Positions 1 to 41,749 of a stretch of 41,749 bases of DNA are shown one piece after another (the first letter of the stretch is position 1; every line of letters starts with the position of its first letter). The position numbers were made by a program, and so were the translations under genes. Source of the DNA: Actinomycetes bacterium (GTDB lineage: Bacteria; Actinomycetota; Acidimicrobiia; Acidimicrobiales; Bog-793); contig JAJZMK010000029.1 of assembly GCA_021798275.1 (NCBI GenBank), positions 1 through 41,749 of the forward strand. The letters are read 5' to 3'. The notes beneath the pieces were generated by a model. It was not told the origin of the DNA. It did not search any database and saw only the letters and a program-made list of their open reading frames with translations.

Positions 1-296
1 TCCACTTCCTCTTTTTCATGAGCGGCCGAAAAGTCTATCTCGAGTATAATTTGAGATGATTCATATGCACTGTCAACTATTTGTGGTGATGTACCACTTG
101 AATCCGCCCCAAAGTGCTGTGATATGCCCGGAGAACCGTCGTCTAATACTTCTGCCACTGTTTCTATCGCCCGAAAAATATTGGATTTCCCACTGCCATT
201 GGGGCCGATAATAACGGTTAGGGTATCGTTAAAGTCTATTTTTGTTTTTGGGCCGTAAGATAAATAGTTGCTCAACTCTATAGATTTAATGCGCAT
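1..296 (-). CDS. AAA/SMC/RecF-like ATPase, N-terminal part (truncated by window edge)
   Basis: Manual reverse-strand translation from ATG at 296: MRIKSIELSNYLSYGPKTKIDFNDTLTVIIGPNGSGKSNIFRAIETVAEVLDD..., with Walker A GPNGSGKS; open to the window edge and absent from the ORF track. Confidence 0.85.
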   Translation of the reverse strand, partial: MRIKSIELSNYLSYGPKTKIDFNDTLTVIIGPNGSGKSNIFRAIETVAEVLDDGSPGISQHFGADSSGTSPQIVDSAYESSQIILEIDFSAAHEKEEV

Positions 297-350
297 CTAG
301 ACTCCTTTATAAAAGGCCATGCAGTATAACTATATACACTAGCCTAGCGA

Positions 351-1025
351 CTACCAGTGGATACGTCCAAAGCGATATCCTACACTCCTTACGGTCTCAA
401 TCAAGCCGGCGTGCTCTTCTCCGAGTTTTGCCCGTAGTCTACGTATGTGAACATCCACGGTTCTTGCCCCGCCAAAGTATTCATATCCCCATACTCTTGT
501 CAATAGAGTGTCTCTGGTGAATACCTTGCCTGGGTTGGATGCCAGAAATCGTAAGAGTTCATACTCCATAAAAGTCAGATCAAGGTGACGACCCCCGACA
601 ATTGCCTGGTAAGTCTCCGTATTCAAGGCCAGAGGGCCGTAAGAGATAATGGGGGATTGAATATCTCTCCCGAATTTTTTGACCGAGCTGCGTATTCTAA
701 ATTTTATTTCTTGGAATTGAGCGTCTTGGGCAATAAATTCATCAAAAAGATCATTTAATGTATCTAACCTGGCAATCAATCCACCTTGAACAATCAGTAT
801 TACAGGTGCAATTTTAGTATCCCTGTTCCTGAGTTCACGGCAAATATCAATAGCTTTCTGCTCGTTTACACAGGTATCTATTATGGCTCCAAACCAGCCA
901 TCTCTTGGTTCAAGCACATTGATAGCTTGCAGATCACTAATTTTCTGGAATTCATAGCCAAGTTCAGAGAGAACTTTTTCCAAATCGGCGCTGATAGTTT
1001 CTGGGAAACAAAGAAAAGTATTCAC
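351..1025 (-). CDS. glnR: GlnR-like atypical OmpR-family transcriptional regulator (winged helix)
   Basis: C-terminal LLTRVWGYEYFGGARTVDVHIRRLRAKLGEEHAGLIETVRSVGYRF closely resembles actinobacterial GlnR; the receiver-like N-terminus lacks the acidic pair. GTG start, 2 nt after the glnA stop. Confidence 0.8.
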   Translation of the reverse strand: MNTFLCFPETISADLEKVLSELGYEFQKISDLQAINVLEPRDGWFGAIIDTCVNEQKAIDICRELRNRDTKIAPVILIVQGGLIARLDTLNDLFDEFIAQDAQFQEIKFRIRSSVKKFGRDIQSPIISYGPLALNTETYQAIVGGRHLDLTFMEYELLRFLASNPGKVFTRDTLLTRVWGYEYFGGARTVDVHIRRLRAKLGEEHAGLIETVRSVGYRFGRIHW

Positions 1026-1027
1026 GT

Positions 1028-2398
1028 TTACAGGGTGGGGAGGTATCTCGTCAGCTCATAATTCGTTACGTGTCGGCTGTACTGGTTCCATTCGTCGTAT
1101 TTATTTCTTAGGAACCATTCAAATACATGATCTCCCAAGGTTGCGGCGACAAGTTCAGATTTTTCCATTTCCGCCAGAGCGGCTTCAAGCGTTAGGGGGA
1201 GAGGGCGTATTCCTGCCTTTAGTAGTTCTTTGCCGTTAAGTTCAAATAAGTTATAAGTTGTTTCCTGTGGCAGTTCTATATTATTTTTAATGCCGTCCAA
1301 GCCAGCGGCAAGTATGACGGCAAAGCACAGGTATGGGTTGCACGCCGGATCCGGGGCTCTGTACTCTATTCTGGTAGATTCAGGATGGGTTTCTTTTATT
1401 ACCGGCACCCTGACCAATGCGGAGCGGTTGTTGTGCGCCCATGATATATGTATGGGGGCCTCGTATCCTGAGACAAGTCGCTTATATGAGTTAACCCATT
1501 GGTTGGTAATGGCTGTTATTTCATGAGCGTGGTAAAGTAAGCCGGCTATAAAGTACCTGGCAGTTTCCGAAAGATATTTATCGGCGTTCTGATCATGGAA
1601 GATGTTTTTATCATCTTGGAAAAGGGAAAAATGAGTATGCATTCCCGAGCCTTGCACTCCTTCCAAAGGCTTAGGCATGAAAGACGCGAATACCCCATTC
1701 TCGTGGGCAACTTCCTTGATGACTAGTCTGACTGTCATAATGGTGTCTGCCATGGTAAGGGCATCGGTGTAGCGGAGATCGATCTCATGCTGGCTTGGAG
1801 CATCTTCGTGTTGCGCGTACTCTACCGGTATCCCTATTTCTTCCAGAGCGAGAACCGTACGCTTTCTCAGATCGGAAGATAAGTCGGCAACTGTTAATTC
1901 GAAATAAGATCCGTTGTCCAAAGGTTTAGGTGGCTTGGTCGGGTCTTGGTTGGCGAAATAGAAATACTCAAGTTCCGGCGAGGCAAAAAAATTGTAATTC
2001 AAGTCGTGGGCTTTTGTGAGAGTCCGCTTCAGGACATGGCGAGGACAACCTTCAAACGGGGTTCCGTCTAAGTTGTAGATATCGCAAAAAATTCTGGCCA
2101 ATTCTGAATTACCTTTTTGAAAAGGTAATATCTGGAATGTTTTAGGATCGGGAAGCGCCGATACGTCGCTTTCCTGGACGCGGCTAAATCCATCTATGGA
2201 AGATCCGTCGAAAGTCATCCCCTCTTCCAAGGCGTCTTCCAATTCGGCTGGAGTTATAGAAAATGATTTAGGAGTACCCAAAATATCTGTAAACCATAAT
2301 TGGATAAAACGTACTCCCCGTTCTTCTACAGTTCTAAGTACGTAATTGTTTTGGTTTTTTGCCGCTGGCGTATTCACAAAAGAAACCTCATAGCCCAC
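1028..2398 (-). CDS. glnA: Type I glutamine synthetase
   Basis: 456 aa; GS motifs TFDGSSIDGF, GSGMHTHFSLF, SYKRLVSGYEAPIHISW, RIEYRAPDPACNPYL. Confidence 0.95.
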   Translation of the reverse strand: MGYEVSFVNTPAAKNQNNYVLRTVEERGVRFIQLWFTDILGTPKSFSITPAELEDALEEGMTFDGSSIDGFSRVQESDVSALPDPKTFQILPFQKGNSELARIFCDIYNLDGTPFEGCPRHVLKRTLTKAHDLNYNFFASPELEYFYFANQDPTKPPKPLDNGSYFELTVADLSSDLRKRTVLALEEIGIPVEYAQHEDAPSQHEIDLRYTDALTMADTIMTVRLVIKEVAHENGVFASFMPKPLEGVQGSGMHTHFSLFQDDKNIFHDQNADKYLSETARYFIAGLLYHAHEITAITNQWVNSYKRLVSGYEAPIHISWAHNNRSALVRVPVIKETHPESTRIEYRAPDPACNPYLCFAVILAAGLDGIKNNIELPQETTYNLFELNGKELLKAGIRPLPLTLEAALAEMEKSELVAATLGDHVFEWFLRNKYDEWNQYSRHVTNYELTRYLPTL

Positions 2399-2720
2399 AT
2401 CATAGTTCTTAAAGAAAGTTTCTGCCTTGTTCTTGGAGAAGAGTATCTGGCTAAAGGCTGTTAAGGTAGGATTTTATTTTGTCTCGTGGCAGCCAGCCGA
2501 TTCCTATGATGGCCGGTACTAAAAACCTCTACAGTCGGTTTCTATCTCTGTTATTAATACTTCATACCTATTTAATATGACTTTTTACAGCTTCTATCTG
2601 ATGTTTTATGAACAGGCTTGATCTAGAATTAGCCCACTAGTGTAAATGATTAGATTGGCTAGGTCGCTGAGATCTTGGCATTAGGCTAAGTTTTATGAGT
2701 TATCATAATATTGAAGACAC

Positions 2721-3281
2721 ATGATGAGACCTCTTACCTTGATAGAATCGGCGACCATTACAGGTAGGCTCTGCTATGTGGAATTTAAGCTGTTTTCTCT
2801 TTTGGGTAAAAGATCCCAAGAAGCCCAAACCGGCGAACTCTCTGTTTTTTTCTCGTCAGCCGGCAAATCACACGCTTGGAGGGGCCAGCAACTTTTTGAT
2901 TTACTTCCCGTTTCCATCGGACTTCCTTCGGGAGAAGAGTTGCTTAGTGTTCCGGGGCAAGATTTTGAAAATTTTTTTGAACAATTGACTGTTTTGGAAT
3001 CGGACAAGTTGTTATTCGATACCATTACAACGGAACTGTATCCTCAACTGCTTCTTTCCTATAGTGAGAGATTGAATCGCTGTTTTGATCCAGCCGACAG
3101 CGCTTTGCGTAAAACCTTATATCGTGTCATAGATGATTTAAATTTGGTTCTGGATGAAGCAAAACTTATTCGTCAGTCTTCTGATCAAGCTGAAAACCCT
3201 CTGTCTCGTATGTCCGAAGAGGCGGAAATCAAGAATCAAATTGTTACTCTTTTAAGACAATTTTTGCCAATACGCTATTAG
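2721..3281 (+). CDS. Hypothetical protein, possibly ferritin-like fold
   Basis: 186 aa ORF; helical composition with a SHAWRGQQLFDLLP segment resembling actinobacterial ferritin-like hypotheticals. Fold assignment is from memory, not computed. Confidence 0.6.
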   Translation: MMRPLTLIESATITGRLCYVEFKLFSLLGKRSQEAQTGELSVFFSSAGKSHAWRGQQLFDLLPVSIGLPSGEELLSVPGQDFENFFEQLTVLESDKLLFDTITTELYPQLLLSYSERLNRCFDPADSALRKTLYRVIDDLNLVLDEAKLIRQSSDQAENPLSRMSEEAEIKNQIVTLLRQFLPIRY

Positions 3282-3446
3282 TTGTGCTTGAACTCTTGAC
3301 GCGCCCTGTAAACTGTTAATAGTAACTGTTGAGAAAGGGGAGTTATTCCAAAGACTTGCAGCTAGATATATAAATATACTGTAGTTTATCTTTAATTATA
3401 TTTTACCGATACAACCATTAGTCATAAATGGAAGGATATACAGAAC

Positions 3447-4385
3447 TTGGCAAAAGAAAGAGTTGAACGCGACGAAGAGGATTTAATACGGCTATACCTC
3501 ACCGATATAGGTCAATATCCTCTGTTGACGAAGGACGATGAGGTACATCTTGCTCAGGCTATAGAAAAAAGAGCTATAGCAGAAGATGAGTTGCGCAATG
3601 CCGGTCCCGACATGACACCCACAAAAAGGCGTGAATTGCGCAGGACTATCAGGCACGGAGACGAGGCGCAGAGAGCATTTGTCCAGTCCAACTTGCGTCT
3701 GGTGGTATCCATAGCCAAGAAATATCAAGCTTCCGGTTTGCCACTTCTTGATCTCATTCAGGAAGGCAATCTGGGCCTCATGCACGCAGTCGAGAAATTC
3801 GATTGGCGTAAAGGTTTCAAATTCTCCACTTATGCCACCTGGTGGATCAGGCAGGCCATTACCCGCGGGATAGCAAATACCGGTAGGACCATCCGTCTTC
3901 CGGTACATGCGGGCGATACCTTGGCCAGGGTACAAAAAGCCCAAGCCAGGTTGGAGCTTAAATACGGTAGACCCGCCACTTTGGCCGAACTTGGTGACGA
4001 AGTTGAGCTGCCCGAAGATAAGCTCATCGAGGCTCTGCGTTTTCGCTCGGAGCCGTTGTCTCTATCGGAACCGCTCAGAGAGGATGGTGATGCTGAACTG
4101 GGTGACGTAGTCGAAGACCGCTCAGCGGAATCACCTTTTGAAGAGGCGGCGACCTCTATCTTACCAACTGAGATCAATAGACTGCTAGCTCCTTTGGACG
4201 AGCGGGAAAGAGAAATCTTACAATTGAGATTTGGTCTGGACAAAGGAGAGCCGAGGACTTTGGAGGAAGTCGGCGAATATTTCAATCTGACCAGGGAGCG
4301 TATACGTCAAATAGAAGCCCGCGCCATGTCCAAATTGCGTCACCCATCAAGTGACACCGGAGCAAGAGATCTGCTCTCTGTCTAG
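3447..4385 (+). CDS. RNA polymerase sigma-70 family factor (RpoD/HrdB-like, group 1/2)
   Basis: DLIRLYLTDIG, NLRLVVSIAKKY, LLDLIQEGNLGLMHAVEKFDWRKGFKFSTYATWWIRQAITR (regions 1.2-2.4) and EVGEYFNLTRERIRQIEARAMSKLRHP (4.2). TTG start with upstream GGAAGG. Confidence 0.93.
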   Translation: MAKERVERDEEDLIRLYLTDIGQYPLLTKDDEVHLAQAIEKRAIAEDELRNAGPDMTPTKRRELRRTIRHGDEAQRAFVQSNLRLVVSIAKKYQASGLPLLDLIQEGNLGLMHAVEKFDWRKGFKFSTYATWWIRQAITRGIANTGRTIRLPVHAGDTLARVQKAQARLELKYGRPATLAELGDEVELPEDKLIEALRFRSEPLSLSEPLREDGDAELGDVVEDRSAESPFEEAATSILPTEINRLLAPLDEREREILQLRFGLDKGEPRTLEEVGEYFNLTRERIRQIEARAMSKLRHPSSDTGARDLLSV

Positions 4386-4550
4386 CTATTGCACCAGAGA
4401 AGGCAAACCTGCAAAGGTAAACATTTTGACTATGGAGCGGCAGAGTAAAATAAAAGACTTAGGTTCCTACTGTCATGGCTTGAAATAGTGACAAAGTATA
4501 TTAAAACAATTATTTGGCTTAGATATTAAAATGCTGTATAGTTGTTGGCT

Positions 4551-4628
4551 ATGATCAAGAAATTAATTTTACTCGCTATACTCGGCGGACTTGGGTTTAT
4601 AGCTTTTAAGCGAATAAAAGGGGATTAA
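4551..4628 (+). CDS. Putative 25-aa single-TM small protein
   Basis: ATG...TAA encodes MIKKLILLAILGGLGFIAFKRIKGD: one hydrophobic helix with basic flanks. Below ORF-track size. Confidence 0.4.
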   Translation: MIKKLILLAILGGLGFIAFKRIKGD

Positions 4629-4660
4629 CTTAGACTTAGGAGTAACTCCTAAGTCTAAGT
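4628..4660. terminator. Perfect 16-bp inverted repeat at convergent junction (candidate bidirectional terminator)
   Basis: ACTTAGACTTAGGAGT-A-ACTCCTAAGTCTAAGT; right arm contains the HAD stop codon (4655-4657). Confidence 0.6.
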
Positions 4661-5614
4661 ATTAATTTCTAAGTTGAAGCTATTGTCATAGAAAGCATTG
4701 TCAAGGAACGTCAACTTGACGTCAGCCGTTTTCAGCGCGCGATCCCTTGCTCTTCTGAGTAAATAATAGACAACAGCCAGAGCTGTCAGTGAACCAGAGA
4801 TAGTTAAAGCGTGCATAATTTGTTCCGTGTCGCTGTATCTCTCCATGACGGCTTCCCGGGCGTTTTTGATTCTCAAAGACAGATTTATTGGTTGTTCAAA
4901 TTCGTCTATATCCCAACCGCGGATTTCCGCTAACTTTTCCAATGCCCTGTCAGGATTGATAGCCACCGGATGACCCACTATTTCGAGCATTGGCAAATCG
5001 GTTATGGAATCTGAAAATGCATGAGACTTAGCTAAGTCAATACCGATTTTGTCGGCCAGCTCAATTATGGCATCCGCTTTCTTGGTTCCGATAGCCAGGA
5101 AATCTATGGAGCCTGTATAGTAACCCTCGGAGTCGACATGGGCTCTTGATGCTATTGTGATATCGGCATTTAGTAATTTGGCCAGAGGTTTTACTATCTC
5201 TTCCGGAGAAGCCGAAACCAGTACCACGAGGTGACCGCGCTTTTTGTGTGATTCGATCAGTTCTAAAGCTTCGGCGTATATTATTGGCTCGACAACTTTA
5301 TTTAGAACCTCTTCCACAGCTGCACTGATCTCGGATTGTTTTCTGCCTTTTACCAGCTTAACGCCGGACTTGCCAAAGTGCTCTATTCTTACTCTGGTTG
5401 CCCCTAAATGAAGGTAGATTATTTCTCCTACGAGGATGGAGATCACCGCCCGCCTTGTTAGGAGTCCGTGGCTAAGTAAGGGACTTTTAAAAGCACCCAT
5501 GGCGGCTTTGGCTATGATCGTGCGATCTAAGTCAAAAAAAGCAGCCGTTTTTTTATCCGCTGTTTCTATCCTTTGATTGTCTTCTTCATTCAACCATGTT
5601 TCCATCGGTTCCAA
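4655..5614 (-). CDS. HAD-superfamily (subclass IB) hydrolase
   Basis: AAFFDLDRTII (motif I), VLVSASPEEIV (motif II), HAFSDSITDLPMLEIVGHPVAINPD (motifs III/IV); C-terminal hydrophobic segment. Confidence 0.85.
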   Translation of the reverse strand: MEPMETWLNEEDNQRIETADKKTAAFFDLDRTIIAKAAMGAFKSPLLSHGLLTRRAVISILVGEIIYLHLGATRVRIEHFGKSGVKLVKGRKQSEISAAVEEVLNKVVEPIIYAEALELIESHKKRGHLVVLVSASPEEIVKPLAKLLNADITIASRAHVDSEGYYTGSIDFLAIGTKKADAIIELADKIGIDLAKSHAFSDSITDLPMLEIVGHPVAINPDRALEKLAEIRGWDIDEFEQPINLSLRIKNAREAVMERYSDTEQIMHALTISGSLTALAVVYYLLRRARDRALKTADVKLTFLDNAFYDNSFNLEINT

Positions 5615-6266
5615 CCAGCATTTCTCTTACTTCGTCTTCGCATTCTCCCATAGCCAGGAGTAGTACTTCATCACCTACGGCCAAAACGGTATCACCTCTT
5701 GGGACGACCACGTGGTCATCTCTGATTACGGCAACAACTGTGGCGCGACGCGGCAAGGTGATATCAGTGAGCGCCATACCGATAGCCGGAGACTGCTCAG
5801 CCAGGGTTACCTCAATGAGATGGGCGTGGCCGCTGTCGAATTGGAACAATTTTACAAGGGAGCCAACAGAAACCGCTTCCTGAACCAAGGCTGAAAGTAA
5901 GTGAGGTGTAGAAACAGCTATATCGACACCCCAACTCTGATTGAACATCCAGTGATTAGAGGGATGGTTTACTCTTGCTATCACCCGCGGCACGGCAAAT
6001 TCTTGTTTGGCCAAGAGTGAAATGACCAAATTATCTTCGTCATCTCCGGTAGTGGCCACTACTACATGGGCGTTCAGAAGATCTGCTTTTTGTAATGTGT
6101 CAACTTCGCAGGCATCGGCCTCCATCAATTTGAGGTTTTCGGCTGCCGAGAATACTTCTACCTGAGAAATATTTTTCTCTATCAAGGTTACATCGTGTCC
6201 GGCCTCGGCCAAGTCTTTGGCCAAGAAAGAACCTACGGCGCCGGCGCCGGCTATAACAACTTTCAT
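5586..6266 (-). CDS. trkA: TrkA family potassium-uptake regulator (TrkA-N + TrkA-C)
   Basis: MKVVIAGAGAVGSFLAKDLAEAGHDVTLIEK Rossmann motif; TrkA-C-like C-terminus. Overlaps the HAD start and the upstream trkA stop. Confidence 0.88.
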   Translation of the reverse strand: MKVVIAGAGAVGSFLAKDLAEAGHDVTLIEKNISQVEVFSAAENLKLMEADACEVDTLQKADLLNAHVVVATTGDDEDNLVISLLAKQEFAVPRVIARVNHPSNHWMFNQSWGVDIAVSTPHLLSALVQEAVSVGSLVKLFQFDSGHAHLIEVTLAEQSPAIGMALTDITLPRRATVVAVIRDDHVVVPRGDTVLAVGDEVLLLAMGECEDEVREMLVGTDGNMVE

Positions 6267-6937
6267 GTCCTAGGCCTCGCTTCTTTGTGAACGTCAAGCA
6301 GCATTTCGTCAAGGAGTTTCTTGGCTTGAGCGTCAACGGCTATGTGTAGTAAATCGTCTTCTTGACCTATTAAATCCTCGGTAAACAGGACGGACTTTTG
6401 CCCCCTGGAAACAGCCACTATCTTCCCGCCCGTTGTTTTCTCGATCAGATTTAATTTCTTTCCGCAAAGCTGGTCAGGTAGATTTCTTTCTATTAACTGA
6501 ACAGTGCTGAAGGGATCTTCCCAGGCATAAGGTTTTTGTTCGGGAAATAATTTATCGACGACGCGTTGGATGGTCCAAGTCACCGTGGCTATCGTCGGAA
6601 TTCCTAACCTGGCGTATATTTCGGCTCGTCTCGGGTCGTAAATTCGGGCCACTACATGCGGTACGGAAAAGTCTTCTCTGGCGATACGGGCGGTCAATAT
6701 GTTGGAGTTATCTCCGCTCGTCACAGCCGCCAAAGCGTAAGCGTTGTTGGCTCCGGCTTCTCGGAGTTTATCCCTGTCAAAGCCCGAGCCGACGATCTCG
6801 ACACCACCCCATCCAGCCGGCATCCGGCGAAAAGCATTTTGATTACGATCAATTAAGGTAACTTGATGACCGTGCGATACAAGAGCGGTGGCCAAGCCGG
6901 AGCCCACTCTTCCGCATCCAACTACGATTATTCTCAT
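6263..6937 (-). CDS. trkA: TrkA family potassium-uptake regulator, second paralogue
   Basis: MRIIVVGCGRVGSGLATALVSHGHQVTLIDRN Rossmann motif; 4-nt overlap with the next trkA. Confidence 0.88.
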   Translation of the reverse strand: MRIIVVGCGRVGSGLATALVSHGHQVTLIDRNQNAFRRMPAGWGGVEIVGSGFDRDKLREAGANNAYALAAVTSGDNSNILTARIAREDFSVPHVVARIYDPRRAEIYARLGIPTIATVTWTIQRVVDKLFPEQKPYAWEDPFSTVQLIERNLPDQLCGKKLNLIEKTTGGKIVAVSRGQKSVLFTEDLIGQEDDLLHIAVDAQAKKLLDEMLLDVHKEARPRT

Positions 6938-7150
6938 AGTTTATATAGAACACGCTTTTTTGGTGGAATACAACCTGAAAGTCAAAATCCTTTTTTTATT
7001 CATAGTTTAGATAGTCCTCATCTTAGATATTATCATTGTTTAGATATGAACCACCACATATAAAATCTACTCTTGTAAAACCAAATATAGGGCTCAAAAT
7101 TTTAACTCTACAAAGAAAGAAGTAAATGCCTTTTCCGAGTAAATGTCGTT

Positions 7151-9604
7151 TTGATTCTGCTAGGTTCGTTTACAGTGACTGACTCTTTTTCTGCCGGGAA
7201 TGGAGGTGGCTTATCACAGCCACCCGCAAATATTGAGCAGCAGCTTGTAAAGGGGAAGCAGGCTTCGGCTTTATCTGGGCCTGTTCCTGTTAATGTCAAG
7301 ATCGAAATTCCAGAGCCACTTACTTATAGGCTTAAAAAAAAGCTGTTGGGACCGCCTCTCGTCACTGACCAACTATCTGAACAAAAGCTCAGTAATTTCC
7401 TGGCTCTCGGAGTGCTTTCGCCAGACTGCATTTCTTCTACCGCTTACGGTACGGAAGAAATCTTAACCCAGTTGGTTCCCGCCGTGGGCATAGCGGCATT
7501 CGGGTTGATTATGCCGATCACTTTTGCCGTCGTTGCCGTTTTGTTTTTCGTGACCCTGTCATATCGTGAAGTGGTTATGGTCTATACAAAAGCCGGCGGA
7601 AGTTATGTGGTAGCCAGAGAAAATTTTGGACCAAGATTTGCCCAGGTGGCGGCCGTTGCCTTGATTATAGATTACACCGTTACCGTAGCGGTCCAGACGG
7701 CGGCCGGAACGGACGCCTTGACTTCTGCTTTTTCATCTCTTACCCCATATCAGCTGCCCATTACCCTGGCTGTCGTCGCCATCATATGTTTTGGGAACCT
7801 TAGGGGCATACGCGAGGCCGGTAAAGTGTTTGCCGCGCCGACGTATTTATTTATATTTGCCGTGGGATCCCTCGTGCTTGTAGGGGTCATAAAAACTTTG
7901 CTTGGCCATATGTCAGCTCATTCTATTGACGTGACCGGGGCGTTGTCGGGTCCCAATCACGTTACTTCCGGGATTTTTGCCGGGGCAAGTCTTTTTATAA
8001 TCCTCAGAGCTTTTGCCAACGGAGGTTCTTCTCTGACGGGTCTGGAAGCGATTTCGAACGGGGTGGCCAACTTTCGTTCCCCGGAAGGTAAAAATGCCAG
8101 GAAGACTTTGGTCTCCATGTCTTTGGTACTTGGCTACTTGGTTCTCGGCGTTTCTTTCCTGGCCTGGAAAACCCATGCCGTACCGTATGTGCTAGGCACC
8201 CCTACGGTCCTCTCGCAAGAGGCCAGGTATGTCTTTGGAAGCAGTTTGTTCGGCAAGGTCTGTTTCTATTTCATACAGGCCTCCACGATGGTAATTCTCT
8301 ATACGGGAGCGAACACAAGTTTTAACGGATTTCCCAACTTGGCCAGTTTTGTGGCCAAAGACGCTTTCTTACCCAAATCGCTTACGAAAAGGGGCCATCG
8401 GCTGGTCTTCTCCAACGGGATCATCATTCTTGCCGTGGCGGCTTCGGCGTTACTGATCGTCACCAGAGCACAGGTAGATGCCCTGGTAGCGGTGTATGCC
8501 ATCGGCGTTTTTACCGGTTTTACCATTGCCGGGGCCGGGATGGTCAAACACCACGTAACTTATCACGAGACTGGGTATAAGAAAAAGATTGTGATTAACG
8601 GCTTTGCCGCCGTATTGTCCTTTCTTGTCGTCATTATTTTTGCCGTCACAAAATTTACACAGGGAGCTTGGACGGTCGTTGTTTTATTTCCGGTCCTCGT
8701 TTGGTTTTTAATCAGGCTGCATTCTACTTACGTGGAAACGCAGGACGAGTTAGAGCGAAACGTCCAGAAAGCCGTAGAGGCTCCGATACTGAAACGTCAT
8801 GTCGTCATGGTGTTGATCGACAGATTCGATTTGGCCGCGGCTAGGGCGCTGCAATATGCCAGGGTACTCAGTATGGAAGTTAGGGCCGTTCACTTTTTGT
8901 TGGACGTCCGGGTGGCACATGAATTGGAGGAATCCTGGGCGAACCTCGGCGTGGCCGGGACGTCTCTCGAGATTGTGGAATGTCAAGATAGGCGACTTGG
9001 AAGAGCCGTGATGGAACACGTCGCAGAAGCGGCCTGTGACGGGGAAACCGAAGTGAGTGTTCTGTTGCCGAGAGCCGTTTATAACGGGTTACTGCGCCGT
9101 ATCGTCCATGACAGGGCCAGTGAGCGCCTATCTACGATGATCAACGAGATCCCAAATGCCAGCGCCACGATTATAGCCTATCCCCTTGGGAAAAAGAAAC
9201 GTATCACATTTCCCGATGTCGGCGCTTCCGACACCGCGGCCAGAGAAGAGATCAATCCTAAAACCGAAGGCGATGTCGAAGGAGTTTTACCGTCGAACTT
9301 TGCCTCGGTCGCCGGCTCTGTTCTAATAGGTAATACCGTTTGGCGACGCCATGCCAGGGTGGTGGGGCGTGTAAAATCCGTCAAGATACAGCCGAGAGCC
9401 GGGATGTCAAGCCTGGAGTGTATTTTGGTCGATCAGAGCGGACAAATACTTCTCATTTTCCAAGGTCGAAGGGCTGTTCCAGGTATTGAACCAGGTGCAA
9501 TTGTCCTTGTAGAAGGTATCATAGGGGATAGATCTAAGCGAAAAGCCATGATCAATCCTTCATATACGATATTGCAGGGAGCAGACACAGGGGAAGATAA
9601 TTAA
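7151..9604 (+). CDS. APC-family (KimA-like) permease with cytoplasmic domain and C-terminal OB-fold domain
   Basis: LGVLSPDCISSTAYGTEEIL and multiple TM helices; USP-like region ~VVMVLIDRFDLAAARALQYAR; C-terminal WRRHARVVGRVKSVKIQPRAGMSSLECILVDQSGQILLIFQGRRAVPGIEPGAIVLVEGIIGD (OB-fold-like). Start uncertain (TTG). Confidence 0.85.
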   Translation: MILLGSFTVTDSFSAGNGGGLSQPPANIEQQLVKGKQASALSGPVPVNVKIEIPEPLTYRLKKKLLGPPLVTDQLSEQKLSNFLALGVLSPDCISSTAYGTEEILTQLVPAVGIAAFGLIMPITFAVVAVLFFVTLSYREVVMVYTKAGGSYVVARENFGPRFAQVAAVALIIDYTVTVAVQTAAGTDALTSAFSSLTPYQLPITLAVVAIICFGNLRGIREAGKVFAAPTYLFIFAVGSLVLVGVIKTLLGHMSAHSIDVTGALSGPNHVTSGIFAGASLFIILRAFANGGSSLTGLEAISNGVANFRSPEGKNARKTLVSMSLVLGYLVLGVSFLAWKTHAVPYVLGTPTVLSQEARYVFGSSLFGKVCFYFIQASTMVILYTGANTSFNGFPNLASFVAKDAFLPKSLTKRGHRLVFSNGIIILAVAASALLIVTRAQVDALVAVYAIGVFTGFTIAGAGMVKHHVTYHETGYKKKIVINGFAAVLSFLVVIIFAVTKFTQGAWTVVVLFPVLVWFLIRLHSTYVETQDELERNVQKAVEAPILKRHVVMVLIDRFDLAAARALQYARVLSMEVRAVHFLLDVRVAHELEESWANLGVAGTSLEIVECQDRRLGRAVMEHVAEAACDGETEVSVLLPRAVYNGLLRRIVHDRASERLSTMINEIPNASATIIAYPLGKKKRITFPDVGASDTAAREEINPKTEGDVEGVLPSNFASVAGSVLIGNTVWRRHARVVGRVKSVKIQPRAGMSSLECILVDQSGQILLIFQGRRAVPGIEPGAIVLVEGIIGDRSKRKAMINPSYTILQGADTGEDN

Positions 9605-9785
9605 CCGCAATTGGTCGTTTTATCGGACTTTAATATCTTCTTTTAATATTTGAAGGCTAAATTGTTCAGGCAATGATGCTAGTTTCGTATATCTGTAGAT
9701 TGTTCGATGATTATGAGGTATAACTTATCTGTTGTCGCCGGATTTCAAACGATGAAGTTCGTCTGTTATTGAAAGTAATGTTTGC

Positions 9786-12608
9786 ATGACAAAACCACTA
9801 GTAATTGTCGAGTCTCCGGCTAAGGCTAAAACGATCAGCCAATTTTTGGGTCCTAATTTTCTTGTGGAATCTTCCATAGGTCATATCAGGGATTTGCCAA
9901 AGTCCGCCGCAGAAATACCGGAAAAAGTCAAAAAAGAACCTTGGTCAAGATTGGGTGTGGATGTAGATAACGGCTTTAAACCCGTCTACGTGGTTCCGTC
10001 GACAAAGTCAGAGCAGGTAAGGAAGCTAAAAACTTTGCTCAAAGAAGCCAGCGAACTCTATCTGGCCACTGATGAGGACCGCGAAGGGGAATCCATCGCC
10101 TGGCACCTGCTTGAGGTGCTGGCCCCAAAAGTTCCCGTCAAGAGAATGGTTTTCCACGAAATTACCCAACAGGCCATCGACGCGGCAATCCACAATCCCC
10201 GTTCCATAGATGTTAATTTAGTTTATGCGCAAGAAGCAAGAAGGATTCTCGATCGGTTGTATGGATATGAAATCTCTCCTGTCTTGTGGAAAAAAGTTAT
10301 GCAAGGGTTGTCGGCCGGACGCGTCCAAAGCGTATTTACCAGGATCATTGTGGAGCGTGAGCGCGAAAGAATCAATTTCGTCTCAGCCGGTTGGTGGGAT
10401 ATCACCGGCAAGCTGATCACAAAAGATAAGCAAGACTTAACTTCTCAGATAGCCAAAGTCAATGAGCTGCAAGTAGCCGACGGAGCGGCCTTTGATGCCT
10501 CCGGCAGCCTGGCCAATCCGTCACAATTCGAAGTCTTAAACGAGGAATCGGCTACTTTGCTCAGCCAGGCATTACTTGATGAGACTTTTGAAGTGACAAG
10601 TGTCGAAGAGCGGCCTTATCGAAGATCACCGGCCGCTCCTTTTATTACTTCTACCTTGCAGCAGGAGTCCGGTCGTAAACTTCATTTTTCCGCCCAAAGA
10701 ACCATGCAGGTGGCGCAAAAACTCTACGAACAGGGTTATATCACGTATATGAGGACAGATTCTACCAATTTGTCCGAGGTGGCGATCAAGGCAGCACGAG
10801 AAAAAGTCCTTTCGTTGTTTGGGCCGACCAGTCTGCCCAAACAACCCAGACTGTATCAAAAGAAAGTCAAAAACGCTCAAGAAGCTCACGAGGCAATCAG
10901 ACCAGCCGGCGATCAATTTAAGGATCCGGCCACTCTTGTGGGAAAATTGACTTCGGATGAGTTTAGGCTCTACGAGCTGATTTATAAAAGAACGCTCGCT
11001 TCGCAAATGACTGATGCACTTGGAACGACGGCCAAAGTTAGAATCCTTGCGTTATTGTCAAAAGATGTTTCCAAGTTCAAAAAAGGCTCCAAAATAGAAT
11101 TTTCTTCCTCGGGAACTGTCATCACCGCCCCCGGTTTTTTGCAGGTTTACAGAGAAGATAACGACAATGAGGATAGTCAAGAGGAATTGCGTTTACCTAG
11201 GCTGGAAGTGGGTGACTTGCTGACGGTCAAAGAAATGATCCCGGCCGGGCACCAAACCAAGCCCCCCGCCCGCTATACGGAAGCATCTTTGGTGAAAAAA
11301 GTGGAAGAATTGGGGGTAGGAAGACCTTCCACTTATGCCACCATGCTTCAGACTATCCAAGACAGGGGATATGTCTGGAAAAAAGGCCCGGCTTTGGTTC
11401 CGACATTCCTGGCCTTTGCCACCGTCGGACTGTTGGAGCAACATTTCACTAAGCTTGTCGATTACAGTTTTACAGCCTCCATGGAAAATGACTTAGATTC
11501 CATAGCGGCGGGCGAAGAAAAAATGAATCCCTGGCTTGAAAAATTTTATTTCGGTGACAAGAAGAGCAAAAAACAACAACCCGAAGCGACGACAGATGCC
11601 GACGATGAGCCAAGCTCAGATGGGCAATTGGGGCTAAAAGACCTTGTAGAGTCAAGACTGGCAATCATAGATGCCAGAGAGATCAATTCCATACCGATCG
11701 GCTACAACGACTCGGGAGAACTGATCTTGGCTCGAGTCGGACGTTACGGTCCTTATTTGGAATGCGGCGAACAGAGAGCCTCTATACCTGAGTCCCTTGC
11801 TCCCGATGAACTGACGGTGGAAAAGGCCAAGGAACTCTTAAACGCACCCTCTGATGAGCGGGTGCTTGGAATAGATCCGGAGACCGGTCAAGAAGTTGTA
11901 TTAAAGTCAGGCCGTTACGGTCCATACGTGCAACTTGTCAACGCGGAGGATCCCGCTAAGTCCAAGTCCTCTTCGCTGTTTCAAAGTATGGTACCCGGGG
12001 AGATAACTTTGGAAGACGGGCTGAAGCTTTTGTCGCTTCCCAGACTGGTAGGGAAAGATCCGGAAACAAACGTCGAGATCTGGGCGAAAAATGGCCGTTA
12101 CGGTCCCTATATACAACGCGATAAGGATTCTCGGACTTTAGATAGCGAAGACATGATTTTTACCGTTACTCTTGAGCAAGCTCTTGACCTGTTGGCAAAG
12201 CCCAAAGAGAACCGTTTCAAAAGAGCCGCCTCTTCTTCCGCCGTTGAAATAGGATTACATCCCGAAAGTGAAAAAAAGATTTTACTGAAATCCGGCCGAT
12301 TTGGCTACTATGTAACCGACGGGGAAATTAATGCTTCACTTAGAAAAGGAGACGATCCCCTTGCGGTTACTTTGGAAAGAGCCGTTGAACTTCTTGCCGA
12401 GAGAATGATTTTATTGGAAAGTCAAGGTAAATTGGGCAAAGGGAAGGGATCTAAAAAAGCCACCGCCACAAAAGCGGCGACGAAGAAAAAGGCAGCCGCA
12501 TCAGTGAAGAAGAAGCCGGCGGCTAAAAAAGCCGCTGTAAAAAAAGTTGCTCCCGCCAAAGCGGCAGCCAAAAAGCCGGCGGCTAAAAAAGCGGAGGACT
12601 TACAATAG
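9786..12608 (+). CDS. topA: DNA topoisomerase I
   Basis: VIVESPAKAKTISQFLG, DEDREGESIAWHL, active-site region YITYMRTDS; four C-terminal GRYGPY/GRFGYY repeats and a Lys/Ala-rich tail. Confidence 0.97.
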   Translation: MTKPLVIVESPAKAKTISQFLGPNFLVESSIGHIRDLPKSAAEIPEKVKKEPWSRLGVDVDNGFKPVYVVPSTKSEQVRKLKTLLKEASELYLATDEDREGESIAWHLLEVLAPKVPVKRMVFHEITQQAIDAAIHNPRSIDVNLVYAQEARRILDRLYGYEISPVLWKKVMQGLSAGRVQSVFTRIIVERERERINFVSAGWWDITGKLITKDKQDLTSQIAKVNELQVADGAAFDASGSLANPSQFEVLNEESATLLSQALLDETFEVTSVEERPYRRSPAAPFITSTLQQESGRKLHFSAQRTMQVAQKLYEQGYITYMRTDSTNLSEVAIKAAREKVLSLFGPTSLPKQPRLYQKKVKNAQEAHEAIRPAGDQFKDPATLVGKLTSDEFRLYELIYKRTLASQMTDALGTTAKVRILALLSKDVSKFKKGSKIEFSSSGTVITAPGFLQVYREDNDNEDSQEELRLPRLEVGDLLTVKEMIPAGHQTKPPARYTEASLVKKVEELGVGRPSTYATMLQTIQDRGYVWKKGPALVPTFLAFATVGLLEQHFTKLVDYSFTASMENDLDSIAAGEEKMNPWLEKFYFGDKKSKKQQPEATTDADDEPSSDGQLGLKDLVESRLAIIDAREINSIPIGYNDSGELILARVGRYGPYLECGEQRASIPESLAPDELTVEKAKELLNAPSDERVLGIDPETGQEVVLKSGRYGPYVQLVNAEDPAKSKSSSLFQSMVPGEITLEDGLKLLSLPRLVGKDPETNVEIWAKNGRYGPYIQRDKDSRTLDSEDMIFTVTLEQALDLLAKPKENRFKRAASSSAVEIGLHPESEKKILLKSGRFGYYVTDGEINASLRKGDDPLAVTLERAVELLAERMILLESQGKLGKGKGSKKATATKAATKKKAAASVKKKPAAKKAAVKKVAPAKAAAKKPAAKKAEDLQ

Positions 12609-12687
12609 AGACCTATTATTTGGAAGTCATCGGAGATATAATAACTTTCAGCGGTTGTCATTTCGGTAAAAAGGTAGTTTTTAGCTT

Positions 12688-13299
12688 ATGACACGACGGG
12701 GGAAATTCATCGCTTTTGAGGGAGGGGAGTCGGCCGGTAAGTCAACTCAGGCCAAATTATTTGCCGATAGAATAGGCGCCCTTCTCACCAGAGAGCCAGG
12801 TGGAACCAAGTTGGGCGAAAAGATACGCTCGCTTATTTTGAACCCGGACGACGATGTCTCTTTGTTTGCGAGAGCGGAATTGTTTTTATTTGCAGCAGCC
12901 AGGGCCCAACATGTGCAAGAAGTTATAGAGCCGGCCTTAGAACAAGGTATAGACGTGGTATGTGACCGTTATTCCGCTTCCACCATTTCCTATCAGGGCT
13001 TTGGAAGAAAGCTGCCGATGGATGATGTGGAAGATATCGCCCGTCTGGCCTCGTGTGGAATAGAACCGGATCTGTATGTCCTACTTGATATTACGCCTGA
13101 AGCCGCAAAATCTCGAAAAGCTCTTCCCGATGACAGGATAGAGCATGAAGACGCCCTTTTCCACGAAAGAGTCCTAGACGGTTTCAGACGACTGGCTGAG
13201 GATGATCCCGCTTCCTGGGTGGTAGTTAATGCCGACTTGGAAATCGAAGAACTTGCAGATGAAATAGCCGCTTTGGTCATGCCGCGTCTTGACCATTGA
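12688..13299 (+). CDS. tmk: Thymidylate kinase
   Basis: FIAFEGGESAGKSTQAK P-loop, TREPGGTKLGEKIR, VVCDRYSASTISYQG. Confidence 0.95.
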   Translation: MTRRGKFIAFEGGESAGKSTQAKLFADRIGALLTREPGGTKLGEKIRSLILNPDDDVSLFARAELFLFAAARAQHVQEVIEPALEQGIDVVCDRYSASTISYQGFGRKLPMDDVEDIARLASCGIEPDLYVLLDITPEAAKSRKALPDDRIEHEDALFHERVLDGFRRLAEDDPASWVVVNADLEIEELADEIAALVMPRLDH

Positions 13300-13352
13300 T
13301 GGCTGTCCTTAGCGTTTTAAATATAATTGGCACAGATCTTGTCTACTCCGAG

Positions 13353-13375
13353 AACTGACCCGTGTCGGTTTTTTT
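13353..13375 (+). terminator. Candidate rho-independent terminator
   Basis: AACTGAC-CCGT-GTCGGTT stem (7 bp, one G-U) followed by TTTTT. Confidence 0.5.
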
Positions 13376-13406
13376 AACAAAAGGGGAGATCTAAACGGAG
13401 GCTGTA

Positions 13407-14468
13407 ATGGGAAACAAAACCGGCGTGCTTGACAATATAGTGGGTCAGGATACGGCTAAGAGCATACTGATAAATTTCGTCGAAGCTCCCGTTCATGCCT
13501 ATATGTTTGTTGGTCCCGCAGGTACCGGTAAGCGCAGTGCCGCAGTTTCTTTTGCCGCATCTTTATTATGCGATCAAGGAGGTTGCGGGGTATGTGCTCA
13601 TTGTCGGGATGCTCTAAGAGAAATCCATCGCGATCTGGTGATCGTTGAGAGAGACGGTCCGCAAATTTCCGTAGATACGGCACGGGAAGTTGTGAGACTG
13701 GCGCAAAGGTCACCGAGTGTTTCCAAAAGACAAGTCATAATCTTGTGTGAGTTTCATTTAGCAGATGAAGCGGCGTCGGCTCTGCTAAAAACCATCGAAG
13801 AGCCGCCACCGGGCACGGTCTTTATCATTTTGGTCGATGAAATACCTTCTCACCTTATAACTATAGCGTCCAGATGCGTTCAGGTTCCTTTTGGTCTTAT
13901 CGATGAGAAGGTCATCGGGGAAGTTTTGATAGGCCAAGGTGTGGATGAGAACTTGGCCAGGCAGATAGCATCATTTTCAAGAGGCAAGTTGGACAGGGCA
14001 TCTTTACTGTTGAGTGATGACAGTTTCACGGACAGAATGAAGATGTGGTCCGATATTGCCGACAAGCTTGATGTAGCGGGCAGTACGGTGGCAAAAACCG
14101 TCGATGCCATTTTTGCCACGCTGGAGTCATTGACGGCAAAGGTCATCAGCGCTCATGCAGCCGAATTGGCCGCTTTAGATGCCGCAGCCAAAGAGAATGG
14201 GGAAAGAAGTGTGTCGGGGAGGCAAAAAATTGAAGAAAGGCATAAAAGGGAAGTAAGACGCATCAGAACAGATGAGATTAGGGCAGGATTTGCCGAACTT
14301 ATTCACAGTTATTATGAAAAAATAGACCCTGATTTCAATCCTCAATCGGTATCGATTGCCACTAGGCGCATAGAAGCAATCGAAAAGGCATCGCTGGCAT
14401 TAAACAGAAATCCAAACGAGGAGATCCTACTGACATCGCTTCTGTTTGAACTTGCGAACATGCAATAA
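13407..14468 (+). CDS. holB: DNA polymerase III delta' subunit
   Basis: VGQDTAKSIL, MFVGPAGTGKRSAAVSFA Walker A, CDQGGCGVCAHCRD zinc module, LLKTIEEPPPGTVFIIL; topA-tmk-holB synteny. Confidence 0.92.
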   Translation: MGNKTGVLDNIVGQDTAKSILINFVEAPVHAYMFVGPAGTGKRSAAVSFAASLLCDQGGCGVCAHCRDALREIHRDLVIVERDGPQISVDTAREVVRLAQRSPSVSKRQVIILCEFHLADEAASALLKTIEEPPPGTVFIILVDEIPSHLITIASRCVQVPFGLIDEKVIGEVLIGQGVDENLARQIASFSRGKLDRASLLLSDDSFTDRMKMWSDIADKLDVAGSTVAKTVDAIFATLESLTAKVISAHAAELAALDAAAKENGERSVSGRQKIEERHKREVRRIRTDEIRAGFAELIHSYYEKIDPDFNPQSVSIATRRIEAIEKASLALNRNPNEEILLTSLLFELANMQ

Positions 14469-14633
14469 CAGATTTTGCCGATTCGGCTATGGGTATTTTT
14501 ATTACAAACAGACGGCTTTTTTGCTAGGCAAGATAGTATGTAGATGGCTATTTTGACGGGAGTTTTATCAAGAGACAGCTGAGTTTTCAAAAAACCAAAC
14601 AATCATTTTTAAATGATTAGGCCGCTAAAGAAC

Positions 14634-14666
14634 AAATACTTTTATCTATATGGACTAAAAGTATTT
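14634..14666. terminator. Perfect 11-bp inverted repeat at convergent junction
   Basis: AAATACTTTTA-N11-TAAAAGTATTT followed by TTT; contains the stop codon of the minus-strand propeller gene (14655-14657). Confidence 0.5.
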
Positions 14667-15914
14667 TTTATTATGGTGTATTTTTCCTTTTAGGGTAAGA
14701 GGATGAATTTTTTTAATCACCGAAATATATCCGCTGGGGTCACTTGCCACATAGACAGTTCCGGTCGTCTGATCAATAGCCATAGCATCAGGGGATCGGG
14801 GGAGTCTGATGGTATGTACAGCGTAGGTATCTCCGTTTATCACCGAGAGAGAATTGCTTGCATTATTCATAACATAAACTGTACCACTGGCCTGATCGAC
14901 GGCAATGGCTCCCGATAGGTTAGATGACCTGCCTACTTTTATCGTACGCAAAGCACCGTTACTGCCGTTAATTATAAAGACGGTATTTAATTTGTTCCCT
15001 TGTCCGGTAATCCCTTTTTCCCCGCTCACGCTGAGGCCGTAAACGCTACCGGTTGTCTGATCGACGGCTAGGGCATATGTAGCTTGAGAGCCTTCGTTGA
15101 TCGTCTGAACCTGATCAGTTATGGCGTTGATAACCGAGATGGTGTCGGAAACGAGATTCGCCACATAGACGGTATCGGTTGCCTGATCGACGGCAATGGC
15201 TCCCGGGAGCTTACCGACTTGAATGGTGTGGACGGCATCTGTATAACTGTCAACGGCTGATATGGCGTTTCCCGCCGGATTAGTCACGTAGATTGTGTTA
15301 GTCGCCTGGTTGATAACAATTTGCTGCCCAATGTTGATCGATATCATCGGCTTGCCGAGTCTGATGGCACTGATCGTGTCACTATGGCCATTGATGGCGT
15401 ACAACATGTTTGTTTGGGAAGCGTTGGTGGCATAGATCGTATCGGTTGCCTGATCTACGGCAATGGCTCCCGGGGTAAAAGCAAGCTTGATTGTATGGAC
15501 AGTGCCACTATATCCGCTGATAGCAGATATGGTGCCGCTGCTTGGTGCCGCCGAGTAAGTGGAGTTGGCGACATAGATCGTATCGGTTGATTTGGCAATC
15601 GCAATGTCATAGGGCCCGCTTCCCACACTGATTGTACGGACGGCGTCACTATGTCCGTTGACAGCAGCAACAGTGTTGTTTACGTTATTTGAGGCGTAAA
15701 TAGTGTCGTCGGCATTATCAACCACTATTTGTCCCATAACTCCAGTTCCAAGTGGTACTTCTGTTACTTGGTAAGTTTTTTTTTGATGATGAGGACCCTG
15801 GTTGGCTAGGCGGATCATGATTCCTATTAGAGGTGCAACTATAACTAAAGACATAAAAGACAAAGTCAAGGTATAAGCCGACTTCTTAGAGCATCTATTA
15901 CGAATTTCAGCCAT
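14655..15914 (-). CDS. Membrane-anchored YVTN/YncE-like beta-propeller protein
   Basis: N-terminal TM segment, then about eight repeats of the type DQATDTVYVANLVSDTISVINAITDQVQTI...GAIAV. Confidence 0.88.
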   Translation of the reverse strand: MAEIRNRCSKKSAYTLTLSFMSLVIVAPLIGIMIRLANQGPHHQKKTYQVTEVPLGTGVMGQIVVDNADDTIYASNNVNNTVAAVNGHSDAVRTISVGSGPYDIAIAKSTDTIYVANSTYSAAPSSGTISAISGYSGTVHTIKLAFTPGAIAVDQATDTIYATNASQTNMLYAINGHSDTISAIRLGKPMISINIGQQIVINQATNTIYVTNPAGNAISAVDSYTDAVHTIQVGKLPGAIAVDQATDTVYVANLVSDTISVINAITDQVQTINEGSQATYALAVDQTTGSVYGLSVSGEKGITGQGNKLNTVFIINGSNGALRTIKVGRSSNLSGAIAVDQASGTVYVMNNASNSLSVINGDTYAVHTIRLPRSPDAMAIDQTTGTVYVASDPSGYISVIKKIHPLTLKGKIHHNKKYF

Positions 15915-16426
15915 ATATTTTTTCCGATGGCAACTTTGACATCGGACAATCCCTCTTTCCTTTCACTGCGTGTCAAACAGCAATGCCACTATTGTAGCAA
16001 CCGATTAAATAATTCTTTTATTTGATCTATTAAGGAATTGTAAGCATTCTTGGCATTCGTTTCATATTGGCACTAATCACAAAACGCTATACCAACTAAG
16101 GTTGAATGTAGTTTTAGGTATTTAAGAAGTAATCTCGGGCTGAGACCAATATACGACCAAAGACTCCAAGTGATCCACTGTTTACATAGTGGGAAACAAT
16201 AATAAAATGCAGCAGACTTGACGTACCGGCTCCTTTGTAACTCCCATTTTGGCATCTGCTCATCTAACATCATAGATTGTTGTTAGCTTGTTTGGTGTCT
16301 ACTTAAACTGGGTAGGTTTAAACTTATTCTCATGGCATTGTCATAGTGAACACTAATCAGAATATGTTGATTGTACAATCCTATTTTTTTACATTACTGT
16401 TTGCATTCTAATTATGTATAGTGGCT

Positions 16427-16464
16427 GTGCCAGCTGCCATGCCAGCCGTTATGGCAGCTGGCAC
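16427..16464. repeat. Perfect 14-bp inverted repeat (stem-loop) in non-coding region
   Basis: GTGCCAGCTGCCAT-GCCAGCCGTT-ATGGCAGCTGGCAC. Confidence 0.85.
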
Positions 16465-17091
16465 CTGGAAAGTTTTCCTTTCAATTCAGGTATTTGTTTA
16501 CAAAAGACAAGCTTTTTCTTTATTCAATTTTAGAATCTGCTGCTTTGGCTGTCTTAATCCAATTCTACTATCTGGTTCGTAACGGAATTAGGCGGTATCT
16601 CTAATCCTTGAGACATTCCATTTATGACTCTGTCTAAGCAGTAAAAGAAGGTAAGGGATCTCTTTTGATTTCTTTGCGATAAGTGTTGATAGCCATAGTG
16701 CTACTTGTATGCAGACTTGTCGGAAGTGTTGCTTATGGTGCTAGGTCCAAGCAGATGGTATTGACGGTGATGGCAACCCGTGTCAGATCTGTTTGAGGTT
16801 GGACCGTCTATATGTGGTTTTCGACGTCTTTGGTTTGTGAAACAAGTTGTAGTAGTTCTTTCTAGGCTTACCCGACTTTTTCCGGTGCCTTACCCGTATG
16901 TTTTATAGCTCGTGTCATCCAGAATGCTGCACATACTAGTAGAACTATGGTTAGCGCCAGTAATAAGCAAAGCCCAAAATGTAGCGTTCATTTACCGCTA
17001 TCTTCCGTCAACTTAAGCATTTTTTGTTCTGTCTAGATAGCCAAGGTATTAGATGTTGTTAGACGCAATATTGCCCGGCAATTAGGTATAT

Positions 17092-18240
17092 CTATAGCGT
17101 GTAAAGACTTGGGAAAAAACTACGATAAGCTGGTACTTCTCTTTTCGCATCAGCGGTGAGAACGGCTCTTAGTGTTGCCCTGGCTACAGAGGTGGCACCA
17201 CATTCATAAATTTTGCTTAGGATCTGGGGTCTCAACATAATATCTGGCCAAATTTCTCGATTTTCCTCTATCTCCAACTGTCCGGTCGAGAGTGAAAATA
17301 GGCTGTCGCCGTCAAATGGAGTGTGTATAGGCCAGATGCACCTAGCTAATCCGTCGTGAGAAATGGCAGCCAGTTTCTGTAACTCCGCCCTAGTGAGTTT
17401 GGCGTTGGTGGCTACAACACCTATAACAGTGTTGCTGTGTGTCAAAGACTCACTTTTACTCTCTTTACTTTTGCCAAGCATAGCTTTTGATACGTGGCTA
17501 TTCCAGGAAGCGATTTCTTCTTCCAGCGGATCTGCGATTTGGGGCAGCAGATCATTTAACAGGGATATATTATTGATGTACTTTCTCCCAAGTAACCTAC
17601 CCCCGTCTGATTCTGTCGGCAGTCCAGCTGCGTTTACGACAACCAAAGCCCCGACTAAAACTCCGTCGTCTAAGTGCACACAACTCGTTCCGACCCCTCC
17701 GGAAATTGGCATACCAAAATAATGGCCCACCTCCGCCCCGCTGCCGGCACCGACTGACCCCTCTTGCACGTATCCCGTTTTCGCACACTCAGCTGCCTGG
17801 TAACCCAATTCAAAGGTAGGTCTGTGTGTGAAGCTCCCACTTCGCCCTAAATCAAAAATAGCTGCGGCTGGAAGGATGGGGACCACTTCTTCGGGGGCTT
17901 TTCCGACGCGCCAACCCAAGTTTTGCTCCGCCATATATTGTTGGGCTCCAAGTGCGGTGATGAGCCCGAAACTACTTCCTCCAGTCAGTACTATTCCCTG
18001 AACTTTTTCCACCAAATTGCCAGATCGCAGCAAATCTGTTTCGTGAGTGGCGGGAGCTCCTCCTCGGCAATCAAATCCGGCAGTCGCACCTTTTGGTGTC
18101 AGAATGCAGGTTACACCGCTGGTAGGGAGCTGTTCATCCAAAGTAACTTGTCCCACAAAGACATCATCCAACTCTGTTAGAGAGCCGTATTGGTTGGAAT
18201 GAATGTCGATTTTTGTATTATTAATGTTAGGTAATGTCAT
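17092..18240 (-). CDS. P1 family peptidase (DmpA/NylC-like, Ntn-type self-processing)
   Basis: VTCILTPKGATAGFDCRGGAPATHETDLL, VQGIVLTGGSSFGL, SVGAGSGAEVG, HSNTVIGVVATNAKLTRAELQKLA. Confidence 0.9.
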   Translation of the reverse strand: MTLPNINNTKIDIHSNQYGSLTELDDVFVGQVTLDEQLPTSGVTCILTPKGATAGFDCRGGAPATHETDLLRSGNLVEKVQGIVLTGGSSFGLITALGAQQYMAEQNLGWRVGKAPEEVVPILPAAAIFDLGRSGSFTHRPTFELGYQAAECAKTGYVQEGSVGAGSGAEVGHYFGMPISGGVGTSCVHLDDGVLVGALVVVNAAGLPTESDGGRLLGRKYINNISLLNDLLPQIADPLEEEIASWNSHVSKAMLGKSKESKSESLTHSNTVIGVVATNAKLTRAELQKLAAISHDGLARCIWPIHTPFDGDSLFSLSTGQLEIEENREIWPDIMLRPQILSKIYECGATSVARATLRAVLTADAKREVPAYRSFFPSLYTL

Positions 18241-18295
18241 GATTTATTAACAATTGTGTGTAGTTGGCAAACAAGCATAAATATTTGTGGCAGTA

Positions 18296-18324
18296 TTGCA
18301 TTTATGTTACGGTACTACTATAGT
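18296..18324 (+). promoter_or_regulatory. Candidate sigma-70-type promoter for the ABC operon
   Basis: TTGCAT (18296-18301), 17-nt spacer, TATAGT (18319-18324). Confidence 0.4.
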
Positions 18325-18370
18325 ATCGTAACCGATAGCGTAGTCTACTACGACAGCCGGAGTACGGCTG
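18306..18370 (+). promoter_or_regulatory. Three consecutive hairpins/palindromes upstream of the ABC operon
   Basis: GTTACGGTACTA-CTA-TAGTATCGTAAC (12 bp, one G-U); CGTAGT-CT-ACTACG; CAGCCG-GAGTA-CGGCTG. Confidence 0.6.
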
Positions 18371-18409
18371 GTGTTGTATAAGGGCTCATAGGTCTGGAGG
18401 TTATTTTCT

Positions 18410-20101
18410 ATGGCTGGCGCAGAGAGAAATAAGAACTTCGAGGCCACATATTTGGGGAATGGATATAAGAAGCCGTCGGGAAAGGCACTTGTTTTACTGT
18501 TTGCTCTAGTGGCGTTTTCTGTTTTGGCTTACAACGTATCAAGTGGTAGATCGGCTGTCAAGCTTATCTCCAATAAGGCTACTACAGCAAAGCTCGACAA
18601 TGTCATCGTTCAAAACAAGAGCTATCCTCATCTTGGCTCGCGGAGTAAAAAAATTCTTGTGATAGGTTCCTCGGTATTTCCTCCCACTCTTGATCCAACG
18701 GCCAATGCGGCACAGGCGATCGATGAAGTAATAGACTATAACGTCTTACAGCACTTAGTCGAGTTGGCTCCAAACGGTACCATAATTCCGATTTTGGCGT
18801 CAAAGTGGACTGTTTCAAAAAACGGTATGACTTATACTTTTACGATTCGGCCGAATGTCCACTTTTCCAACGGCGATTTATTGACGCCTCAAGATGTCGT
18901 TTTTAGCATAGACAGGGTATTACACGACAGCGCTTACCCATACAGAGACATTTTTGACGTGAAGAGCGCTCATGTAGCTTCCAAGAATCAAGTTGTGGTG
19001 CAGCTGATTGAGAAGAGCTGGTCGTTTTTATTTGACATGGCGGCTTATTCAAACGGCGTCATACTCGATCCCGCTACCATCAAGAGTTTGGCCACAGATC
19101 CCATAGGTACCGGCCCTTACGTCGTAGACGGGGAGGTAAACAACTACAGTATTTCGCTCGGACTAAATCACAGGTATTTTGGTGCTTTGCCTAACGTGGG
19201 CGGAGTTGAATTCCGCTACTTTACAAATCCCAGTGCGGAAGATGCGGCACTTGAGACCGGACAAATTAATGTCATAGATAGTCTGGCCACGCCTACGGAT
19301 GCTTCTCTGTTTTCCTCTAATCATCGTAAGTACGTATTGATCAGCGGTCTTTCCAACGGTAAAGTGCAATTGACAATTAACAACGCAGTAGGTCCTTTCA
19401 GAAATAAGCTCGTTAGAGAAGCTTTGGAATACGGTATTGACAAACAGCAGGTAATGGATATTGCCGCAGGTGGGAAAAGCATTGTCATAGGTACTGACTC
19501 CGTACCTGCCGATCCCTATTATATCAATTTGGCAAATTACTACCAATACAATATTTCAAAAGCCCGTGCTTTACTAAATCAAGCCGGATATCCGAATGGT
19601 TTCTCAACCACGCTCACCCTGCCGCCATATTATTATGCCCAGTTGGCTGGACCGGCAATTCAAGAGGAACTGGCTCAGATCGGCATTACCGTACATATCA
19701 AGCAGGTAGCATGGCCTCTGTGGCTGAGTCAGGTCTTTGAAGGCGGAGATTTTGATTTGACTATCATCGATCATGCCGAAGCCAGAGATGTGGGCAATTA
19801 CGCCAATACGAAGTATTATTGGCACTTTGCCGATGCCGCTCAGGTGGCCAAACAATTGGCTAGTGCCAATGCCGCACCCACTAAGCAAGGGTGGATAGCT
19901 GGCATGCATAAGATACTGAAGGAAATTACGGCTGATGCCGTTAATGTCTGGCTTTATGTCTTGCCGGTGATGGAAGTACACGACAAAGGCATTATCGGTC
20001 TACCTAAATATGGCTATAGCGAATCATTTGACCTGACGCACGTTTCCTATGGCGGCAAATTGGCTAAAAACCTTATAAAAGAAGGTTACAGTCCCCGATA
20101 A
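18410..20101 (+). CDS. Peptide/nickel-type ABC transporter substrate-binding protein (SBP_bac_5)
   Basis: TLDPTANAAQAIDEVIDYNVLQHLVEL...TYTFTIRPNVHFSNGDLLTPQDVVFSIDRV; N-terminal TM anchor. Confidence 0.92.
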   Translation: MAGAERNKNFEATYLGNGYKKPSGKALVLLFALVAFSVLAYNVSSGRSAVKLISNKATTAKLDNVIVQNKSYPHLGSRSKKILVIGSSVFPPTLDPTANAAQAIDEVIDYNVLQHLVELAPNGTIIPILASKWTVSKNGMTYTFTIRPNVHFSNGDLLTPQDVVFSIDRVLHDSAYPYRDIFDVKSAHVASKNQVVVQLIEKSWSFLFDMAAYSNGVILDPATIKSLATDPIGTGPYVVDGEVNNYSISLGLNHRYFGALPNVGGVEFRYFTNPSAEDAALETGQINVIDSLATPTDASLFSSNHRKYVLISGLSNGKVQLTINNAVGPFRNKLVREALEYGIDKQQVMDIAAGGKSIVIGTDSVPADPYYINLANYYQYNISKARALLNQAGYPNGFSTTLTLPPYYYAQLAGPAIQEELAQIGITVHIKQVAWPLWLSQVFEGGDFDLTIIDHAEARDVGNYANTKYYWHFADAAQVAKQLASANAAPTKQGWIAGMHKILKEITADAVNVWLYVLPVMEVHDKGIIGLPKYGYSESFDLTHVSYGGKLAKNLIKEGYSPR

Positions 20102-20140
20102 GTAGGATATAAGGCGGGATTTGAAACTAGTCTGAATTGC

Positions 20141-21088
20141 ATGATCAGGTATTTGTGCCACCGCCTTGTCTATCTTACGGTCTCATTGGTTATTGCATCT
20201 TGTATCATATTTGCCTTGATCGACATATTGCCTGGATCACCGGCTGAGGTAATCCTGGGTACACAGGCAACCAAATCCTCTGTCGCCGTTTTAAACAGGC
20301 ATTTGGGCTTGGATAGCTCTCTTTATAGTCAATATCTTCATTGGATATCGGGTCTTACTACACTTCACCTCGGTAATTCTTATATATCAGGCCAGCCTAT
20401 AGCTGGCGAGATAGCTTCTGCAGCCGAGGTGACTTTCCCATTGATAGGGTTGGCGATTTTACTGAGCCTGTTGATTGCGACCATACTAGGTGTGACTGGT
20501 GGCATCTCATACAGGAGAAAATTGGGAACGATCATATTGGGTATTAGTCAAATAGGTATCTCCTTCCCGAGTTTTGTCGCTGCTATGCTGCTGATCATCA
20601 TCGTTGGTGTTAAGTTCCAGCTCTTACCTACTACGGGCTTTTCCGGTTGGTCTCAAGGTATAGTCGGGTCTTTGAAATCACTCGTCCTTCCGGCATTGGC
20701 GCTTTCTATCGCTGAAGGGTGTTTTTTATCAAGATATATAAGGTCGGCACTGATAGACGTGCTGAATTCTAATTATTACAGAACAGCTCTGGCCAAAGGA
20801 CTGACTCCGGTAAAAGCTCTTTGGCGTCACGGGAGAAGAAATATAGCCGTAGAGGTGCTGACGGTATCGGGTATGCAAATTATTGCCTTGATCGTTGGTG
20901 CAGTGATAGTGGAGTCCGTATTCTCACTACCGGGTCTAGGTACTTTATTAATAACTTCAATCGGTAATAGGGATCTGTCAGTCATCAGGGATATATGCTT
21001 TATTTTGTCCGGCTTCGTGCTGGTTATGAATCTTATCGTGGATATCGCATATCATATAATAGACCCCAGGGCTTTTAACGATGCATAA
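20141..21088 (+). CDS. Peptide ABC transporter permease (DppB-like)
   Basis: IDILPGSPAEVILG, TALAKGLTPVKALWRHGRRN (EAA loop), IVESVFSLPGLGTLLITSIGNRDLSVI. Confidence 0.93.
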   Translation: MIRYLCHRLVYLTVSLVIASCIIFALIDILPGSPAEVILGTQATKSSVAVLNRHLGLDSSLYSQYLHWISGLTTLHLGNSYISGQPIAGEIASAAEVTFPLIGLAILLSLLIATILGVTGGISYRRKLGTIILGISQIGISFPSFVAAMLLIIIVGVKFQLLPTTGFSGWSQGIVGSLKSLVLPALALSIAEGCFLSRYIRSALIDVLNSNYYRTALAKGLTPVKALWRHGRRNIAVEVLTVSGMQIIALIVGAVIVESVFSLPGLGTLLITSIGNRDLSVIRDICFILSGFVLVMNLIVDIAYHIIDPRAFNDA

Positions 21089-21983
21089 GGGCTGGTGGCA
21101 AAGAAAAGGCAAGCTTCTTGTTTCTCCTATGAAACAAAGAAGTTTTGGTTTCAAGAAAGCGTCCGCAACCACCGAGTATAAATCAAATTTAACTTTTCTG
21201 CTAGGAGCGACAATAGTATCGGTAGTCTTGGCGATCGGTCTCATTTCACTGATATGGACACCTTATAATCCGATCAGCTATTTTTCTAAACACATTTTAC
21301 AAGGACCGACATCTGCGCATTTACTTGGAACCGATCAAGAGGGAAGAGATGAGCTGTCAAGGCTGATGGCGGGAACCTGGATAACACTGTATGCGGGATT
21401 TTTTGCCACGGCTATAGGGATATTCTTCGGTACTTTAATCGGCATATACGTTGCTATGTTTCGGAACGTCATTTCCGAAATTATCATGAGAGCCGGTGAC
21501 ATACTTCTTGCCTTTCCAGCTTTGTTGATAGCTACCTTACTTGCAGCTCGCTATGGGAGCTCAACCGTAACGGCTATGGCAGCCGTAGGGATAGCTTTCA
21601 TACCCTATGTGATGAGAGTGACAAGAGTGGCGGCGACAAAGACTTACAATTCGGATTTTGTATTGATAGCGAGGTCGTATGGTCTTGGTAAGCTCTATAT
21701 AGCCGCAAAGCATATTCTGCCCAATATAGTGTCTTTGGTAACGCTCCAGACTACTCTCTTGTTCTCTGTTGCCATTCTTTCAGAAGCCGGCTTGTCTTAT
21801 CTGGGGCTTGGGACACCGCCTCCCTCTCCGGCTTGGGGTGTCATGTTAAGTGACTCCTCAAATACTATTTTGACCAATCCGCTTTTGGTGCTTTGGCCAA
21901 CTCTGGCAATTGCTTTGACAATTTTAGGGTTTAATCTACTTGCTGACGCAATGGTGCACAGACTCGACAAGAGGAGTAAATAG
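21081..21983 (+). CDS. Peptide ABC transporter permease (DppC-like)
   Basis: HLLGTDQEGRDELSRLMAGTWITLYAG, ARSYGLGKLYIAAKHILPNI, EAGLSYLGLGTPPPSPAWGVMLSD. Confidence 0.93.
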   Translation: MHKGWWQRKGKLLVSPMKQRSFGFKKASATTEYKSNLTFLLGATIVSVVLAIGLISLIWTPYNPISYFSKHILQGPTSAHLLGTDQEGRDELSRLMAGTWITLYAGFFATAIGIFFGTLIGIYVAMFRNVISEIIMRAGDILLAFPALLIATLLAARYGSSTVTAMAAVGIAFIPYVMRVTRVAATKTYNSDFVLIARSYGLGKLYIAAKHILPNIVSLVTLQTTLLFSVAILSEAGLSYLGLGTPPPSPAWGVMLSDSSNTILTNPLLVLWPTLAIALTILGFNLLADAMVHRLDKRSK

Positions 21984-21989
21984 CATACT

Positions 21990-22751
21990 ATGGCTATCAG
22001 AGTAAAAGATTTGGTCGTGGCCATAGCCGGTAAGAATCTGTTGGACAATATTAGTTTCGAGACCGGTATAAATGAGTCGGTAGCCATCATGGGAGAATCT
22101 GGCGCGGGCAAAACCCTACTCGCACTTTCTCTTCTCGGGCTGTTTCCTCATAATGCCTCTGTCGGCGGCGAGATAAATATTTTTGGGAAAAATATCTTGA
22201 ACCTGACAAAGCGCGAGCTAACTTTTGTAAGAGGGAAGGAAATAGCACTAGTTTTTCAAGAACCTTCTGCGGCTTTAAATCCTCTCATGTCGGTCTATAA
22301 ACAAATTGCCGAGCCATTATTGATACATAGATTAGCGAGAGCAAAAGAAGCTAAAGAAAAAGCCATTTTTTATTTAGGCCAGGTTGGGATAAATGATTAC
22401 GAGAAAAAAGCTTTTTTGTTTCCCCATCAACTCTCCGGAGGAGAGAAGCAGAGGGTGCTGATTGCCCAGGCTCTCATTACGGAACCGAAATTGCTAATTA
22501 CCGATGAACCCACCGCAGCCCTTGATCCGATCTTGAAATTGCAGATAATAGATTTACTAACCAACATGACGAAAAAAATAGGAGCAAGCTTATTTGTGGT
22601 TACTCATGAGTTGCCGGTGGCAAAACTCCTGTGTTCTAAGATGGGTATTTTGCGGAATGGGCGTATTTGTGAATTCGGCCCCTTGGATTCGTTGCTAGCA
22701 TCTCCGGCAGATGACTACACCAAGTCGCTTTTGACCAACAACCTATTCTAA
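21990..22751 (+). CDS. Peptide ABC transporter ATP-binding protein (DppD-like)
   Basis: GESGAGKTLLALSLLGL Walker A, HQLSGGEKQRVLIAQAL signature, LLITDEPTAALDP Walker B. Confidence 0.93.
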   Translation: MAIRVKDLVVAIAGKNLLDNISFETGINESVAIMGESGAGKTLLALSLLGLFPHNASVGGEINIFGKNILNLTKRELTFVRGKEIALVFQEPSAALNPLMSVYKQIAEPLLIHRLARAKEAKEKAIFYLGQVGINDYEKKAFLFPHQLSGGEKQRVLIAQALITEPKLLITDEPTAALDPILKLQIIDLLTNMTKKIGASLFVVTHELPVAKLLCSKMGILRNGRICEFGPLDSLLASPADDYTKSLLTNNLF

Positions 22752-22871
22752 TACTTACTATCTAAAATTGTTTTAGGCGCGCCGAAACGAAAATATACTA
22801 CTTAGTGCTGTCATAATCAACATTTTCACGGAAAAAATAAAGACACGCTTGCTTACCAAAGTAAAGTTGCT

Positions 22872-23819
22872 ATGAAAACTCTATGCCAAGAGGCTAGGCT
22901 TTACATGTTAGCCGCTCTTGTAAAGGAATGTGGTTTGGAAAGACAAATGCCAAGCGGCAATATGTTGGATATAAGAAATTTGGTGAAGATCTATCCGCGA
23001 AGACGTAGTTTGTCGGCTGAAGGGGATTTTCCCACCGGTAGTTTTGTGCTCCAAACAGGAAAAGACATACCATTTTGGAAAAATCGTTCATTAAAAAGTG
23101 GAAATATCGTTTTATCAGGGATAAATCTTTCTCTTGACAAAGGCGACAGATTAGCTTTGGTAGGGGCATCTGCTTCAGGAAAGAGTACGTTAGCCAAGAT
23201 TATCCTTGGTTTGGAACCTATCTCCGTAGGTGAAATATTTTATCGTGGTGAAAAAATCTGCTATGGCCACAAAAAAAGCAAAAACGGTGCTTTGAAGAAA
23301 CTTAGAGAAGAAACCGGATTAATTCTTCAGGATCCGCGCAGTTCTTTTGATCCGCGCATGGATATGGTATCTTCTGTGGCTGAGCCGCTCTGGGGGCGCC
23401 AAAATATAGAGACAGCCAAGGAGGCTGCCGAGGAGTTACTTGATCTCGTGGGACTTGATTCTCGGTATTGCAAAAGCTATCCCCATCAGCTTTCCGGAGG
23501 TCAATTACAGAGGGCGGCAATTGCCAGAGCAATGGTCTCGGGACCCAAGCTGCTGATAGCTGATGAAATGCTTAGTGCCTTGGATCCGGGTAGGCGAAAA
23601 GAAATTTTAGATTTATTCACGGATACAATTATCAAGAGGCCCGATTCATTAATTTTTATCGCACACGATTTAACTGCCGTAAAATATTTATGTAATAAAA
23701 TTGCTGTAATTAATCACGGAGAGATAGTGGAGTATGGAGATATAAGCTTGGTGCTGAGTAAGCCACAACACCCATACACCCTTCAGCTCGTACAAGCCGA
23801 TGCTGCTTTAAATATTTAA
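22872..23819 (+). CDS. Peptide ABC transporter ATP-binding protein (DppF-like); start may be further downstream (e.g. ATG at 22962)
   Basis: GASASGKSTLAKIILGL Walker A, HQLSGGQLQRAAIARAM signature, LLIADEMLSALDP Walker B. Confidence 0.9.
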   Translation: MKTLCQEARLYMLAALVKECGLERQMPSGNMLDIRNLVKIYPRRRSLSAEGDFPTGSFVLQTGKDIPFWKNRSLKSGNIVLSGINLSLDKGDRLALVGASASGKSTLAKIILGLEPISVGEIFYRGEKICYGHKKSKNGALKKLREETGLILQDPRSSFDPRMDMVSSVAEPLWGRQNIETAKEAAEELLDLVGLDSRYCKSYPHQLSGGQLQRAAIARAMVSGPKLLIADEMLSALDPGRRKEILDLFTDTIIKRPDSLIFIAHDLTAVKYLCNKIAVINHGEIVEYGDISLVLSKPQHPYTLQLVQADAALNI

Positions 23820-23970
23820 TGGCTTTTCTAAATGTTTACAAAATCCAATTACACAGGCCTATTTGATTAATTTATTTTCCTGCTATGGCTGTCATAATCA
23901 TCACCTTACTTTAAGTTTTCCCTCGTAGGTTATAAGTCTATAGTTGTATATAAGATAATAGGAGATAACA

Positions 23971-24798
23971 ATGATTAATATTGCACATCTTTCAGATATA
24001 CATATTACCAAAGGTAATTTACTGCATAACGTCATCAACACAACAGCTATTTTTGAAACGCTGATGAATGAGTTGTCTTTGGCAGAACGTGAAATTGATT
24101 TACTGGTTATATCGGGTGACTTAGCTGATTCCGGATCTTTGATATCTTATGAAATATTGGGAGAAATCCTGGATAGATCTAAAAAGCATTTTGGTTGCGA
24201 AGTTATGTTGGTACCTGGCAACCATGATGCCAGAGAGCCTTTTCGCCGGCAATTTTTCGCCGGGAATAAAACTACTTTTCCTACCGGACGTTTAGACTAT
24301 GCGATAAGAGTCAAAAACTGGCAGTTCATAGGACTAGATACCCTCGATGAGGGGCATGATTACGGAAACCTCCTACCAACTCAAATTGATTGGTTGCAAG
24401 AGAGGTTAGCAGATGAAAGTTGTCTCGGAAGTATCTTGGTGATGCATCACCCTCCTGTCGATTCTCCGACGGATGGCATGAGTAAAATAGGGTTACAAGA
24501 TAAAGATCGTTTTAGAGATCTGCTGATAGGTAGTAATGTCAAGTTAATTCTGGCCGGTCATTACCACCATTTTCTCTGCGCCGATTTCCCACCGGCCAAG
24601 GTTTTGGTGGCTTCAGCAACGGCATATCAAATTGATCCGCTTTCTGCGCCCGGAAAACTCAGAGGATATCAGGGATCGGCTTTTAACTTAATCAAGGTTA
24701 GTGACGATGCCGACTTCTTCGTGACGCAAGTACACAGAAGTCACCCCGACTCACCTCCGGTTCTGAACTCCACTTTGGAAAAGCTTGGTATATACTGA
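23971..24798 (+). CDS. Calcineurin-like metallophosphoesterase (CpdA/class III cAMP-PDE-like)
   Basis: IAHLSDIHI, VISGDLADSG, VPGNHDAREPF, VMHHPPVDSP, LAGHYHH metal-binding motifs. Confidence 0.9.
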   Translation: MINIAHLSDIHITKGNLLHNVINTTAIFETLMNELSLAEREIDLLVISGDLADSGSLISYEILGEILDRSKKHFGCEVMLVPGNHDAREPFRRQFFAGNKTTFPTGRLDYAIRVKNWQFIGLDTLDEGHDYGNLLPTQIDWLQERLADESCLGSILVMHHPPVDSPTDGMSKIGLQDKDRFRDLLIGSNVKLILAGHYHHFLCADFPPAKVLVASATAYQIDPLSAPGKLRGYQGSAFNLIKVSDDADFFVTQVHRSHPDSPPVLNSTLEKLGIY

Positions 24799-24889
24799 CA
24801 CAGATTTTCATTTGTCATCTATAAATTAGATAGATGTATAGAAACCGTTCTCAAGATGATAATTTGGATAGAAGAGTGAGGTAAAAGAA

Positions 24890-25207
24890 GTGATCGTTGT
24901 CAAAATAGAGCAGTGGCCGGACGGCGCCGATATCGAAGATCCTAGAGAACGCCTACGACCGCATGCCGACATAGCTTGGGCCGTATTGAAGAACGACAAG
25001 ACCGGTACGGATGACTTAGGCAATTACGAAGTAAGGCTCTACGACCCGCCTCCGTATAATCCGTGGGCGGGAGCCGTCGTCAAAGAACAAGTGTCAAATT
25101 TCCCCCGCAAACGCTTGGGAGTCTGGGATTTATTGCATAAAGCCCTTACGCCCCTCGTCAAAGACACGGATCGCTATTGTATAAAAAGTTACGATGAAAT
25201 AGACTGA
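24890..25207 (+). CDS. Conserved hypothetical protein
   Basis: 105 aa: MIVVKIEQWPDGAD...GTDDLGNYEVRLYDPPPYNPWAGAVVKEQVSNFPRKRLGVWDLLHKAL; GTG start with upstream GAGG; resembles a small uncharacterised bacterial family. Confidence 0.75.
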   Translation: MIVVKIEQWPDGADIEDPRERLRPHADIAWAVLKNDKTGTDDLGNYEVRLYDPPPYNPWAGAVVKEQVSNFPRKRLGVWDLLHKALTPLVKDTDRYCIKSYDEID

Positions 25208-25240
25208 TTAGCCGGAGACCGACCAAGCAGTCTATTTCAT
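25194..25240. terminator. Perfect 13-bp inverted repeat at convergent junction
   Basis: ATGAAATAGACTG-N21-CAGTCTATTTCAT; left arm includes part of the TGA stop (25205-25207) of the upstream CDS. Confidence 0.55.
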
Positions 25241-25244
25241 TCAT

Positions 25245-27752
25245 TTAGATCGATGAAGTCGCTTTATCTCCGGTTCCGACTGTCTTTTTATTACGGTATC
25301 TCTCGTATACACCTGGACCAAAACCAAGTCCCAAGATCCCTACCGCCAGCATGGCAAAAAATTCCGGATAATAAGGGTCTGCCTGATACAAAAAGCGTAC
25401 GGTGTAGGTACCCTTATTCAAAGTTACGCCCACCAAAGCCGGAGCCACCATTTCAGTCTGAGCAGGTTTGGAATTGACGGTGACGGTCCATCCCGGGTCA
25501 TAAGAAGCGGACAACAAAACAACCGCTCTTCTATTGAGATGGACTTTGGTTGTAAGCTCTCCTTCAACCAAGTCGGGACGTTCGCTGATAACATATCCCG
25601 GTGATCCGGAAGGCTGCTGATTTGGTGCCAAGGTCGGCTTAGCCGCCGGTGCGCCGTCATAGGCTACCGTCGGATATATTTTCTTATAAGGTAAGTTGCT
25701 GTCTATAAAGCTGAGTGATTTGGCACCGATATCGCTTCTGTTTTCCGCTATGGTACCTCTGGTATCGACCACCTGGACATAGCTGTTGGAAGGTATTTCC
25801 CAGAGACTGTAGTAGGGGTTACTCATAATTTTCTTTGCTTTGACTGACAGGTCACTTATCGTGGAAGTATAGGGGGATAAAATAATGTATCTGATGCCAA
25901 ACATGGAGTAATCGCCAGGGTTGCACTGATCAAAATTCTGTTCCGGGTTTGACATTAATGCAGCCGTACGCATGGTATAGCCGACTTCAGGAACGTTATA
26001 CTGCTCTATCCACTTGTAGACAGGGAATTGTAGACCGTCCGTCGGGTTAACTTCCGCTATCGACTCCACAGGATTGGTGGTAAGAGCAGATTGCTGCTGT
26101 TTTGTCAATTGTGGATCACTTACCCCGTTTGAGGTATAGCACTGAGCGGCGTTGACATTCCCGAAAGTTTCCTGTGTACCGGCCCAGACTCTCCCGTCGC
26201 CCAGTTGCTTAATCTTATCGATAATTGGCATCAAGAACGGCTTATATTGAATATCAGCCTCGTGTTCGACGGATATATCTTGACTGTTAGCGGCATCCTG
26301 GGAGGCGATGGCAGTCCAGGCGGGAGAAAGTGCGCCAACCAAGACCACTGTGCCGAGGGCGGCAGAAAAAGCTGACTTGTAAATAGGGCGGAATGAGCCT
26401 GTGTTTATATAAGCCCATTTCCCAATAATCTTGGCAAGCTTGAGCGAATATCGGCCGATTTCAAACGCTCCCATGCCGGCAAAGTAAATACAGGTCAGTT
26501 GGAGACCCATCAGGAATCTGCGGAGAAACAGATCTTCACTTCCGGGGATAAGGCGAATGAGCGGTCCCCAGAATGGTTTGCCGAACATTAAAAGTGCCGA
26601 GATAAAAAACATAACCAGCAGAGGCCTGACTCTTTGATCCTTTGAGATTCTGGCCAGAGCAATGATTATACCGATGATTGCCAGGATAGTGATAATGGGA
26701 AAGCGGTTGTTATCAAGTAAGCTCCCGTCAAAAAACCACCTGATAATCGGCCGGGCGCCGTATGATTGCGAAATGTAAGTGGGGGCCAACAACTCATTGA
26801 CGGCTGCCCAACGTTTATATTGTAAAACAGGAATTACCACAAACCCGAGGCATAGGCCGGTCCCTACTAAAAGTACTCCGGCTCGTTTGAGACGGTTTTT
26901 TAGATCGGACGGTACTAACCAAGGGAACAAGATGATGGGGGCAATGGCAAGGTAGCCCGTCATAAAGTGAAAAGCCGTAGTGAGAGTGATTAAGATACCC
27001 GCTACCAACAATTTCTTTGAAGATTCCATTGCCCTGTAGGTAAACCCCCAGGCAAGGGGTAAAAACCACATACCCCAAAGTTGAGTCGTCAGACCGTATC
27101 CTACCCAAATATAAGTCTTTTGTTCGTAGCCGATAAATTGGTTACTGGCAATAAGTGGTGAAACCAAAGCAGCGGCTGCGGCGACCCAGGGGTTCAAGCG
27201 AAAAAGTCTTGCCGAGATGTATATAGTGATCGGCCATGTGGCAAGTAGTAGGTAAAGAAGCCAGGCAAAAGTCGTTGACTGACCGAAGATAAGACCGATT
27301 GATCCCGTTACTATAGATGAAAGGCTTTGGTAGTGTAAAAACTGTGGAGATCCAAGCTGGAGATACGGCCACCAACCGTCGAGTGGCAGGTGACCGTGTG
27401 TGAGTTGAGAGGCCGCCCATCTGGCCATTTGTGCATGGACTGAGGCGTCGTCTATATAGGCCACGGTTGTCGTCTCTGCCCAAAGCTCTTTTAGACCAAA
27501 CCCTACGGCTATAGCTACCAAAACCAACGGACCAAACCTGTTGAGAAGTTTTACCCCTTTGTCGGTAACCGAATCGGCCATGTCCATTCTTCTGGACTGA
27601 CCCGGATTTTTGCCTATCGGAGATGTATTTCTACCAGGGTTTCCCATAGCTGCGGTTTGAGGCGCGTTTTCCCGCATCTCAGATGTCTTGATATTGGGGC
27701 GGTTGCCGGGAGAGCGGGGAGCTCTTTTTTTTCGGGAAGATCGATTGGCCAT
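25245..27752 (-). CDS. Large multi-pass membrane protein (GT-C / YfhO-like)
   Basis: 835 aa, many TM helices in the N-terminal two-thirds and a soluble C-terminal domain ending in a TM helix and basic tail; WTVTVNSKPAQTEMVAPALVGVTLNKGTYTVRFLY is YfhO-like. Confidence 0.75.
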   Translation of the reverse strand: MANRSSRKKRAPRSPGNRPNIKTSEMRENAPQTAAMGNPGRNTSPIGKNPGQSRRMDMADSVTDKGVKLLNRFGPLVLVAIAVGFGLKELWAETTTVAYIDDASVHAQMARWAASQLTHGHLPLDGWWPYLQLGSPQFLHYQSLSSIVTGSIGLIFGQSTTFAWLLYLLLATWPITIYISARLFRLNPWVAAAAALVSPLIASNQFIGYEQKTYIWVGYGLTTQLWGMWFLPLAWGFTYRAMESSKKLLVAGILITLTTAFHFMTGYLAIAPIILFPWLVPSDLKNRLKRAGVLLVGTGLCLGFVVIPVLQYKRWAAVNELLAPTYISQSYGARPIIRWFFDGSLLDNNRFPIITILAIIGIIIALARISKDQRVRPLLVMFFISALLMFGKPFWGPLIRLIPGSEDLFLRRFLMGLQLTCIYFAGMGAFEIGRYSLKLAKIIGKWAYINTGSFRPIYKSAFSAALGTVVLVGALSPAWTAIASQDAANSQDISVEHEADIQYKPFLMPIIDKIKQLGDGRVWAGTQETFGNVNAAQCYTSNGVSDPQLTKQQQSALTTNPVESIAEVNPTDGLQFPVYKWIEQYNVPEVGYTMRTAALMSNPEQNFDQCNPGDYSMFGIRYIILSPYTSTISDLSVKAKKIMSNPYYSLWEIPSNSYVQVVDTRGTIAENRSDIGAKSLSFIDSNLPYKKIYPTVAYDGAPAAKPTLAPNQQPSGSPGYVISERPDLVEGELTTKVHLNRRAVVLLSASYDPGWTVTVNSKPAQTEMVAPALVGVTLNKGTYTVRFLYQADPYYPEFFAMLAVGILGLGFGPGVYERYRNKKTVGTGDKATSSI

Positions 27753-28371
27753 AGGAATGAAGAATAGTTGTTTTAAAACCTATGTGTATAAAAAAATTAC
27801 TTAAAGCATATCAGATGGGGTAAAAAACGATTCACAGTAATTTTTAAGAAATGATAAAGTTTTAATAACCAAAACAGTAACAAGTAAAAGTTTTGAAAGA
27901 TTATAACTAGCTTTGAAAAGGTTTTTCTGCGGACGACTAATAAATAGTCAGGTAGCCGGTAAGTTTACAAGGTACAGCCTGGCCAATGTGAAAAATATCT
28001 ATACTTCCTAGTAGATGGCAATAAGCTTATCATCTGCAATTTGTCGACTAGCATGCTACCCCTGATAACTGATTGTCCGGAAAGCTTAGGTATGGTGAGA
28101 GATTGATGTAAATATAAGAATTCGTGCTCTATTTTTCAAGCCTTTAGTTTATTAGAGAAGGTTGCTTTGGCCTTGATTGGTTTTTTGAGTTTTCCCCGGC
28201 TATTTCTTTTAGAATATCAAGCTATAAAGAGTAGTTAGCGGTAGAGTTCCTAGGTGTGCAGTCTTGTAAGATATAACAACCGTAATTTTGAAAAGTTTTA
28301 GGTAAATGTGTGCCGGGTGTATGGATAATGCCAACGGGTTTTTAGATGGGAAATAAAGGTTTGTTGAAATA

Positions 28372-30390
28372 ATGGCAATCATAGATGAACATTTGGGCAG
28401 AGTATTGAGTGATCGATACCGCCTAATGAAGCCCATCGCCAGCGGCTCATCAGCACATGTCTATGCGGCTACAGACGTCACGCTAAAACGTACCGTAGCG
28501 ATTAAATTATTGCACCCCGGTCTCAGTGGCGATAAGCACTTTTCCAAACTTCTTCTCCAGGAGGCTCATGCGGTTGCCTCGTTAAACCATCCCAATATCG
28601 TCCAGGTGTATGACTGCGGGACGGATCAAGGAAACTCTTATCTGGTTCTGGAGTATCTGAGCGGCGGTTCTCTGGCCGCTCTTTTTGACAGTGGGTCTCA
28701 CCTCGACGTTTCGCAGGCATGTTCTTTGGGCTTGGAATTGGCCAGAGGACTTGCTTATGCCCACAGGCGGGGCTTTATACACAGAGACATTAAACCGGCA
28801 AATATTCTTTTTAGTGAAGACCAAGTACCCAAAATAGCCGATTTTGGTTTGGCCAAAGCTTTGGCAGCGGCGTCCACCACGGAACCTCTGGGAGGACAAT
28901 TAGTCACGGCCCGCTACGCTTCTCCCGAGCAAGCGGAGGGTATTGCACTTGACGCGAGATCCGACGTGTATTCGCTGGCTATTGTGCTCTATGAAGCTGT
29001 AACAGGTAAAGTCCCTTTCCTAAAAGATACGACATTAGCGACCTTGACTGCCAGAGTCGGCGCCATATTGCCGCGGGCTAATGAACTCGGACCCTTGATG
29101 CCCATTTTAGCCCAAGCAGCGATAAGTGAGCCTTTGGCAAGACTTGACTCCGCTGAATTGGTAAAAGAACTGGAAATTCTAAAGTCATATCTAAAGCCTG
29201 CTCTGCCTCTCCCGATAAGAGTCGCTGAAATTTCCTCTCCGCCACAAGAGAGCAAGATAGCAAAGTCATCTAAAGTTGTGCAAACGCCGCAGTTAAAAAA
29301 TGACAAAGGCGGACGAGAAAGAGACGATGATCTGGGCGACGATCTGATTGCCAGCGGACTCATTAAAGAAAGCCGCAGTGGAGTAAATGCCAAAGAGCAT
29401 AGTTCGAAAACAGGTAAGGACGCCGATTTTGTCAGCAATGCCGACAAGAGTGATTTGAGTTCGGCTTTGGCGGAAGAACCTTTTAATGTCTTTGGAGTCG
29501 ATAAGAAATCCGGCAAAGGCAAATTTTTCGCCATTACCCTAGTCATACTTATTTTACTGGCGGGCGGGGGTTTTTACGCATATGGAAAGTTGAAATACTC
29601 CCAAAAAGTTCCTTCTCTTGTGGGTGTCAGTTATCAAAGGGCCAAAAGCTTAGTTTTGGCAAATAACTTAAAGCTCGATATCTCTCATAGGAGATATTCA
29701 AGTATCGAACCTGCCGGACTCGTGATCTCCCAGTCACCCGCGCCGGGAATGCGTCTTGAAAAAGGGCAGGTTGTGAAAATTATTCTTTCACTTGGGCATG
29801 CTCCGGTTGCAGTTCCACTACATCTGGTCGGCGAGAAAGAAGCCGCGGTTGTTGCCAAGCTTGCGGGGGATGGTTTTAAATATACGGTTATCGATAAGTA
29901 TCAAAATAAGATACCGGCCGGTCAGGTTGTGTCAGTCATCCCCTCTTCAGGTATGGTCAAGTTTGGTTCTAAAATCAAAATAACCGAGTCAAAAGGGCCG
30001 GCCCCAAGGACCATACCGCAATTGGCCGGCTATGACTGGGCGCAGGCTTCGCTCAAACTTAGTAAGTTGGGCCTGTCGCCCGTCCAAGTGACCAGTTTTT
30101 CCAATACCATCACAGCGGGTGAAGTGATTTCAACGTCACCGGCCATGGGGACAAAAGGTATTCCAGTCGGTAGCAAAGTAACGGTCAACATATCTAAAGG
30201 CCCGTTGCTGGTCGCCGTTCCGAGTGTATCTGGAATGACTATCAAAGAAGCCATAACGGCGATAAATAACGCCGGTCTCCAAGTAACAGAGCAAATAGGT
30301 CCGCCTTTTGCCACCACAGCTTCCACAACAAGTCCGGCGCCCGGCGCCGAGGTCCGTCCCGGTACCTCGATAACTCTTTATGTAAGCTAG
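28372..30390 (+). CDS. Ser/Thr protein kinase with four PASTA domains (PknB/StkP-like)
   Basis: GFIHRDIKPANILFSEDQVPKIADFGLAKAL, ARYASPEQAEG, SDVYSLAIVLYEAVTGKVPF; TM FFAITLVILILLAGGGFYAYG; four PASTA units. Confidence 0.96.
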   Translation: MAIIDEHLGRVLSDRYRLMKPIASGSSAHVYAATDVTLKRTVAIKLLHPGLSGDKHFSKLLLQEAHAVASLNHPNIVQVYDCGTDQGNSYLVLEYLSGGSLAALFDSGSHLDVSQACSLGLELARGLAYAHRRGFIHRDIKPANILFSEDQVPKIADFGLAKALAAASTTEPLGGQLVTARYASPEQAEGIALDARSDVYSLAIVLYEAVTGKVPFLKDTTLATLTARVGAILPRANELGPLMPILAQAAISEPLARLDSAELVKELEILKSYLKPALPLPIRVAEISSPPQESKIAKSSKVVQTPQLKNDKGGRERDDDLGDDLIASGLIKESRSGVNAKEHSSKTGKDADFVSNADKSDLSSALAEEPFNVFGVDKKSGKGKFFAITLVILILLAGGGFYAYGKLKYSQKVPSLVGVSYQRAKSLVLANNLKLDISHRRYSSIEPAGLVISQSPAPGMRLEKGQVVKIILSLGHAPVAVPLHLVGEKEAAVVAKLAGDGFKYTVIDKYQNKIPAGQVVSVIPSSGMVKFGSKIKITESKGPAPRTIPQLAGYDWAQASLKLSKLGLSPVQVTSFSNTITAGEVISTSPAMGTKGIPVGSKVTVNISKGPLLVAVPSVSGMTIKEAITAINNAGLQVTEQIGPPFATTASTTSPAPGAEVRPGTSITLYVS

Positions 30391-30498
30391 TCCTTTTTCT
30401 AAATAAGGCAGATATTTAGCTCTATATCAATCTGTACAGGTTCTGAATCGGTAATACCGTATTTGTCGCTATGTGGAGACAAAGTTATTTTGATCCGG

Positions 30499-30906
30499 CT
30501 ATTTTGTTATTTCCCGTAGCTTTTCTGTGATCTCAAGCTGCACTTGCCCAGGTGGAGTGCTCTGGTAGGCAAGGAGTTTGCCGACGTCTCCTTCCACCAT
30601 GATTTTGCCCGTCATAAAGGCCTGTAGGGCAGCGTCACCGTTGCCGTCAATCAAGACGGCCTTACAGGTATCGTAATCCAAAGTTACGAAAACATCCGGT
30701 GTATCTAATTGTCCCAGGTCTATAACAAGTTTGCCATCGCGTGAATCCAGAAAAGCTTTTATTTCGCCCTCTTGGAAAGGTGTATTGAGGATGGTGAGGT
30801 TCATGGTTACTTCCAAAGGGGCTTCGGATGCCTTATCTTTGTAGCTGTCCTGTATTTCTTTCGCCGATGTGATCCATTCCGCACTTAAAAATTCATGTTT
30901 GGCCAT
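30499..30906 (-). CDS. SCP2 sterol-carrier-like protein
   Basis: MAKHEFLSAEWITSAKEIQ...VFVTLDYDTCKAVLIDGNGDAALQAFMTGKIMVEGDVGKLLAYQ; the ORF extends to 30972 but MAKHEF at 30906 is a more likely start. Confidence 0.8.
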   Translation of the reverse strand: MAKHEFLSAEWITSAKEIQDSYKDKASEAPLEVTMNLTILNTPFQEGEIKAFLDSRDGKLVIDLGQLDTPDVFVTLDYDTCKAVLIDGNGDAALQAFMTGKIMVEGDVGKLLAYQSTPPGQVQLEITEKLREITK

Positions 30907-31259
30907 GCCGGTACGATAGGACAGATTTTTGGCTTTCGTGGGCAAAATGGCAATAAAGTTTGCAAAAGGCAATATTTTATCGACAGCCTATTTGTTTTTC
31001 GAAAGAAAGTTTCCGGGTAAAACGCATCTGAAACGGGAAATCAATTGGAGGTGTAAAATAAACCATCAGAAGGAATATTTTTCTAAAACTTCCGATAAGC
31101 AATGTCTCAACCGCCAAGAAGCACTAATTTGGATTCCAGACGGAGTGATAAGCCAAGCTTACCTATTGCACCTGACCTATTGGGAAAAGATACTTTGCAG
31201 TATTTGTCTTTTCTGGGTAGTTGGTGAATTGGAAAATAAAATATAAACGAGGTAAAAGA

Positions 31260-31577
31260 GTGCCCGAAGATTTAGATAAGAACTTGATAGGAAAAGACGA
31301 GGTTATCAAAGTGGCGAAGTTGGCCAGGCTTTCTTTTGAAGACGATGAAGCGACCAAGATCTCATCTGAGCTATCAACGATATTAAAGCACTTTGAGGCG
31401 ATGCAAAGCGTTAACACGGAGAACCTGGCACCCATGGCACATTCAATGGATGTCACTAACGTACTGAGAGAAGACGAGGCCACGATGTCGTTAGAAAGAG
31501 ACGAAGTCCTTCTTAGTGCGCCGGCTGTCAGTGAGAATAGATTTTTAGTACCGAGGATACTCAAGGAGGAAGAGTGA
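31260..31577 (+). CDS. gatC: Asp-tRNA(Asn)/Glu-tRNA(Gln) amidotransferase subunit C
   Basis: EVIKVAKLARLSFEDDEATKISSELSTILKHFEAMQSVNTENLAPM; GTG start with GAGG upstream; overlaps gatA. Confidence 0.93.
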   Translation: MPEDLDKNLIGKDEVIKVAKLARLSFEDDEATKISSELSTILKHFEAMQSVNTENLAPMAHSMDVTNVLREDEATMSLERDEVLLSAPAVSENRFLVPRILKEEE

Positions 31578-33055
31578 GCTCAGGCATTCGGCCGCCGCGC
31601 TTTGGCGCTGGGAAAGGACAAATTCCTTCTACGGTAAGTGAACTTGTGAAACTCGTTCAAAAAGGGGAAATCAAAGCGCAGGAGATTTTGGAAGTTTCCC
31701 TACAGACAATTGCCGAAAGCGATGGAGAGATCAACAGTTTTAATTTGGTTCTCCATGAGCAGGCTCTTGAAGATGCCAAAAAAGTCGACGCGTCAATAGC
31801 AAAAGGTGGTTTTAGCGGACGCTTGGCCGGAATACCTATTGCCATCAAAGACAATATATGTACGAGGGGTATCTCAACAACGTGCTCATCAAAGATACTG
31901 GCCAATTGGAAGCCGCCCTATGACGCTTCCGTAATAACCAAACTGAAAAGTGAAGGGGCCATCATCGTCGGTAAGACCAACATGGATGAGTTTGCCATGG
32001 GGTCGTCGACAGAAACCTCATTTTTTGGTCCGACCAAGAATCCTTGGGATAAAGAGAGGGTTCCCGGCGGTTCATCCGGAGGATCAGCAGCAGCCGTCGC
32101 TGCCGGTATGGTGCCACTTGCCATTGGATCAGATACCGGAGGATCTATCAGACAGCCGGCTTCTTTGTGTGGCGTGGTGGGGATCAAGCCTACTTACGGA
32201 CTTGTTTCCAGGTACGGGCTTGTTGCTTTCGCCAGTTCTCTCGATCAGATAGGACCTTTTGCCTCTTGCGTTGACGACGCCGCGCTGTTACTTGACGTAC
32301 TGGCATTTCACGACGAGAAAGATTCCACTTCCCTGGGTAGAGATCGCTATCAATCCGGGAATGTAAATATTGACGTATCTTCGCTAAAAGTCGGCATTAT
32401 AAGTAATTTCTTGCCAAATGCCGCAGAGTCGTGCCATCAGGCTGTAACAGATGCTGCCCGTGTCCTGGCTAATTTTGGGGCTAAGGTTGACGAAGTTGAT
32501 ATAAAGGAATTGGATTATGCCATTGCGGCTTATTACATTATCGCCCCGGCTGAAGCTTCTTCCAACCTTGCCCGTTTTGACGGTGTCCGTTATGGTTTAA
32601 GAGTCGACGGAGCCGATGTGGAAGAAATGAATATTAAAACCAGAACCGAAGGTTTCGGCGTGGAAGTGAAGAGACGGATCATGCTCGGTACTTACGCTCT
32701 TTCTGCCGGTTATTACGACGCATATTATTTACAGGCACAAAAAATACGTACTTTGGTCAAGGATGCGTTTAATAAAGCTTACGGTAAGTACGATCTCCTA
32801 CTCTCACCGACAAGTCCGACCGTGGCTTTCCCACTTGGTTCCAAGGTTGCCGATCCGCTGAGCATGTACCTCTCGGACCTGTATACCATACCTACCAATT
32901 TAGCCGGTCACCCGGCAATAAGCGTCCCCTATGGTATAGGGGAAGACGATATGCCTGTCGGACTACAACTACTAGGCCCTGCTCTTTCGGAGTCTTTGTT
33001 GATCAAAGTAGCCAAGATGCTGGAAGAAAACAATACCGATAAACAGGATAACTAA
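31574..33055 (+). CDS. gatA: Asp-tRNA(Asn)/Glu-tRNA(Gln) amidotransferase subunit A
   Basis: Amidase signature GGSSGGSAAAVAAGMVPLAIGSDTGGSIRQPASLCG with catalytic Lys in AIKDNI. Confidence 0.97.
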   Translation: MSSGIRPPRFGAGKGQIPSTVSELVKLVQKGEIKAQEILEVSLQTIAESDGEINSFNLVLHEQALEDAKKVDASIAKGGFSGRLAGIPIAIKDNICTRGISTTCSSKILANWKPPYDASVITKLKSEGAIIVGKTNMDEFAMGSSTETSFFGPTKNPWDKERVPGGSSGGSAAAVAAGMVPLAIGSDTGGSIRQPASLCGVVGIKPTYGLVSRYGLVAFASSLDQIGPFASCVDDAALLLDVLAFHDEKDSTSLGRDRYQSGNVNIDVSSLKVGIISNFLPNAAESCHQAVTDAARVLANFGAKVDEVDIKELDYAIAAYYIIAPAEASSNLARFDGVRYGLRVDGADVEEMNIKTRTEGFGVEVKRRIMLGTYALSAGYYDAYYLQAQKIRTLVKDAFNKAYGKYDLLLSPTSPTVAFPLGSKVADPLSMYLSDLYTIPTNLAGHPAISVPYGIGEDDMPVGLQLLGPALSESLLIKVAKMLEENNTDKQDN

Positions 33056-33066
33056 AAGGACGCAAG

Positions 33067-34527
33067 ATGGCTCAAGATTTATTGAACTCAAGCAAAGATG
33101 ATGCTCTGACAGGATTTGAGATTGTCGTCGGGCTGGAAGTACACTGCGAGTTGTTGACGCAGACAAAGTTGTTTTGTGGATGTAGAAATAACTTCGGGGA
33201 CGAGCCGAATACAAACATATGTCCGGTATGCCTGGGCTTACCGGGTTCTCTCCCGGTTCTCAACAAAAGAGCCGTGGAGTTAGCAATGAAGATAGGCAAA
33301 GCCTTAAATTGTGAAATATTGCCTTCCAGCTTTCACCGGAAGAATTATTTCTATCCGGATATGCCAAAAGACTTCCAGATTAGCCAATACGATCAGCCCA
33401 TCAATGCTAATGGATATTTGGAGCTTCCAGATAAGTCAAAAGTCGGTGTGGTGCGCGCTCATATCGAAGAAGATACGGGAAAGTCTCTCCACATCGGAGG
33501 AAGCGGCAGAATAGCCGAAGCCAGTAAGTCACTGGTGGATTACAACCGAGCAGGCGTGCCCTTGGTGGAAATAGTATCTGCTCCCGAGATCCGTTCATCA
33601 GAACAGGCAAAAGCTTATGTGCAAGAGCTCAGGTACATACTTGTGGCAACCGGAGCTTCTGATGGGCGGATGGAGGAAGGCTCTTTGCGGGTAGACGCCA
33701 ATGTTTCCGTAAGGCCGGTGGGTTCAAAAGAATTTGGTACAAGATGTGAGATCAAAAACTTAAATTCTTTGCGATCACTTACCCAGGCAATAGAATATGA
33801 GGCAAGACGCCAGGCTGGGTTGATACGTGATGGTAAGAAAGTTACCCAAGAGACCCGACACTATAATGAAGTTACCAATGCAACCTCCTCTATGCGTTCA
33901 AAAGAAGAAGCCAATGACTATAGGTATTTCCCCGAACCTGATCTCGTACCTCTCGTACCAGATGCATCTTGGATAGAAGAGATCACAAGTGACATCCAAT
34001 CACTGCTACCGGCGACAAAAAGGCGTAACCTATCATCTCTGATCGGCGAAGAGTACCAAGATCAGATTTCACTGCTTGTTGAGATAGGTCTGGATGAACT
34101 TGTTTTGGACTCGGTCAAAGCCGGTGCCGATGCAAAATTGGCATTAAATAGAGTCATCAATGAAGCTGCCAGGGAGCCAGAGAAAGCCAGTAGGTTGGCT
34201 GTCAAAGATTTTGTTGACCTCATCAATATGGAATCATCGAATAAGTTAAGTGCCACTCAGTCCAAAGTGGTATTACAGGAAATGCTTACATCAAGCGATC
34301 ATCCGGCAGAGATAGCCAAACGTCTTGGTTTTGAGCAGATGGATCAAGATAGTCTACAAGATAATGTCAGAGGTGTTATTGAAGCAAATCAAGCAGAATG
34401 GGGACGCTATCTTGCTGGCGATGAAAAAGTACTTCAGTTCCTACTCGGGCAAGTTATGCGTTCCACAAAAGGGCGGGCTAACGGGAAAGAAGTCATGGAA
34501 ATCATTGGTAGGCTAAAGAGTAATTAG
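33067..34527 (+). CDS. gatB: Asp-tRNA(Asn)/Glu-tRNA(Gln) amidotransferase subunit B
   Basis: VVGLEVHCELLTQTKLFCGCRNNFGDEPNTNICPVCLGLPGSLPVLN; DYNRAGVPLVEIVS. Confidence 0.97.
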   Translation: MAQDLLNSSKDDALTGFEIVVGLEVHCELLTQTKLFCGCRNNFGDEPNTNICPVCLGLPGSLPVLNKRAVELAMKIGKALNCEILPSSFHRKNYFYPDMPKDFQISQYDQPINANGYLELPDKSKVGVVRAHIEEDTGKSLHIGGSGRIAEASKSLVDYNRAGVPLVEIVSAPEIRSSEQAKAYVQELRYILVATGASDGRMEEGSLRVDANVSVRPVGSKEFGTRCEIKNLNSLRSLTQAIEYEARRQAGLIRDGKKVTQETRHYNEVTNATSSMRSKEEANDYRYFPEPDLVPLVPDASWIEEITSDIQSLLPATKRRNLSSLIGEEYQDQISLLVEIGLDELVLDSVKAGADAKLALNRVINEAAREPEKASRLAVKDFVDLINMESSNKLSATQSKVVLQEMLTSSDHPAEIAKRLGFEQMDQDSLQDNVRGVIEANQAEWGRYLAGDEKVLQFLLGQVMRSTKGRANGKEVMEIIGRLKSN

Positions 34528-34607
34528 TAAGTAATTTAATTCACATTCAAATTATTTAGATGAAATAGCTCCTACTAGATTGCCAACATTTAGGCAAATG
34601 CAAATAT

Positions 34608-36983
34608 TTATATGTATTGAGAAATAATGTCTAGCATAACATCCGCATGAGCTTTTTGACTGTAATTAGTGTGCATAAACTCTCGTCCAGAGTTTCCAAT
34701 ATCTTGTCGCAGTGATTCAGATTTTGCTAATTCCCGTATCCATGCTACGGCATCGTCAAGATCAGGTTCGGCCCAGTAGGTAGGCTTATTCTTAGGTGCA
34801 TGCAGCTCGGCATACCAGGGAGTTGGGTTTAGATAAAAATCACCGGGCTGAATTTTTACTAACTCATACCCTACCGGGCAGCCTGTTGAGTTGTTCAAAA
34901 AGTCTGTATTGCCTGAATACGCGGTACCGATTACAGGTTTACCGAGGTACATAGATTCGGCCATGCCTAGTCCAAATCCTTCAGATCTATGTAAAGATAT
35001 ATATATATCGGCAAGTGAAAGGAGGGAACCCATTTCGGTTGGGGAAATATGTTCCTCAATTAAGATGCCATTAATAGATGCAAGTTTTTGTTTAATTATC
35101 TTGCGTGCTTCAGGAAATTTATATAAATGACTTGCTTTTACCACTAATACAGAATCAGTTATTTGATTTGGCATTGCTTTAATATAAGCATCGATGCCTC
35201 CTATGGGATTTTTTCTTCTAAATGGTGAGTTAGCATCAAAAGAAATAAGGTAGACAAGAGTATCTTCGGGAATATTCAATACTTGTTTTGAAGTTGATAA
35301 ATCAGTAGCTACTTCTACTATAGGTGGCACAACATGAACTGGGAAGGGCAAGATATTATTAAATATATTCTTTACAAAATTACTACCTACTAAAATCGCA
35401 TCCGGTCTCAAGTCGTTAGCTAGTTTAATTAAATGATCAGGCATTAGGGGTAATTCCCACCACCACGATGCCAGAAGCCTATTATTTTTTCTCTGCTCGT
35501 AAAGAAATGATTTATCAAGTACAGAGCACTCACTGATATTTAAATAACATATATTGAAAGGAAATATGGCGCCATATCGAAGACTTTTTAGCTCAGGAGA
35601 CAAGTGGTCTTCATCAGTGGGAGCATGTAGATCATGGTCAGCTATAGATATTTCTATACCGGAATCATAAAGTGCTTTAATGGAGCGTCTGGCTGCCTCT
35701 GCTATACCGGTGCTTGTTGCAAGTGCGGTTATAGCCGTCACTCCTACGGCGCTTTTGGGTTTTACAAGACCGCTATCGTGCAATACTGTAGATTGTGATT
35801 GCATGATAGTAGACCTGATGCGAGAGAGTATTCTAGATGAAATATAATCAATATCAAGTTCTGTCTCTGCCCATTTTTGAGCTGCTAGCGATGCTTTTAT
35901 TATTCTAGTTGTATCATTTGCTGCCCCAAGCATTCTGGATGCAAGGTGTTCTGGAAGATCAGAGGTATTTTCTATTGGCCAGCAAAACTCATTTGGATAT
36001 TCAAGCCATTGTGGCAATGGTGAAATAATAGCCGGTTTTCCAAAGTAAAATCCTCGTAGTAAAGTTGCACTTGTTTCACCCATAGTCGGCCAACGTAGTA
36101 GTATTTGTACGTCACACAAAGATATATAGTGATCAAGCTCTTCAAATGAGAGATTTGTGTGGAACTCGATGTCGTCTCTAACATAGTCATCAAGATCTGA
36201 AACAGTCTTTTGTAGAGATTCCATGACGGAGGTGTCATCAACCCTGCCAGCTATCATAAGTTTCATATTTTGGTTTTTCTCGCGAGCTTTAATAAATGCC
36301 TTCAGGGTTTCGGGGATCTTTTTATGCTTTGAAATTCCTCCAAATACGCCAAAAATAATTTTCTCGCCGCTATTCTTTCGCCGGTGTAAGGTATTTTGAT
36401 TGAGCGACATACCGTAGTTAATTTTTTCAGCCTCAATACTATATCTGATTTTAATAAATTGGCATCCATACTCAGAATTGACAAATACAGCATTGCTAGC
36501 ATTAAGAATTCTACGAAGCACCGGGTAATCAAGCCTATTTATTGTCTGTGGATCTTTCATACTTTCCAATAAATGAGGCAAATTTTTTAATTGTGGGTTA
36601 TCAAAAATAAGTTCTTCCAAAAAGATATCACTGTTGATTGTCCCGCATAATACCGCATGGAAGTCAAACAGGGATAAATCATGAATGACGACCGTACCTC
36701 CGTATGTCAGCAGCGGTTTGTACATGTAGCCGTGAAAGCCAAAGTGATTTCCAAATTGGAAGATGTTGGTGCTAAATTTTTCTATAGAGTACTCTGAAGC
36801 CTTGATCATGTCCACCCCAGAAGGTGGCTTGCAACGGCGATAGTATTGATCATCGACAACCGCCGCGACAGCACATTTTTTATTGAGGCTGGCTAATAAT
36901 TCAAAACTGTAATCGGAAATTCCACTCCCCAAAGGTGGAAGGGGTGTCCAAAAGGCTATCGGTTTTCCGAAGTCACTAAGCAA
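34608..36983 (-). CDS. Tandem (dual-domain) GT4-family glycosyltransferase
   Basis: N-terminal GT: TPLPPLGSGISDYSFELL...PTMGETSATLLRGFYFGKPAI; C-terminal GT: SLHRSEGFGLGMAESMYLGKPVIGTAYSGNTDFL. Confidence 0.9.
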   Translation of the reverse strand: MLSDFGKPIAFWTPLPPLGSGISDYSFELLASLNKKCAVAAVVDDQYYRRCKPPSGVDMIKASEYSIEKFSTNIFQFGNHFGFHGYMYKPLLTYGGTVVIHDLSLFDFHAVLCGTINSDIFLEELIFDNPQLKNLPHLLESMKDPQTINRLDYPVLRRILNASNAVFVNSEYGCQFIKIRYSIEAEKINYGMSLNQNTLHRRKNSGEKIIFGVFGGISKHKKIPETLKAFIKAREKNQNMKLMIAGRVDDTSVMESLQKTVSDLDDYVRDDIEFHTNLSFEELDHYISLCDVQILLRWPTMGETSATLLRGFYFGKPAIISPLPQWLEYPNEFCWPIENTSDLPEHLASRMLGAANDTTRIIKASLAAQKWAETELDIDYISSRILSRIRSTIMQSQSTVLHDSGLVKPKSAVGVTAITALATSTGIAEAARRSIKALYDSGIEISIADHDLHAPTDEDHLSPELKSLRYGAIFPFNICYLNISECSVLDKSFLYEQRKNNRLLASWWWELPLMPDHLIKLANDLRPDAILVGSNFVKNIFNNILPFPVHVVPPIVEVATDLSTSKQVLNIPEDTLVYLISFDANSPFRRKNPIGGIDAYIKAMPNQITDSVLVVKASHLYKFPEARKIIKQKLASINGILIEEHISPTEMGSLLSLADIYISLHRSEGFGLGMAESMYLGKPVIGTAYSGNTDFLNNSTGCPVGYELVKIQPGDFYLNPTPWYAELHAPKNKPTYWAEPDLDDAVAWIRELAKSESLRQDIGNSGREFMHTNYSQKAHADVMLDIISQYI

Positions 36984-38568
36984 TCTTTTTTCCTATAATG
37001 GAGTAGTCGGGAGCTGATATAAACATATTGTGCAATTCTTTGGCCAGTAGAGTTAATTTTGGATCAACGTTTTGGCCTTCTAGGATGGATTGAATTCCAT
37101 CTAGATACAAATAACCATCCCTATCATGTCTTATGATATCAACCCCTATAAATCCTCGTGCAGATACCAGGAATTCTAATAATCTTGGTGGGAGAGGCTT
37201 TATATGTGTTGGATCGAGATAGAAATTGCAACTTCCGATGATAATATTTTCAGGGTTAGGCGTCTCAATTATCAAGATGCCACCCGGTGCTAGCGCAGCC
37301 AGAGATCTGTCAATTAGTTCTATTTGTGTCTCAAGGCTTAGATGTTCGATGATATGAATTGCCGTTACCGCCCCGAGAGAACCTGGTCTGACTGATCTTA
37401 GGTGACTAATAGCATCTTCCAGCTGTGCCTCTAAACCTTTTTTGAGGCACTTATCAATATTGTCCTCGAGTGTATCTACCCCGTAAGAGGCTATTTTTTC
37501 TTCCTGGAGGAGCTCTAAGAATTCTCCCCGTCCACAGCCGATGTCAACTACCGGTCCAAGATGCGATATTTCTTTTAAGATGGGGATATAGTCACTTAAT
37601 AATAATTTGATGTTTGCTTCGCTTCCCCGAAACGTATCCTCCAATGCGGAATAAAGTCCTTCAAATGAGGAGGGTAATGCGGCTAAAGATTCTGCCTTTG
37701 GCGGAGCAGGAAAAGATTTTTTGACTTCATTTAAGAAAAGATCTACTTGAGCAAGACGTGGCCAAACAGATTTAACTTCCTTTGAAAGAGAGTATTTTGT
37801 ATCAGAAAGTTCCTTTGCAAGAGAGTATTTTGTATCAGAAAGTTCCTTTGCAAGAGAGTATTTTGTATCAGAAAGTTCTTTACTTATCCTGGATTCAATC
37901 TCTTCTATGTATGAGGAGGTATCAGTAAACTTGGTCTCGAATAATCTGTCCTGGTCTTGTAGCTGCCTGGCATGATTATTGATTGTCTCTTGTATCGGGC
38001 CAAGGACTTCATATAGCCTTGTAAAAGATTGCTGCTGAACCAATTCGATCAGCGTGCTGAGCCTTCCGAATGAGTTTGATATTTCCGCAATCTCAGATAT
38101 ATATTTCTCATGGTCTTCTAAGGTGATATCTTGGCGTGTGCATACTTCGTCGTGATGTATCAATGTGGCATCATGGCTTTGAAGACTTTTTTCATGGCGT
38201 TCCAGCACGCTGTCATGGCGCTCCAAGACTTCCAAGTGGTGAGCTAGAACCTGTTCGTTATGATGAATAAATCCATCATGCCTAGTCAATGTCTGCTCAA
38301 AACGTTCCAGAACGGATGTATGGTGTGTCAGAGAAAATTGGATCTGGCCGAGAGTTTCCGTGATGGCAGTAAGCGTATTTTTTAGCTCCGTGTCGTTTTG
38401 CGACAACTTTGATATATCGGCGACTAGCAAGTTGTTGAGTTTTACTTGATGTGCCAAAAAGGGCCAGGTAAGTCTGGCAACTATTTTTTTGATGAATCTA
38501 AGCTTACTCCCGCGAGGTACGGGTAGACCAAGGTTTATATCTTCCAATAATGCTTGAGTAATAGCCAC
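36976..38568 (-). CDS. Coiled-coil protein with C-terminal SAM methyltransferase (O-antigen chain-terminator-like)
   Basis: VVDIGCGRGEFLELL, AIHIIEHLSLE, IIETPNPENIIIGSCNFYLDPTHIKPLPPRLLEFL; N-terminal heptad/hendecad repeats. Confidence 0.88.
   Translation of the reverse strand: MAITQALLEDINLGLPVPRGSKLRFIKKIVARLTWPFLAHQVKLNNLLVADISKLSQNDTELKNTLTAITETLGQIQFSLTHHTSVLERFEQTLTRHDGFIHHNEQVLAHHLEVLERHDSVLERHEKSLQSHDATLIHHDEVCTRQDITLEDHEKYISEIAEISNSFGRLSTLIELVQQQSFTRLYEVLGPIQETINNHARQLQDQDRLFETKFTDTSSYIEEIESRISKELSDTKYSLAKELSDTKYSLAKELSDTKYSLSKEVKSVWPRLAQVDLFLNEVKKSFPAPPKAESLAALPSSFEGLYSALEDTFRGSEANIKLLLSDYIPILKEISHLGPVVDIGCGRGEFLELLQEEKIASYGVDTLEDNIDKCLKKGLEAQLEDAISHLRSVRPGSLGAVTAIHIIEHLSLETQIELIDRSLAALAPGGILIIETPNPENIIIGSCNFYLDPTHIKPLPPRLLEFLVSARGFIGVDIIRHDRDGYLYLDGIQSILEGQNVDPKLTLLAKELHNMFISAPDYSIIGKKIA
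37787..37885 (-). repeat. 33-bp tandem repeat (2 full + 1 diverging copy) inside coiled-coil methyltransferase
   Basis: AGAGAGTATTTTGTATCAGAAAGTTCCTTTGCA at 37787-37819 and 37820-37852, third copy diverging at its end; encodes KELSDTKYSLA x3. Confidence 0.95.
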
Positions 38569-38739
38569 GGCTGTTTATCCCTTTTGTTAAAAATCTTTAT
38601 TACCTGATAAATATATACCTATAAAGATAAAGCCACTTTAGAAAAGTATTTTATATAGCAATTTGTTTTTGCACTAGGAAACATTACCTCAGCTTACGTA
38701 TGGTTAGAACGGTGATCCAACTAACAATATAAATATATT

Positions 38740-41700
38740 TTATTTGTATGCGATAACGGCATAATAATCCTGTTCGCTTAAGTCCAAGCGATAATCCCCT
38801 GTACCAGTCGGGAAGAATACTTCGGCTCGTTCAAATCCTGCCGCATAGCATTCGGTGAGCAATACTTCTGGAAATACTGGACGATTTAGTTGAGGATCTG
38901 CCCAGGAATTGATAAAAGACCTTGGTTGATGTGGATTACGGGCTTCAAGTAGAAGAAGATATCCCGATGAAAGCAGGTCATGTATTTTAGTGAGTATTGA
39001 GGTCAGATCTTCTTTTGCCAAGTATTCCACGATATTTGTGGCAGCGATTGAAGACTGTAGGTTGGTTGACAGAGATGCCAAGTAGTCAGATAAATCTGCA
39101 CATGTTACATCCAATCCAAGACTTTGACAGTATTTTACAGCGGTTTGATCCCTATCTACTCCTACGGCATCCACTTTATACTCCCGGAGGAGGCTAAGCA
39201 TCTCCCCTTGCCCACAGCCTAAGTTGATAATGTGATTATAGTTAGCCAGAATTTTTAAATAAGCTGTTTGTCTGGCGATAATCTCACTTTTGCTTCCCTT
39301 TAGAGATTGATAATTCCATAAGGAATTCAGATCTATTTTGTCTGCTTTCTTTGCGTCGCTCAAAGCGGTTGTTGCAGACCGCCCACTTTTCCCAACAGTT
39401 GTTTTGAGTTCTTTATCAATCACTTCCAAGTAAGACTTGGCTGTTTTTAGTAAATTGCGGTCGAACCCCAATGTCGAAAAGCCGTCTATCCCTTTGATGA
39501 AAGCATTTGGCTCCGTAAAGACAGATGACAGAGTACAATTTTTGAGTTGTTGAAGCGCTTCTTCTAATTCATGAATCTGGCGACGGCTTTTGGGTCCGGC
39601 TATCAGTTTTACTTCTTCACCTAAGTACTCGAAATTAGCCTCTAATGCGTCAACCGCATCTCGTAGAGTAAGAATTTCTTTTACGGAGGCATTAAATTTA
39701 TTATCTTGGCTCTGTAGCACCTTCTTTTGTCCGTAAATCAAATCGCGTATTTCTGTAAGTTGGATTTCTAAGTCTTTGATCCTGTTTAGGTTGGACTTGA
39801 CATGTCTGGAATTTTCCGTTACCTGTTGGTCGTCGAAGGTTGTATCTTCGTTTAGGTGGGTTTGTAGGTTGTGGATGCTGTTATGTAGAGAGGAAATTTC
39901 CTGCCCGTACTCGGTGATCAATCTGGCAACGTGTTCTATGCCGGCCGCCATAGCTATGTCCAGTGTCTTCTGCTGTTCATCATGATGGCGTAAAGCTTTA
40001 TATATTATCTTTCTGTATACTTTTGCCAGCTTACCTTTATTACTCCCGGTATTTAGATCCGGGGAGGACTTAGCCATTGCTATTAGCGGAGGATCAGCAG
40101 GCAGCTGTTCGATATTGTTGATCTCATGAATTGACATTTGATTTCCTCTTGATAATAATTGTGCTTGGGCAAAATCAAAGCGTCCTTTTACAAATTGTGC
40201 CCGTGCTTCGATACCGTGAAGCCGCAAAACCTCTTGTTTTGCCAGTTCACCCTTACTTTTTGCCAAATCAGGCTTTTCTACAACATCTCGCATATAAGCG
40301 GCTGCTATTTCTAGATTTGGATCTGCCCAACGCATGGAAGTCGGATAAGGGTCACATCCCGGTTGGATATTGCGGTAATCAAAGGGGACGAGGAATGAGT
40401 TTTCTTGAGTCATGAAGTCCAGATTGCCCGAGTAGCCGGTGGCAATAACCGGTTTTCCGAGCGTCATAGCTTCGGCCATGGTGAGGCCGAACCCTTCCGA
40501 ACGGTGCAATGAGACATAGCAATCGCATGCGTTGATTAGTGAGGCATTTTCTTCAAATGAAAGGTATGAATCAAAAATAATGACATCTTTTCTTTTTGAT
40601 GCCACGTATTTGAGCTTTTCTAGATCTTCTACCTTATGTTGGCCTCCAACGGCTTTAATAACGAGCTTGGGGCCTTCTCCGTCCTTGAAGGCCATAGAGA
40701 ACGCTTCGATCAGACCGAGTGGATTTTTCCTCTCCATGACGCTCATTAGATCAAAACAAAACAGAAACATTGGTTCTGAGCCTATGCCAAGACGTTTCCT
40801 ATCGAATTCTTTGGTGATCACAGGCGCTTTTATCGGAAGAGGGAAGGGGAAAACAAGTCTATCTGTCACCTGCGAGATTGCTTTTTGAGTGAAGGAACTG
40901 TTGGCCCAAATCTCATCTAAATATACGGCAGCCTTGGCGAAGTGTTCGGGGAATTCTTCAAGTTCCCATGCCCAGAGACCGATATTATAGCGGTCTTTAA
41001 AAAATCCGTCGCCTGTCCTTTGATGGAAATAAGGGAGTTGATCGGCGTTGATGCAAATTACATTGACATTTAAATCCGATCTGTCAGGAAAGGAGAAGCT
41101 GTGCTTTTGACGACTGATCATATTATTGTCTATGTATGCGCCTGCCGTGATGCCGGCTTTCTCTATGGTTGATAGCACAAGGCGGGCATGCTCACCGGTA
41201 CCTGTTTCTGCTTGGAAATATCCGGTGACTCTCATGCCGGGTATCAGATCGTTGGGGAGATCTTCTTTGTCAATAGACAAATCTTTTTCTGTGATATTTC
41301 CAGCCAAATGAGCCGAACCTGAGTTCTTCGGATTGTTTTCCAACTCGCTCAAAGCTTCGTGGTCTACCCAAGCGGAGTCACCACCTCTTGCAAGCTCTCT
41401 TGCAGTAAGAGAACCGGGCACCAAACGGTTATCCAAGCGACCCAATGCCGCTTCATGGGCGGCCCATTCAACCAAGCGGTATTGATCGTTTCCAAGGGGA
41501 TCTGGGAAAGCGGCCTGCAGATCCGCTCTGGCTTGGTGAATTGCCAACAGATAGCGGCTCGGATGGGCCCCGTTGTAAAGACGTATTTTTCCAGTATGGC
41601 TGGTATCAAAAGAGAGTTCTTCTGGCGGCTCATTTAGCCACATGATGAATTGATCACCGTTACCGGCAAACGGGCTGATCACGTTTACGACAGAGTCTTC

Positions 41701-41749
41701 CCCATCGTCCCTACCCGTACGTTCAGTCTGATTTTTGGACCGCAATAGA
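38740..41749 (-). CDS. GT4 glycosyltransferase - coiled coil - methyltransferase-like protein (5' end probably beyond window)
   Basis: MRVTGYFQAETGTGEHARLVL...SLHRSEGFGLTMAEAMTLGKPVIATGYSGNLDF; coiled coil; C-terminal IINLGCGQGEMLSLL. Frame is open at 41749; the TTG at 41745 may not be the true start. Confidence 0.88.
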   Translation of the reverse strand, partial: LLRSKNQTERTGRDDGEDSVVNVISPFAGNGDQFIMWLNEPPEELSFDTSHTGKIRLYNGAHPSRYLLAIHQARADLQAAFPDPLGNDQYRLVEWAAHEAALGRLDNRLVPGSLTARELARGGDSAWVDHEALSELENNPKNSGSAHLAGNITEKDLSIDKEDLPNDLIPGMRVTGYFQAETGTGEHARLVLSTIEKAGITAGAYIDNNMISRQKHSFSFPDRSDLNVNVICINADQLPYFHQRTGDGFFKDRYNIGLWAWELEEFPEHFAKAAVYLDEIWANSSFTQKAISQVTDRLVFPFPLPIKAPVITKEFDRKRLGIGSEPMFLFCFDLMSVMERKNPLGLIEAFSMAFKDGEGPKLVIKAVGGQHKVEDLEKLKYVASKRKDVIIFDSYLSFEENASLINACDCYVSLHRSEGFGLTMAEAMTLGKPVIATGYSGNLDFMTQENSFLVPFDYRNIQPGCDPYPTSMRWADPNLEIAAAYMRDVVEKPDLAKSKGELAKQEVLRLHGIEARAQFVKGRFDFAQAQLLSRGNQMSIHEINNIEQLPADPPLIAMAKSSPDLNTGSNKGKLAKVYRKIIYKALRHHDEQQKTLDIAMAAGIEHVARLITEYGQEISSLHNSIHNLQTHLNEDTTFDDQQVTENSRHVKSNLNRIKDLEIQLTEIRDLIYGQKKVLQSQDNKFNASVKEILTLRDAVDALEANFEYLGEEVKLIAGPKSRRQIHELEEALQQLKNCTLSSVFTEPNAFIKGIDGFSTLGFDRNLLKTAKSYLEVIDKELKTTVGKSGRSATTALSDAKKADKIDLNSLWNYQSLKGSKSEIIARQTAYLKILANYNHIINLGCGQGEMLSLLREYKVDAVGVDRDQTAVKYCQSLGLDVTCADLSDYLASLSTNLQSSIAATNIVEYLAKEDLTSILTKIHDLLSSGYLLLLEARNPHQPRSFINSWADPQLNRPVFPEVLLTECYAAGFERAEVFFPTGTGDYRLDLSEQDYYAVIAYK

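Follow-up and report, generated by a model that had tools for sequence, protein, structure and literature searches.

Gene content and genomic setting of the locus

The window, that is, the whole stretch of 41,749 nucleotides analysed here, is contig C26 of a 2.09-Mb draft genome that is 86% complete (G000). A sequence-only reading of this DNA had singled out three same-strand ORFs, and all of them are present on the minus strand, at 34608-36983 (ORF1), 36976-38568 (ORF2), and 38740-41748 (ORF3). Pfam likewise bears out the domain content proposed for them, in that ORF1 matches GT4 in two stretches, ORF2 holds a class I methyltransferase (MT), and ORF3 has a GT4 as well as a methyltransferase domain. 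ORF1 (34608..36983, (-); 791 aa, TTG start) is a dual GT4 glycosyltransferase with two stretches matching PF00534, and it is the probable polymerase partner of ORF2. The 8-nt overlap between the end of ORF2 and the start of ORF1 (36976..36983, (-)), also part of that reading, is present in the sequence and, together with its context GATTGCTT, identical in all three congeneric genomes, and translational coupling of the two genes is likely.

The complete locus is found in the congeners G001 and G002, where an 890-aa GT4, a 372-aa protein, and a GT4-coil-MT protein of ~1,334 aa are followed by a coil-MT protein (529 or 571 aa) and the dual GT4 orthologous to ORF1 (793 aa in G001, 790 aa in G002), with gatAB adjoining. 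In both genomes, a gene for an FMN-binding-domain protein and an ApbE-like gene lie immediately ahead of the glycosyltransferase locus (G001:C34:44625-45955, G002:C12:14135-15441). A membrane-like protein of 617-633 aa is encoded between the dual-GT4 gene and gatB (G001:C34:58279-60132, G002:C12:27737-29638); it is missing from the window, where the gatB end lies 80 nt from ORF1. The coil-MT/dual-GT4 pair is kept across genera of the host family (order Acidimicrobiales). Four loci from other genera of this family (L042, L043, L044, and L045) carry the pair in tandem duplicate, which suggests two caps or two glycans.

ORF3 (38740..41748, (-)) is open at its 5' end, where the contig stops after 1002 aa, and the whole gene would encode ~1,338 aa. 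The missing ~336 N-terminal residues are encoded at G000:C112:1-1005(-), with 81% identity to the G001 orthologue, and are followed on that contig by the next GT4 gene. As the ends of C112 and C26 have 10 nt in common and the match to the orthologue is continuous, the two contigs meet inside ORF3 and the assembly can be joined there. The proposed fusion of GT4, coil, and MT agrees with the Pfam domains and the predicted helices, but the gene in the window is incomplete, its 5' part lying on C112. The GT4 domain spans about residues 170-530 (40159..41241, (-); PF00534, E 1e-15) and is separated from the coil by a basic amphipathic segment, KLAKVYRKIIYKALRHH (residues 572-590; 39979..40035, (-)), which has the highest hydrophobic moment of the protein. 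For the predicted helical or coil region (39379..39978, (-)), AlphaFold2 gives several helices before the MT with moderate confidence, and the coil periodicity is weaker than that of ORF2, being reached by 14 of 300 shuffles.

The methyltransferase of ORF3 (38743..39315, (-)) is probably degenerate, as judged from the alignment of the three congeners. In ORF3, LKG stands for FRG, EY for EH, and DPQL for DPTH, and these positions are changed in both other congeners too, so that the blocks of the 3DLI-type family described below are not intact; the glycine-rich SAM loop is largely retained. With these family-conserved residues lost, the alignment does not support reading this domain as a clearly active cap enzyme; to judge from its sequence, it is probably not the active one and may be a structural copy or act on another substrate. 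The GT4-coil-MT fusion also looks genus-specific, because orthologues outside the genus end before the MT. ORF3 was considered as the main ruler and set aside on account of its degenerate MT, its weaker coil periodicity, and the orthologues without MT outside the genus.

Architecture of ORF2 and tandem repeats in its coil

ORF2 (36976..38568, (-); 530 aa) consists of an N-terminal basic block, a coil, and a C-terminal methyltransferase, and is the proposed inverted terminator and ruler. The sequence-only reading had placed the coil N-terminal to the MT and hence postulated a differently arranged ruler; both Pfam and AlphaFold2 agree with this arrangement. The basic amphipathic block (residues 6-45; 38434..38553, (-)), the proposed membrane and polymerase end, is marked by its conservation and charge. 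Fifteen ORF2 homologues have the consensus GLPVPxGxRxRxxKRLVARLxWPxLRHQVxxN in common, with G14, Q41, and N45 invariant and a net charge of +3 to +7 in every one of them, and the middle part between this block and the methyltransferase varies in both length and sequence. Among cross-phylum homologues, Q41 is found in 28/43 and N45 in 19/43. The amphipathicity of the block is moderate (muH 0.46 in ORF2).

The predicted coiled coil comprises residues 46-290 (37699..38433, (-)). In a monomer run, AlphaFold2 predicted helices at residues 21-145 and 150-285 (coil pLDDT about 54-85), followed by a confidently predicted methyltransferase, and the coil has a hydrophobic periodicity of 3.5-3.6 residues that was reached by 0-2 of 300 shuffles. 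With an MT joined to ~260 predicted helical residues, ORF2 has the architecture of the chain-terminator class, an enzyme attached to a long coiled coil. The class I methyltransferase (residues 301-530; 36979..37668, (-)) is of the FRG...DIGCGRGE...ETPNPEN...FYxDPTH type, and the motif ETPNPEN...CNFYLDPTHIKPLPP reported earlier was located at residues 435-461. Its closest solved relative is 3DLI from Archaeoglobus fulgidus (E 2e-32 by sequence, 4e-21 by fold). ORF2 carries all four blocks of this 3DLI-type (FRG/DPTH) family (FRG, DIGCGRGE, ETPNPEN, and FYxDPTH) as well as the eight residues that are invariant across 43 homologues (R314, G315, D342, E408, E435, N438, D452, and H455). Pfam matches in ORF2 include no kinase domain.

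Tandem DNA repeats, mostly in multiples of 21 or 33 bp, occur within the coil, a new observation made here. In ORF2, TRF identified a 33-bp array of 3.1 copies with 98% match (37777..37878, (-)), encoding the 11-aa unit KELSDTKYSLA. The congeners have other 33-bp arrays at the same coil site, with 7.4 copies in G002 and 2.8 copies in G001. Between congeners, coil residues 201-263 are only 14-17% identical, and this segment is 44 aa (4x11) longer in G002, but no gap is needed to align coil residues 63-200 (63% identity) or MT residues 301-475 (63-70%). Two Microcystis coil-MT proteins with 93% identity differ in length by a single 22-aa gap; for a pair from Fischerella, the difference is 11 aa plus 2 aa. 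Changes in whole 11-aa steps would keep the helical phase and alter the spacing by about 16 Å per unit. Across the order, coil length ranges from 90 to 304 residues.

Strong tandem arrays occur in 18/95 coil-MT genes versus 6/596 neighbouring ORFs (Fisher p 5e-12), and in 16 of these 18 the period is a multiple of 21 or 33 bp, a share expected by chance at ~1e-7 if the null fraction is 0.28 among periods divisible by 3 and shared ancestry is ignored (three arrays are from Microcystis). The contrast was weaker in a coil-matched control (13/53 coil-MT genes vs. 2/35 other coil-like ORFs), and part of the enrichment may therefore be general to coils. We propose that units of 11 aa (or 7 aa) are gained or lost as a whole during evolution, so that coil length changes and, with it, modal chain length. 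Such whole-unit steps fit a ruler under selection, although phase-keeping alone would yield the same in any coil.

The coil-MT family and its link to glycan export

A genome scan with the family alignment returned 519 relatives, from which 80 loci were taken, belonging to Actinomycetota, Proteobacteria, Cyanobacteria, Acidobacteria, and others. A Wzt-like ATPase (>=150 bits) is encoded within 10 kb at 40 of the 47 loci with full 10-kb flanks, 38 of which also have Wzm, and 39/42 scanned Wzt proteins from coil-MT loci contain the carbohydrate-binding Wzt_C domain. The immediately downstream gene encodes a GT4 glycosyltransferase at 48 of 58 loci. Two proteins fuse the modules, namely L075 (Acidimicrobiales), with the order GT4-GT4-coil-MT and encoded beside Wzm/Wzt, and L123 (Marinobacter), with MT-coil-GT4-GT4. 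A multi-domain GT as probable polymerase partner of the terminator is represented by the overlapping dual-GT4 gene, the downstream GT4 genes, and these fusions. At family level, a role of the coil-MT proteins in ABC-transporter-dependent glycan assembly is well supported. To our knowledge, none of the family members found has a known cap, glycan, or activity.

The MT is C-terminal in 69/78 family members and N-terminal in a few, from Massilia, Duganella, and others. Reversed members with an N-terminal MT, a coil, and a basic C-terminal block include L108, L112, L120, L132, L136, and L123. In both polarities, a basic block lies where the coil ends away from the MT, and MT, coil, and basic end thus keep their order whichever way the chain runs.

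The export genes that had been expected near the locus were found neither in G001 and G002, where the 40 kb around the complete loci hold none, nor in the other host-family loci read. Wzm and a single Wzt_C protein are encoded elsewhere in the host genome, unlinked to the window on another contig (C15), and are the proposed exporter of the system. Their locus (G000:C15:3127-15788; L046), conserved in G001:C13, has its own set of GT4 genes (410, 844, and 363 aa) and also holds a lysylphosphatidylglycerol-synthase-like membrane protein. Other families of the order have a coil-MT homologue and Wzt on one contig, e.g. G044, G052, G055, G062, G071, and G077. Co-occurrence of Wzt_C and coil-MT across 98 relatives was also considered as evidence and rejected, since a domain that nearly all of them have (78/98), with or without coil-MT, is uninformative in this respect.

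A proposed inverted terminator and ruler

The characterised coil rulers come from a few O-antigen systems of enterobacteria. In these systems, a coil separates the terminator, which is N-terminal and distal, from a membrane end that recruits the polymerase, and chain length is set by coil length (PMC11231755, PMC3482155, PMC5082667). A carbohydrate-binding Wzt domain accompanies the capped chains (PMC3482155, PMC11231755). The closest comparison is with WbdD/WbdA of the ABC-transporter-dependent O antigens of E. coli O9a and O8 and K. pneumoniae O3 and O5. Like ORF2, WbdD carries an MT on the end of a long coil, and the two systems are further alike in the membrane end (proposed for ORF2) opposite the MT, the multi-domain GT polymerase partner, and a Wzm/Wzt exporter with a carbohydrate-binding domain. 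In contrast to WbdD, which has the order MT(-kinase)-coil-membrane helix, ORF2 has a C-terminal MT without profile-level homology, no kinase, a coil with tandem repeats, and an actinobacterial host. ORF2 does not belong to the WbdD protein family, as no WbdD chain is among the PDB sequence/profile matches (E<=0.001) or the best 50 fold matches of its MT. The analogy to a polymerase with a coiled-coil terminator, as drawn in the sequence-only reading, is supported by the family-level Wzm/Wzt linkage, the downstream GT4 genes, the fusions, and the 11-aa coil steps, but not by homology to WbdD.

Other known proteins resemble parts of the system. K. pneumoniae O7 ORF6 and O12 WbbB combine terminator, coil, and polymerase on a single polypeptide (PMC11231755), and the fusions L123 and L075 likewise unite these three kinds of module. 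The terminator of the K. pneumoniae proteins comes from a different family and is placed N-terminally, whereas polymerase and terminator are encoded by separate overlapping genes in the window. A. fulgidus 3DLI, deposited as a SAM-dependent methyltransferase, belongs to the same MT family as ORF2, but its structure, a chain of 240 residues, covers just the MT domain and includes no coil. In P. syringae, a gene named 'wbdD' and termed a glycosyltransferase is part of a wzm/wzt operon, and disruption within wzm, wzt, or 'wbdD' was reported to give tailocin resistance (PMC12608077). Its position resembles that of the P. viridiflava coil-MT gene directly behind Wzt (L121), a likeness of gene position. 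The open-access literature yielded nothing usable on rulers with a C-terminal MT, repeat-tuned coil length, or the P. aeruginosa CPA genes PA5455-PA5459.

We consider it reasonably probable that ORF2 is a polarity-inverted, WbdD-like chain terminator and ruler, with ORF1 as its partner polymerase. The basic N-terminal block of ORF2 would lie at the membrane and recruit ORF1, and the coil, up to ~39 nm long if fully extended (261 helical residues x 1.485 Å), would space the C-terminal MT away from it. A lipid-linked glycan long enough to reach the MT would be O-methylated at its non-reducing end and stop growing. Wzm/Wzt would then export this capped chain after its recognition by the carbohydrate-binding domain of the single Wzt_C protein. 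ORF3 and the upstream GT4 gene may contribute further transferases. ORF2 would keep the geometry of the characterised rulers with the chain direction reversed and an unrelated MT; the ruler function itself is inferred. A role of the coil-MT protein as a chain-length ruler is moderately supported.

Several other readings of these data have to be weighed. Internal sugars of bacterial glycans are commonly methylated, and the MT might accordingly modify a surface glycan at its internal or branch sugars without terminating it, the coil merely tethering it to membrane-bound GTs and measuring nothing. Although the two methyltransferase domains of the locus and a family without a demonstrated cap would suit such a role, we regard it as unlikely, given that the Wzt encoded beside family members nearly always has the Wzt_C domain that accompanies capped chains in characterised systems, and that whole-unit coil changes in an otherwise almost gap-free protein are not expected of a mere tether. 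These same changes bear on the suggestion, in our view also a rather doubtful one, that the coil is a scaffold gathering several GTs, whose repeats expand and contract neutrally and leave chain length unaffected. Coil sequences diverge fast, coil lengths differ widely across the order, and arrays also occur in the other coil-like ORFs of the control, all as a scaffold would have it; the 7- or 11-residue multiples in 16 of the 18 strong arrays and the whole-unit differences between close relatives point the other way, but as phase alone could explain whole-unit changes in any coil, a scaffold role is thereby only weakened.

It is also conceivable, if quite improbable, that the system in the window does not feed Wzm/Wzt but makes a membrane glycolipid or glycosylates proteins, the unlinked transporter serving another glycan. 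This would agree with the exporter-free surroundings of the G001 and G002 loci and with the separate GT4 set beside Wzm/Wzt on C15. However, the host genome has only the one Wzt_C protein, coil-MT and Wzt share contigs in other families of the order, and the acidimicrobial fusion L075 adjoins Wzm/Wzt.

Should the inverted terminator and ruler proposed for ORF2 be correct, the ruler principle would extend to an unrelated methyltransferase in reverse orientation and to many phyla, including an actinobacterial lineage. A broader and more tentative extension, on which we are somewhat less than evenly confident, is that methyl-cap terminators occur bacteria-wide and are mostly reverse-mounted, and that their ruler resides in slippage-prone 21-bp/33-bp arrays, making glycan length evolvable in steps of ~16-33 Å with the phase kept. 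In Microcystis, a full-length coil-MT copy was found in 6/12 genomes; five of the six copies are the query itself or 92-94% identical to it and have three or two copies of a 66-bp unit. Strains with two or three copies of this 22-aa unit form a natural length series, in which the correspondence between coil length and chain length would be testable without engineering.
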